Source: a virus. From it: a DNA stretch of 57,205 nucleotides. The notes under the pieces were generated by a model, which saw only the letters and a list, made by a program, of their open reading frames with translations, was not told where the DNA came from and did no database searches. The position numbers and the translations under genes are program-made. Positions within the stretch are counted from its first letter, which is position 1; the number at the start of each line of letters is the position of its first letter. Below, piece after piece: positions 1 to 57,205 of the stretch. Location of the stretch: IMG/VR virus record IMGVR_UViG_3300032309_001424, positions 1 through 57,205 of that record; one strand, 5' to 3'.

Positions 1-78
1 AAAGCGGTTCGTGCAGCTGCGGTATACTTTGATCCATCGATTCATTACACAGTACGACTAGCACTACCAACCACCTAA
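1..78 (+). CDS. C-terminal end of a virion protein, possibly the major capsid protein (partial)
   Basis: The window opens inside a reading frame whose last 25 codons are present and which stops with TAA at 76-78. The visible tail contains the stretch AVYFDPSIHYTVRL. It ends 28 bases before the tail tube gene, with no terminator between them, so the two are probably co-transcribed. A capsid protein is the usual neighbour at this place in siphovirus structural operons, but 25 residues cannot prove it. The call rests on position only. Confidence 0.4.
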   Translation, partial: KAVRAAAVYFDPSIHYTVRLALPTT

Positions 79-106
79 GCAAAAACAATAGAAGGAGAAC
101 ACTGGA

Positions 107-1153
107 ATGGCCACTCAAGAATACGCGGCTAGCGTCCAAGGTGTGTCGATCCGAGTCACCAGACTGGACGCCGCTGGCAACTTGCTCAATGGAGCAGGAG
201 ACAGCTACACAACCTCGGCGTTCCTCCGCACATCTTTTACACCTGAATATGAAGAGGGTGACGAAATTGTAGAGAAGTCAGCTGACGGCACCGTATGCGT
301 GTCATACAAAGCCCCTGACACTCTTAAGCGCATTACAATGGAACTCGCAATTTGCGAACCAGATACAGAACTTTCACAGCTAATCTCAGGCGGTTTGTTG
401 CTTCGTAAGAACTTCGGTTCTTTCGCATCACCAAACAACAAGTCTGTTGGTTGGGCTGCACCATCTGTTGGCGATGACCCAACAGGTAACGGCGTGGCGT
501 TAGAAGTTTGGTCATTTGCTGTTGCAGACGGACGTCGTGCAGCAACAAACCCATACTTCCACTGGGTATTCCCATATGTCAAGCTACGTCAATCAGGCGA
601 CCGTGTTATTGAAAACGGAATGCTTGCTACAACATTCGAAGGTTACGGCCTTGGAAACATTAACTTTGGTTCAGGTCTAGACGGCCGCTGGGAGTTCCCA
701 ATTGCATCTGAGCGTTCATACTCATATGCTCGTGCTTCATGGGCTCCAACAGGTCTAAAGGGCTTCTACCGCTGGTTTGGAGAGGCAACTAACACAATTA
801 CTAACAAGTCTCTTACATCAAATGTTGCTACTTTGACAACAGGAACCGCACACGGCTTCCTAACAGGTCAGAGCGTGACTGTAGCTGGCGTGGATAGCAC
901 CTTCAACGGTACTTACACAATCACTGCTACACCTACAACAACAACATTCCGTTATGCAAAGACAGCTACAGATGTTGCATCTGCAGCAGTTTCACCAACA
1001 GGTACAGTTCTTCGTAACTACGGATACCTAGCGGTTACAGACTTTGCATCACAAGGATCAACAACTGAGTTCAACGTTCCAGGTAACGAAGACTACAATG
1101 CAGATCTACCAATTGACTACATTGTTGCTTCAACTGAGGATCCAACAGCGTAA
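107..1153 (+). CDS. Major tail (tube) protein with an inserted HGF beta module
   Basis: This 348-residue protein probably polymerises into the tail tube around the tape measure. Residues 1-230 resemble actinophage major tail proteins: a beta-rich start with VTRLDAAGN, then YEEGDEIVEKSADGT and a helix-like stretch with LAICEPDTELSQLISGG. Residues about 240-305 form one copy of the HG(F/L) module (ATLTTGTAHGFLTGQSVTV, then FNGTYTI and TTFRYA). Databases often label this module ubiquitin-activating E1 FCCH-like; the name implies no ubiquitin role. The ATG follows AGAAGGAGA with good spacing. A strong terminator lies directly downstream, as expected for a highly expressed virion gene. The tube gene precedes the connector genes, whereas it usually follows them. 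Confidence 0.8.
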   Translation: MATQEYAASVQGVSIRVTRLDAAGNLLNGAGDSYTTSAFLRTSFTPEYEEGDEIVEKSADGTVCVSYKAPDTLKRITMELAICEPDTELSQLISGGLLLRKNFGSFASPNNKSVGWAAPSVGDDPTGNGVALEVWSFAVADGRRAATNPYFHWVFPYVKLRQSGDRVIENGMLATTFEGYGLGNINFGSGLDGRWEFPIASERSYSYARASWAPTGLKGFYRWFGEATNTITNKSLTSNVATLTTGTAHGFLTGQSVTVAGVDSTFNGTYTITATPTTTTFRYAKTATDVASAAVSPTGTVLRNYGYLAVTDFASQGSTTEFNVPGNEDYNADLPIDYIVASTEDPTA

Positions 1154-1166
1154 TTAAATAAGAGGA

Positions 1167-1216
1167 GGCGGGCAGCGTACCGATGGTATATACCGTTGAC
1201 ACGTTGCCCGCCTTTT
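1167..1216 (+). terminator. Strong rho-independent terminator after the tail tube gene
   Basis: A 12-bp stem pairs 1167-1178 (GGCGGGCAGCGT) with 1201-1212 (ACGTTGCCCGCC), with a single G-T wobble, and is followed by TTTTCTATT. The loop contains a second inverted repeat around GGTATATACC, so the arm could extend. The next gene starts at 1239 with its own ribosome binding site. Confidence 0.85.
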
Positions 1217-1238
1217 CTATTAGAGACGGGAGATAAGT

Positions 1239-2372
1239 ATGAGCAATCTATGGGTAACACCAGAAGAACTTGGCGACTATGCCGAATCTGATTATGCCTA
1301 CGATGCTGCAAAAACTGCTTCTTACCTTCTATGGGGAATGTCTGGCCGTAAATTTTCAGGGATTACAACTGTCACAGAACGTTATGTATCTTCATTCGAT
1401 CCATACTTAAGAACAGCTGGTTCAGACTTTAATTATGCTCCAGTGCTTGTAGATGGAAACGTAGAAAATGTTCCATATGTGGGATATGGATATGATAAAG
1501 ATTATCAAGGAGATGGAACAACATCTTCATCTCGTTTAAGACTCCGTGGTCGCAAGGTTGTAAAAGTCCACACCGTCAGAAACCTAGACGGAGAAATTGT
1601 TGACCCAAGTAAATACTATCTTGCTGACCATTCAACTCTTATCGGTGTTTCAGGGTCTAGTTGGTTCTCATCTCGTGTTGAGGTTACATATACCTATGGA
1701 AGTCCTCCACCAACGGCTGGGAGAGCCGCTGCCCGTGTTTTAGCTACAGAGCTAGTAAAACTATATGAAGGTGACGATACCTGCGCCCTGCCGCAACGTG
1801 TGACTTCTATATCTCGTCAAGGTGTTTCATATACTCTTCTTGACAGCCAAGATTTTATTGATGAACTTCGCACTGGCATCTATGCCATCGATCTTTTTCT
1901 CAAGACTGCTAACCCAGATAAAGCCCGTGCTCGTTCCCGTGTCTTTTCTCCAGATATGCCTCGTGCTCGCCGTATTACTGGCGCATCACCTCTTTACCCT
2001 CTTAGCGCAAACGATCTTTACGTTGGTGCAGATGGAACATCTAATATTTATTATTTCTCAGAGATTGCAGCCGAGTTCATCGATGGAGACAACGCTTGGA
2101 CAATCTTGACCAATGTTTCAGATATTAATAACAACACAACAACTGAAATCCCTAATGCTGCTGTAATTGATCGTGTAGAAAATACAATTAGAGTAAGCGC
2201 TACATTTACACAGATTAATTCTATTATAGGTCCTCGTGATCCAGGAGTCTTAGATCTTTACGCAGTTAGACCAAGCCTTGGAAATCCAGCAGTAAATGAA
2301 GTTGTTCACCTAGTCTCCAGTAACGTCATCGTTCAGCTGGGGGAAAGAACAGTTCCAATCTATACTGTGTAA
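1239..2372 (+). CDS. Head-tail connector (adaptor) protein with C-terminal extension
   Basis: The first 245 residues look like an actinophage head-to-tail adaptor of the gp6/gp15 connector type. The N-terminus is VTPEELGDYAESDYAYDAAK, followed later by SISRQGVSYTLLDSQDFIDE and then RTGIYAIDLFLKTANPDKAR. Such proteins form the ring below the portal. About 130 further residues (from ITGASPLYPLS to the end) form a beta-rich extension that is not part of the usual short adaptor and that I do not recognise. The ATG follows GACGGGAGATAAGT. The gene sits just after the terminator at 1167-1216, so it needs read-through or its own promoter, and none is obvious. Confidence 0.65.
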   Translation: MSNLWVTPEELGDYAESDYAYDAAKTASYLLWGMSGRKFSGITTVTERYVSSFDPYLRTAGSDFNYAPVLVDGNVENVPYVGYGYDKDYQGDGTTSSSRLRLRGRKVVKVHTVRNLDGEIVDPSKYYLADHSTLIGVSGSSWFSSRVEVTYTYGSPPPTAGRAAARVLATELVKLYEGDDTCALPQRVTSISRQGVSYTLLDSQDFIDELRTGIYAIDLFLKTANPDKARARSRVFSPDMPRARRITGASPLYPLSANDLYVGADGTSNIYYFSEIAAEFIDGDNAWTILTNVSDINNNTTTEIPNAAVIDRVENTIRVSATFTQINSIIGPRDPGVLDLYAVRPSLGNPAVNEVVHLVSSNVIVQLGERTVPIYTV

Positions 2373-2400
2373 TACGACAACCTAAAGACAAGAGGACACT

Positions 2401-2910
2401 ATGGCTACACCTATCAATACAGCGACTGTAGATGACGCAGCAAAGAATTTAGCTGCACTTATGCAAGGAGTTCTTGACTCCGTTATTAGTACATATGCAT
2501 CATACACAATGCCACTACCTGGTCGTAGATATTGGACTCTAGGAAACCCATCTGTTGATTGCGAGCAAGTTGTAGTTTCAATGCTACAGATGTATATCGG
2601 CTCTCCTGGTGATGAAGCAACAGAGCCTCGTCGTTGTAATGATCCACGCAGTGCCACTCTTCTTGTCTCTGTGTCTAGAGAAGTTCCTACAGTTTCTATG
2701 AATGGAAAAGCACCAGCAGCAGATGATATTCAAGCCTTTTCAGAGATTTCTGCGTATGATGCTTGGATTCTTTTAGATAGCTCACGAGCCCTAGATCAGT
2801 GGTCAACGGGTGGTTCTTTCGGCATGGGCGTTATTGCAACAGTTGAGACAGGTGCTCCTGAAGGCGGTTTTCAAACAGTCACTATGACTATAACTGTAGC
2901 GGTTCCATAA
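2401..2910 (+). CDS. Neck or tail-completion protein (hypothetical)
   Basis: This 169-residue protein lies between the connector and the gp10-like protein, where siphoviruses carry head-closure or tail-terminator genes. The visible parts are an N-terminal helix (ATVDDAAKNLAALMQGVLDS), a central CEQVVVSMLQMYIG segment and a beta-rich C-terminus ending in VTMTITVAVP. The alternation of beta strands late in the protein fits a tail-terminator fold, but I see no diagnostic motif. The ATG is preceded by AAGAGGACACT. The stop codon shares a base with the next start (TAATGG), indicating translational coupling. Confidence 0.5.
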   Translation: MATPINTATVDDAAKNLAALMQGVLDSVISTYASYTMPLPGRRYWTLGNPSVDCEQVVVSMLQMYIGSPGDEATEPRRCNDPRSATLLVSVSREVPTVSMNGKAPAADDIQAFSEISAYDAWILLDSSRALDQWSTGGSFGMGVIATVETGAPEGGFQTVTMTITVAVP

Positions 2911-3299
2911 TGGCAAGAGTAAAAATTAATTGGTTTGATGGTGAGTTAGACAAGCTACTTAACCAGAAAGACGGTGCGGTTGGAAAATATCTCACCAGAA
3001 AAGGAAATGAAATTCTTGTATCTGCTCGTGCTCGAGTAGGTGTGAGAACTGGTGCTCTTAGAGCATCGCTTCATATGAGGCATATGAAGGATCCAAGAGG
3101 ACAGCAAATCTGGATTGGGTCGAATCTTCATTATGCGCTAGCTCATCACGAAGGAACAAAGCCACATGTAATCGTACCTAAAAGCGGAAAAATGCTTAGG
3201 TTCGTTTCAAAAGGCAGGGTTGTTTATACACATGTTGTAAACCATCCGGGTACTAAAGCAAATAGATATCTAGCTGACGCTCTTAGAGACAAGCTATAA
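2910..3299 (+). CDS. HK97 gp10-like neck protein
   Basis: This 129-residue protein matches the HK97 gp10 family of head-tail joining proteins. It has an N-terminal helix followed by VRTGALRASLHMRHMKD, then IGSNLHYALAHHEGTKPHVI, and a C-terminal PGTKANRYLADALRD. The pattern RTG-LR-S, Y-HEGT-PH and PG--A--YL is typical of the family. It overlaps the preceding gene by one base and is followed by 55 bases before the tail-assembly chaperone. The role in head completion or tail joining is known from the family, not shown here. Confidence 0.8.
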   Translation: MARVKINWFDGELDKLLNQKDGAVGKYLTRKGNEILVSARARVGVRTGALRASLHMRHMKDPRGQQIWIGSNLHYALAHHEGTKPHVIVPKSGKMLRFVSKGRVVYTHVVNHPGTKANRYLADALRDKL

Positions 3300-3354
3300 T
3301 TAAGTAACGATAAACTACGCAAGTGGTCCATCAATGACAGAAAAGGAATAATAG

Positions 3355-3705
3355 ATGACAACACGATTTAAAGATTTTGGAAGCGGCGAAAGTGTTAATA
3401 AAGAACCGCTCTCCTTTAAACTTTATGGTGAAGATTTTGAATGCTACTCAAGCATCCAAGGCAAGGTTCTTCTGGATATGGTTTCAGATGCTTCGTCTAA
3501 CGATGCAGAGGCAGCAGCAAAAACAATCACTAACTTCTTCTCACACGCTCTAAAGCCAGAAAGCTACAAGCGTTTTGAAGCTCTTATCGAAGACCCTGAA
3601 AAGATCGTCAATGTTGAAACATTAGGCGAAATTACAGGATGGCTCACAGAACAGTACTCAGGCCGTCCTCAACAGGGGCCAGAGCAATCGCAGAGTGGGC
3701 AATAG
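3355..3705 (+). CDS. Tail assembly chaperone, short form (lambda gpG-like)
   Basis: This 116-residue protein has the hallmarks of actinophage tail-assembly chaperones: an ILDMV-type helix (GKVLLDMVSDASSNDAEAAA), then FFSHALKPESYKRFEALIED and VETLGEITGWLTEQYSGRP. These proteins bind the tape measure during tail assembly and are not in the virion. It lies directly upstream of the tape measure gene and has a partner frame in -1 (3639-4085), as in lambda G/GT. The start follows AAAAGGAATAATAG. A Pro/Gln-rich tail before the stop coincides with the overlap where the frameshift would happen. Confidence 0.8.
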   Translation: MTTRFKDFGSGESVNKEPLSFKLYGEDFECYSSIQGKVLLDMVSDASSNDAEAAAKTITNFFSHALKPESYKRFEALIEDPEKIVNVETLGEITGWLTEQYSGRPQQGPEQSQSGQ

Positions 3706-4085
3706 ACCTCTGGCCTTATGTAAATGGAAAAGCTCTAGTGAACGGACTTCAGTTGGCTTCTATGGAAGTAGATGACATGTTAGATGTCCTCCATTATTTT
3801 ATGGAGGAAGACTTTAACGTCTCTTCTAACGAACAGGCTGAAGCTCGTGAAAAAGCTAGAACTATTCTTTATAAGAGTCTTTATAACAAAAATTATAGAT
3901 TCTCTAAAAATAAAAATACATTTTCTACTGTAGATGCTAGCGGACAAACTAGTAACTTTGAAGAAGAACTTGTTCCAGTAGATCCTACAGCAGGACCTAC
4001 GAAGTCCTATGTCCCACCTACGGACTTCAACCCAGAATCATTTAAACCGTTCGGAGACGTACTAGACGCTCCGCTAGAGCTCTAA
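3639..4085 (+). CDS. Tail assembly chaperone, frameshifted C-terminal extension (lambda gpT-like)
   Basis: This -1 frame is open from 3618 to 4085 and most likely supplies the C-terminal half of a gpGT-like fusion made by a -1 shift near 3675-3678. If fused there, about 135 residues are added: IAEWAIDLWPYVNGKALVNG, then MLDVLHYFMEED and a polar, disordered-looking tail ending in FKPFGDVLDAPLEL. The ATG at 3639 has no Shine-Dalgarno sequence and lies inside the first chaperone gene, so independent initiation is unlikely. In lambda the T part contacts the tail tube protein during assembly. The next gene is the tape measure at 4105. Confidence 0.7.
   Translation: MAHRTVLRPSSTGARAIAEWAIDLWPYVNGKALVNGLQLASMEVDDMLDVLHYFMEEDFNVSSNEQAEAREKARTILYKSLYNKNYRFSKNKNTFSTVDASGQTSNFEEELVPVDPTAGPTKSYVPPTDFNPESFKPFGDVLDAPLEL
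3675..3678 (+). other. Candidate -1 ribosomal frameshift site (G-GGG)
   Basis: In the 3618-3705 overlap between the chaperone frame and the -1 frame, the best slip position is the GGG codon at 3676-3678 preceded by G at 3675. A P-site glycine tRNA could re-pair perfectly one base back. It is not a canonical X-XXY-YYZ heptamer, because the following CCA codon does not re-pair well. The fusion would read ...GRPQQG then ARAIAEWAIDLW and be about 243 residues long. The downstream frame has no ribosome binding site of its own. Confidence 0.5.
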
Positions 4086-4104
4086 TCATTGGAGGTGATG
4101 GCTT

Positions 4105-7100
4105 GTGGCAGTAGTTGGTAGTGCAGAGATAATTGTCCGTGCCATCACCACTGGTGTAAAAAGCGACATCGAAAAAGCATTTAATAGCTCTGACACAATT
4201 GCAGAACGTGCTGGAGCAAATGCTGGTAGCAGCTTTTCTAGAGGTTTTCGTAAAGGTGGAGGAGATCCTGCCTTTCTGTTCGGTAAAAGTATTAGCGAGG
4301 GCGATTTAAATAGATTTACAGAGGCAAGAAAAAGATTTATGTCTCTGGTCAGAGCTGGCTATGTTCTAGCTCCAGCTATCACTGCTGTTGGTGGCGCTAT
4401 TGGTGCTCTTGTTGGTGGCTTGGGAACGATTATCTCTCTTACAGCAGCAGCAACACCTGCCTTATTAGGTTTGTCTGGTGCTTTTTTAGCGGTAGGTGCT
4501 GCCGCTGCGGTTCTCAAAGCAACATTTGGTGGCGTCGGGGAGGCTATTAAGGCTGGTGCAAAAGTATCTGCAAGTGGTGCAGATAATGCAGAAGCTCTTG
4601 CTCGTGCTAATGAAAGACTTGCAGATGCCTATTACAACTTAGATGAAGTAGCAAGAGAAAATGCAAAGAGAAAAGCAGATGCAGTCGAAGCTGAATCTGA
4701 TGCAGCAACCTCTGTTGCAGATGCAGCAATTGCCGTAGAGCGTGCAGAGCGTTCATATCAAGGAGCTGTTAAGAACACAGAAAAAGCACTTGAGGACGTC
4801 ACAAAGGCTCGTGAAGAGGCAAAAGAAGCAATCCAGCAACTTCGCTTTGAACTTGAAGGCGGAGTTATCTCTGAAAAGAAAGCACGCCTTGAGTTTGAGA
4901 AAGCTCGTGAGTCTCTACAGCGTGTTCAAGACCTTCCACCTAACTCTCGTGCTCGCCGTGAGGCCGAGCTTGCATTTGCCGAAGCTGATCTCAACTTGCG
5001 AAAAGCAATTGACAAAAATGGAGATCTTCGTAAGGAAAATGCAAGAGCAAATAAAGAGGGTGTTGATGGTAATCAAAGAGTTGTTGATGCTCAAAATGCA
5101 TTAGTAGCTGCGAAACAAGATGAGTCCGATGCTCAGATAGACGCTGCACGGTCTGTTATCTCTTATAGAGAAGCCCTAGAAGAGCTTAAAGCAGCTCAGG
5201 ATGCACTTATTAAGGGTGGGGAAGTTGATCGTCAAAATGCTCGTGCTTTAGAGCTTGCATACAGAGAACTTGCTGCTGCAAAAAGAGCTGTTGCAGATGC
5301 AGAAAAAGGGCTTGGGTCAAACGAATTTCAAGTTGCTCTAGATAAACTATCCCCTGCTGCACAAGACTTTGTTAAATATATTCTTAGCTTAAAAGAGGCT
5401 TTTGAAGAATTAAGAATGAAACTTCAGGAAGCGTTTTTTCCTAAGTTTACGGAAGCAGTTAAGCTTCTTGTTGAGACGTATCTTCCACTACTAGAAGAAG
5501 ATTTAATTAATATTGCTGCAAAACTTGGAGAGCTGTCTCTTTTATTTGCAGAAGCATTTACTACCCCTAAAAAGGTAGAAGAAATTAAAATAATTTTTGA
5601 GTCTTTCACTCCTATTATTGATGCTTTAGGTAGAGCATTTATAGATCTTGCTTCAGCTTTTGTGACATTACAAGCAGCATTCACTCCTTACACAATTGAG
5701 TTTGCACAGTTTATTCAGAAAAAAGCAGAAGCTTTTAGAAAGACCGTGGAACTTAAAGAAGCTACTGGCGAGCTTAATGAAATCTTTAAAACAGCAACAG
5801 GAATTGTAAGAGATCTTAGTGCGGCATTTGGAAACACGTTTAGCGCTCTAGGAACAATTATTGCTGCATCTGTTGGTCCGGGAAGTGGTGGACAGTATTT
5901 CCTAGATTGGCTAAAACAAGTAACTGCCATGTGGGAGACAACCACAAAAGCTCTTAGCGAGACAGGAGAGCTTCAGACAACAATACTAAATCTGACTAAA
6001 AACTTTACAATCCTTCTTGACATTATTGGTCTTATTGCAATAGGTTTAATTCAAATTGGCGCAAGTGAGGGTATGACTCAGTTCTTAGAGTCCATAAAGA
6101 AAGTCGTTATTGAATTTAACAAGATTGGCGAGTCTCTTAGTGGTAAAGATGGAGCCTTAGCCTCTCTTGGAAAGTTTCTTGAAGAGTTTGCAAAAACTAT
6201 AGGAATCTTTACTGACTCTGGCGCAATTACAATATTTTTCACTACATTAACAAATATTCTTAAAGTGTTAAATACTGTATTAAGCACAGAACTAGGGCAA
6301 GCTCTACTGATAGTGACTGGATCTATTCTTGCTTTTAATGCTGCAATTGGCCTTTCTAAAATAGCTCTTGGATTCTATGTTGACTCTCTAAAAAGTGCAA
6401 TGTTGGCCTTAGTTAATTTCGGTGTAATGGGCCTAGCTCCACTAAAGAATTTACCTATTATAGGTGGAATGGTAACTAAATTTAGTCAAGAGCTTTCAAT
6501 GTTGACTTATGGCGCTGGAATGGTTAGTACTCCATTTTTAGTTCTAGTAGGTGCTATTGCTGCCGTTATTGCAATTCTTGTTCTTGCATACAATAAAAGC
6601 GAAATTTTTAGAAAAGCTCTTCAAGATCTTGTAGATGGTGTTTTAAAAGCTTTAAAGGATGCTTTTAAAACTATTGGAGATGCTCTTGAAGAAGTATTCC
6701 CTCAAATTAATAAGTTTGGTGACTTCTTTAAAGAGATTGGTGACTTCATAGGTAAGTATGTAGTTCCCGTATTTGAAGTAATTCTTGTGGGTGCTATAAA
6801 TACTTTAGCTGACGTAATTGCTGGATTTATAAAGATAGCTGGTGGAATATTTAAGTTATTTACTGATCCTGTAGAAGGAGTTAAGTTAATCCTTAGTGGG
6901 TTTGTTTCGTTCTTGAAGGCAAGCATTATTAATCCAATTGTTGCTGCATTTAAAATTGGCAATATTTGGGGATTTTTATCTGATGGATTTAAAGAGACAA
7001 TCAATAAAATGATTGACTGGTGGAATAGATTTGAACTAACGTTAAGTATCCCGTCAAATGTTTTAACTAAGGCTCTTGGCATTGCTGGTAAAGGATTTAC

Positions 7101-7383
7101 AATAACCACTCCTAATATTCCAAGACTTGCGTTAGGTGGAATTGTTCCAGCAACAAACAATGGAACTCTTGCAATGATTGGTGAAGCTGGTCGCCCAGAG
7201 CGTGTAGAGCCTCTTGATCCAGACGGACTATCGAAGCGTGACAAGGCTATGATTGACTATATGTCAGCTGGCGCTGGTGGAATCAACATCACTGTAAACC
7301 CATCTCCCGGTATGGACGAGCGTGAGCTTGCAAATCTTGTATCCCGTCAACTTGCATTCCAAATGCGTAAAGGTGCTGCATAA
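4105..7383 (+). CDS. Tape measure protein
   Basis: This 1092-residue protein is the largest + strand gene and lies straight after the tail-assembly chaperones. By the usual rule of about 0.15 nm per residue it would set a tail of roughly 160 nm. Residues about 80-145 are a long hydrophobic Gly/Ala-rich stretch. Residues about 160-400 are charged coiled coil rich in Ala, Glu, Arg and Lys. Several more hydrophobic segments follow (for example ILLDIIGLIAIGLIQIG). The C-terminus carries GGIVPATNNGTLAMIGEAGR then PERVEPLD, the GEAG-PE--VPL element common at tape measure ends. The start is GTG, chosen because GGAGGTGAT lies at 4091-4099. No lytic transglycosylase or peptidase domain is visible. Confidence 0.92.
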   Translation: MAVVGSAEIIVRAITTGVKSDIEKAFNSSDTIAERAGANAGSSFSRGFRKGGGDPAFLFGKSISEGDLNRFTEARKRFMSLVRAGYVLAPAITAVGGAIGALVGGLGTIISLTAAATPALLGLSGAFLAVGAAAAVLKATFGGVGEAIKAGAKVSASGADNAEALARANERLADAYYNLDEVARENAKRKADAVEAESDAATSVADAAIAVERAERSYQGAVKNTEKALEDVTKAREEAKEAIQQLRFELEGGVISEKKARLEFEKARESLQRVQDLPPNSRARREAELAFAEADLNLRKAIDKNGDLRKENARANKEGVDGNQRVVDAQNALVAAKQDESDAQIDAARSVISYREALEELKAAQDALIKGGEVDRQNARALELAYRELAAAKRAVADAEKGLGSNEFQVALDKLSPAAQDFVKYILSLKEAFEELRMKLQEAFFPKFTEAVKLLVETYLPLLEEDLINIAAKLGELSLLFAEAFTTPKKVEEIKIIFESFTPIIDALGRAFIDLASAFVTLQAAFTPYTIEFAQFIQKKAEAFRKTVELKEATGELNEIFKTATGIVRDLSAAFGNTFSALGTIIAASVGPGSGGQYFLDWLKQVTAMWETTTKALSETGELQTTILNLTKNFTILLDIIGLIAIGLIQIGASEGMTQFLESIKKVVIEFNKIGESLSGKDGALASLGKFLEEFAKTIGIFTDSGAITIFFTTLTNILKVLNTVLSTELGQALLIVTGSILAFNAAIGLSKIALGFYVDSLKSAMLALVNFGVMGLAPLKNLPIIGGMVTKFSQELSMLTYGAGMVSTPFLVLVGAIAAVIAILVLAYNKSEIFRKALQDLVDGVLKALKDAFKTIGDALEEVFPQINKFGDFFKEIGDFIGKYVVPVFEVILVGAINTLADVIAGFIKIAGGIFKLFTDPVEGVKLILSGFVSFLKASIINPIVAAFKIGNIWGFLSDGFKETINKMIDWWNRFELTLSIPSNVLTKALGIAGKGFTITTPNIPRLALGGIVPATNNGTLAMIGEAGRPERVEPLDPDGLSKRDKAMIDYMSAGAGGINITVNPSPGMDERELANLVSRQLAFQMRKGAA

Positions 7384-10241
7384 TGAGCGAAATCTATAAC
7401 CAAGCACAGGAAAACTTTTTTGTAGATCGTGGTCTAACTCCACTTCCTCAGCCGCACCTAACTGGTATGAAGCTCAGGGCAGATATTGTCCTTGGCGATT
7501 TTGTATTTAATACTATTGACGAATATGGCGTTACTTGGGTTATTACTGATATTGAAGGTTGGTGGAGTCATCCAGAGCCAGATATGCCAGATATTCCTCG
7601 TGGTTTTGGTGATGGTTCTTATGATGTTAAAGGTAGATACCAAGCTCGTATGATTACTCTAACTGGGTCTTTTTTAACTCCAACCCCAGACCTTGTTGAG
7701 GCTGCTCGTGACAGACTTATTATTGCAACAGATCTTGTTTATAAAGGTGCATGGTTAAAAACAGGTACTGATGGAAAGCGTGCATCTTTTGTTAGATTAA
7801 GTGGCGCACCTCAGATACAAACAGTTACTGCCCGTGGTCGTACAGATTTTTCTATTGGTTTAAAAGCAGCTGATCCAATTAAATACTCATGGAATGATCA
7901 AGAACCTTCTGGATATAACATTATTGAAATTCCAGCAAGAAATAGAACATCTGGATCAACAGGAATTGAAACTATAGTAAACAGCGGAACTGTTGCGGTA
8001 CCTGTTCAGCTTGAAATACAAGGTCCAATCATAGCTCCAGCGTATATTGTGACCAACAAAGATACTGCAACACAAAAACTTCTTGCAGTTGTCTCTGGTC
8101 TTAGAGGACGTCTTACATCCTCTGTTGTTAATAAAGAACTTTCTTTTAGCGAAAGTCAGCTAGTAGATATATTAACACTGACAACAAGAGCGGCGCACGG
8201 TTTGCTGGTTGGAGATATAGTAGAGATTAGCGGTCTATCTGAGTCTTACTTAAATGGTGAGTTTGAGGTATACGCTGTAAATACAGAAACTACAGTTCAA
8301 TTTTTAATTAACGATCCAAGTGCTGCTTCCATACAAAGCATAGTGTCTAAAAAACTTCTTGACGGAGTAGCCACAATAGAAACAAACTCAAACCATGGAT
8401 TTGAAGTAGGTAACTCTATTTTTATTGCAGATGTTGATTCTGTATTTAACGGAACTTACTCTATAACAGCAAAAACAAATACAACTTTTAGTTACGCAAA
8501 ATCAAGAGGAGTAGCTCAGACAGTAATCGGTAAGAGATTAAACAACAACATTGCAACTCTTAGCACTAGCGTAGCTCACGGGTTTATTGTTGGAGATATA
8601 GTTACAGTGTCTATATCTGATATAAACTATGACGGAGAGTTTCAGATAACAAGCATATCTTCTTCAGGCGATGAGTTTTCTTACTCTAGTACAAGAACAA
8701 ATACAAAAACTACTACAACAAAAAGTATGTCAAATGATGTTGCAACAATAACATCTACAAATCCTCACGGATTAATTATTAAAGACTCTGTCACTATCTC
8801 TGGAATTGACTCGACCTTTGATGGTACAAGAACAGTTGAATCTATACCAACACCTACAACTTTTACATATAACTTAACTAGAGAAACAGAAGTAGCTTTA
8901 GCAACAAGACAACGTTTTTCTGGTGTTGCAACGTTTATTACTGGATCTACTTCACCTGGAACTGAAGCACCTTCCCACGGGCTGCTTGTAGGTGAAGAAG
9001 TAACTATTAAAGGTAGCGTTGGTAATGCAACATATCCTACTTCTGGAATTGTAACCTCTACACCTAACTTAAATACTTTTACTATTGCAAACCCAGCGCA
9101 ACCCGACGAAGGTGCAATAAATATTACTGTAGCGCCAACTCCTACAGTTTTTGCAAGTAAAAAATATCTTACAAGCAAACAGCTTATTGGTGGCACAGTT
9201 ACTGTGTTTACACCTACGTCTCATGGTTTTTTTGTTGGAGAGCAGGTAATAATTTCTGGTCTTGGATCCCCCTATGATGGAACTTTTACTATATCTGCAG
9301 TTCCTTTTGCAAATGCACTTAGCTATATCCAAGCTGGTTCTAATGCTACATTATCGAATGCAGGTGCTGTTGTATCAACACGAGGTAGAGCAGGTTCTAG
9401 CGTCACTATAGTCACATCTACTCCTCATAATTTTGCAAATAATCAGTATGTGACTATATCTAATATGGACTCTGCAGCAGCAACATTAAATGGTACATAT
9501 GTAGTGACTGTTATTAGTCCAACAGTTTTTAAATATACAACAACAACATCTACAAACGTTGGCACCGTTGCTGGTACAGCTACAGTTCTTACAAGAGAAA
9601 GAGTAGGAACTCTTGCTACGGTTGTTACAGCTGCTCCTCACGGGCTATCAAATGGTGCATCTATATCAGTTTCTGGAATGGATTCAAACGCATCGTCGTT
9701 GAATGGGACATATACAATAACTGTAGTAAATAGCACAACTATTACATACACAACAGCAACTACAGGAAATATAGCTACCGAAAATGTAAATGCTGGATCT
9801 GGAGGAATTGTTATTCAGGGTGCTTTTGCTCGTGTAACTAGATCTATCGCATCTACTCCTGACAATGGGTTTTTTACTGCTATTGGATCTATTCCCTTTG
9901 CAGAGGCATCTGGAACGGCTTCGGTATCCGATGATATTCTTGCAGAAGATGGTGGAGCTATTAGCTCTAATGGTGTTGCAGTCAAAAAGAATAATATACC
10001 TTTTACTCCCGGACTTACTGGTACAAGCATAGATTTTGGCCCAGATATCTTAGAAATTGATACATTAAGTAAAGATGTTAGCTTAAATGGTGCAACATCT
10101 GGTGGACGAGCAAAACTTGATGTCTTTACTGATTTCTTTTTCTTAGAGACTGGTTCTAATACTATAGAGTTTTATGACTCGTCAGATTCTGCGAGTAATT
10201 CTCTTCTTAAGTTATACTATCGATCTGGCTGGCTAGGCTAA
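7383..10241 (+). CDS. Distal tail protein (Dit-like) carrying eight HG(F/L) modules
   Basis: This 952-residue protein has a Dit/minor tail protein split by a large insertion. Residues 1-230 form the Dit-like N-terminal part (DIEGWWSHPEPDMPDIPRGF, then RMITLTGSFLTPTPDLVEAA and TDFSIGLKAADPIKYSW). The last 35 residues give the matching end (FFLETGSNTIEFYD, then LKLYYRSGWLG), typical of actinophage minor tail proteins. Between them, residues about 260-800 hold eight degenerate repeats of the HG(F/L) module, for example ATITSTNPHGLIIKDSVTIS followed by GTRTV and TTFTY. The insertion makes it about three times the usual length. It starts one base before the tape measure stop (TAATGA). The modules probably project from the tail-tip hub. 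Confidence 0.78.
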   Translation: MSEIYNQAQENFFVDRGLTPLPQPHLTGMKLRADIVLGDFVFNTIDEYGVTWVITDIEGWWSHPEPDMPDIPRGFGDGSYDVKGRYQARMITLTGSFLTPTPDLVEAARDRLIIATDLVYKGAWLKTGTDGKRASFVRLSGAPQIQTVTARGRTDFSIGLKAADPIKYSWNDQEPSGYNIIEIPARNRTSGSTGIETIVNSGTVAVPVQLEIQGPIIAPAYIVTNKDTATQKLLAVVSGLRGRLTSSVVNKELSFSESQLVDILTLTTRAAHGLLVGDIVEISGLSESYLNGEFEVYAVNTETTVQFLINDPSAASIQSIVSKKLLDGVATIETNSNHGFEVGNSIFIADVDSVFNGTYSITAKTNTTFSYAKSRGVAQTVIGKRLNNNIATLSTSVAHGFIVGDIVTVSISDINYDGEFQITSISSSGDEFSYSSTRTNTKTTTTKSMSNDVATITSTNPHGLIIKDSVTISGIDSTFDGTRTVESIPTPTTFTYNLTRETEVALATRQRFSGVATFITGSTSPGTEAPSHGLLVGEEVTIKGSVGNATYPTSGIVTSTPNLNTFTIANPAQPDEGAINITVAPTPTVFASKKYLTSKQLIGGTVTVFTPTSHGFFVGEQVIISGLGSPYDGTFTISAVPFANALSYIQAGSNATLSNAGAVVSTRGRAGSSVTIVTSTPHNFANNQYVTISNMDSAAATLNGTYVVTVISPTVFKYTTTTSTNVGTVAGTATVLTRERVGTLATVVTAAPHGLSNGASISVSGMDSNASSLNGTYTITVVNSTTITYTTATTGNIATENVNAGSGGIVIQGAFARVTRSIASTPDNGFFTAIGSIPFAEASGTASVSDDILAEDGGAISSNGVAVKKNNIPFTPGLTGTSIDFGPDILEIDTLSKDVSLNGATSGGRAKLDVFTDFFFLETGSNTIEFYDSSDSASNSLLKLYYRSGWLG
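8170..9770 (+). repeat. Array of eight degenerate HG(F/L) modules inside the Dit-like gene
   Basis: The repeat is recognised at protein level as [V/A]T[I/L]-T---HG[F/L]--G--V-[I/V]SG, then a short loop with F(N/D)GT, a strand Y-[I/V], and a final TTF-Y. Copies centre on AAHGLLVGD, SNHGFEVGN, VAHGFIVGD, NPHGLIIKD, PSHGLLVGE, TSHGFFVGE, TPHNFANNQ and APHGLSNGA. The DNA is diverged, so these are old duplications rather than recent tandem copies. Confidence 0.8.
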
Positions 10242-10257
10242 ACAAAGGACGCACTAA

Positions 10258-12369
10258 ATGACAAGTTATGACGTTGAGTATAGATACTATCTGACTGATC
10301 TTTTAAGTAATCAGGTTATTGCAGAGCTTCCTTTTACTGGAGTGTCTTACGAAAGAGTTCTTCGTAGAGCAGGGGGTTTTTCGGGAAGTATCCCTGTTAT
10401 TGAGGCAACTAAAAAGTATGATTTGTATGAAACAACTATGCCGGGCAGGACTGGTTTATATGTTTTAAGAAATGGCCAGTGTGTTTGGGGGGGAATTATT
10501 TGGTCAAGAAAATATGATGAATCAAGTAAGACTCTTTCGGTAGATGCTTCAGAGTTTCCAAGCTATTTCTACCATCGATTTATATGGAAGACTATTTCTT
10601 ATGGATCTGAGTTTTTAGGAATAACTTCATTTTCTATTGAAGATGGGCTTGCTACAATCAACTTAGAACAAGATCATAACTTTTTTTCTGGTGACTTTGT
10701 AAAAGTTACAAATACAAGTCCTCTAGTAAATGGAACATATGAGATAGACGATACCCCTACTTCAGATTCAATTACATATTTTTTAAATGCTGATATTAGT
10801 GAAAACAACATTACAGTTTCAGATACTCGAGTAACGGGTGGTGCTCTTAGAAAGCTATACGATACTTACGAGCTTGTAAGAGATCTTATTGAAAAAATGA
10901 ATACAGACCTTAGTGAATACTACGGAACCTTTAATGACGTGTATAGGGGATTCGGTAATGAGCTTATTGAGCCAGGAAGAACGCTACAGGTTTCTGTTAT
11001 TTCTAAAAAAGTAGTTGACAGAACTGTAACTCTTAGAACAGCCCAAGACCATAGCATGGTTCCCGGTCAAGATTTTGATGTTTATGATGTAGACACTGGT
11101 TTAGATGAGTTTAATCCTTGGACCGTTTCAGAGGTCCCTGACTCAAGAACTATAGTTTTTAACAGCGAGGGTATTGCAGGGGAAACACCAGAAACTGCTC
11201 TTTCAGGAGTTAAGACAGTTTTTATTACAAAAAGAAAACTTGAAAAAACAGGATCTGGTGATTTTGCAACTATAACAACACACATTGCTCACGGTGCTAC
11301 CGCTGGTCAAAAGGTTACTGTTACTGGTATTGACTCACCTTTTAATCAAAAACTAGATATAAATTTTGACGGAACTTTTGTAATAGATAGCGTAACTTCT
11401 ACAACAATCACATACGAACTAAATTCTGTTATTGCTGTACCAGAAGAAACAATTTTTGGTGGTCTTGCTTCTGTAGGAAGTAAGATTGTCTACTCTACAT
11501 ATGGACCATATAAAGCTAACTCTAATCTTGATTTTCAGTTTGACAATTATAATCTTAGTAATAAGTATCAAGATACTCAAGTTTATAGAGGCTATGAAAC
11601 TAGAAGCGTTGGTGAAATTTTAGAAGATTACTCCGACAATATTAATGGTTTCGAGTATAGAGTAGATTGTGATTATGATCCATTTTTAGGTTCTTTTATA
11701 CGAATATTTACTCTTTTAGATATAGAAAACCCTAATGGAAGTAACGAATATCCAGATATAGAAAGCTCTCTTTTAACAGACGAGCAAAGGATTGGATACA
11801 ACAAACTTGTATTCGAGTATCCAGGAAGTATTTCTTCTTTTACCTTGGAAGAAAACGCAGAAGATTCTGCTACAAGATTTTTTGTTCAAGGAAATGTAAC
11901 AGATCTTTCAGATGAGGCAAGTCAACCATATGCAGTTGCATCTGACACGGAGCTGTTGAACAATAAGTTAGGAAGAAGCTTTCCTCTCATCGATGCCGTA
12001 GAAGTTATAAATAACACTGCTGACGAAGACATCTTGTATGACTATGCAGAAGAGTATTTGTTTGAATCTAAAGTCCCTATGGGTGATATATCAATAAGTG
12101 TAAATGGATCTATAACTCCTACTGTAGGTAGCTTTTATCCTGGAGATTGGTGCACGATAATTATTGATGACCCCTTTATTCTTGCTCGCTTAGCAAACGA
12201 TCAAGAACCACGAAATGACATTATTGTGAGAAAGATTAACTCATACAAAGTAAGTGTTCCAGATAACTCGTTTTTCCCAGAAGCAGTTACTTTAGAACTT
12301 ATTACTGATTGGAAGGTCGATAAGACTGGACAAGCAAACAATTTAAGGCCAACAGGAGGAAATAGCTAA
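10258..12369 (+). CDS. Minor tail protein, Tal/gp37-like tail-tip hub, with HG modules
   Basis: This 703-residue protein follows the Dit-like gene, where the tail-associated hub protein lies in siphoviruses. The start YRYYLTDLLSNQVIAELPFT, then VLRRAGGFSGSIPV and GLYVLRNGQCVWGGIIWSRK, is typical of the actinophage minor tail family related to siphovirus Gp37-like proteins. The C-terminal part (RTFPLID-like, here RSFPLIDAVEVINN, and TVGSFYPGDWCTII) also matches. Between them lie three HG-type modules (about residues 120-180, 240-300 and 340-400) that lengthen the usual protein. It ends in an overlap with the next start (TAATGG). A hub role is inferred from family and position. Confidence 0.75.
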   Translation: MTSYDVEYRYYLTDLLSNQVIAELPFTGVSYERVLRRAGGFSGSIPVIEATKKYDLYETTMPGRTGLYVLRNGQCVWGGIIWSRKYDESSKTLSVDASEFPSYFYHRFIWKTISYGSEFLGITSFSIEDGLATINLEQDHNFFSGDFVKVTNTSPLVNGTYEIDDTPTSDSITYFLNADISENNITVSDTRVTGGALRKLYDTYELVRDLIEKMNTDLSEYYGTFNDVYRGFGNELIEPGRTLQVSVISKKVVDRTVTLRTAQDHSMVPGQDFDVYDVDTGLDEFNPWTVSEVPDSRTIVFNSEGIAGETPETALSGVKTVFITKRKLEKTGSGDFATITTHIAHGATAGQKVTVTGIDSPFNQKLDINFDGTFVIDSVTSTTITYELNSVIAVPEETIFGGLASVGSKIVYSTYGPYKANSNLDFQFDNYNLSNKYQDTQVYRGYETRSVGEILEDYSDNINGFEYRVDCDYDPFLGSFIRIFTLLDIENPNGSNEYPDIESSLLTDEQRIGYNKLVFEYPGSISSFTLEENAEDSATRFFVQGNVTDLSDEASQPYAVASDTELLNNKLGRSFPLIDAVEVINNTADEDILYDYAEEYLFESKVPMGDISISVNGSITPTVGSFYPGDWCTIIIDDPFILARLANDQEPRNDIIVRKINSYKVSVPDNSFFPEAVTLELITDWKVDKTGQANNLRPTGGNS

Positions 12370-13997
12370 TGGCAAGCCGTCGTAGATCTCGTATTAAAAG
12401 CATTGCTGGAAACATTAATGATGTACAAAAACGCTTACGATACTTGGAAACACGTTCTGCTCCCTCTCAGTTGGCAAGAAAAGTAGTAAAGACTGGAAAT
12501 ATTGCACTGCGTGCCATCGAGCCAGATGTAGTTGCTGATGCAGCAATTATTCGACGTACACTAGCTCCAGAGGCTGTTATCAGTGCAAACCTAGCTGTTG
12601 TTGGGGATCCTGATGATGCAGCTGTTGCAAGAGAAAACATACAAATTTCAGCAGTAGATACAGATCAAATTAATGACAGTGCAGTCACCAACGTCAAACT
12701 TGCTGGAGAGATCGAAGACGAAAAACTTATCGGTATCTCGGCTTCTAAAGTTGGTCCAGATTTACTTGTAGATGATCAGATCGAGACTTTGTCAGCGTCT
12801 AAGGTTGGACCAGATCTTCTGGTGGATGATCAGTTAGAGAGTATCTCAGCGTCTAAGGTTGGACCAGACCTTTTAGTTGACGATCAACTCGAGGGTATAT
12901 CTACAGAAAAACTTATTGGAACAATCAATGATACACAGATTGATAGCGTAGACGCTGCAACAATTACTGTCGGGCTTATTCAAGATGATCAAATTGAAGG
13001 TATCTCTGGTGAAAAGATTATTGGCGGAATTGATGGAGAATTAATTGTTGCTTTTTCCATTCAAGGATCTGAAGGTGCAATTGAATCAAAAATAGCAGTT
13101 GGAAGTATTGGAGAAGATGATTTAGCTGAAAACTCGGTTGGATACGATGAAATACAAGGTAACTCTATTGATACCGTTCAAATTCGAGAAAATGCTGTTA
13201 CATCATTTGAACTAGATAGTCTTGCAGTTGAAAGACGTCATATGAATGACGACGTTATTATTTCAAGAATGATTAATGCTGGCGCTGTCCAAACAGAAAA
13301 AATTCAAAACCTTGCAGTTACAAGTGCCAAAATTGATAATGGCGCTATTGTTAACGGAAAAATACAAGATGGCACTATTACTGCAAATAAAATTTTTGGC
13401 GGAACTAATATTATAACTGACGTTAACGCTGGAGCTGGTGTTTCTGTAAGCAATGTTTCTGGTACTAATGGAAGAGTTGTTACAATCTCATCAAGCTCAA
13501 CGTTAACTCTTGGGTCTGGATCAACTCAAGCGGCGGCTGGTAGCCACGTTCACGGTACTGGAGGTTATTCTTCAGTAGGAGGAGGTGGAGTTCCCTCCCA
13601 CACGCACAGTTTTACTGATGTAACTTCCAACTCTACTGGACATACTCACGTCGTTAGTGGAACAACTGGAACTCCTTCTACATTAAAGATTAAGAAAGAA
13701 ATTACTGACTACTCAATGGTGGATGTAAAAAACCTGCTTAATCTAAATCTAAAAAGGTATAAATATAAAAATCAAGCAAGAAATTTGCAAGAAGGTCGAG
13801 AGTGGATGTACGGCTATATTGCAGAAGAGGTTGAAGAGCTAGGTATTAGAGAGATTGTCGGGTACGATGAAAATAAAGAACCTAACGCAATCAACTACAG
13901 CCTTCTTTCAACCCTTGTTCTTGAACTAGTCAAAGTACAACAAATTGAGATAGACTCTCTTAGAGAAGAGATTCAGAGACTGAAGGAAAAAATATGA
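12369..13997 (+). CDS. Tail-tip fibre with C-terminal S74-type intramolecular chaperone
   Basis: This 542-residue protein has four visible parts. Residues 1-30 form a basic N-terminus. A long degenerate repeat region follows, rich in AV-s-KI and QI---A motifs (AVTNVKLAGEIEDEKLIG) and probably a beta-helical or fibrous stalk; it includes three nearly identical 18-residue repeats at 12738-12899. A tip segment then carries three His-x-His pairs (SHVHG, SHTHS and GHTHV), a pattern that binds metal in some phage fibre tips. The last 100 residues match the Peptidase_S74 chaperone (LKIKKEI, then YGYIAEEVEELGIREIVGYD, then INYSLLSTLVLELVKVQQIE and a coiled coil). In that family the domain assists trimerisation and is often released by self-cleavage at a Ser upstream. 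Cleavage here is inferred. Confidence 0.82.
   Translation: MASRRRSRIKSIAGNINDVQKRLRYLETRSAPSQLARKVVKTGNIALRAIEPDVVADAAIIRRTLAPEAVISANLAVVGDPDDAAVARENIQISAVDTDQINDSAVTNVKLAGEIEDEKLIGISASKVGPDLLVDDQIETLSASKVGPDLLVDDQLESISASKVGPDLLVDDQLEGISTEKLIGTINDTQIDSVDAATITVGLIQDDQIEGISGEKIIGGIDGELIVAFSIQGSEGAIESKIAVGSIGEDDLAENSVGYDEIQGNSIDTVQIRENAVTSFELDSLAVERRHMNDDVIISRMINAGAVQTEKIQNLAVTSAKIDNGAIVNGKIQDGTITANKIFGGTNIITDVNAGAGVSVSNVSGTNGRVVTISSSSTLTLGSGSTQAAAGSHVHGTGGYSSVGGGGVPSHTHSFTDVTSNSTGHTHVVSGTTGTPSTLKIKKEITDYSMVDVKNLLNLNLKRYKYKNQARNLQEGREWMYGYIAEEVEELGIREIVGYDENKEPNAINYSLLSTLVLELVKVQQIEIDSLREEIQRLKEKI
12738..12899 (+). repeat. Three tandem 54-bp repeats in the tail-tip fibre gene
   Basis: Three consecutive 18-codon units encode SASKVGPDLLVDDQ followed by IETL, LESI or LEGI. 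The protein is almost perfectly repeated, whereas the third codon positions have drifted. The copies are therefore duplications held by protein-level selection, or partially homogenised, rather than a very recent expansion. Confidence 0.9.
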
Positions 13998-14365
13998 TAA
14001 GTTATGTACCTAACTATGAAGTAGGAAATAAACCTTATATTTGTAAAGTTTTTACTGCTTCTTCTGGAGAAGAGTTCCACACTGCTATTAACTTCTCTAA
14101 TGAAACAGAGAGAAAAGAAGTTTCTCAGGAAACAATCTTAGGTCATTTAGATAACATACTTACATATATCAATGATAGAAGTGATTCTCTAGATTATATA
14201 AAACTTGATGAACCAGTCAATAATGAACCTTGGCCTCTTAAAGGATGGATGGATCTCCAATGGGCAAATAGTGAAATAGATCTTTGGTGGCGGTTTATTT
14301 ATTATAAAGAAGAAGAAGATCACACCCATGATCCAGAAACAGGAGACGAGATTCCTAATGCATGA
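13994..14365 (+). CDS. Hypothetical protein, tail-region, acidic
   Basis: I do not recognise this 123-residue protein. It starts within the stop of the tail-tip fibre (ATGATAAG), so it is translationally coupled to it. It is acidic and aromatic, with ICKVFTASSGEEFHTAINFS near the start and WPLKGWMDLQWANSEIDLWW later. It ends in a His/Asp/Glu-rich tail (EEEDHTHDPETGDE). Position suggests a small virion or tail-assembly protein. There is no signal peptide or transmembrane segment. Confidence 0.6.
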   Translation: MISYVPNYEVGNKPYICKVFTASSGEEFHTAINFSNETERKEVSQETILGHLDNILTYINDRSDSLDYIKLDEPVNNEPWPLKGWMDLQWANSEIDLWWRFIYYKEEEDHTHDPETGDEIPNA

Positions 14366-14828
14366 AGTTAAAGATGGGTCTCGAACTCTTCAGTTCAATG
14401 GTCGATTGCTAGGAGAATCAACCTCTTGGCGCCGTGGCTCTACACGCTGGATTGAGTTTAAGCTTTTCAAGACAGAGAACGGCGCATACATACTATCTCG
14501 TGTAGGTGTTTCACTTATATTTCATGGTGCGGCGTGTCCTCTTGTAAAAAGATACTATTTAAAAGAAGATAGTAGTGACGTATTAAAGCAAGATTCTCTA
14601 CCATGCGAAGAATGTAATCCATCTAAAGATCTACCTCTTATTTTTCCTGAAACAGACCGCAACTGGGCTCAAGTAAGCGAAGATCCAACAGCAGTTCTAG
14701 ATGCACTTTACAAATATGACCAAGGTGGTGCAAGATACCTTACTAACGTCGCTCAAAGGCTTCTTGAAAAAGCAGCCCTGAATGACGAGAAGATAGATTC
14801 GATCTATAGAGTGGAAATGATCCCGTAA
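14358..14828 (+). CDS. Hypothetical protein linking the structural and replication regions
   Basis: I do not recognise this 156-residue protein. The start chosen is the ATG at 14358, overlapping the previous stop by eight bases, with AGGAG at 14341-14345. An in-frame ATG at 14328 would overlap the upstream gene by 38 bases without a better site. The protein has two Cys groups (a single C in HGAACPLVKRYY, then PCEECNPS). The CxxC-type pair could bind metal with the upstream Cys, but the set is incomplete for a zinc finger. It lies 17 bases before the DNA polymerase. Confidence 0.6.
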   Translation: MHEVKDGSRTLQFNGRLLGESTSWRRGSTRWIEFKLFKTENGAYILSRVGVSLIFHGAACPLVKRYYLKEDSSDVLKQDSLPCEECNPSKDLPLIFPETDRNWAQVSEDPTAVLDALYKYDQGGARYLTNVAQRLLEKAALNDEKIDSIYRVEMIP

Positions 14829-14845
14829 GTAGAGACTAGGAAGTA

Positions 14846-16684
14846 ATGAGCGACAACCAAACGACGCAAGGACTAGGTGATGTAAAACTTCACCTTGTTG
14901 ATTCTGTAGAAAAAGCTGGCCAATTTATTACTTGGCTTGGTGAAAGACGTCCATATGACGCAATTGCAATCGATACTGAAACTGGTGAACGTCCCGGCGG
15001 TGAGCGTAGTGATGCGCTATCTCCTTGGCACGGAGACCTGCGTCTTGTTCAAGTAGGCGATGGAATGCAAGGCTGGTCTATTCCTTGGGATGAATGGAAC
15101 GGCGTCTTCTACGAAGCAATGCGAAAGTTTGAAGGACCTATTGTGTGCCACAATATTGCCTTCGAAGCTCGTTGGTTTGCAATTAAATCTAAATGGGAAA
15201 TGCCTTGGCAGCGTGCACACGACACAATGATTATGGCTCATATCATCGATCCTCTCGGTGTTGGCGGTCTTAAGCCTCTTGCTGCTCGTTATGTAGATGG
15301 TAAAGCTGTTGCAATGCAAGAGAGCCTTGATTTAGGTCTTATCGAAAACGGCTGGACTTGGGGAACAGTTCCAGTTAATTACGAGCCTTACTGGGTTTAC
15401 GGAGCTTTAGATACAGTTCTAACAATGCGTCTCTGGGAACAGTTTTATCAGCAGTGTGGTCCTCAAGGTCCATATAACAGAGCCTACGAACTTGAGATGG
15501 CAACACGCAAAATTGTTACTCGTATGGAGATTAATGGTGCTCGTGTTGATCTTGACTACTCAAAGAAAAAATACGAAGAGCTTTTGTCCTACGCAGACTC
15601 CGTAAAAGACTGGGCAGCAAAAACTTACGGTGGAACAAGTATAACAAGCAACATTCAACTAGTTCGCTTGTTTGAAAAGCTTGGTGCAGAAATTACAGAA
15701 ACAACTCCATCTGGAGCAAAGTCTGCAAGTAAAGATCAGCTTAAGCTTTTAACTATTAATGGTAACGAAGAGGTTAAGAACCTTGCAGAAACTGTTCTCA
15801 AGCAACGCAAGGCAGATAAGTTAGCTAACACTTACTTCCTTAACTTCCTTAATAAAAATGTCAATGGCATCCTTCACCCATCTGTAAAGACTTTAGGTGC
15901 TCGCACATCTCGTATGTCAATCACTGATCCTGCGCTACAGACTTTGCCTAAGGGCGATGAGACAGTACGAAGAGCGTTCTTACCTCGTGATCCAGACCAT
16001 GTGATTATCTCTTCCGACTTAGATCAGGTCGAGTTTCGTATGTTTGCTTCTTTATCTCAGGATCCGAACCTCATCTCTCTATTTCATAAAGCAGATGCAA
16101 CTGGCTCTGATCCCTTTACCGAAATTGGTCGTCAGGTTTATCAAGAACCAGATATGCAAAAGTCCGACAAGCGTCGTAACCTCATCAAAGGTGTTGTCTA
16201 CGGACGACTTTACGGTGCAGGTGTCGCTAAACAAGCTTTGACTGCTGGTGTATCAGAACCTCAAATGCGTTCTGTCTCTGATTCTTTTGACGCTAACTAT
16301 CCCGGCATGATGATGTTTCAAAAACAAATTGAAAATATTGGCATGACTCGTCTTCGTACTGAAGGTCAAGGCTATGTCCACACATGGACTGGTCGCCGCA
16401 TTCCTTGTGATGAAGAGCGTGTCTATACTCTTGTTAACTATTTAATTCAGGGTGGTGCTGCTGAAGTCTTTAAAAGTAATCTTGTTAAGTTGGATCAGGC
16501 AGATCTCACAGAGCACCTGATTGTTCCAGTACACGATGAAATTGTTTTACAAGCACCTAAAGACCAAGTTGAAGAATTCAAGAGAACTGTTCAAGAGTGT
16601 ATGACTACCACCGAAGGCTGGGCTGTTCCATTAACCTCAGGCATTGACGGTCCTATGAATAACTGGGGGGAGAAGTACGCATAA
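14846..16684 (+). CDS. polA: DNA polymerase I (family A) with 3'-5' exonuclease domain
   Basis: This 612-residue replicative polymerase lacks the 5'-3' exonuclease of bacterial Pol I, as is usual in phages. The exonuclease domain spans residues about 38-200: Exo I is AIDTETGE (D43, E45), Exo II is CHNIAFEARWF and Exo III is YGALDTV. The polymerase domain shows motif A (SSDLDQVEFRMFASLS, near residue 390), motif B (KRRNLIKGVVYGRLYGAG) and motif C (VHDEI, near residue 563). Exo II carries Glu where Klenow has the metal-binding Asp; a HN--FE form occurs in other phage polymerases as far as I recall. GGAAG precedes the ATG. The stop overlaps the next start (ATAATG), linking it to the resolvase. 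Confidence 0.95.
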   Translation: MSDNQTTQGLGDVKLHLVDSVEKAGQFITWLGERRPYDAIAIDTETGERPGGERSDALSPWHGDLRLVQVGDGMQGWSIPWDEWNGVFYEAMRKFEGPIVCHNIAFEARWFAIKSKWEMPWQRAHDTMIMAHIIDPLGVGGLKPLAARYVDGKAVAMQESLDLGLIENGWTWGTVPVNYEPYWVYGALDTVLTMRLWEQFYQQCGPQGPYNRAYELEMATRKIVTRMEINGARVDLDYSKKKYEELLSYADSVKDWAAKTYGGTSITSNIQLVRLFEKLGAEITETTPSGAKSASKDQLKLLTINGNEEVKNLAETVLKQRKADKLANTYFLNFLNKNVNGILHPSVKTLGARTSRMSITDPALQTLPKGDETVRRAFLPRDPDHVIISSDLDQVEFRMFASLSQDPNLISLFHKADATGSDPFTEIGRQVYQEPDMQKSDKRRNLIKGVVYGRLYGAGVAKQALTAGVSEPQMRSVSDSFDANYPGMMMFQKQIENIGMTRLRTEGQGYVHTWTGRRIPCDEERVYTLVNYLIQGGAAEVFKSNLVKLDQADLTEHLIVPVHDEIVLQAPKDQVEEFKRTVQECMTTTEGWAVPLTSGIDGPMNNWGEKYA

Positions 16685-17148
16685 TGAAATATGTTCTAGC
16701 CGTAGATCCAGGAAAAGCAACAGGTGTTGTACTTATGTCGTGGAATGGGTCTGACCCAGTTCCTAATTTAATTTTGTCAAAGGAAGTTCAACCAGAGGAA
16801 TTTGCTTTAGTTATTGACATGATGTTAAATACTAGAAACGATGAGGATAATTTTACGGTTGTTTGCGAGCGTTTTACTATTAATGCTCAAACAGTTCGTA
16901 ACTCTCAGGCTCCCTACAGCCTTGAGCAGATAGGCGTGCTTAAGCACCTGTGTCGCACCAACAGGTATGACCCTGAAAAGATCGTTTTTCAATCTCCAGC
17001 CGATGCCAAGAATATGTTCCCAAACCCAACCCTCAAGAAGCTTGGGACTTGGCATGTAGGAGGGGAAGGGCATGCAAATGATGCAATGCGACACGCCCTT
17101 TTAAGACTAGTTAAAACTGGCTGGGTTCCTAGAACTCTGCTAGACTAA
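16684..17148 (+). CDS. RuvC-like Holliday junction resolvase
   Basis: This 154-residue protein has the RNase H-fold signature of RuvC-like nucleases. An N-terminal strand carries LAVDPGKATGVVLM (first catalytic Asp), a second strand ends in VVCERF (Glu), and the C-terminal helix carries GGEGHANDAMRHALLRL (His and Asp). It would resolve branched intermediates before packaging. Its start overlaps the polymerase stop, placing it in the replication operon. It is followed by an 85-base gap before the helicase. Confidence 0.85.
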   Translation: MKYVLAVDPGKATGVVLMSWNGSDPVPNLILSKEVQPEEFALVIDMMLNTRNDEDNFTVVCERFTINAQTVRNSQAPYSLEQIGVLKHLCRTNRYDPEKIVFQSPADAKNMFPNPTLKKLGTWHVGGEGHANDAMRHALLRLVKTGWVPRTLLD

Positions 17149-17233
17149 AGATACTATTAAAAAACTTTTAGGTTGCAATATTGTTAGTAGTATGTTTTAC
17201 TTAATGTAGTGACGTTAAAGATTAGGTGGCAAA

Positions 17234-19036
17234 ATGGCAGTAACAGTTGATATAAACCCAGACAAGAACAACATCCTCATAACCGCTGACTGGCGCTTCA
17301 AAGAGCTCTGTAAGAGCCTTCCAGGGGCTTCCTGGAGCCCTAAGGAGCAAGTCTGGACTGTTCCACTTAGCTGGACAACTTGCCTTGCTTTACGCTCAAC
17401 ATTTAAGGAAGATCTCTTTGTTGGACCTGCTCTAACCGAGTGGGCGACCAACGAACTCAATAATAGAGTTGCCCCTGCCAATGCTCTTAGAGAGCTTGAG
17501 ACCTACGAGGGCGATGAAGATCTATTCCCTCATCAGAGAGCTGGCGTAGCCTTCCTTAGTACCGCAAAGCGTGCTCTTCTAGCGGATGAGCCCGGCCTAG
17601 GTAAGACTGCTCAAGCGATCCGTGCTCTTAAAAAACTTCAAGATAATGGCGAAGATGTTTTTCCTGCACTCATTGTCTGCCCTAACACTTTGAAGAAGAA
17701 CTGGGCTAGAGAGTTCGAGAAGTGGTGGCCGGGAGTAAAGACTCAGGTTATTAAAGGCTCTGCGGTTCAACGCAAAAAGCAGTTTGCCAATGAAGAAGCA
17801 CAAGTATTTATTATTAACTGGGAATCGCTTCGCTCACACTCACGGCTTTCTGGATATGGCTCTATCGCTTTAGTTAAGTGCGTTGAGATGGGAGGACAAG
17901 ATCCGAGTGTTACAGAGACTCGTTGTGAAGTTCATCCACGAGAGCTTAATATGATTGATTTTAAAGCTGTAGTTGCCGATGAGATTCATCGCTCTAAAGA
18001 GCCAAAATCTAAGCAGACTCGTGCTCTTTGGGCTGCAACTGGTGATGCTCCTATTCGTTTTGCACTTACTGGTACTCCAATTGCTAAAGATGTTGTTGAT
18101 CTATGGTCAATCCTTCATTGGCTGTCTCCTATTGATTGGCCATCAAAGACAAAGTGGATTGATCGAATGATTGACATTATGCTTAATGCTTTTGGTGGAA
18201 TGATGGTTATTGGCGTTAAGCCACACATGGAAGATGAGTTCCATAAGAGCGTAAACCCTGTAATGCGTCGTATGCTCAAAAAGGTTGTGCTTCCTTGGCT
18301 ACCACCTGTTATGAATGAGCGTCGTGATGTTGAGATGTCGACTAAACAGAAAAAGGCTTACGATCAAATGCGTGACACAATGATTGCTGAGCTTGAGAGC
18401 GGGGATGCAGTTACTGCTCCAAGTATTTTGACTCAAACAACTCGTCTGCTTCAGTTTGCTAGTTCTTATGCGACTATGGAAGTTGACGAGTCAACAGGGG
18501 AAATGAAGACGGTTCTTGCTGGACCATCTTGTAAGGTGGACTCGCTTATGGATGATATCAAGAATGGTGACTTCGGGGATGACTCCGTTGCTGTCTGTGC
18601 AGTATCACGTCAGCTTATTAATCTTCTTAGCGCAGAACTTACAAAGGCTGGAATTAAGCACGGACTAATTACTGGTGCTCAGAATGAAGATGAGCGTCAA
18701 AGAGCCGTGGATGATTTTCAAGCAGGAAACATCAAATGGGTTCTTTTTACTGCTCAGGCAGGTGGTGTAGGTATCACGTTGACCGCTGCTCGTCGTCTTG
18801 TTATGCTACAGCGACCTTGGTCACTAGTCGATCATCGTCAGGCTTTAGACCGTGTGCACCGTATTGGTAGCGAAATCCACGACTCTATCTTGATTATGGA
18901 TTATGTAACAGAGGGAACAATTGAAGAAAGAGTTTTGCAAGTACTTGAAACAAAATCAGACAACTTCGAACAGATTGTTCGAGATAAAGATCAACTGATG
19001 AAGTTGCTCAAAGATGATAAGGCAGGTGTTTTATGA
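17234..19036 (+). CDS. SNF2-family DNA helicase/translocase
   Basis: This 600-residue superfamily 2 ATPase has the SNF2 motifs in order. Motif I is LLADEPGLGKTAQAIRAL (residues about 115-132), motif II is VVADEIHRSKEP (DEIH in place of the common DEAH), and motif III is FALTGTPIAKDVVDLWSIL. In the second RecA lobe are WVLFTAQAGGVGITLTAARR and DHRQALDRVHRIGS. Residues 1-80 form a small N-terminal domain (LCKSLPGASWSPKEQVWTVP) like the substrate-binding domains of annealing helicases. A Cys-containing insert (CVEMGGQDPSVTETRCEVHP) precedes motif II. AGGTGG precedes the ATG. The stop overlaps the nuclease gene, suggesting joint action at replication or recombination forks. Confidence 0.9.
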   Translation: MAVTVDINPDKNNILITADWRFKELCKSLPGASWSPKEQVWTVPLSWTTCLALRSTFKEDLFVGPALTEWATNELNNRVAPANALRELETYEGDEDLFPHQRAGVAFLSTAKRALLADEPGLGKTAQAIRALKKLQDNGEDVFPALIVCPNTLKKNWAREFEKWWPGVKTQVIKGSAVQRKKQFANEEAQVFIINWESLRSHSRLSGYGSIALVKCVEMGGQDPSVTETRCEVHPRELNMIDFKAVVADEIHRSKEPKSKQTRALWAATGDAPIRFALTGTPIAKDVVDLWSILHWLSPIDWPSKTKWIDRMIDIMLNAFGGMMVIGVKPHMEDEFHKSVNPVMRRMLKKVVLPWLPPVMNERRDVEMSTKQKKAYDQMRDTMIAELESGDAVTAPSILTQTTRLLQFASSYATMEVDESTGEMKTVLAGPSCKVDSLMDDIKNGDFGDDSVAVCAVSRQLINLLSAELTKAGIKHGLITGAQNEDERQRAVDDFQAGNIKWVLFTAQAGGVGITLTAARRLVMLQRPWSLVDHRQALDRVHRIGSEIHDSILIMDYVTEGTIEERVLQVLETKSDNFEQIVRDKDQLMKLLKDDKAGVL

Positions 19037-19959
19037 GCGGTGTAGTAAGACTATCTAACTCAGAGCTACAAACATTTAAAGATTGCCGTCGTAAATGGTG
19101 GCTTGCCTACTATCGTCGTCTACAACCAAAGTTTCGTGATAAGACTGGTGCGTTAGCTTTTGGTAGCCGTATCCACGCAGCACTTGATGATCACTACGCA
19201 AACGGAACTCCACTACTAGAGGCACACTCAAAATTAGTGCAGGTAGATAAAGAGATTCTTCTTGCAGAGTTTCTAGATGTATCTAACCTTGAAGCAGAGG
19301 CAGAAATGGGTCGCATCATGCTTGAGGGATACGAAGAGTGGGTCTCAGAAGAGGGAATTGACGCAGAGCTTGAGATGATCTCTACAGAAGAAACAATTAT
19401 TGCTCCATTGTTTAATGGAGAAGTTGAACTGCAAGGCAAGCTTGATATGCGTGTTCGTCGTAAAGTTGATGGCGTTCGTATGTTCCGTGACTTTAAGACT
19501 GTTGGTGGTTCTCTAGGGGACTTTGGAAACCTTGCTCATATGAATGAGCAGGTTATGACATATATGCTTCTCGAGGCTACAAAGGCTGACGAAGAGCATC
19601 GCTCAGATGGTGGACTATTCACGCTTCTTAAAAAAGTAAAGCGCACAGCAACTGCTCGCCCACCTTTCTATGATCAAGTAGAAGTTCATCACAATGTATT
19701 TACAATGCGTTCTTTCTGGAATAGAATCCACGGAACCATTACAGATCTTATGAATGTTCGTAGAGCTTTAGATACAGGTTCTGATCATTCATTTGTTGCA
19801 TATCCGACACCAAGTCGTGATTGCAAATGGAAATGCCAATTTTTCGCTATATGCCCTATGTTCGATGACGGAAGCGCTGCCGAACAAGCACTTAGCGATT
19901 CGTATGAGGAAGCAGATCCTTATGCGTATTACGAAACCGACAAAAAAGGAAGTGAGTGA
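19033..19959 (+). CDS. Cas4/RecB-type PD-(D/E)XK exonuclease with Fe-S cluster
   Basis: This 308-residue nuclease begins with LSNSELQTFKDCRRKWWLAY, the family start with the first cluster cysteine (C18). Active-site elements are FGSRIHAALDDHY (His), ELQGKLDMRVRRK (Asp near 138) and MFRDFKTVGG (D153, K155), then NEQVMTYMLLEA as the QxxxY-like motif. Three more cysteines at 264, 268 and 274 (DCKWKCQFFAICPM) complete the set for a 4Fe-4S cluster, as in Cas4 and AddB. It starts four bases before the helicase stop. In phages such enzymes resect ends for recombination. There is no CRISPR locus nearby, so no Cas role is implied. Confidence 0.88.
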   Translation: MSGVVRLSNSELQTFKDCRRKWWLAYYRRLQPKFRDKTGALAFGSRIHAALDDHYANGTPLLEAHSKLVQVDKEILLAEFLDVSNLEAEAEMGRIMLEGYEEWVSEEGIDAELEMISTEETIIAPLFNGEVELQGKLDMRVRRKVDGVRMFRDFKTVGGSLGDFGNLAHMNEQVMTYMLLEATKADEEHRSDGGLFTLLKKVKRTATARPPFYDQVEVHHNVFTMRSFWNRIHGTITDLMNVRRALDTGSDHSFVAYPTPSRDCKWKCQFFAICPMFDDGSAAEQALSDSYEEADPYAYYETDKKGSE

Positions 19960-19962
19960 CGT

Positions 19963-20751
19963 ATGAGCGATATTCAACGTTCTCTTACCGTTATGGTGTA
20001 TGGAGAGAGTAAGGTTGGTAAATCCAGTCTTGCTGTTACAGCACCGTATCCACGCCTAATGCTCGATGTTGAGGGTGGACACCGCTTCCTCCCAATCATC
20101 GTAAAGTATTGGGATCCTCTTCGTGAGGAGCCACCAGTGGCTGATGGAACTTGGGATACATGTGTAGTCACAGTGCGTGACTATGACACTGTTCTTAAGA
20201 CATACCAGTGGCTACAACTAGGTAAGCATCAATTCAAGAGTCTAATTATTGACTCTGTTTCTGAACTTCAAGTTAAGTGCTTGGAGAACATTGCAGGTGT
20301 AAATCAGATGACACAACAACAATGGGGAGAACTTCTTCGCCATATGGGTGGACTCTTGCGTGACCTGCGTGACCTAACAATGCATGCAACAAATCCATTA
20401 GAAGCAGTAGTGCTAACTGCAATGGCTCGTCTTGATAAGGATGGTCGTTATCGTCCATACCTACAAGGTCAGCTTGCAATTCAAGCTCCTTACTTCTACG
20501 ACATTCTGGGTGCGATTACCGTTGAGGAACGTCACAATCCAGATCCAACACAACCGCCATTCAAAGTTCGTCGTATGTACGTTGAGCGCACAAACCAGCA
20601 CGAAGCTGGAGAGCGTGTACAAGGACGTCTTGGCAAGGTAGTTGAGCAAGAAAATCTCTCTATTGAAAGAATGTTAGACATTGTTTTCGGTCAGAGACAA
20701 GCAGCAGCAGCGGCCGCAGCAGCTGAAACAACAACACAGAAAGAAGGATAA
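19963..20751 (+). CDS. Sak4-like RecA-fold ATPase (single-strand annealing/recombination)
   Basis: This 262-residue protein has a RecA-type core with Walker A GESKVGKSS at residues 14-22 and Walker B SLIIDSVSEL near 90-98. A short beta-rich C-terminal region (VRRMYVERTNQHEAGERVQG) follows, then a low-complexity tail of Ala, Gln and Glu. The size and the lack of RecA DNA-binding domains match phage Sak4-type proteins, which work with an ssDNA-binding protein. That partner is encoded directly downstream. The Cas4-like nuclease upstream would provide the single strands. Confidence 0.8.
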   Translation: MSDIQRSLTVMVYGESKVGKSSLAVTAPYPRLMLDVEGGHRFLPIIVKYWDPLREEPPVADGTWDTCVVTVRDYDTVLKTYQWLQLGKHQFKSLIIDSVSELQVKCLENIAGVNQMTQQQWGELLRHMGGLLRDLRDLTMHATNPLEAVVLTAMARLDKDGRYRPYLQGQLAIQAPYFYDILGAITVEERHNPDPTQPPFKVRRMYVERTNQHEAGERVQGRLGKVVEQENLSIERMLDIVFGQRQAAAAAAAAETTTQKEG

Positions 20752-20753
20752 AG

Positions 20754-21305
20754 GTGAGTACCAAAAATTGGTCTGACTTAATTAAAGATGCTGGTGAAAC
20801 TGGCAGTTACGAACCGCTACCTGATGGTGATTACGATCTATTAGTAGTAGAAGCAACTGCAACTACATCGCAGTCTGGTAAGACAATGTTTAAGCTAAAG
20901 GCACAGGTTGAGGGCGGAGCTCACAACAAGCGTCTTGTATGGGATAACTTGGTTGTAACACCAGAAAGCCCTGCAGCACTTGGTATGTTGTTCAAGAAGT
21001 TCCACGCAATGGGAATTGGTCGTGGATATTTTGACACAAACCCAACTAACGCACAGATTGAGGCAACACTCACTGGTCGTAGATTCCGTGCACAGATTGG
21101 TAGCCGTATGTATAACGGAGCCAAGAAGAACGAAATCCGTAACTACTTCCCAAGTGCAGCAACAATTGCTGCAATGCAAGGTGATACTCCAGCTCCTGCT
21201 CAGGCGGCAGCTCCAGCATCTCCACCACCAGCGCCAGCTCCTGCTCCAGCACCTGCTGCAGCAGCACCAGCTCCAGCTCCAGCAGCACCGTCTGCACCGT
21301 TCTAA
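20754..21305 (+). CDS. DUF669-like single-stranded DNA-binding protein
   Basis: This 183-residue protein starts at GTG, three bases after the Sak4-like stop, with AAGGAT as the ribosome binding site. Residues 1-130 look like the DUF669-type OB-like domain (YEPLPDGDYDLLVVEATATT, then MFKLKAQVEGG, NKRLVWDNLVV and KKFHAMGIGRGYF). The last 45 residues are almost only Ala and Pro, ending in PSAPF. A flexible linker ending in a -PF tip is how bacterial SSB recruits partners, though the acidic residues of that tip are absent here. Context strongly suggests it coats ssDNA for the Sak4-like ATPase. Confidence 0.75.
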   Translation: MSTKNWSDLIKDAGETGSYEPLPDGDYDLLVVEATATTSQSGKTMFKLKAQVEGGAHNKRLVWDNLVVTPESPAALGMLFKKFHAMGIGRGYFDTNPTNAQIEATLTGRRFRAQIGSRMYNGAKKNEIRNYFPSAATIAAMQGDTPAPAQAAAPASPPPAPAPAPAPAAAAPAPAPAAPSAPF

Positions 21306-21317
21306 TAAAGTTTGTTG

Positions 21318-21345
21318 GGGGGCTGCTCAAGACAGGGCAGCCTCC
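21318..21345 (+). terminator. Hairpin after the recombination operon
   Basis: A 9-bp stem pairs 21318-21326 (GGGGGCTGC) with 21337-21345 (GCAGCCTCC), including one G-T wobble, around a 10-base loop. It is followed by TAATAATTAA rather than a T-run, so termination may be partial, or the hairpin may stabilise the upstream mRNA 3' end. Confidence 0.6.
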
Positions 21346-21366
21346 TAATAATTAACAAGGAGAAAA

Positions 21367-22395
21367 ATGAAAGTATTAGTTACAGGATTTACGGCATCTC
21401 AGTGTTCTGAGAATGCTAATAATCGCCTGTCTACTTTTACTGGATTGTTTAAAAACGCTTTAGATGAACTTCAATGCAATGTAACTTGGGAAAAGCCACA
21501 GCTTAGTATGAGCAAAGAGTATTTAGATCAGTATGACTTAATTGTTGTTGGCATTGCTTCTCCTCACAGCGTGTCAGCTAATTATGTCTACGCTGGACTT
21601 TGGGTAGCCAGCCAAGCAAAAGAACTTGGGAAACTTAGACTTCTTATTGATGCACCAGACCCATACTGGATTTGGTCTGGAATTAGAGATTGTAATGACA
21701 ATCCACAAAAACTTTTTAAGTCTTTTTACGCTAGAAGATATAACTATTTTGAGGCACAAGAGCGTAAGTACGCTGAGCCAATCTACCGTTTTCTTCAACA
21801 CCTCTATACAGAGCAGTGGGGCAAGACTATTGTTCCAAGTATGCCGTGGTTTTCTAGAGAGGTTGTATCTAACTCTATTAAGAATATTCAGACCGAAGAT
21901 GTCATCGGTATTTGCTACGACAGAGAGCTTATTGATGCTTCTACGGACCGCATAGAGCCTTCACGAGGTAGTTACTGGTGTGCTGACGCACCTAAGAGCG
22001 AGTGGACTAAGAAAGTTATAAAAAGTCTAACTTCAGAAGTAGTGCCAGTACGATTACACAAGTATGATAAAAATAGCGAGATTCTAAGTCGCATAGAAAA
22101 TTCTATGGGAACTTTGATTAGTACATATAAAAATAACGACCCTTGGTGGTCTATAGCAATATCTCAATCGATTGCGGTTGGTGTTCCTGTAGTTACTGAT
22201 TGGCGTCATACATCTTGGGTAGGAGCAGAATGGGCGTTTTTACCTTCAACGCTGGAAGAGATGAGCCCGAGTCAACGGCTTATCGTGGCACAAAGTCAGA
22301 AAGATTTTTACAGAGATGCCACTCCCTCACGGGAGGAATCTTTGCAAAAAACAGTAGAGGCGCTGGACAACCAGAGCTTGCTGTCAGTAATCTAG
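21367..22395 (+). CDS. Glycosyltransferase-like protein (GT-B type, tentative)
   Basis: This 342-residue protein has a Rossmann-like start (MKVLVTGFTASQCSENANNR). A first lobe has YDLIVVGIASPHSVSANYVY and LRLLIDAPDPYWIWSGIRDC. A second lobe has VVPVRLHKYDK, then IENSMGTLISTYKNNDPWWS and ISQSIAVGVPVVTDWRHTSW. The last segment resembles the GVPVV element that binds the sugar nucleotide in GT-B enzymes. Similarity is at fold-pattern level, so the sugar and acceptor are unknown. AAGGAGAAAA precedes the ATG. It is out of place among replication genes and could modify host glycans, virion fibres or phage DNA. Confidence 0.55.
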   Translation: MKVLVTGFTASQCSENANNRLSTFTGLFKNALDELQCNVTWEKPQLSMSKEYLDQYDLIVVGIASPHSVSANYVYAGLWVASQAKELGKLRLLIDAPDPYWIWSGIRDCNDNPQKLFKSFYARRYNYFEAQERKYAEPIYRFLQHLYTEQWGKTIVPSMPWFSREVVSNSIKNIQTEDVIGICYDRELIDASTDRIEPSRGSYWCADAPKSEWTKKVIKSLTSEVVPVRLHKYDKNSEILSRIENSMGTLISTYKNNDPWWSIAISQSIAVGVPVVTDWRHTSWVGAEWAFLPSTLEEMSPSQRLIVAQSQKDFYRDATPSREESLQKTVEALDNQSLLSVI

Positions 22396-22421
22396 GCACA
22401 TCTGTCAGAAAGGACATTAAG

Positions 22422-22862
22422 ATGCCAGAAGTAGATATGAACTGGGTTAAACAACAACTCACGGACAATAGAACTAAGAGGGTAGTTGGCGATTCCGTCA
22501 TCAAGCTTCTTAATACTTGGACCGAAATAAAAAATACTGATCCAGATCCAGATAAAGATCAGGCAAACCTAAGTCAAGTAATTGAGTTATTTAGCAAAAT
22601 TGCTTTAGGTCACGCCATTGTAAAAGAAAATAAAAACGAGAACTGGATTCCAGCGCAGTCGGGACAACTAGTTGTTGCTGATGAAGTCCGTGTTAAATGG
22701 AATGCTTTTGATGGTGATAAAGGCAAGATTCATAATGGACGCCGTGGCAAGATTGTTAGCATTCGATACGGTGACATTATTGTCAAGACAACAGATGGTA
22801 AGGAGCCTCTACTAGACGGGTTCCACTACACCCCACAACAACTAGAGAAAAGAGTTCCGTAA
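22422..22862 (+). CDS. Hypothetical protein with KOW-like C-terminal segment
   Basis: I do not recognise this 146-residue protein. The ATG at 22422 is chosen because AGAAAGGA lies eight bases upstream; longer in-frame starts would run deep into the glycosyltransferase-like gene. The N-terminal half is helical (MNWVKQQLTDNRTKRVVGDS). The C-terminal part (IHNGRRGKIVSIRYGDIIVK, then TTDGKEPLLDGFHYTPQQLE) looks like a small SH3/KOW beta barrel, which often binds nucleic acid. It overlaps the next gene by one base. Confidence 0.6.
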   Translation: MPEVDMNWVKQQLTDNRTKRVVGDSVIKLLNTWTEIKNTDPDPDKDQANLSQVIELFSKIALGHAIVKENKNENWIPAQSGQLVVADEVRVKWNAFDGDKGKIHNGRRGKIVSIRYGDIIVKTTDGKEPLLDGFHYTPQQLEKRVP

Positions 22863-23083
22863 TGAAAAGTATCACTGTAAAGTGTTTAGTAAGTTCAAGA
22901 ACGTATAAAGGTCTTATATACGAGGCAGAAAAAAAGATTTCTAATTTCTATGAAATTGAAGCAGAAGATGTAAAAGACAAAGTAAGTTATGAAATCACGG
23001 TATTTGAAAGCTCTAATGATGGAGTTTCTCTTCCAATTTTTAGTGGAGAAATTACTGCCAGATTGAGAAGTACAAATGACTAA
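22862..23083 (+). CDS. Hypothetical small protein
   Basis: I do not recognise this 73-residue protein. It starts on the last base of the previous stop (TAATGAAA) and runs eight bases into the next gene, so it belongs to a tightly coupled run. It has alternating strands (MKSITVKCLVSSRTYKGLIY, then VSYEITVFESS and FSGEITARL) that could form one small beta sheet. Nothing points to a function. Confidence 0.55.
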   Translation: MKSITVKCLVSSRTYKGLIYEAEKKISNFYEIEAEDVKDKVSYEITVFESSNDGVSLPIFSGEITARLRSTND

Positions 23084-23396
23084 TGAAAACGAGTATCTTA
23101 AACAAGTAACAGATACGCCTTATCGTGTTGAAGCGCTTCGAGAAGCAGCTAAGATCACTACTCAAGATAGAAACGCAAGCTATGGCGGTCCAGAAGAAAA
23201 TTTTACACGGACGGCTAGAATTTGGTCTGTCATTCTTGGACAAGAAATTACAAACGAGCAGGTTGCAATGATGATGGTTGGTCTTAAGATGGCACGATTT
23301 GCTCATGGGTCAGGCTTCCAGCCAGATACTTGGATTGATATTGCAGGGTATGCTGGGTGCGGCTATGAAGTTGGAAAGATTGCCTCGGAGCAGTAA
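23076..23396 (+). CDS. DUF6378-like phage protein
   Basis: This 106-residue protein fits the small DUF6378 family common in phages. Its signature here is AAKITTQDRNASYGGPEENF, then TARIWSVILGQEITNEQVAM, MVGLKMARFAHG and DTWIDIAGYAGCG. The conserved order R-A-YG-P--NF, W, LG, V--MM--LK-AR and D--ID-AGY is clear. I know no proven function; the all-helical pattern recalls MazG-type nucleotide hydrolases, but the catalytic EExxE is not evident. It begins eight bases before the previous stop. Confidence 0.7.
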   Translation: MTNENEYLKQVTDTPYRVEALREAAKITTQDRNASYGGPEENFTRTARIWSVILGQEITNEQVAMMMVGLKMARFAHGSGFQPDTWIDIAGYAGCGYEVGKIASEQ

Positions 23397-23439
23397 GAGT
23401 AGACTAGAGCCATATAAAACTACTTGAAGGTAGGAAAAG

Positions 23440-23733
23440 ATGGCCGCAGAGCCCGTCATAAGCCCTATGCCAGTATGCGAAGCGTGCTGGCTAGAGAACC
23501 ACACCAAGTGGGAACCTGAAAGTGTGGACGAAAAAGGTAAAATCCTTATGCGTCTTAAAGGCGTAGATGTTCCAGAAAAAGTTAACAACGGAAATGTTGA
23601 AGTTTGCGTAATGTGTGGTGGAATAACTATTGCAGGAATATTTGAACTTAAGTTAACAAATGAGGTTTATTACTTAGACGGATCTTACGAGGAAAGTTTT
23701 GAAGTTCCTCTTGAAAGCACAGAGGAAGAGTAG
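23440..23733 (+). CDS. Hypothetical zinc-binding small protein
   Basis: This 97-residue protein has two CxxC pairs (VCEACW near residue 13 and VCVMCG near residue 52) that could together bind one zinc ion, with a strongly acidic end (ESTEEE). The pattern is common in actinophage small genes of unknown function. The start follows GAAGGTAGGAAAAG. A nucleic-acid or protein adaptor role is only a guess. Confidence 0.6.
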   Translation: MAAEPVISPMPVCEACWLENHTKWEPESVDEKGKILMRLKGVDVPEKVNNGNVEVCVMCGGITIAGIFELKLTNEVYYLDGSYEESFEVPLESTEEE

Positions 23734-24079
23734 GGAGATAAAGATTAAAGACGAAAGACACGGTCAACATCTCTGGTCTGAGTGGGGTGGAAATGGCTAT
23801 AACGAAGAACTTACGGCCTCTACTGTTTATTACACCTTTGACCATGTTGATTTAGAAAATGACTTAGTACGAAGAGCTCTTGCCTCAGCTCTGCAGAGAG
23901 ACGGTGTTGCTGTTTCTCTAGGTGATGGATTTAATATGATAGACAAAGCTTTTCCAGTTCATGGATGGTCTGGACTTATTGAGGATGAATTAGAATTTAC
24001 TGTATGTGATGATTCTGGTGAGACAGAGTATGGGGATATTGTAGGAGTAGCACTTGCAACTACATGGATAGAAATATAG
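23699..24079 (+). CDS. Hypothetical protein with uncertain start codon
   Basis: The protein (up to 126 residues) is unrecognised. Its core has HLWSEWGGNGYNEELTASTV, LVRRALASALQRDGVAVSLG and ELEFTVCDDSGETEYGDIVG. The frame has no ATG or GTG near its beginning. The listed start is a TTG at 23699 with GAGGAAAG upstream, overlapping the previous gene by 35 bases. The best-placed Shine-Dalgarno (AGGGAG at 23732-23737) instead points to an ATT codon at 23744, which would give about 111 residues. The gene could use a rare ATT start. Confidence 0.5.
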   Translation: MKFLLKAQRKSREIKIKDERHGQHLWSEWGGNGYNEELTASTVYYTFDHVDLENDLVRRALASALQRDGVAVSLGDGFNMIDKAFPVHGWSGLIEDELEFTVCDDSGETEYGDIVGVALATTWIEI

Positions 24080-24082
24080 TAG

Positions 24083-24138
24083 ATAGTCTATAGTCTATAG
24101 TCGAGCGGTTTTATAGTATATAGTCTAAAATAGTCTAT
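24083..24138 (+). promoter_or_regulatory. ATAGTCT repeats and probable leaderless promoter of whiB
   Basis: ATAGTCT occurs at 24083-24089, 24090-24096, 24120-24126 and 24130-24136, plus a truncated ATAGTC at 24097-24102; the first three are in perfect 7-bp tandem. TAAAAT at 24126-24131 is a good -10 whose start point would fall at or beside the A of the whiB ATG (24139). No Shine-Dalgarno sequence is present. This fits a leaderless transcript, common in Actinobacteria, with a repeated operator in the core promoter. Confidence 0.5.
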
Positions 24139-24624
24139 ATGTGGAAACCAGCTGACAATTTAGAATGGCAAAGAGACGCTTCATGCGCCGATCCTAAAAA
24201 TAAAGAATCAGTTGATTGGTTCTTTTCTAAGGAACCTCAAGAAAAGTATGCAGCTAAGAACATGTGTTTTGCATGTCCTGTGCGTGCACAGTGCCTCCAA
24301 TGGGCTTTAGAGCATCGCCAGATCTGGGGTATTTGGGGTGGTAAAGATGAAGTCGATATTCGTAGAACTTTGTCGGTATCCTATAATGGTGAAGAAACAA
24401 GAAGACGCAGATTTCCTAATTGTCCATATTGCACTGCTCGTCCTTCTAAGCTTGATACTTCTATAGAAGAACTGCCAAACGGAGGACGTTGGACTACAGC
24501 AAAGGTAGTTACCTGTACAGAATGTAATTTTTCATGGAGAAGTCGCACTAGCGCAAATGCAGTAGAGGCTTATAAGCTAGAGAAAGAAGAAAAATCTAAA
24601 AAAAGTTCAAAGAAAACTAAGTAA
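24139..24624 (+). CDS. whiB: WhiB-family Fe-S transcription regulator with C-terminal zinc ribbon-like extension
   Basis: This 161-residue protein has the four WhiB cluster cysteines at C16 (ASCAD), C43 and C46 (MCFACP) and C52 (AQC), in the standard C-xn-C-x2-C-x5-C order. The GIWGG turn lies at 64-68, followed by a basic region. WhiB proteins bind a 4Fe-4S cluster and act with the host primary sigma factor. After the usual end there are about 70 extra residues with two CxxC pairs (CPYC near 95, CTEC near 126), resembling a zinc ribbon, and a Lys-rich tail. It overlaps the convergent glycosyltransferase by eight bases. It probably controls host or phage transcription. Confidence 0.92.
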   Translation: MWKPADNLEWQRDASCADPKNKESVDWFFSKEPQEKYAAKNMCFACPVRAQCLQWALEHRQIWGIWGGKDEVDIRRTLSVSYNGEETRRRRFPNCPYCTARPSKLDTSIEELPNGGRWTTAKVVTCTECNFSWRSRTSANAVEAYKLEKEEKSKKSSKKTK

Positions 24625-25675
24625 GTTTTTCTTTACAAAAGTTTAGATTTGCCTGAAGTCTTTCATCTGCTGAATCAATATCAACAGCCGCTTGAGCGTA
24701 AGAAGCTGCATCTTCATACATACCTAAGTTGTAAGAAGCAATAGCTGCATAATCGTGTGGTGCTGCACCCCAAGCTTCTGCTTCACACAGATACTCGAGT
24801 GGCTTTTCTTTAATAGCAAGAGCTTCCTTAGCGCATTCAAGCGAGTTAGCCCAATCTTTTCGGTCATAGTAGACCTTTGCAAGATCAACCCATGGTTCTC
24901 TTCTACCTGGAGCTTGATCGATTGCCTTACGCAACCAAATTTCTGCTTCTGCTGGAAGTGATTTAGCAATAAAACGCATTGAAGCAGCACGTTCTGGTGC
25001 CCAGTGTGCGGTAGGCAAAGATAGGTGTCTTTTTAGCTCTGCTGCGGCTTCTATGTAGTGTCCATAAAAATAAAGCTCACGTCCGTAGTAGAACGCATTG
25101 CGATCATTGTATGGATCTTCTTTTACTGAAAGAGCAAGGAGTGGGAGATATTGCGAACGAGATTTAGTTGGGTCTGGATGGTGATGTGTTTCTAAGCCAT
25201 CAATCCATTCTTGTTTTTCTTCCATACCATAAACATAAAGACACTCGTGAACAGGATGGCGCCAACGATATCCTTTACGAGTATGAATGTGATCATAACT
25301 AAATTCTAATCCTGGAGTTCCATCTTCATTCCAAGACCAAATGTGCTTGTATCGAGGACGAGTAACTCCACGCTCCCACGCTGCTTCAAGCAGTGGACGC
25401 CAATTAGGTGTAATTACTTCATCCATATCTAAAGAGATACACATATCAATATCAATAGGGAGTGCAGCTAAAGCAGCATTGCGTGAATCATCAAATCTCC
25501 AAGGAGCAACTCGCACATCTACAACATTAATTCCAAGCTCACGAGCACGTTCTACGGTTCCGTCTGTAGAACCAGTATCAGCAATAAGTAAATAATCGGC
25601 ATCTTTCGATGCTTCAAACCACTTATCAACAAACTGACGTTCATTAAGTGCAATTGTGTAAATAGCTACTTTCAT
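24617..25675 (-). CDS. GT2 glycosyltransferase with TPR-like C-terminal half
   Basis: This 352-residue protein has a GT-A family 2 domain in residues 1-180. It begins VAIYTIALNERQFVDKWFEA, has YLLIADTGSTDGTVERAREL for nucleotide-sugar binding, and SLDMDEVI as the DxD-type metal motif, then RHPVHECLYVYG. Residues about 200-352 are helical hairpins rich in Ala, Tyr and Leu, like tetratricopeptide repeats (WVDLAKVYYDRKDWANSLEC). It is the last gene of the - strand region, next to a methyltransferase and downstream of the collagen-like fibres. The sugar and acceptor are unknown; fibre threonines are a plausible target. The ATG overlaps a Lys-rich AT region with little Shine-Dalgarno. Confidence 0.85.
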   Translation of the reverse strand: MKVAIYTIALNERQFVDKWFEASKDADYLLIADTGSTDGTVERARELGINVVDVRVAPWRFDDSRNAALAALPIDIDMCISLDMDEVITPNWRPLLEAAWERGVTRPRYKHIWSWNEDGTPGLEFSYDHIHTRKGYRWRHPVHECLYVYGMEEKQEWIDGLETHHHPDPTKSRSQYLPLLALSVKEDPYNDRNAFYYGRELYFYGHYIEAAAELKRHLSLPTAHWAPERAASMRFIAKSLPAEAEIWLRKAIDQAPGRREPWVDLAKVYYDRKDWANSLECAKEALAIKEKPLEYLCEAEAWGAAPHDYAAIASYNLGMYEDAASYAQAAVDIDSADERLQANLNFCKEKLT

Positions 25676-25677
25676 TT

Positions 25678-25893
25678 TTAAATTTCTCCCTCTTCAGACA
25701 AGACAGTAATTTTTTCTACTTCTAAACCATCTTTATATAAAAGAGTAGAGTTTTTAAAAACTACATCTCTTTTACTAACGTATCCACCGTCTTTGTCTAA
25801 TTTTTCATCTGCAATTTCCTTTGTTGGGGCTAGTACTTGAACAAGCATAGTAACCTCATATGTATAGCAAGATGTATCTAATGAATCTGTCAT
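25678..25893 (-). CDS. Hypothetical small acidic protein
   Basis: This 71-residue protein is unrecognised. It reads TDSLDTSCYTYEVTMLVQVL near the start and KITVLSEEGEI at the end. It sits between the methyltransferase and the GT2 gene with gaps of 14 and 2 bases, so it is in the same transcription unit. The AAGGATTTAAAA sequence upstream gives a ribosome binding site. A single beta-rich domain is likely; no function can be assigned. Confidence 0.55.
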   Translation of the reverse strand: MTDSLDTSCYTYEVTMLVQVLAPTKEIADEKLDKDGGYVSKRDVVFKNSTLLYKDGLEVEKITVLSEEGEI

Positions 25894-25907
25894 TTTTAAA
25901 TCCTTGT

Positions 25908-26486
25908 CTATTGTATTTTTTTATACCAACATTGATAATCTTGCAAGACTAACTCTAGCCTATCTCGATAAATACTGCCGAACGCATCGATAGCCATTTT
26001 TGGTTCTTTTAGAGGACCTAAACCAGCGCTCCATTGGTAGTCATCAAAGGCAATAATTCCTCCGACATTAAGGCATTCATAAGATGCTATAGCGTCTTTA
26101 ATAACACCATATGCCGTATGATCGCCATCTACATATATAAAGTCATACATTTCCCTATTATTTTTAAAGAAACTGTCACTTGTTCCTTTGTACTTAATAA
26201 TTTTTCTTTCTTCCTGACCTTGCTTAGTTTTAAAGTCATAAAGATTTTCTACAGTAGACCAGTTCATTTGATGGTGCATTGGCTCGTCTGAACCCTCCCA
26301 TGTATCAACATCAATCAAAACTGAGTCAGGGTGAGTAAGTAGATTATCGTAGAGCCACACAGAAGCGTCTCCTGTGTAAGCACCTATTTGAAGGGAGCGT
26401 ATAGGTTTACCTGAAAAATTACGAAGCAAGTGCATGTAAAAATTTTTTTGGCCATCGTTAATGAACCAGTTTGTTGTTTCGTTCAT
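25908..26486 (-). CDS. Class I SAM-dependent methyltransferase
   Basis: This 192-residue protein has a Rossmann methyltransferase core. Motif I is RSLQIGAYTGDASVWLYDNL, followed by SVLIDVDTWEG (acidic residue after strand 2), then MYDFIYVDGDHTAYGVIKDA and LNVGGIIAFDDYQW. This order fits the Methyltransf_24 group, many of which act on sugars or small molecules in glycan clusters. It lies upstream of the small gene and the GT2 gene on the same strand. O-methylation of a fibre or cell-surface sugar is a reasonable inference. A palindrome and AT-rich promoter-like region lie upstream. Confidence 0.8.
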   Translation of the reverse strand: MNETTNWFINDGQKNFYMHLLRNFSGKPIRSLQIGAYTGDASVWLYDNLLTHPDSVLIDVDTWEGSDEPMHHQMNWSTVENLYDFKTKQGQEERKIIKYKGTSDSFFKNNREMYDFIYVDGDHTAYGVIKDAIASYECLNVGGIIAFDDYQWSAGLGPLKEPKMAIDAFGSIYRDRLELVLQDYQCWYKKIQ

Positions 26487-26517
26487 TTCAGTCCTTTTGT
26501 CTTATATAGCTATTTTT

Positions 26518-26531
26518 GTCTGATTTCAGAC
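26518..26531 (-). promoter_or_regulatory. Perfect 14-bp palindrome upstream of the methyltransferase
   Basis: GTCTGATTTCAGAC has two 6-base perfect inverted arms with a TT centre. It lies 32 bases upstream of the methyltransferase start, amid A+T-rich sequence (TATATT and TTATATAAGG on the - strand) that could hold a -10 element. The short loop and lack of a T-run make an operator more likely than a terminator. It sits in the only sizeable gap (117 bases) between the fibre genes and the methyltransferase-GT2 genes. Confidence 0.4.
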
Positions 26532-26603
26532 CTTATATAAATATACCAGCCATACTAGCTTTACGCCTAACGTATTAACATTTCCTAAGCGGATTACTGA
26601 TAT

Positions 26604-26801
26604 TTATTGCTCTTCATCTAAAACAATTGTTTTATCTTCTAAGATTTCACCAGTAGGTAGTGCTGAGTCATCCCAGATAAAGAAGGCATCAGAGATTGTC
26701 TGTGGATCGGTCAAGTCCTCAGCCAAGATTGGCGGGTGACCAAGGGTAATCCCATTGATAACCAAACCTGAGTGATTGAACTTGCTTCTGAGTGTTCCCA
26801 T
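26604..26801 (-). CDS. Hypothetical small protein at the end of the fibre operon
   Basis: The ATG at 26801 overlaps the previous stop by one base (TAATGG) and has AGGTGG just upstream, giving 65 residues; a GTG nine bases further out is less likely. The sequence includes LRSKFNHSGLVINGITLGHP and a C-terminal AFFIWDDSALPTGEILEDKT. Its coupling to the LamG-like protein suggests a fibre accessory or small virion protein. No family is recognised. Confidence 0.55.
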   Translation of the reverse strand: MGTLRSKFNHSGLVINGITLGHPPILAEDLTDPQTISDAFFIWDDSALPTGEILEDKTIVLDEEQ

Positions 26802-28300
26802 TATTTCCACCTATCTAAGTAGTATGTTCGCACAGTATTAATTTCGGCTTGTGATAGTGGTCTGCGCCAAATTGCAGCGGCAACAAATTCCATATCCACG
26901 TACTGAGTAGTAGGACCTCTGCCTCCAACAGTTAAAACACCTGTATTAATTAAAGTTGATGTATCAGATATTGAAGTAGCTACATTGCCAATTGCTCCTG
27001 TCGGGAAAACGGCGTTTGCCCTGTTAGTAAATCTATTAAAAACTCCACCAAATACATTAGCAATGCCACTAGTAAATGTAAAAGCCCTACTAAAAGAACT
27101 TGTATCAGAGTTAATATTAAATTGAAAATTTATTGAATTTGAACCAATCCAAAGAGCATATCCTAATTCTATGCTCGAAGGATCTTTAAATTTAGCAAGT
27201 ATTCCTTTAAATGTACTATTGGTGGGCCAAGTCCTAAATACAACTAATGCAGTAAAACTATCATTGTTGCTAAAATCAACAGCCTTAGAACCAGTAGCAG
27301 AACCTGGAACAATTAACACATCGTCAAGGCCAAATAACCAAACTGGCGTTGTCACTGCTACAGATTTTTTTTGAGAAGTATGACGATTAATTGTGACAGT
27401 CTGGCCTGTTATTGCGGTAAATGTTGCGGCACTACCTGATGTAATAACAGATGTGTCAACATCTAGGACAGTTGTTCCGTTAATGCCGTTTAGGACTTGA
27501 GCACGGTAGATTTTTCCTGTTAGTGTGTCTTGTCCACCAGTACGACTACCCACTTCTAATGTAGTATTTCCAGCAAATATACTTGTAGTACCCGAGTTAG
27601 TAATTGTGCTTCCTAATTGAGTCCAGGTTGCTCCATCATCAGAAGTAAAAAACTTAATTTCATTTTGTGATGAACCATTGTCAACATCAAGAGTTGCTCT
27701 TACCCATTTAACTGTACCATCAGTAATTGCATTTGCAACTGTTGAAGTCCTAGTAAATAGTGTGGTTCCATCTGATGAATAAATTAAAGATAATGTTCCG
27801 CTAGTGTTAACCTGTAAAGAATATGCATTATTTCCTGAACCTCGTTTTGCTATAAAATTATTTGGAGAAGTAGGAGTCCAATCATCCATTGCAACTTGTA
27901 CACGCAAATCAATATCACCTGTAATATCCAAAGCATCATCATCAGGCACTGATAAATAATTGTTAATAAACCCAGGCAAATACACATAATTTGTACCATT
28001 CCAGTCAAGAAACTTAGGGTCATTACTATCTGCAACAGAAGTTGTGCCTGACCTACAATTAAGTATCGGACCTGCTGTACCGAGATTGCGGACTATCTTT
28101 GCTGGCGCACCTTCGTTCTGATGATCTTGTGCGTCAATACGCCAGACAGAATCAGCAAGGATTTCCTCAACAGCAGTATTTTCAACAACTGTTGTAGTAC
28201 GAGGCCAGTTCTTGAGATCGGCAGCTAACCCATTAGTAGTTGAAAAATACTGATCGGGAACCTTCTTGCTAGGTAAACTCCGATAAGTATTGTTAGTCAT
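26801..28300 (-). CDS. LamG/concanavalin-like putative adhesin
   Basis: This 499-residue protein shows two LamG-like jelly-roll segments. Residues about 110-270 carry NYLSVPDDDALDITGDIDLR, then NNFIAKRGSGNNAYSLQVNT, WVRATLDVDNGSSQNEIKFF and SGTTSIFAGNTTLEVGSRTG. Residues about 320-490 have SFTALVVFRTWP, KGILAKFKD and VGGRGPTTQYVDMEFVAAAI, ending in RRPLSQAEINTVRTYYLDRW. That last element (LS-AEI--V--Y) is typical of the end of LamG domains. Such domains bind carbohydrates, so it is probably a receptor-binding or adhesive virion protein. The N-terminal 100 residues may anchor it. Confidence 0.75.
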   Translation of the reverse strand: MTNNTYRSLPSKKVPDQYFSTTNGLAADLKNWPRTTTVVENTAVEEILADSVWRIDAQDHQNEGAPAKIVRNLGTAGPILNCRSGTTSVADSNDPKFLDWNGTNYVYLPGFINNYLSVPDDDALDITGDIDLRVQVAMDDWTPTSPNNFIAKRGSGNNAYSLQVNTSGTLSLIYSSDGTTLFTRTSTVANAITDGTVKWVRATLDVDNGSSQNEIKFFTSDDGATWTQLGSTITNSGTTSIFAGNTTLEVGSRTGGQDTLTGKIYRAQVLNGINGTTVLDVDTSVITSGSAATFTAITGQTVTINRHTSQKKSVAVTTPVWLFGLDDVLIVPGSATGSKAVDFSNNDSFTALVVFRTWPTNSTFKGILAKFKDPSSIELGYALWIGSNSINFQFNINSDTSSFSRAFTFTSGIANVFGGVFNRFTNRANAVFPTGAIGNVATSISDTSTLINTGVLTVGGRGPTTQYVDMEFVAAAIWRRPLSQAEINTVRTYYLDRWK

Positions 28301-28303
28301 TGG

Positions 28304-28693
28304 TTACAGGTCTCCACCTAATGCAATGACGTTAGTTGATTGAGAAATTGTGGTTGTTACTCCAAGTTGAGAGCTGGCATTAGGTAAAACCAAGTTTGCA
28401 TATGTTGCAATATTTCTGGTGGCCTTTACTGTAGTTGATGAAGTTGCTGCAGCAACTGTAATCTGATCAAGCAAGCGCCAAGTGGTCCCTGAGTCAGTTG
28501 AAGTAAAGATATTAACAAGAGCAGCAGCAGATGTAGCAGCACACTGGACGTCAATTTCTAATACACGAGTTCCTGTAGCCGCACCAGTAATGAGTGATGT
28601 GACAGTTCCAGTACCGTCAATAGCAGTATTAGCAGTTGCGACGTTAACCGTTGTTAGTCTAGGTGTTCCTATAAACGAGGGGTTAATTGCCAT
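28304..28693 (-). CDS. Small fibre-cluster structural protein
   Basis: This 129-residue protein is beta-rich and Thr/Ala-rich. It starts MAINPSFIGTPRLTTVNVAT and has TRVLEIDVQCAATSAAALVN, then STDSGTTWRLLDQITVAAAT. The M(A/P)IN start recurs in the 2019-residue protein upstream. One small jelly-roll or Ig-like domain is likely, as in phage head or tail decoration proteins. It sits three bases upstream of the LamG-like gene with the same orientation. The function is inferred only from context. Confidence 0.6.
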   Translation of the reverse strand: MAINPSFIGTPRLTTVNVATANTAIDGTGTVTSLITGAATGTRVLEIDVQCAATSAAALVNIFTSTDSGTTWRLLDQITVAAATSSTTVKATRNIATYANLVLPNASSQLGVTTTISQSTNVIALGGDL

Positions 28694-28703
28694 TTATTTC
28701 TCC

Positions 28704-29734
<1,031 letters not shown>

Positions 29735-29735
<1 letters not shown>

Positions 29736-30256
29736 TAGCTGTAGCTCACAATCCGCCACCCTGAAGCAGTTTTTACTTCAAGATTACTAGTTTCTGTATT
29801 AAACCTTACATATCCTACACTAGCAGTTAAAGATCTTTGTGCCGTAGTTCCTTGATCTACATACAAAGTATTATATTGTCCACTAATAGTTTTATTTGTA
29901 AGTGTTTGAACTAAGTTTTCTGGAAGTCCAGAATCGCTTTGAGGGATACCATTACAATGAAAAGATGTAGTTGATACAGTTGATCTTACATACACCGTAT
30001 CTCCTTCATTTACTGCAAATCTAAAAGTTTCAAATGATTGTCCTAAACCAATAGCAATATTGAAACCTATATAAGCGTACTGTGCAGGAATTGTTGCATT
30101 TGCAGGAACTACCCAGATATTTACTTTTGTTACGGGAGTGGCTGTTACTGCTTTACTTGCAGCAATAACAGACACTAAGTGAGGCGAGGTAAAGGTTGCT
30201 AAACTAACATCCGTATTGGCTGCTGGGTTAGAAAGACCAAGGCGAGTAATTGGCAT
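29735..30256 (-). CDS. Fibre-cluster beta-domain protein, paralogue of the collagen-like protein's N-terminus
   Basis: This 173-residue protein starts [20 protein letters not shown] and shares with the gene downstream the pattern VIAASK, then an NIWV-type strand, and [20 protein letters not shown]. The last 60 residues ([20 protein letters not shown], then [20 protein letters not shown]) resemble the NKTI element seen in many phage fibres before their C-terminal domain. It lacks collagen triplets, so it may be the plain version of the domain that the neighbour carries on an arm. Confidence 0.65.
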
Positions 30257-30265
30257 TTGGCCCTC

Positions 30266-33200
30266 CTAAGCCTGTGCTTCAGACCATGATAGCTTAGCTG
30301 ATGCGAGTGTTGGATTACCTGTGAGTCGTGATACTGCAATAGTAAGAATATCAGGACCATCAGGGTAGATAGAGTCTCCACCAAGAATTGAGTTTGAGAG
30401 CTCGAAGAGTGTGGAAACGTCTACCACTGTTGTTTCTTCAACTCCACCTTGACCACCAGATGCACGGAAGTTGTAAACCTGAACTCCACCAGATACGGTG
30501 TCAGCAGCAGTGTGCTCGACAATCTGTGTGAGAGATGGTGAATCTACTCCAACGAAACCTAAGTTGTTAAGTCGTGAGTTTAGAAGAACCTTACAGTCAA
30601 CCAACTGTGTAGTAGATACACCGATTTCCTTTAAGCGTAGCTGCATTCGGTTAATAACATCTCGATCACCAAGTTTACCTGTCAAACCAGATGATACTGA
30701 TGGAGAAAGGCGAATTGAGATAAGAGGCTGGTAGTTAGGACCAGAAGTATTATTTGCAGATCCATCTGGATAGAGGAAGTATGTGTACTGAGTATTACCT
30801 TGAGATGTAAAGTTAATAACTTCAGAGATAGCAGCTCCTGGCTGAGCAATACTAGTTACTGAGAATGATCCAGTAGCTGTGTATGTAAATACTGTATCGC
30901 TGGTTCTAGTTATATAAAACGGACCATTTGGTAGGTTTGTTGCAGTTAGTCCATAAATACCTACATACATTCCTGTGGTTAAACCATGATTTGTTGCTGT
31001 AGTAACTGTAACTGTACTACCTGTACGCTCAACTGTAGCTCCAACAGTAATAGTTGCATTAAGAGGAGTTAAATGGATCAAGTTAGCTGAGTTAACAAAT
31101 GCTTTGTACTTAGCATTGTTAGTTAGATTTGCTAATGTGTTAGATCCCACTACTTGTGTGGTTGGGTTGAGTGAGTTAACACCAAGTAAACCATTGGAAC
31201 CAATTGATTGGAACTGTAGGATATCTCCTGTTGTAAATCCGTGACTTTGAACTGTGAATAAATCTGTAGAAAGATTGATTCCAGTTGAAGCAAAGGACTT
31301 AGCTGTAGTTCCAAGAACGTTCAATGTTTGGCTAGAACCTGTAAACAAGTAAGCGTTATCGTCATCGAAACGGCCATCCATCATTACAGAAGTTCCCCAG
31401 TGGAACAGAGAAGGAATGTAAGTTGGATTATTATAGGTAACAACTTCATATCGTGCTGGCAAGTTACCAGAGCGAAGGTATGATTCAAACAAATTGTTAT
31501 TGTGAACATACTCGTGTACATACTGAACCTGACCATCGGTTGTTTTAAATCCGAAGCGAATCTTACCCGCTCCGTACCAAGAGTAATCGATGTAAGCCAT
31601 CTGAATACGGCTTAGATCAAGATTGTATCCAGTAACACCAGAACCATCACAGATATCAATTGACCATTCTTCCTGAGGAACCTTAGTATCAACAGTCTTA
31701 GTGACAATAATACCTGACTTAGCTGGAACAAAGGAGTGAACTGTTGTTGTTCCTAAACTTGAAAGGTTTACAAAGCCAACTGAATCTGGAGCTGCTTTAA
31801 TCTTAAAGCTGTTGTTATCAATAAGAGACACATAATATGTACGTCCATTGATAAGACCACCGATTGGCTCTCCATCAATAGAGTTATATGTAACTGGTAG
31901 TAGATCACTAAAACCATGACTAATAATTGAAAATGTATCTGTTGTTGTATTTACAACTGCTGAAGGGTTAAACTCTTTTTCTGTTCCAGATGAACCCTTG
32001 TATTCAGGACGAACTGACATGCGAGTCTGGCTAGAAATCTCCACAATTCTATACGACTGACCACGCATAACAACATAGTCACCAACAGCGAGCTGAGCTT
32101 GGAAACTTGTATTAGTTCCAAAAATCAACTCTGATCCTTGTAAAGCAGCTACAGTTCCTGCAATCTGCTGAGTAGATGAACGACGAACTGCGTAAATTTT
32201 AGTTCCATCGTACTCAAAGAACATACCATTCTGATCATCGAACATACCAGTTCTAACAGCTCCATTTGTCCATTGTGTTACATAGAACTGAGGGAACCCG
32301 TAAGCTCTTGTCTCTATAATAGGCTGAGCAGCTGTAATTCTAAAAGTTAAGAGATCTACAACAGTAACAGCAAAGGTTCCATTGTAAACAGTACTTGGAT
32401 CTCCAAATGAATCTGTTGCTTCACTTATTCTAACGTTAAGACCTGAAATCAGCCCGTGTGGACGACGAGTCTTACATTCAACAACTTGACCACCAAACCG
32501 AGTCATGCTTTCAATATCAATAGAAGGTTTAAAGTTAATACCGCATGATGTTTGAATACCTTTACCTGATTGGTAACGGAAGTACTTACGAGTTTGACGA
32601 ACAATCTGTCCTAGTGATGTACTAGCACCAACGGACATTTCCACACCGCCGTCAAATGGACGATGCAGTGAATATCCTTCTGGACGAACATATACGAATG
32701 TAGGATATGAGTAAGAAACTGCGTTATACGCAGAAGCATATGGACGGTCTACAGAAATCTGTGTATCAGAGCCAATAGCTGTAATACGACGAATAATTGG
32801 TCCTACTGGAGTTGTTCTTGTAAAGCTGAAGTAAGGAATCGATCCAACAGTACCTTGATTTGAAATCGCCACCACGTTGATGTTAGCAACTGCATCAGAT
32901 GCTGAAGAGTGTAATGTAATTGTGTTTGCTGATACAGCTCGAACAAAGTAGTAGAACTGATCAACTAGTGGTGCTGGCGCTACTCCACCATTTACACTAA
33001 ACTGCACGGTATCTCCTGTTGTAAATCCGTGGGAGTTTTTAGTAATTATGTTAGTTGATGTATTAAAATCAGCTGGAACAACATTAATATTTATAATTGT
33101 ATTAGGCGGGAATAAACGGAATCTATCTCCCACTTTAAGAATCTTTGAGAACTGAGTACCAATACCATTTACAAGAACAGAACCAGAAACAATACTTACA

Positions 33201-36200
33201 GTACCTCCTCCAGTAATGTTTCCGTTTAACTGAGAAGTTGTAAATTTGTGACCAACGCCAGTTCCAAAATCTGTAACGGATAGTGTAGTACCAGAGGCAG
33301 CGTTATTTGCACTGGTTGCAAGTCTAAAATAGTCTTTGTTAATTGCAACAACATAGTAGTCTGTTAAATCTGTAAGACCCGTAATGACAGTTGCAGAATC
33401 TCCTTTATCATATCTAAGTTTAGTTCCTGTCAAGAAACCATGAGAGACAAGCTTAAATGCACTTAAATTTAAATCAAGAGCTGTTCTTGGGTTAAATGTT
33501 TTTGTAATAATAGGAACTCTTCCAGCTGCAGCAACAGTAAATGAGTTTGCAGTTGGTACAGAAGCAATTGTATAGATTCCATCTGGAGTCTTGCTAAGAG
33601 ACTGTAAGGAGTGGATACCGACACCAGCAGGTGTGTCAGTAATATTTACTGCTATTCCAGCATCTGCATTTTCTGGAGTGGTTGCAAGTTTAATCTTGTT
33701 TCCATCAACGAAAATCACATAATACGGAGTTGCAGTTGTTAGTCCGTTAATTACTGTTTGACCCTTTGCATCATATAGAACAAGTTCTTTTTGCAAGAAT
33801 CCATGATTAGGTATAGCTAAAGTATCTGCAGCAAAATCAAGCGCTGTGACTAATAATGACTGAGTTCCACCACCTACAGCATTGATATTAATAGGATTTG
33901 AGAGATCAGCATTTGATGAAAGTTTAATAGTGCTGTTGTCTACTTTAATAACAAAGTAGTCGTTGTTATGTACAAGCCCGCCAATGCTAGATGATCCACC
34001 ATTATTATATCTAACAGCTTGTCCAGAAATAAGTCCATGGTTAGGAACATATAAAGTATCTGCTGCAATATTAACTGTAACAAATATAAAGCTGTGTTCT
34101 GTTCCAGTTCCTGGAGATGTAAAATTAATTGCAGGTGTTGCAGGGTCTAAAGCTATTTTTAATCTAATTTGATTAGAGTTTAAAACTTCTTGTACAAAGT
34201 AAGTACTTAAATGATCTAATCCACCTATAGAACCCGTATTGTTACCAGCTGGGTTTCCACTACCATTGTTGTATTGAATTGGCTGATCTACCAAGAAACC
34301 ATGGGCAGTAATTGTTAACACATCAGTTGCTGTGTTTACTACTACACGAGACAATCTATCTGGTGTTACTGTAGAACGACCAGAGGGGGTAGTTAAATTA
34401 ATAGTTGTAAAGCTTGGAGAAGGGGTTGAACTTAATCTATAAGTAAAGGCATCTACAACATTTACATAATAAATAGTTCCATTAGCTAAACCTGCAGGAG
34501 CTGTTGTATTAAAGGTAGGAGTGACTGCTTCACCTGCAGATAATGTATGAGCTGTAGGGCTATAAACTAGATCGTTTGCAGCGTCATAGTTAATTGGAAT
34601 AAAAGCGTGATATGAGTTACCAGCTGGAGCAATAGCAATTTTATTTGTTCCTGCTTCAGAGTCTGCTGCAGTTGGATAAACTTCGTTTCCGTTAGTAAAT
34701 GATGACACTAGAGTAGCTACAACAGAGCCATCTCCAGTGTTATATGAACTAAGGTTTGTAATTGAAACGCTATTAAATGTTGTAGTTCCATCATATGAGC
34801 CATTAGATGTTCCAACGTTAGTTGCAGTCGGGATAATAAAAGATCCTCCACCAGCACCAACTACACCATTTGTGGTTGTTCTTGCTGCAACACCACCAGA
34901 GTAGCCACCGCCACCACCAGTTTGTGCAGCCAAGTTTCCATCAGCTGATCCACCACCACCAAAACCACCATTACCGCCGATGCGACCACTTTGCGCTACT
35001 GCTGTAAGTCCATCATTAAAAGCACCACCACCAGTATTATTAAAACCAATAGCACCGCCATTTCCACCTCTTGAGGTAAAACCACCACCAGCACCAGAGT
35101 TACCGCCTTGAGCACTACCACCAATAGCTACAACTAGTCCAGAAGTACTACCCTGAGAGTTGTTTCCAGCTAGACGATTTGTAGTTGCGTCTAAACCAGC
35201 TGTAGCACCTGAAGATGCACTTCCTCCACCAGCAATAAACAAAGGCTCTCTAGGGTTTTTACGAACAACAAATGTTCCACCACCAGCTCCGTTAAAGTTG
35301 TTTGCAGCTGTACTTGTTCCACTCTCTCCACGTTGTCCTACAGCAATGGTAATAATCTCACCCTTGTTAAGGACTACTCTTCCTGTTACTCTTGCTCCTC
35401 TACCTGGTGATACAAAAAGAGCAGCTGTTCCAGATGAAGAAGCACTATTAATGTTTGCGTTGGTTCTAACATAAGTAAATGTAGTTCCAGTAGGGACGGT
35501 TGTAATTCTATAAGTACCGTCAAATACAGCATTGTTTGCACCGCTTATTGTCACGCCTTGGCCAATAACAAAACCATGTGAGGCTGATGTTGTAATAGTT
35601 GCAACATTCGAAGTTAACTGTGTGTTAGAGATTGTTGCACTACTAGCTGGTGCGGCATAAGCAGATGCTCCACGAACGTCAAATGAGTAAATACCAGATA
35701 CTGGAACTGTCCAATCTTGATATCCTTCAAAATCACCTTGATTTACATATGTTTGAGTAAATGGTGCTGAAGCTGTATACGCATTTCTTATTTGAGAAAT
35801 AGTAGGACCAGTACGTCCAGTTTGATTACAAGAAGTGAAAGTATGAGCTGTGAAAGCATAGAGTGATTGTTGACCAGCAAAGTCAGATACAGATACGTTC
35901 TTTAAAAAGTAAGTATTTCCGCTTACAAGACCAGTAAGTGGTGTGCCAGTTGTGAAATATTTTACAGCTTGGTTTGATGTAGTAGCTCCATCGATATTTA
36001 CTTTATTATTGTAAACAATAGGAGTATTAAAAGTAATCGATCCTGGCTCATAACTAATTGAGTTAATGGATGCTCCACCAGATGCTGCACTAAATTTAAG
36101 TTTTTTAGGCTCTGTAGTTGTTACATAGACAAGCTGTCCTTCTGTGTAACCACCAATAGAGCCCACACCAGCTGCATAAATAAAAGAAGCTCCATTTGAA

Positions 36201-36325
36201 AGCGTAGCTGGAATTGTGTCTCCAGCAACGTTCTTATAATAGATATAGTCATCTGCAGTGTTTACGTTAGTACGTCTTAAGGAGTGAGTACCAGCAGTAC
36301 CGACCGCCGTTGGATTAATTGGCAT
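30266..36325 (-). CDS. Giant modular tail-fibre/adhesin protein (2019 residues)
   Basis: The ATG follows AAGGAGACAATAA. Visible modules: an N-terminal MPINPTAVGTAGTHSLRRTN segment; a short HGF module (ITTSASHGFVIGQGVTIS) near residue 240; a glycine-rich region (about 300-500; GGGTFVVRKNPREPLFIAGG) like the ALK/LTK-type Gly-rich domain; then about eight longer modules of 75-85 residues with HG(F/L), a YYV strand and an H-F ending. Near residue 1250 is VRQTRKYFRYQSGKGIQ, followed by ESMTRFGGQVVECKTRRPHG. A segment near 1530-1660 has IDYSWYGAGKIRFGFKTTDG. The latter two recall structural proteins of T4-like marine phages, from memory. It is probably the main adhesive fibre or baseplate-associated protein. 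Confidence 0.75.
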   Translation of the reverse strand: MPINPTAVGTAGTHSLRRTNVNTADDYIYYKNVAGDTIPATLSNGASFIYAAGVGSIGGYTEGQLVYVTTTEPKKLKFSAASGGASINSISYEPGSITFNTPIVYNNKVNIDGATTSNQAVKYFTTGTPLTGLVSGNTYFLKNVSVSDFAGQQSLYAFTAHTFTSCNQTGRTGPTISQIRNAYTASAPFTQTYVNQGDFEGYQDWTVPVSGIYSFDVRGASAYAAPASSATISNTQLTSNVATITTSASHGFVIGQGVTISGANNAVFDGTYRITTVPTGTTFTYVRTNANINSASSSGTAALFVSPGRGARVTGRVVLNKGEIITIAVGQRGESGTSTAANNFNGAGGGTFVVRKNPREPLFIAGGGSASSGATAGLDATTNRLAGNNSQGSTSGLVVAIGGSAQGGNSGAGGGFTSRGGNGGAIGFNNTGGGAFNDGLTAVAQSGRIGGNGGFGGGGSADGNLAAQTGGGGGYSGGVAARTTTNGVVGAGGGSFIIPTATNVGTSNGSYDGTTTFNSVSITNLSSYNTGDGSVVATLVSSFTNGNEVYPTAADSEAGTNKIAIAPAGNSYHAFIPINYDAANDLVYSPTAHTLSAGEAVTPTFNTTAPAGLANGTIYYVNVVDAFTYRLSSTPSPSFTTINLTTPSGRSTVTPDRLSRVVVNTATDVLTITAHGFLVDQPIQYNNGSGNPAGNNTGSIGGLDHLSTYFVQEVLNSNQIRLKIALDPATPAINFTSPGTGTEHSFIFVTVNIAADTLYVPNHGLISGQAVRYNNGGSSSIGGLVHNNDYFVIKVDNSTIKLSSNADLSNPININAVGGGTQSLLVTALDFAADTLAIPNHGFLQKELVLYDAKGQTVINGLTTATPYYVIFVDGNKIKLATTPENADAGIAVNITDTPAGVGIHSLQSLSKTPDGIYTIASVPTANSFTVAAAGRVPIITKTFNPRTALDLNLSAFKLVSHGFLTGTKLRYDKGDSATVITGLTDLTDYYVVAINKDYFRLATSANNAASGTTLSVTDFGTGVGHKFTTSQLNGNITGGGTVSIVSGSVLVNGIGTQFSKILKVGDRFRLFPPNTIININVVPADFNTSTNIITKNSHGFTTGDTVQFSVNGGVAPAPLVDQFYYFVRAVSANTITLHSSASDAVANINVVAISNQGTVGSIPYFSFTRTTPVGPIIRRITAIGSDTQISVDRPYASAYNAVSYSYPTFVYVRPEGYSLHRPFDGGVEMSVGASTSLGQIVRQTRKYFRYQSGKGIQTSCGINFKPSIDIESMTRFGGQVVECKTRRPHGLISGLNVRISEATDSFGDPSTVYNGTFAVTVVDLLTFRITAAQPIIETRAYGFPQFYVTQWTNGAVRTGMFDDQNGMFFEYDGTKIYAVRRSSTQQIAGTVAALQGSELIFGTNTSFQAQLAVGDYVVMRGQSYRIVEISSQTRMSVRPEYKGSSGTEKEFNPSAVVNTTTDTFSIISHGFSDLLPVTYNSIDGEPIGGLINGRTYYVSLIDNNSFKIKAAPDSVGFVNLSSLGTTTVHSFVPAKSGIIVTKTVDTKVPQEEWSIDICDGSGVTGYNLDLSRIQMAYIDYSWYGAGKIRFGFKTTDGQVQYVHEYVHNNNLFESYLRSGNLPARYEVVTYNNPTYIPSLFHWGTSVMMDGRFDDDNAYLFTGSSQTLNVLGTTAKSFASTGINLSTDLFTVQSHGFTTGDILQFQSIGSNGLLGVNSLNPTTQVVGSNTLANLTNNAKYKAFVNSANLIHLTPLNATITVGATVERTGSTVTVTTATNHGLTTGMYVGIYGLTATNLPNGPFYITRTSDTVFTYTATGSFSVTSIAQPGAAISEVINFTSQGNTQYTYFLYPDGSANNTSGPNYQPLISIRLSPSVSSGLTGKLGDRDVINRMQLRLKEIGVSTTQLVDCKVLLNSRLNNLGFVGVDSPSLTQIVEHTAADTVSGGVQVYNFRASGGQGGVEETTVVDVSTLFELSNSILGGDSIYPDGPDILTIAVSRLTGNPTLASAKLSWSEAQA

Positions 36326-36336
36326 TTATTGTCTCC

Positions 36337-39300
36337 TTAGATCCTAGTTATCTGAACGTAGCCAGCGCCGTCACGGTATCCAATGTTTGCAATTGCGACA
36401 CCATTAAATGTTCCAGATCCGTTATATTGAGCATCACTTGTGCCAACGTTAGTTGCTGAGCTAATTATAAATGAGCCTCCACCAATACCAGAGGAAATGT
36501 TTCCACCACCTGAGGTGTAACCGCCAGGACCGCCAGTGTAGCCACCACCGCCACCACCAGTGTTGTTACCAGTGTGACCGCCTCCACCGCCACCAAAGCC
36601 ACCAAGAACGTTAGTAGAGCTGCTAGCGTTACCGCCAATTGCATAAAAAGTTCCAAAGATATTTGATCCGCTAAAACCAGCACCTTGAGTAAATTGATGT
36701 TGATTACCGTCAGAGGATCCAGCAGACTCAGATAGCGAACGACTAGGATATAGCTGACCTCCACTATTAAGACCACCACCGCCACCGCCGTGATACCCAG
36801 GGCCACCTTGTCCAATAACAGGGTCTGAACCGCTATTTATTGGTGCTAAGCTTCCAGACCAGATAGGTCTTTCACGAGTTTGACCGCTATGGAATTGTTG
36901 TCCACCCCATACGGAGTAGCTTCCTCCGCCACCACCAGCAATAATTATTGGATTAAGTGTTCCACCAACTACAACAAATGTTCCACCGCCACCAGCAGCA
37001 TTTGAATCAGGGGCTGATGTTCCACCACTTGGAAGTTGCCCGATAACCATCTCTAGTGTTGACCCTTGAGTTAAGCTAACTCTTCCACGCATAACCGCAC
37101 CAAAAGTTGCACCTGGATTGTTAGCAGCTTGTTGACCTCTTGCTCCAGCAGCAATAATTTCATACACTCCAGTAGCTGGAACTGTCCACAGCTGATATCC
37201 GTTTGCTCTACCTTGGTTTAGGTAAGTATTAGCCCACGCTGGGCTTCCAACGCCAACTCTTGCCTGAGCTATGCTTGGACCAAAGCGTCCTTGTACTCCA
37301 CCTGAAGTAAATGTTGCAGATGTAAATGCATACAACTGTGGAGCTGGGTTGATTTGGAATGTAATAGTAGAGAATCCTTGTAAACCACCAACATCTGTTG
37401 CTCTAACAATTACTTGACGACCAGGAGCAGCAATTGTTTCTGTAGGAGTTCCTGTAATAGAGCCATTTGATGTATTAAAGTTAAGACCTGTAGGAAGGGT
37501 TCCGCTTGATATTGCCCATGTAAGAGGAGCAACAAGATTTGATGTTGTAAATGTAATGGCAGTCATTGCAGCATCTGCAAAGATATTTTCACGAGAAACG
37601 GTAGATGGGTTAATAGCACCTACAGTTGCATTAATAATAAACGTATGAGTCTGGAATGCAGTTGCACCGCCAGCATCAGTTGCTGTAATAATAACTACTC
37701 TTCCTGGAGATGCAATAGCTTCTACAGGAGTACCGCTAATTGATCCAGTTGATGTATTTAAGCTAAGTCCGTTAGGCAAAACTCCACTAGTTACTGCAAA
37801 TGTAAGAGGAAGAGTTAAACCTATAGGTGTTGCTGTTGTAGGAGTTATTGTAGTTCCACGATCAACAGTAGTAGATACTGTAAGAGGAGATAGATCTCCT
37901 GTTGTCTGATTTAATGTAAAGTTGTGAGCATCATATCTTGTCTGAACAAAGTAAAAGTCTTTTATTTCTGAAGCATCCCCAACGCTGAATCTTCCACCTT
38001 CTGGATATTCATATTGAAGCATATCTAAATCTAAAAATCCATTGTCTTTTACATGGAAAATATCTTTATCTAGTGAAATTCCAATCTTTTTAAATGTATG
38101 CGTACCTGATCCACCTGATATTGATGTAATAACTGATCCATTTGGAAGAGGCTTTAGTGTAAAAGTATAGCTAGTTGAGGATCCTTGACGGAAAAAACTG
38201 TCAACAAAGTATGTTGTATTGTTAGTAAGACCTGAATATGCTGACCCAGTGCTGTTATAAAATAACATAGTACCTGTATACCAAAGTAGCTCTGTTGCAC
38301 TAGTTACTGTTACGTTTGATGCACTAACAGCTGACACTGTTACAGCAGCATCAGCACTATTTGTTGCGTCAAAAACTTTTGCATCGCCCTTTAAAATAGT
38401 TAGAGTCGTCTGCGTTAATTCGTTTTGATTATTACCAGCAAAGGTACGAGCTTGGTTAGCAAGTTGGAATGTTCCAGAAAGAGATCCTGTTATTGGAATT
38501 ACATCTCCGTCTGGTACAGCGCTTACTTGAAAAGTAGATGTTGAAGCTCCAAGAGTTCCTACTGTTTTTAAGAAAACAACTCCACGAGGGTTAGTAGCAA
38601 AATACCCTGACCCACCAGTTAAAGAATAATATAAAGGAGTTCCTAAAACTCTACCTGAAAAATTTTCGCTTCCATGGGCAACTGTTATAGTGTTGTTAGG
38701 AATACTTACTCCAGAAATATTACTTGTTACACCACCTATAGTTGCAGAGTTAGACCAATCTATGTTAATTGAAGAAAGAGTATTTGAACCATCAAAAGTC
38801 TGAGCTGTTGCAGAGTTTGTAGCATCAAAAGACTTTGCAGTTGTGTTTGTGGCAGGGAATTCTTGAGAGATTGTTGAGTTAAGATTTAAGAAATAAAAAG
38901 GAGTATTTACTTTAAACCCGTGGGAACTTGCTGTAGTTACAGTTAGTGTAGATGTTGCTGAGTCATTTGTTAAAATACCATCTCCATCTGCAATACGAAG
39001 CTGTGATCCCTGAAAAAATTCACCTGTAATAATAGAAGAGTACAAATCTTCAATTGACGCAGTAGTTCCTTGATTTGCTTTACAAAGATAAGTAAAAGTC
39101 GTGCTATTTGGAATAGAGTTAATAATGTAAGAACCGTCTGCTGTTACAGACTTAGTTCCTGTGACTGAAATAGGAATACCTACAGAAAGAAGGTGGTCAA
39201 AGTCAGTAGTTACAGTAATTTCACGAGTACCAGCGTTAGTTGTAATAGCTCTAATGCCTGGAATAGTAGTATCACCACTTTTTGAAAAGAAAGAAGGGGT

Positions 39301-39483
39301 GTTGTTAATAAGCTCAACAGTTTCCCATTTTGTTGGCTGTAGACCGTATTCAAAGTCTGTATCAATAAGGTTTTCAGGCTGCGAAATACGGAGTTTCGTT
39401 ACTGGATCAATAAACTCCTTTGGGAAGATGATTTCTCCGCCTGAAGTTGAGCTACCACTGCTACCACCTAGAAAACCTGGCAT
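36337..39483 (-). CDS. Large modular tail protein with Ig-like and glycine-rich domains
   Basis: This 1048-residue protein starts MPGFLGGSSGSSTSGG then EIIFPKEFIDPVTKLRISQP and FEYGLQPTKWETVE, an N-terminus I recall from T4-like marine phage structural proteins. HG-type modules follow (VTTASSHGFKVNTPFYFL). Residues about 535-720 hold two He_PIG putative Ig domains (LPNGLSLNTSTGSISGTPVE and LPTGLNFNTSNGSITGTPTE). Residues about 720-1040 are glycine-rich, with GGGGTFVVVGGTLNPIIIAG, ending in SATNVGTSDAQYNGSGTFNG. The end closely matches the glycine-rich part of the 2019-residue protein downstream. Eleven bases separate the two genes, so they probably assemble together. Confidence 0.75.
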   Translation of the reverse strand: MPGFLGGSSGSSTSGGEIIFPKEFIDPVTKLRISQPENLIDTDFEYGLQPTKWETVELINNTPSFFSKSGDTTIPGIRAITTNAGTREITVTTDFDHLLSVGIPISVTGTKSVTADGSYIINSIPNSTTFTYLCKANQGTTASIEDLYSSIITGEFFQGSQLRIADGDGILTNDSATSTLTVTTASSHGFKVNTPFYFLNLNSTISQEFPATNTTAKSFDATNSATAQTFDGSNTLSSINIDWSNSATIGGVTSNISGVSIPNNTITVAHGSENFSGRVLGTPLYYSLTGGSGYFATNPRGVVFLKTVGTLGASTSTFQVSAVPDGDVIPITGSLSGTFQLANQARTFAGNNQNELTQTTLTILKGDAKVFDATNSADAAVTVSAVSASNVTVTSATELLWYTGTMLFYNSTGSAYSGLTNNTTYFVDSFFRQGSSTSYTFTLKPLPNGSVITSISGGSGTHTFKKIGISLDKDIFHVKDNGFLDLDMLQYEYPEGGRFSVGDASEIKDFYFVQTRYDAHNFTLNQTTGDLSPLTVSTTVDRGTTITPTTATPIGLTLPLTFAVTSGVLPNGLSLNTSTGSISGTPVEAIASPGRVVIITATDAGGATAFQTHTFIINATVGAINPSTVSRENIFADAAMTAITFTTSNLVAPLTWAISSGTLPTGLNFNTSNGSITGTPTETIAAPGRQVIVRATDVGGLQGFSTITFQINPAPQLYAFTSATFTSGGVQGRFGPSIAQARVGVGSPAWANTYLNQGRANGYQLWTVPATGVYEIIAAGARGQQAANNPGATFGAVMRGRVSLTQGSTLEMVIGQLPSGGTSAPDSNAAGGGGTFVVVGGTLNPIIIAGGGGGSYSVWGGQQFHSGQTRERPIWSGSLAPINSGSDPVIGQGGPGYHGGGGGGLNSGGQLYPSRSLSESAGSSDGNQHQFTQGAGFSGSNIFGTFYAIGGNASSSTNVLGGFGGGGGGHTGNNTGGGGGGYTGGPGGYTSGGGNISSGIGGGSFIISSATNVGTSDAQYNGSGTFNGVAIANIGYRDGAGYVQITRI

Positions 39484-39568
39484 TAGAAAGTACCTCTTTC
39501 ATTACATAAGGAATTTGTGTATAGGATAGCACTATCTAGACACAGTAATAGTTGTTTCTTAATATACA

Positions 39569-40219
39569 TTATATACCTAACCACCATGCTGTAGAGATTG
39601 CAAAAGTACTTTGTGAACCTGTCGGTCCTGTAACTCCCTGAGATCCACTGGCTGTTTCTACAAAAACACCATTAAAATAAACAAAAGTTTTTGCTGTATT
39701 TGTATTAAACCACGCATCGCCATTAACCAAACCCTCGATTGATGGCTGTGTCGCAGAAGCAGTAAACTTACCAATTGGGCCTGTTGGTCCAGTAGGGCCA
39801 GGAACTTCAGATTGCGCTCCAGTTGAACCAGTAGGACCTGTCTGACCACGAGGACCAGTTGGTCCTTGAGGTCCAGTTACATTTGAATCAGCACCAGTAG
39901 GACCTGTAAAACCACGAAGACCTTGAGGACCAGTTACTCCTTGAGGACCAGTTACTCCTTGAGGACCAGTAGGGCCAGTAGGCCCTTGAGGACCAGCAAC
40001 ATCTGATACAGGACCAGTAGGGCCAGCAATACCTTGTGGACCTGTTGAACCTGTAGGTCCTAGAGCCCCTGTTGGTCCTTGAATACCTTGAGGTCCAGTA
40101 GGGCCAGTAGGAGTCACACGAAGTGCTTCCCAAACTGTTCCAGTCCATGTCCAAGTTTGACCGCCAACAGTGAATTGCTCACCAACAACTACGGGCGTTG
40201 GAAAATCAATGGCTGCCAT
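39569..40219 (-). CDS. Collagen-like fibre protein, short
   Basis: This 216-residue protein has an N-terminal domain of about 40 residues ([20 protein letters not shown] then [13 protein letters not shown]) shared with two larger fibres at 41354-43240 and 43253-43954. Gly-X-Y triplets rich in GPT, GPQ and GVT follow, with one knob module ([20 protein letters not shown]) and a short tail ending STAWWLGI. The N-terminal domain probably docks the trimer to a common site on the virion, and the collagen part is the shaft. There is no sizeable C-terminal receptor domain, so it may be a spacer or be extended by another protein. Confidence 0.75.
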
Positions 40220-40251
40220 CTTGGTTTGTCCTCTCTAGTATAAACGCTATT

Positions 40252-40419
40252 TTACTCGACAACGGGTTCTTCTACCCCGCCATTAAGCTTGTTTGTATAG
40301 GCTGATGCCCAGTTAATTGCTGATGTTAAAGACTCCCACGGGCCACTCTCATCAATGACATTATCGCCATGAAGGATTTGAACCAACAGTTGATCTTCAA
40401 TTATTACATATGAAAACAT
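40252..40419 (-). CDS. Small hypothetical protein in the fibre operon (55 residues)
   Basis: This short gene fills the gap between two fibre genes. The ATG at 40419 follows GAGGGAGAGATATA, a good ribosome binding site. The product reads MFSYVIIEDQLLVQILHGDN, then DESGPWESLTSAINWASAYT, and ends VEEPVVE at a TAA at 40252-40254. It has no signal peptide or membrane segment. Its size and place recall small fibre-assembly or chaperone genes between fibre genes, but no family is recognised. Confidence 0.65.
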   Translation of the reverse strand: MFSYVIIEDQLLVQILHGDNVIDESGPWESLTSAINWASAYTNKLNGGVEEPVVE

Positions 40420-40434
40420 TATATCTCTCCCTCA

Positions 40435-41352
40435 CTATACCGAATACGCTAGTTTTCCAGCAGCACCCACGGCTAGGGCTGTGTCGTTGTCTATAAAAAC
40501 TCCATTTATATTGCTTGTTCCAAAACTACTGGTTCTTTGAATCCAAGCAATTCCATCAAAAGAAGTAGCAAGTTTTCCAGTAGCTCCACCAGCTAAATAT
40601 GTGCCATCTTGAGAAACAGATACCGATCTGATACTAGATGCTCCAAAGCTACTAGTTGGGAAGATCTGAGTCCATGTAGTTCCGTTACTAGATGTTGCAA
40701 CTTTTCCAGCTTCTCCTACTGCAACAAATCTAGTTCCAGCTTCTGTAGCAGTCACTGCATTAATAATACTTACTCCAAATGAAGATGTTCTTTGAGTCCA
40801 AACAACTCCATTAGTAGAAGTAGCAAGTTTTCCATCATATCCTACTGCCACAATTAAACTGTTTGTTGCCCGCAGTCCGTTGATAAAAGTTGTACTAAAA
40901 GACGATGTTCTTTGAGTCCACGATGTTCCGTCAATAGAAGTAGCTAGTTTTCCTGAGGCACCTGCAGCAATCCATAAAGAAGCACTAGTAGAGTATACAA
41001 CTGACAGAATAGCACTTGCTCCAAAAGACGAAGCTTGCTGAGTCCAAGTAACTCCATCAGTAGAAGTAGCTAGTTTTCCTGAGGCACCTGCAGCAATATA
41101 CTTATTATTTCCATATGAAATACAAAAAATACTGCTATCACCAAAACCGCCGTCACGTTGAGTCCATGTTTGAGTATCTGACGATGTTGCAATTTTTCCT
41201 AAGTTTCCTACAGCTACATATCCTTTTGTTGGCGTGTAGTTTATTGCATTGATATTTGTAAGACTAAAAGAGCTATTTGCTACTTGTTGCCACTGAGAAG
41301 GTGTAAAGGGAAAAACAAGAGTTGCATGCATTGGATGAACGGCTATAAGCAT
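40435..41352 (-). CDS. Probable seven-bladed Asp-box beta-propeller protein
   Basis: This 305-residue protein is almost entirely one repeat of about 42 residues: a strand with AVG--GK[L/I/V]ATS, an Asp-box S-(D/N)G--W and a linker TQRTSSFG. Six complete copies are seen (for example GKLATSTDGVTWTQQASSFG). The C-terminal half-copy GKLAYSV and the N-terminal SQWQQVANSSFS would together complete a seventh blade, the closure typical of propellers. It resembles BNR/YCF48-like proteins. In a fibre cluster a glycan-binding role is likely; no sialidase catalytic residues (Arg triad) are apparent. Its start lies just after the previous stop, without a clear ribosome binding site. Confidence 0.78.
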   Translation of the reverse strand: MLIAVHPMHATLVFPFTPSQWQQVANSSFSLTNINAINYTPTKGYVAVGNLGKIATSSDTQTWTQRDGGFGDSSIFCISYGNNKYIAAGASGKLATSTDGVTWTQQASSFGASAILSVVYSTSASLWIAAGASGKLATSIDGTSWTQRTSSFSTTFINGLRATNSLIVAVGYDGKLATSTNGVVWTQRTSSFGVSIINAVTATEAGTRFVAVGEAGKVATSSNGTTWTQIFPTSSFGASSIRSVSVSQDGTYLAGGATGKLATSFDGIAWIQRTSSFGTSNINGVFIDNDTALAVGAAGKLAYSV

Positions 41353-41353
41353 T

Positions 41354-43240
<1,887 letters not shown>

Positions 43241-43252
43241 TTGTTATATCTC

Positions 43253-43954
43253 CTAACTCAACAAAGATTCGTAGGTAAATTGAATAAGAATTTTGTCGTT
43301 TCCAGAAAACAAAAACGGTGTGCTTTCTGTAACTGCAACACCTTCATCAAAAGTTGCAACTTGTGAATGCATATAGAGCTCAATTACGTTGTTTACATTG
43401 TTATTAAAAATTGCTGTTCCAAAGTATGTAACACCAGGTCCTTCATCTCGCATAACAACTTGTCCTACTGGTTGATAGTTTTCAATAACTCCTGGAGTGG
43501 GAAGGCTTACTTTATATACGCCTAATCCACGACTAAATCCAACAGTTCCAGCAATAATACGAATTTCACCAAAAATGGTTGCTCCTGTATTCATATATCT
43601 ACCAGTAATGCTTCCATTTCCAATTACTGGATTTGTAGTACTTGCAGTTAAAACAGGGTTATATGTAGCCCAAGGCTGGATTGCAAAACTACCTGTGGGA
43701 CCAGTAGGGCCAGTAGGTCCTACTACAGTCGATGCTGCGCCCGTTGGACCTGTTGCTCCTGTTGCTCCTGTAGCTCCTGTTGGTCCAGTTGCTCCAATAG
43801 CAGTTGAGTCAAGACCAGCAGCTCCCGTTGGACCTGTTGGTCCTACGGCGCTAGTACGAACTAGTCGCCAAGAAGATCCGTTCCAACGATATGTTTGAGT
43901 TCCATATACATATGTCTGGTTAAGGGTGGGACCACTAGGGAAATCAATTGGCAC
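43253..43954 (-). CDS. Short collagen-like fibre with C-terminal trimer domain
   Basis: The start is GTG at 43954, preceded by a near-perfect AAGGAGGT seven bases upstream, so a strong start despite GTG. The protein has 233 residues. The shared docking domain (PIDFPSGPTLNQTYVYGTQT then YRWNGSSWRLV) leads into a short GPT/GAT shaft. A C-terminal domain of about 135 residues follows (WATYNPVLTASTTNPVIGNG, GRYMNTGATIFGEIRIIAG, LGVYKVSLPTPG). A related C-terminal domain ends the 1638-residue fibre upstream. That domain type is frequent at the tip of phage fibres and probably trimerises and contacts the receptor. Confidence 0.78.
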   Translation of the reverse strand: MPIDFPSGPTLNQTYVYGTQTYRWNGSSWRLVRTSAVGPTGPTGAAGLDSTAIGATGPTGATGATGATGPTGAASTVVGPTGPTGPTGSFAIQPWATYNPVLTASTTNPVIGNGSITGRYMNTGATIFGEIRIIAGTVGFSRGLGVYKVSLPTPGVIENYQPVGQVVMRDEGPGVTYFGTAIFNNNVNNVIELYMHSQVATFDEGVAVTESTPFLFSGNDKILIQFTYESLLS

Positions 43955-43984
43955 GTTATCTACCTCCTTTTTTTCTAGTTCTCA

Positions 43985-48901
<4,917 letters not shown>

Positions 48902-48932
48902 ATCTGGCGCTCCATGTCATCAAAACTTGAAT

Positions 48933-48959
48933 AAAAAGGTGCACTGGTAACACCTATTT
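48933..48959 (-). terminator. Terminator separating the metallophosphoesterase from the fibre genes
   Basis: On the - strand, AGGTG (48955-48951) pairs with CACCT (48941-48937) around a nine-base loop, and further A-T pairs extend the stem past one mismatch. The CACCT arm runs directly into TTTTTAT. It would stop leftward transcripts from 49015-50268 about 30 bases before the giant fibre gene. The fibre genes then need partial read-through or a promoter very close to their start. Confidence 0.55.
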
Positions 48960-49014
48960 GGACCAAGTCTTATTTTACGGTAGTTTCAAAACATTGACCT
49001 TTAGAATACCGTGT

Positions 49015-50268
49015 TTAGACTCGGTAGGTACGGATAATACTAAGGTCTTTTCTTGGGTCGTGATTTTCCCCAATAACCATTGTAAGTAGTCCCGGATGCG
49101 AATCTAAACCTTTTTTATCTCTAAACCAATTAGATCCTCCGTCTAAAGTTGGAGCTTGGACCCAAAAGCGTTGTCCAATATCCATAGCACGATAGTGGTG
49201 GAAGTGACCAGAAACCCATACATCGCATTGGCCTAAATCAGTCATACCTAAAGATTGACCTTCTAGATATTTAATTGGGTTGACCCCGCCCATCTGATGT
49301 CCGTGGAATAGCCCAAGCATTACACCATTGATGTTAATAGATAAGTTTTGATTTCCCTTAGCAGGGTATCTAAATTTGACGTGAGAAAGGCTTTCTACCT
49401 CAGCGCAGATGTCCTGAACTGCACTAGCAATCTCGGTATTCCATCCATCTGCTGGATCTGCTGCAACCTGACGAGTGGACTCATCGTGGTTTCCATTTAC
49501 AACTGGGACAATGAGTTCTTCGCATAGTGGGGCAAAAGCCTTAATCTGAGCTAAAAGGACTCTTCTTGCAACTCTTACCTGCTCGGTGATACCTAAGTCA
49601 GATGCTGCCTGACCCTGTAGTCGTCCATTCTGAGACACGTTTCCTTCAACGTGGTCTCCGGGCAGAGCAAGGACAATAGTTCCAATGGCTCTACCTATTT
49701 TGCGTAAATCTTTAAGTCTTTGAACTGCTTCTGATGTTGTATCTAAAATCCTTTGAACAATGTCCTCGGCGCCTGAGTCCCCTACCTTTTTACCAATCTG
49801 CTGATCGCTAACCACTACTAGATAAGCAAGAGGTCCAGTAATCGCCTCTGTAGGCTTTTGTGGCTTCCATTTAGATAGTTCTTTACATAAAGCTTCTACA
49901 TCTGCTTTATCTTCTGCAAGAGCAGCAAGTGGAACCAGCTTAAGTCGCTTTGACTCTAAAAGCTCTCCATCATATCTTTGCCACCGAGACATACCAAGAT
50001 TAGTCACATGCCACTCATCTGGGTTTAGACCAAACTCAATAAGAAGATCTCTAGCCTCTGGCATATTATTTACTGGCTTTGCATTAGAGGTTAGAACTCC
50101 ACCCTCGGGGGTAAGTTCTAGATTAGGTGTCCAATTTTCTGGAGTTTTTGTTATTTTTCTGTCCGAGCCCGTGGCGCCGGGACTGACAAGATCGACTAGC
50201 TTTTGTGTCAGAGAGTCTTTTGTTTTCTCTATTGGAGTGGCTTTGCCGCTAGCCTTTTTAGCACTCAT
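49015..50268 (-). CDS. Calcineurin-like metallophosphoesterase
   Basis: This 417-residue protein has a metallophosphoesterase core in about residues 145-400: YLVVVSDQQIGKK (motif I), VLALPGDHVEGNVS (GD motif), VPVVNGNHDE (GNHD/E), MLGLFHGHQMGG (GH) and DVWVSGHFHHYRAM (GHxH). Motif I is DxQ rather than the textbook DxH, a variation I recall from actinophage homologues. The N-terminal 145 residues are basic and carry LLIEFGLNPDEWHVTNLGMS, perhaps for DNA binding. Homologues are often labelled Mre11-like nuclease, but the substrate is unproven. It overlaps the small gene upstream by four bases. A terminator lies downstream. Confidence 0.85.
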   Translation of the reverse strand: MSAKKASGKATPIEKTKDSLTQKLVDLVSPGATGSDRKITKTPENWTPNLELTPEGGVLTSNAKPVNNMPEARDLLIEFGLNPDEWHVTNLGMSRWQRYDGELLESKRLKLVPLAALAEDKADVEALCKELSKWKPQKPTEAITGPLAYLVVVSDQQIGKKVGDSGAEDIVQRILDTTSEAVQRLKDLRKIGRAIGTIVLALPGDHVEGNVSQNGRLQGQAASDLGITEQVRVARRVLLAQIKAFAPLCEELIVPVVNGNHDESTRQVAADPADGWNTEIASAVQDICAEVESLSHVKFRYPAKGNQNLSININGVMLGLFHGHQMGGVNPIKYLEGQSLGMTDLGQCDVWVSGHFHHYRAMDIGQRFWVQAPTLDGGSNWFRDKKGLDSHPGLLTMVIGENHDPRKDLSIIRTYRV

Positions 50269-50555
50269 TTTTTAGCCTTAACTTCACCTGACAGTCTAGC
50301 TTCTTGGCCTATATAACAACGGCATCTTTGGCCTCTATGAAGTCTTATAGATGCAAAAGCAATGTCATGTCCTTCTCCTAGAAGGAGCTCGTGAAGCTGG
50401 ACATTAGAAATAGTGCCACGCACTGATTTAGTAGAAAAAACAATCTCCAGAGCTTCTCTATCTTCTTTGCTTACAGTAGCCATGAGCTTTGCAATACCGC
50501 AAGGTAGCCCCGGAGATGATCTAGTTACTTCTTTTAATTTATCTGCCAGACTCAC
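50265..50555 (-). CDS. Putative small HTH-type DNA-binding protein
   Basis: This 96-residue protein starts at GTG with GGAGAG upstream. It has a central helical stretch (VSKEDREALEIVFSTKSVRG) and a probable helix-turn-helix (ISNVQLHELLLGEGHDIAFA then SIRLHRGQRCRCY). The L-E-G-----S--RHR-like ending fits small HTH proteins found beside the metallophosphoesterase in actinophages. The two Cys near the end (RCRCY) could bind metal. The gene overlaps the metallophosphoesterase by four bases, so the two are co-translated. It may regulate transcription or assist packaging; neither is shown. Confidence 0.55.
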   Translation of the reverse strand: MSLADKLKEVTRSSPGLPCGIAKLMATVSKEDREALEIVFSTKSVRGTISNVQLHELLLGEGHDIAFASIRLHRGQRCRCYIGQEARLSGEVKAKK

Positions 50556-50713
50556 AATATCTCTCCTATAAAGTAGGTTTGTAACAACCCTAAAGTGAAA
50601 GTTAACTTAACAGGTTATATAGCAGATAAGATTACCACTACTTTTAAGGTTTGACTATAGAAAGTTTGGCGTGTCGCACTAGGAAAGAAAAGTGCTTTAA
50701 AAATCTATTATTT

Positions 50714-51049
50714 TTATTCTACAATATTTAAATTTGCTTTACGAGACCTTTTTGGCTTAGGCTCAACCATTGCTAAAAGTAATCCCTCAATAACACCCAT
50801 TTTGGCATTCATCTCTGTCTGGCACTTCTGTACGTCATTTACCTGATCTTTTAGCGAGCTTCCGCCATTTTCCCAAAGCTGATGCTCTACTCTAGACATA
50901 CGCTCGGAAAGAGTTTTTCCTTGTGCATCAACGCCAATTGCTTGATCCACCCTTTTGGCAATCTTATAAATACTAAACATAAAAGCGCCTACTGCCGTAA
51001 CGGTTCCGATAACTAACATTATGGTAGTAAGCACAGACATATCAGACAC
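50714..51049 (-). CDS. Small membrane-anchored coiled-coil protein (holin-like topology)
   Basis: The start chosen is the GTG at 51049, because GGAG lies seven bases upstream (51060-51057); ATG at 51040 and TTG at 51067 are alternatives. The 111-residue product has one N-terminal hydrophobic segment (VLTTIMLVIGTVTAVGAFMF) and then a charged helical part (LSERMSRVEHQLWENGGSSL) with a basic end (PKPKRSRKANLN). One membrane span plus a cytoplasmic coiled coil resembles some phage holin-like proteins, but many small membrane proteins look the same and no endolysin is next to it. Confidence 0.55.
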   Translation of the reverse strand: MSDMSVLTTIMLVIGTVTAVGAFMFSIYKIAKRVDQAIGVDAQGKTLSERMSRVEHQLWENGGSSLKDQVNDVQKCQTEMNAKMGVIEGLLLAMVEPKPKRSRKANLNIVE

Positions 51050-51245
51050 GGAAAGTCTCCAGATCAAAGTAGGCTATATAGACGGATATAGTAGATATAG
51101 TATAACTGCTTTTGGCTATATATAGATCTAAGGACGGCTATGTTGTATAGTTGTCCTACGCCAAAAAAATCCTAGACCTTGGGTGTTTGCCTAATTCGGT
51201 TCTATTGATAAGGTGACGCCATAGACCAAGGGAGAGGACCCATTA
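51050..51245. promoter_or_regulatory. Divergent intergenic region, probable promoters
   Basis: This 196-base gap separates a leftward and a rightward gene, so promoters for both should lie here. It is A+T-rich, with GATATAGTAGATATAGTATA near 51084-51103 and three copies of GGCTAT (about 51072, 51111 and 51138). No pair of good -35 and -10 hexamers at 16-18 bases stands out. Just before the primase start is GGGAGAGGA. CCTTGG near 51178 and CCAAGG near 51227 form a small inverted repeat. Confidence 0.4.
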
Positions 51246-53900
51246 GTGACAACAAACGCCGAAAGATTTAAGAAGGCAACTGCATGGTATGCAGCCAATA
51301 GTTGGGAAATCCTTCCTTGTCACGGCATTGTTGATGGTCGTTGTACATGCGGTCAGTCTCACATGGAATCCAAAGACATTGGAAAACATCCAGCAATTAA
51401 TGCTTGGAACATTGAGTCCAGCTCTGACATTGCAAAAGTAAATACTTGGTGGCAAACAAATCCTGAATACAATATTGGCGTAAATTGCAAAGCTTCTGGG
51501 TTTTTTGTAATTGATATTGACCCACGGTCTGGTGGAGATACTTCTTACGATAAGTTTGAAGCGTATGTAGAGGGAGCTCTACCTCCAACAGTTGAGGCTA
51601 CAACTGGACAATATGAAATTAATGGAAAAGTTATTCGTGGTCGTCACTTATTCTATAAGTGCGAAGATAACGAAGATTTGATTGGTAACTTATCTAAACT
51701 TGGATTTAAAGGTATCGATGTAAAGCACAACGGATACGTTCTTATTGCACCATCTCGTCACTTCTCTGGAATTACATATGAGTGGGTAGAAGGTAAAGAG
51801 CCTTGGAATATTCCAATGGCAGAAGCACCAGAAGAGTTATTAGGTGCAATTAGAAAAAATAAAAGAATTGCTGGGCGCAACACATATCAGACTGCCGATT
51901 GGGATTCACTTCTTGAAGACTCTGTTAGCCAAGGCGTTGATGTAGATGGCATTCTTAATGAAGGAATTGAAGAGGGTGAAAGAGCTGTAAAGCTTTTCCA
52001 ACTTGCTTGCTCTCTTGCTAATAAGTTCCCAGTTCATACACCTGTAGGTCGTGAAGCTCTTATATCATTTATGATTCGTTTTAACGGTGAAAAGGTTCGC
52101 CCTCCTATGCCGTTAGAAGGACCTAACTCTGTAATTATGCATACAGAAAGAGCAATTGATTTTGTACAAAAGAATCCAATTATTGAAAAGATTTGGCCAG
52201 GTGCTACAGAGCATGCTCGTCGTATGGTTGAAGATACTGAAAAAACAAAAAATGGTGAAGGAAGCAAAGAACTTAAAGCATTAACTGGTGTTGTTTATCC
52301 GGGAGCTTCCCAAGGGAATGTGTACTCGTCAGCAGATGATAACTACAATCTTCCCGGCACCATTGGTGGAAATATTTCTGAAGCTATTAAAGAAGGTATG
52401 TCTTTAGAAGAAGCTTCATCTAACAAAATGATGGGTGCAGTGTCTGATCAAGATGCTATTGCAGAAGAAGATAGAGGATCTGACTGGAAAGGTCGTTCTC
52501 TTTCAGATACTGGTAATGGTCGTCGTTTGATTGATTCTTTTGGTCAAGCACTTCGTTACACACCTAGCCTTGGTTGGTTTGTATGGAGTAATGGTTATTG
52601 GAAGCCAGATGCTGAAGATCTACATATGCAAGAGACTTCTAAAAAACTTGGTGCTCTGATTGCTACAGAAGTAGCACGACACGATGACCCTGCCGATCAA
52701 CAAAAAGTTGTAGCGTGGGCTGCACAAGCTAAGTCAGAAGCAAGACTTAAATCTGCTATCAATAATGCAAACTCAGATCCTCGCATTCGTGTTGATGTCA
52801 ATGAGTGGGATCAAGATTCAAATTTAATTGGAACTCTTAATGGTGTTGTTGATTTAAGAACTGGAGAGCTGTTACGAGGTCGTCCAGATCTTTACATTAC
52901 AAAGCGTGCTCCTGTTGCATACACACGGGGACTAACCAATACTCGGTGGCAACAATTTCTTGACTTTGCAACTGATGGAGATAAAGAGTTTCAAGAGTGG
53001 ATTCAGCGTGCCGCTGGGTATTCAATTAGTGGTCACAACATGTATGACATCATGTTCTTGGTGTACGGACCTGCGGGTTCTGGTAAGAACACACTTGTAG
53101 AATCTATTGTTAAATGCATGGGTAGCGATCAGTATGCATTCCCTATGGACTCAAGCATTCTTGCCGATAGCGGTGGATCATCTCGTAATACCGATCTTTA
53201 TCACTGGGCTGAGCTCCGTGGTCGTCGCATGGTATGGGTTGATGAGCTTCCAGATAATGAGCGTCTAAAAGAAAACTCAGTTAAAAAGTTAACTGGTTCA
53301 TCTGAAATCTCTGCTCGTTCACCGGGAGAAAAGCCGTTTACATTCCAATCACAAGCAAAACTTTGGATTACAACTAACCACAGACCAATCATTACTGATG
53401 ATGCAATGTGGCGTCGTATTCGTCCAGTTCCAATGCTTAAGACTCCAGAACACTCTGACCCAACATTGAAGGAATATCTATTTGATCCAGAAGGTGCACT
53501 TCCAGCAATTCTTTCTTGGGCTGTTGAAGGTGCTATTAAAGTTCTTGGTTCAAGTCAAAGAGATGGTTTGGGCTGGTGTAAGGCAGTATCAGAAGCTGCA
53601 GAGATGTATCGTAAGAATGAAGACCGTATTGCTTTGTTCTTAGATGAAGAAACGATTAAAGCAGAGGGAACAAGCATCACTGTTAAAGCATTATTTATGG
53701 ACTACCGTAGGTGGAGTGAAGACCGTGGTGAGCGTCCTATGACTCAAATTGGGTTTGACCGTAAACTTCGTGAGCGCAATCTTCGTGTAGAGGGTAGCGG
53801 TGCTAGAGCAGTTATTCACGGTATGTACAAGACCCCAGCTCCAGTACCAACATATATTGGAGAAGTTGATTGGATGAATGCCGCTCGCTACAGTAGATAA
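51246..53900 (+). CDS. Bifunctional primase-polymerase and D5/SF3 helicase
   Basis: This 884-residue protein starts at GTG with GGGAGAGGA eight bases upstream. Residues 1-205 form a prim-pol (AEP) domain: CTCGQSHMESKDIGKHPAIN, then GFFVIDIDPRSGGD (catalytic Asp pair near 90 and 92) and GIDVKHNGYVLIAPSRHFSG. Residues about 400-560 are a D5_N-like region (LGWFVWSNGYWKPDAEDLHM). The SF3 helicase follows: Walker A LVYGPAGSGKNTLVES near 606-621, Walker B RRMVWVDELPDN, and sensor KLWITTNHRPIITDDAMWRR. The C-terminal 80 residues are a winged-helix-like part. It would prime and unwind phage DNA for the family A polymerase encoded far away at 14.8 kb. Confidence 0.92.
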   Translation: MTTNAERFKKATAWYAANSWEILPCHGIVDGRCTCGQSHMESKDIGKHPAINAWNIESSSDIAKVNTWWQTNPEYNIGVNCKASGFFVIDIDPRSGGDTSYDKFEAYVEGALPPTVEATTGQYEINGKVIRGRHLFYKCEDNEDLIGNLSKLGFKGIDVKHNGYVLIAPSRHFSGITYEWVEGKEPWNIPMAEAPEELLGAIRKNKRIAGRNTYQTADWDSLLEDSVSQGVDVDGILNEGIEEGERAVKLFQLACSLANKFPVHTPVGREALISFMIRFNGEKVRPPMPLEGPNSVIMHTERAIDFVQKNPIIEKIWPGATEHARRMVEDTEKTKNGEGSKELKALTGVVYPGASQGNVYSSADDNYNLPGTIGGNISEAIKEGMSLEEASSNKMMGAVSDQDAIAEEDRGSDWKGRSLSDTGNGRRLIDSFGQALRYTPSLGWFVWSNGYWKPDAEDLHMQETSKKLGALIATEVARHDDPADQQKVVAWAAQAKSEARLKSAINNANSDPRIRVDVNEWDQDSNLIGTLNGVVDLRTGELLRGRPDLYITKRAPVAYTRGLTNTRWQQFLDFATDGDKEFQEWIQRAAGYSISGHNMYDIMFLVYGPAGSGKNTLVESIVKCMGSDQYAFPMDSSILADSGGSSRNTDLYHWAELRGRRMVWVDELPDNERLKENSVKKLTGSSEISARSPGEKPFTFQSQAKLWITTNHRPIITDDAMWRRIRPVPMLKTPEHSDPTLKEYLFDPEGALPAILSWAVEGAIKVLGSSQRDGLGWCKAVSEAAEMYRKNEDRIALFLDEETIKAEGTSITVKALFMDYRRWSEDRGERPMTQIGFDRKLRERNLRVEGSGARAVIHGMYKTPAPVPTYIGEVDWMNAARYSR

Positions 53901-53933
53901 TCACCATTTCTAGACTCCTGTATCTTTATTGGT

Positions 53934-54380
53934 ATGTATGAATACCGTGTAAAGAAAGTGACAGGGGTCGTTGATGGCGACACTATTGATGTCGAACTAG
54001 ATCTCGGCTTTAATATCTCTTATTCTCAGAGAGTGCGTCTTGCAGGTATTGATACTCCAGAATCACGAACTAAAGATAAAGTTGAGAAAGCTCTTGGTCT
54101 TGAGGTAAAGCAAAGACTGAAAGATACTCTTGCTAAAGCTCAAGTGATTGTTATTAGGACAGAGCTTCCTGATTCTTCAGAAAAGTATGGTCGTATTCTT
54201 GGATGGCTTTTTTTAGACGGATCTGAGATGTCAGTTAATGAAGCTCTTGTTGCTGATGGATATGCTTGGGGATATCTAGGAGACACTAAGATAAAAGATT
54301 TTGATGCTCTTTTAAACATAAGAAAAACTAAAGAGATGAAAGATTCTTTAGCCTTAAAATATCCTCCAATTAATTCTTAG
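53934..54380 (+). CDS. Staphylococcal nuclease-like (thermonuclease) protein
   Basis: This 148-residue protein is a compact SNase domain. It has GVVDGDTIDVELDLGF (calcium-site Asp), RVRLAGIDTPESR (catalytic Arg and Glu), and KYGRILGWLFLDG (second catalytic Arg), then VNEALVADGYAWGY. All three active-site residues are visible. There is no signal peptide, so it would act inside the cell, perhaps on host DNA or on replication intermediates. There is no strong ribosome binding site before the ATG (TTTATTGGT). The end overlaps the convergent terminase gene by 11 bases. Confidence 0.88.
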   Translation: MYEYRVKKVTGVVDGDTIDVELDLGFNISYSQRVRLAGIDTPESRTKDKVEKALGLEVKQRLKDTLAKAQVIVIRTELPDSSEKYGRILGWLFLDGSEMSVNEALVADGYAWGYLGDTKIKDFDALLNIRKTKEMKDSLALKYPPINS

Positions 54381-55782
54381 GACTAAACACTCTAGCTCCA
54401 CCGCCTCCGCCACCTCTAAATGGTGGTAGTCGTCTTGCGGATGGAGATTTTGCAGTAATGCGGCCACCAGTAAAACCTTCAGGTGGTTTAATCATCAATG
54501 CGGTAAGCGCATGCACTAATGCATCCACACGGTCTGGAGATTTTGAATCTCCTGGAATCCATGCAGTCATTTGCGATTCAAGATCTGCTAAATATCCAAT
54601 ATGATGAACACGACCTTGCTCGTATGCAAGAACAGTTGGCTCAGCACGCAATGCCTTGCCGTACTTAGAGTGGACTTCTAAAACTTTAACATTTGGATCA
54701 ATAGCATTAATTGCTTGACGAACCAAAGCTCCACCTTGGTTTACTTCAGCTACAACAGGACAGCCCCATCGTCTAGCCATCTCTACAACTTTATTTGCCC
54801 ACACTTCAGGTGATCCATGAACTGTTGCATCTTCAAGTACCCAAGCGTGGCGCTTATATAAATCTCTATCAGCTGTTGCAGCGCATACAACAATTCCGCA
54901 TTCGTCTCGTGGGTTTTCTGCAACTGACGGGTCGACACCAATAACACGCAACGGTGCTTGCGGTGGAAGAACTCCATGCCGTGAAGCTTCAATCATCTCA
55001 ATAGTCCACAATGCACCTTCAACATCTGAAAGCATCTCTCCATAAAGTTCTTGAGCAGCAAGACGAGTTCCAGCATAAACACCAGTGATTGTGTCAAGAT
55101 ATGTTGAGCTAAGGTTTCCAGCGTTGTCCATTGTGCTACCACGGCTAATTACTACCTTGCCAGTTTTTTCTGCTTCAGACATAAGTGAGTAGAGAAGTGG
55201 AACACGCTTTGGTGTTGTAGTAACCATAATCTGTGGTGATGCACCAAGACGAGTACCAACACGCAAGTTATCAAAAGCTGTCATACCAGCAGCATCTGGA
55301 GTTTGTCTCCACGCTGCAATCTCATCTCCCCAAGCGTGTGTGAATTGAGGACCACGAAGAGAGTCTGGTTCATCAGCAGTAAAACAAGTTGCGGTATTTC
55401 CATTAGGCCAAGTCAATCGGCGCTTCGATGGTTCGTAGAGTGGGCGCTCGCTTGGTGGAGTCACATTCATAATTCCTGACTCACCTTCAACAATAACGTC
55501 ACGCACATCTGCTGCAGTACGAGCAACGAGTGCAAAGCGACGCTGACCTGTTGTTGTGTATTTTGCTTGCTCTCTTACCCATTCGGACGCAGAGCGAGTC
55601 TTGCCCGCTCCACGTCCTGCAAGGTAAATCCAAATATTCCATTCGCCTTCAGGAGCAATCTGTTCTGGTCGACCCCACATTCGCCAATCCCATTTGACGG
55701 CTTCCATATCAAGATCAGCCAGAATCGCATTACGTTCTTCTTCTGGAAGAAGAGCAATGTGCTCCATCATGCTTTTAGCCAT
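54370..55782 (-). CDS. terL: Terminase large subunit
   Basis: This 470-residue packaging motor has Walker A LAGRGAGKTRSASEW (residues about 54-68), a coupling and Walker B region with FTHAWGDEIAAWR (D153, E154) and motif III MVTTTPKRVPL. The RNase H-like nuclease domain follows: VIGVDPSVAENPRDECGIVV (first Asp), then VVAEVNQGGALV (second acid) and DSKSPDRVDALVHALTALM (third Asp). This is the Terminase_6/gp17-type arrangement. The C-terminus is Gly/Arg-rich. It overlaps the SNase-like gene tail to tail and is on the opposite strand from the head-tail genes, which is unusual. The probable small subunit lies upstream. Confidence 0.95.
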   Translation of the reverse strand: MAKSMMEHIALLPEEERNAILADLDMEAVKWDWRMWGRPEQIAPEGEWNIWIYLAGRGAGKTRSASEWVREQAKYTTTGQRRFALVARTAADVRDVIVEGESGIMNVTPPSERPLYEPSKRRLTWPNGNTATCFTADEPDSLRGPQFTHAWGDEIAAWRQTPDAAGMTAFDNLRVGTRLGASPQIMVTTTPKRVPLLYSLMSEAEKTGKVVISRGSTMDNAGNLSSTYLDTITGVYAGTRLAAQELYGEMLSDVEGALWTIEMIEASRHGVLPPQAPLRVIGVDPSVAENPRDECGIVVCAATADRDLYKRHAWVLEDATVHGSPEVWANKVVEMARRWGCPVVAEVNQGGALVRQAINAIDPNVKVLEVHSKYGKALRAEPTVLAYEQGRVHHIGYLADLESQMTAWIPGDSKSPDRVDALVHALTALMIKPPEGFTGGRITAKSPSARRLPPFRGGGGGGARVFSPKN

Positions 55783-55788
55783 TATTAC

Positions 55789-56247
55789 CTAACCTATGCG
55801 CTGAAGACTTCTTTGTACTCCATAGTATAGAGGTGCAGCTGAACTTAGACCCATCGCTTTTGCAAGGTTAGAAAGTGAAATTCCAGACTGATATTCTTTA
55901 GCAAGTTGGTCGTGATATGAATCCACGCTCTCATTCTTTGCCTGAATTACACGCTTTGCTGCTTCTTGAACCTGCTCTGGTGTTAGACGGATAGATGTCT
56001 TTTCTCTTGATACTGCAACATCATCCATAACTACACGACGACGCACACCTGCGTAAGCAACCTTAAGTTCTTTAGCTAATTTTGGAAGGCTTCCGCCACG
56101 CTTGTGAAACTCAATTAACAGTCTCGTATATTCACGACTTGCATCGTGAGCGGGTGTTTTTTGCTCTCTTGAGCCAAAAGCTTTCTTGGCCAAAGGTAGG
56201 ATTGGTTCAATTTTTGCTTTGTATTCTTGTACAAGCTCTGCGTTCAT
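55789..56247 (-). CDS. terS: Probable terminase small subunit (HTH protein)
   Basis: This 152-residue basic protein lies six bases upstream of the large terminase on the same strand, the normal place for the small subunit. Two helix-turn-helix-like segments are visible: LIEFHKRGGSLPKLAKELKV then AYAGVRRRV, and DQLAKEYQSGISLSNLAKAM then GLSSAAPLYYGVQRS. Between them is a helical linker (RLTPEQVQEAAKRVIQAKNE) that could oligomerise. A small subunit would bind the packaging site. The call rests on position and DNA-binding features; I see no family signature. Confidence 0.65.
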   Translation of the reverse strand: MNAELVQEYKAKIEPILPLAKKAFGSREQKTPAHDASREYTRLLIEFHKRGGSLPKLAKELKVAYAGVRRRVVMDDVAVSREKTSIRLTPEQVQEAAKRVIQAKNESVDSYHDQLAKEYQSGISLSNLAKAMGLSSAAPLYYGVQRSLQRIG

Positions 56248-56321
56248 TATGTCTCCAATTATGTCTCTGGCGTGTGTCAGACTCTATTCTAGACATAAGT
56301 AGTAGGATAAGTCAAATAGGC

Positions 56322-56498
56322 TTATTCGTCATCATCACGAGCGTTGCGGAGCGGGTATGTGGCCCACCAAACAACCATCGCAAAAATGATGGCATAGCCC
56401 ACGATTGTCTTTGCAGATCCATCAAGGACGAGCCAAGCAATAAACATGCCTAGCAAGGTCCAGACCTGATCAATGACATCTCTTAGGAAGTCCTTCAT
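56322..56498 (-). CDS. Small membrane protein (58 residues)
   Basis: This short gene has a strong ribosome binding site (AAAGGAGAAAGCC) before the ATG at 56498. The product has two hydrophobic segments (VWTLLGMFIAWLVLDG and TIVGYAIIFAMVVWWATY), a short loop between them and an acidic end (NARDDDE). Two membrane spans in under 60 residues fit a holin-like or other small phage membrane protein. It lies just downstream of a secreted protein and upstream of the terminase genes, so a lysis role is possible but not shown. Confidence 0.7.
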   Translation of the reverse strand: MKDFLRDVIDQVWTLLGMFIAWLVLDGSAKTIVGYAIIFAMVVWWATYPLRNARDDDE

Positions 56499-56518
56499 GG
56501 CTTTCTCCTTTATGGTTT

Positions 56519-56905
56519 TTACTTTTTAAACGGAACTTTTCCGAGTAGACCGTTACCGTTAACTGGTCCAATAATTTTTTTCATACAACCGTCTGTATAC
56601 CAATATCCGGGTCTATTTGGAACTGGGACTAAAGCCTGAGTGCACGTTTCAATTGACGGCTTAGGTGGCTTAGGTGGCTTAGATGGTTTAGGTGGCTTAG
56701 ATGGTGTTGATGGTTTTGGGCAAAACTCTGGGCACTTGTCTACTACAAGAACAGGCCATGTAGGTCCTTGAATACCTGGAGGACAGAACTCTGGACACTT
56801 ATCAACTACCAGAACAGGGTTTTTAACTTCCTCAGCATGTGCAGATATTGGAAGTAATCCAGCTACCATGGTAGCTACAATTAAAACTTTTTTTACGGTA
56901 TTCAT
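56519..56905 (-). CDS. Secreted cysteine-repeat protein
   Basis: This 128-residue protein has a clear signal peptide: a basic start (MNTVKKV), a hydrophobic core (LIVATMVAGLLPI) and a likely AHA cleavage site near residue 24. The mature part has two copies of PVLVVDKCPEFCP, about 24 residues apart, then a Pro/Lys/Ser hinge (SKPPKPSKPPKPPKPS) and a tail with two further Cys (ETCTQALVPVPNRPGYWY, then DGCMKK). With six cysteines it probably forms disulphides outside the cytoplasm. No family is recognised. Its ATG overlaps the stop of the partial gene upstream. A role at the cell envelope, such as in lysis or superinfection exclusion, is speculative. Confidence 0.72.
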   Translation of the reverse strand: MNTVKKVLIVATMVAGLLPISAHAEEVKNPVLVVDKCPEFCPPGIQGPTWPVLVVDKCPEFCPKPSTPSKPPKPSKPPKPPKPSIETCTQALVPVPNRPGYWYTDGCMKKIIGPVNGNGLLGKVPFKK

Positions 56906-57205
56906 TACTTGTTTGGTCTCCTAGAAGTTCTTCTTGGTTTATCACTGCTACCAGTTGGACCAGCAGGTCCACCAGCTCCACCGCCGCCACTAGGTGATCC
57001 AGTACCACCTGTAGCTGTTCCTGCTACTGCTACAGCAGCTGCCACTGCTTGTCCTACAACAACTGTAGCCAGAACCATCTTCTCTGCTTCTTCACGTTCT
57101 TCTTCAGACATATCTGCACCAAGACTTGTTAGTGCAAGTAGCGCCTGTGCAGGGTCATTAAATAGTGCATCTACCAATGCACCTGGATCAGAGACTAATT
57201 CTAGC
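56905..57205 (-). CDS. Hypothetical protein, partial at the window end
   Basis: The reading frame is open to the window edge: the codons before the TTG at 57177 continue without a stop (LELVSDPGALVDALFNDPAQ), so the true start is probably outside. The visible 100 residues are acidic and helical at first (MSEEEREEAEKM), then a hydrophobic Ala/Val stretch (LATVVVGQAVAAAVAVAG) that could cross a membrane, then a Gly/Ser/Pro-rich region and a basic end (RRTSRRPNK). The stop shares a base with the next ATG. No function can be named. Confidence 0.6.
   Translation of the reverse strand, partial: LELVSDPGALVDALFNDPAQALLALTSLGADMSEEEREEAEKMVLATVVVGQAVAAAVAVAGTATGGTGSPSGGGGAGGPAGPTGSSDKPRRTSRRPNK

Follow-up and report, generated by a model that had tools for sequence, protein, structure and literature searches.

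Background

Among the collagen-like fibre genes of an uncultured virus lies a gene for a stand-alone beta-propeller, and it raises the question of what a phage does with such a protein: does it bind the host, process a glycan, close the fibres or help to assemble them? The window, that is the whole stretch of 57,205 nucleotides analysed here, carries the gene on the minus strand (40435-41352; 305 aa). The first-pass annotation had placed a stand-alone propeller in a fibre block, as is indeed the case, and had offered two roles for it, a lectin-like tip or a glycan-processing enzyme. We lean towards the reading of an adhesin at the distal tip of a collagen-like tail fibre, an exchangeable module whose N-terminus would plug into a conserved domain that ends the upstream fibre gene.

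Results and discussion

A closed propeller with old blades

The open reading frame contains seven units of the form A-x-G-x-x-G-K-x-A-(T/Y)-S, at residues 47, 87, 129, 169, 211, 254 and 294, and Asp boxes in the C-D turns. Five boxes follow the strict S-x-(D/N)-G-x-x-W pattern, against 0.01 expected from shuffles (maximum two in 20,000); six had been counted at first, and the sixth, which comes first in the protein, is degenerate (SSDTQTW), a seventh being split between the termini. Residues 282-305 (40438-40509, minus strand) form strands A, B and C of blade 7, the chain stopping after the last of them (GKLAYSV), and the missing W-strand and linker come from residues 21-33 at the N-terminus (41254-41292, minus strand; W21...SSF...NIN), where W21 and F29 align with the W and F of the other repeats and W21 is kept in 42 of 44 homologues. 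The AlphaFold2 model, made with 44 homologues (pLDDT 92.9, pTM 0.89), has four strands in each of blades 1-6 and three in blade 7, to which a strand at residues 22-23 adds the fourth, and Foldseek searches of the PDB return the seven-bladed Ycf48 and the designed seven-blade protein v13WRAP-T (TM 0.77/0.81). The seven blades and the complementary half-repeats at both ends, as first proposed, are thus borne out, and the predicted velcro closure between the termini is supported by the model, the pairing being deduced from the strand list and the repeat alignment.

Ahead of the closing strand stands a conserved N-terminal peptide, residues 1-20 (MLIAVHPMHATLVFPFTPSQ; 41293-41352, minus strand). 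Its His6 is present in all 43 homologues that have this residue, and the first ten residues are modelled with low confidence (pLDDT 49). With this permuted arrangement, a single turn of blade 7 would hold both termini.

The near-identity of the linkers had suggested a recent expansion of the repeats, a view that the relatives contradict. Blades of the same propeller are about 45% identical to each other, whereas the same blade in closer relatives is 85% identical (L003), falling to about 60%; each blade usually finds its best match in its own counterpart, a signal that fades below about 55% overall identity. At the DNA level the blades are 59-72% identical and spell SSFG with differing synonymous codons. 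Because orthologous blades are more alike than sister blades and the DNA has diverged to this extent, the expansion must be old and predate the divergence of the closer relatives.

Relatives and host

Relatives of the propeller were found in phage DSL-LC01 (47% identity) and in at least 124 viral contigs, almost all encoded as stand-alone proteins, some 300-310 aa long. A lake metagenome yielded DSL-LC01, which is predicted to be an actinophage (PMC10611076). Its large terminase subunit and that of the window share 79% identity; the window's protein is about 60% identical to those of Microbacterium phages, and the host is thus probably an actinobacterium. The DSL-LC01 protein (WJZ48562.1) is an ortholog, having the same gene order with the mini-protein and with a fibre that ends in the conserved domain, both described below, but its record names it a photosystem II assembly factor and its annotated start lies 17 codons short. 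These 17 omitted codons (L001:8428-8478) encode the conserved N-terminal peptide.

Among named phage proteins, related propellers occur in tail fibre or baseplate genes: the BNR protein of S-CBWM1, the baseplate wedge initiators of S-SSM7 and DSL-LC03 and the tail fibres of the Caulobacter phages KSC and Percy share the repeat type and the tail context, but there the propellers are fused into large proteins and the mini-protein was not detected alongside. In Synechococcus phage B23 a related propeller frame is unannotated (L162:4845-5813), two genes on the opposite strand being annotated in its place. Pattern scans of bacterial genomes, a limited search that distant relatives may escape, found no relative of the propeller or of the mini-protein.

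An enzyme or a photosystem II factor?

The Asp-box propeller fold is common to sialidases, which speaks for a sialidase-like enzyme. The alignment, however, revealed no invariant Asp or Glu across 44 homologues; acidic positions conserved in more than 60% of them comprise four Asp-box positions and three partly conserved ones. The arginine triad was not found either, conserved arginines being limited to the W-T-Q-R strand positions and R242. The propeller thus lacks the conserved catalytic carboxylates and the triad that mark sialidases and glycoside hydrolases, and no sialidase appears among its 50 best PDB fold matches. Since no carboxylate is invariant, we regard a sialidase-like glycan-processing activity as very improbable.

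Conservation is greatest in the B-C loops and C strands, and variability is greatest in the A-B loops. Sets of Lys and Phe at seven positions on the top-side loops are nearly invariant, with loop faces, the 'top face' included, assigned as the usual propeller convention would have them. The ring of seven lysines is present in 97% of the propeller family and also in 19 of 35 other phage propellers; because it is so frequent elsewhere, it was dropped as a binding site.

Even less credible is the annotation of the DSL-LC01 homologue, according to which the protein would be a Ycf48-type photosystem II assembly factor. It is true that Ycf48 is the best PDB fold match (E 1e-13, TM 0.72), and that Ycf48/HCF136 (PDB 2xbg, 5ojr) is likewise a seven-bladed Asp-box propeller of about 300 aa. 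Identity, however, is 17-21%, the gene lies in a fibre block and has actinophage relatives, and the score with the NCBIfam Ycf48 model is 24.8 bits against an equivalog cut-off of 326, so that membership of this family (PRK13684) was rejected. The best Pfam match is DUF6242 (PF19755; E 3.5e-6), a family without assigned function, at 27.5 bits, just below its gathering score of 29. The literature searched on phage DUF6242 proteins and on a role of Ycf48 in phages offered nothing relevant.

A fibre block and a two-gene unit

The propeller gene begins one base after a collagen-like fibre gene of 628 aa (41354-43240, minus strand). It is followed by a mini-protein of 55 aa (40252-40419, minus strand; SGPWES..A..WA) predicted to fold as beta-beta-beta-alpha, by a short collagen-like protein of 216 aa (39569-40219, minus strand) and by a 1048-aa structural protein that we call 'MPGFLGG' (36337-39483, minus strand). 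The same order, from collagen-like genes through the fibre of about 628 aa, the propeller and the mini-protein of about 55 aa to the 216-aa protein, the 'MPGFLGG' protein and a very large protein, was found in about 70 contigs and is kept in DSL-LC01. The collagen-like proteins at 39569-40219, 41354-43240 and 43253-43954 (all minus strand) have in common an N-terminal 'IDFP...W.W.G..W' segment, absent from the propeller, which gives a match to a tail collar PHROG. Near the block, at 24617-26486 (minus strand), lie glycosyltransferase-like and methyltransferase-like genes.

The propeller and the mini-protein form a tightly linked two-gene unit. The mini-protein lies just downstream of the propeller in 82 of 86 loci, the divergent L006 included (the match in L008 is weak), and a separate check found it after the propeller of L168 as well. 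Counted in the opposite direction, a propeller precedes the mini-protein in 73 of its 74 loci, the single exception being cut by the contig end, and near the 35 fibre-end domain genes that lack a propeller the mini-protein was never found. The mini-protein of the window has no useful Pfam match (0.1 significance), no PHROG match and no PDB sequence match, and we found no annotation for the pair. In a read-through fusion with the propeller, which served as a modelling device only, it is predicted at moderate confidence to adopt three strands plus one helix. Docking of the N-terminal peptide on the mini-protein was considered and received no support, the peptide being disordered in the fusion model (pLDDT 35 versus 49 alone). 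The mini-protein might be an assembly factor specific to the propeller or a permanent subunit.

The fibre end as a proposed socket

The genes upstream of propellers end in a common C-terminal domain (CTD) of about 73 residues, even in otherwise different phages (L006, L009, L083, L168); in the window it lies at 41357-41581 (minus strand). An automatic count in a redundant set, uncorrected for relatedness like the other counts given here, gave a CTD gene upstream of 190 of 197 propellers. Genes read individually left three propellers without it, L008, L080 and L084, the last two being repeats in large fused proteins. L084, a contig of marine or aquatic origin that lacks the mini-protein, has two adjacent large open reading frames (3054-9161; 1109 and 921 aa) with many propeller repeats. 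No Pfam match to the CTD was obtained; it matches PHROG profiles of minor tail or structural proteins, mostly at or near the profile end. For CTD searches alignment A6 replaced A5, which was too diverse. The CTD occurs in 245 phage records, 223 of which are Gordonia phages, where it ends minor tail proteins. That the CTD is so common by itself counts against the tip reading proposed below.

Where no propeller follows, CTD genes precede other bodies: laminin-G (MQLATHGIIARPT...; PF13385, E 8e-31), glycine-rich (starting MSLWLGTLGSQI...) and others, the types other than laminin-G being judged by eye. Many of these bodies open with a short hydrophobic peptide resembling that of the propellers (MLIATHAMHAT, MLRTLHGIISS). 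A profile of residues 5-12 of the propeller family scored higher on 24 non-propeller genes that follow a CTD than on 176 control genes from the same simple gene calling (Mann-Whitney p = 0.002; p = 0.0002 for the same genes with the His position left out), in a test that was designed after examples had been seen and in which a single laminin-G family accounts for the three highest scores, so that independent events are few. In Gordonia phages, genes in this slot are identical at 9-10 of their first 14 residues; the Powerball body shows no relationship to the rest (z 0.3-2.0), and those of Lilbeanie and Sidious are distant homologues. A motif scan of the first loci for other proteins with the peptide gave only nine short, chance-like open reading frames. 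In Shewanella phage S0112 an unannotated 739-aa open reading frame starting MISLIHQGIIAAA directly follows a CTD minor tail gene (L250:3725-5941).

We suggest that the CTD of the collagen-like fibre would be the socket and the N-terminal peptide of the propeller the plug that docks on it, and that in other phages laminin-G, glycine-rich or other bodies would fill the same slot. As both termini would emerge at one turn of blade 7, the body could stand on the fibre end with its conserved face towards the cell. Docking, stoichiometry, position in the virion and ligand are proposed here from sequence and model. The adhesin-like nature of the other occupants of the slot gives indirect support to a lectin-like tip. 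The nearly invariant Lys and Phe sets of the top-side loops, and the place of named relatives in tail fibre or baseplate genes, also speak for the tip reading.

Tip or cap?

One property of the propeller fits this proposal poorly. Its identity between relatives tracks that of the collagen-like shafts and it is no more variable than they are, an uncommon trait in a tip that binds a receptor; this would be easier to explain if the ligand were generic and conserved, or if the propeller served as a cap. The 1048-aa protein behaves in another way, its first 500 residues having median identities of 84-55% and the remainder 16-40%, with C-terminal ends that are glycine-rich in some relatives and of another type in L021, L027 and L001. 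L047 has the glycine-rich end of the window's protein, yet its propeller is only 55% identical. Judged by these comparisons, the most variable receptor candidate of the block is the C-terminal half of the 36337-39483 gene, not the propeller, and this protein seems the likelier host-range determinant. The propeller could then be a conserved structural cap or hub that closes or joins fibres and contacts no receptor, leaving specificity to the downstream 1048-aa and 2019-aa proteins; the position of its conserved face, on the side of the BC and DA loops, agrees with such a role. Because propeller and shafts are equally conserved and the C-terminal half of the 1048-aa protein is divergent, we take this possibility seriously, and consider it unlikely since the same slot elsewhere holds domains of the laminin-G fold, which typically serves to bind ligands.

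Comparison with gp37-gp38

The closest functional parallel to the proposed tip is the distal tip that gp37 and gp38 form in long tail fibres of the T2/S16 type (PDB 6F45; PMC6851490, PMC12892980), in which gp38 is a separate adhesin whose N-terminus docks on the fibre protein at its C-terminal end (PMC6851490). The N-terminus of gp38 decides the fit with gp37 (PMC12892980) and the body decides the receptor. As with gp38, the gene of the candidate adhesin comes directly after that of the fibre. The window differs in having a collagen-like shaft and a 55-residue partner gene downstream, and the likeness is one of proposed function. The attachment of gp38 is a helical bundle that contains three tryptophans, and the protein has a polyglycine sandwich, whereas the model of the window protein has a short unstructured peptide before a beta-propeller; with attachment domain and body both different, membership of the gp38 family was ruled out.

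In T4, gene 38 also directly follows the fibre gene, and its product is a chaperone (PMC12892980, PMC6851490). By analogy, the propeller might help to assemble the collagen-like fibre without being part of the virion, the mini-protein acting as its co-factor. This seems improbable to us: several named tail fibre or baseplate proteins contain a related propeller, and unrelated bodies in the same slot are unlike a single chaperone family.

Implications

The exchangeable tip may be one instance of a wider arrangement in tailed phages, in which the CTD accepts unrelated bodies through the N-terminal peptide of the next gene, propellers additionally needing their 55-residue partner, and a phage could exchange its tip while keeping its shaft; we hold this generalization to be plausible, if somewhat short of probable. 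If it is true, the tip slot of many uncultured phages could be recognized by a short peptide and one small domain of the fibre, and sequence alone would be enough to name a receptor-binding candidate, also in phages that infect the abundant freshwater actinobacteria. Cultured Gordonia phages with the same CTD and a conserved peptide would make the tip idea testable at the bench.
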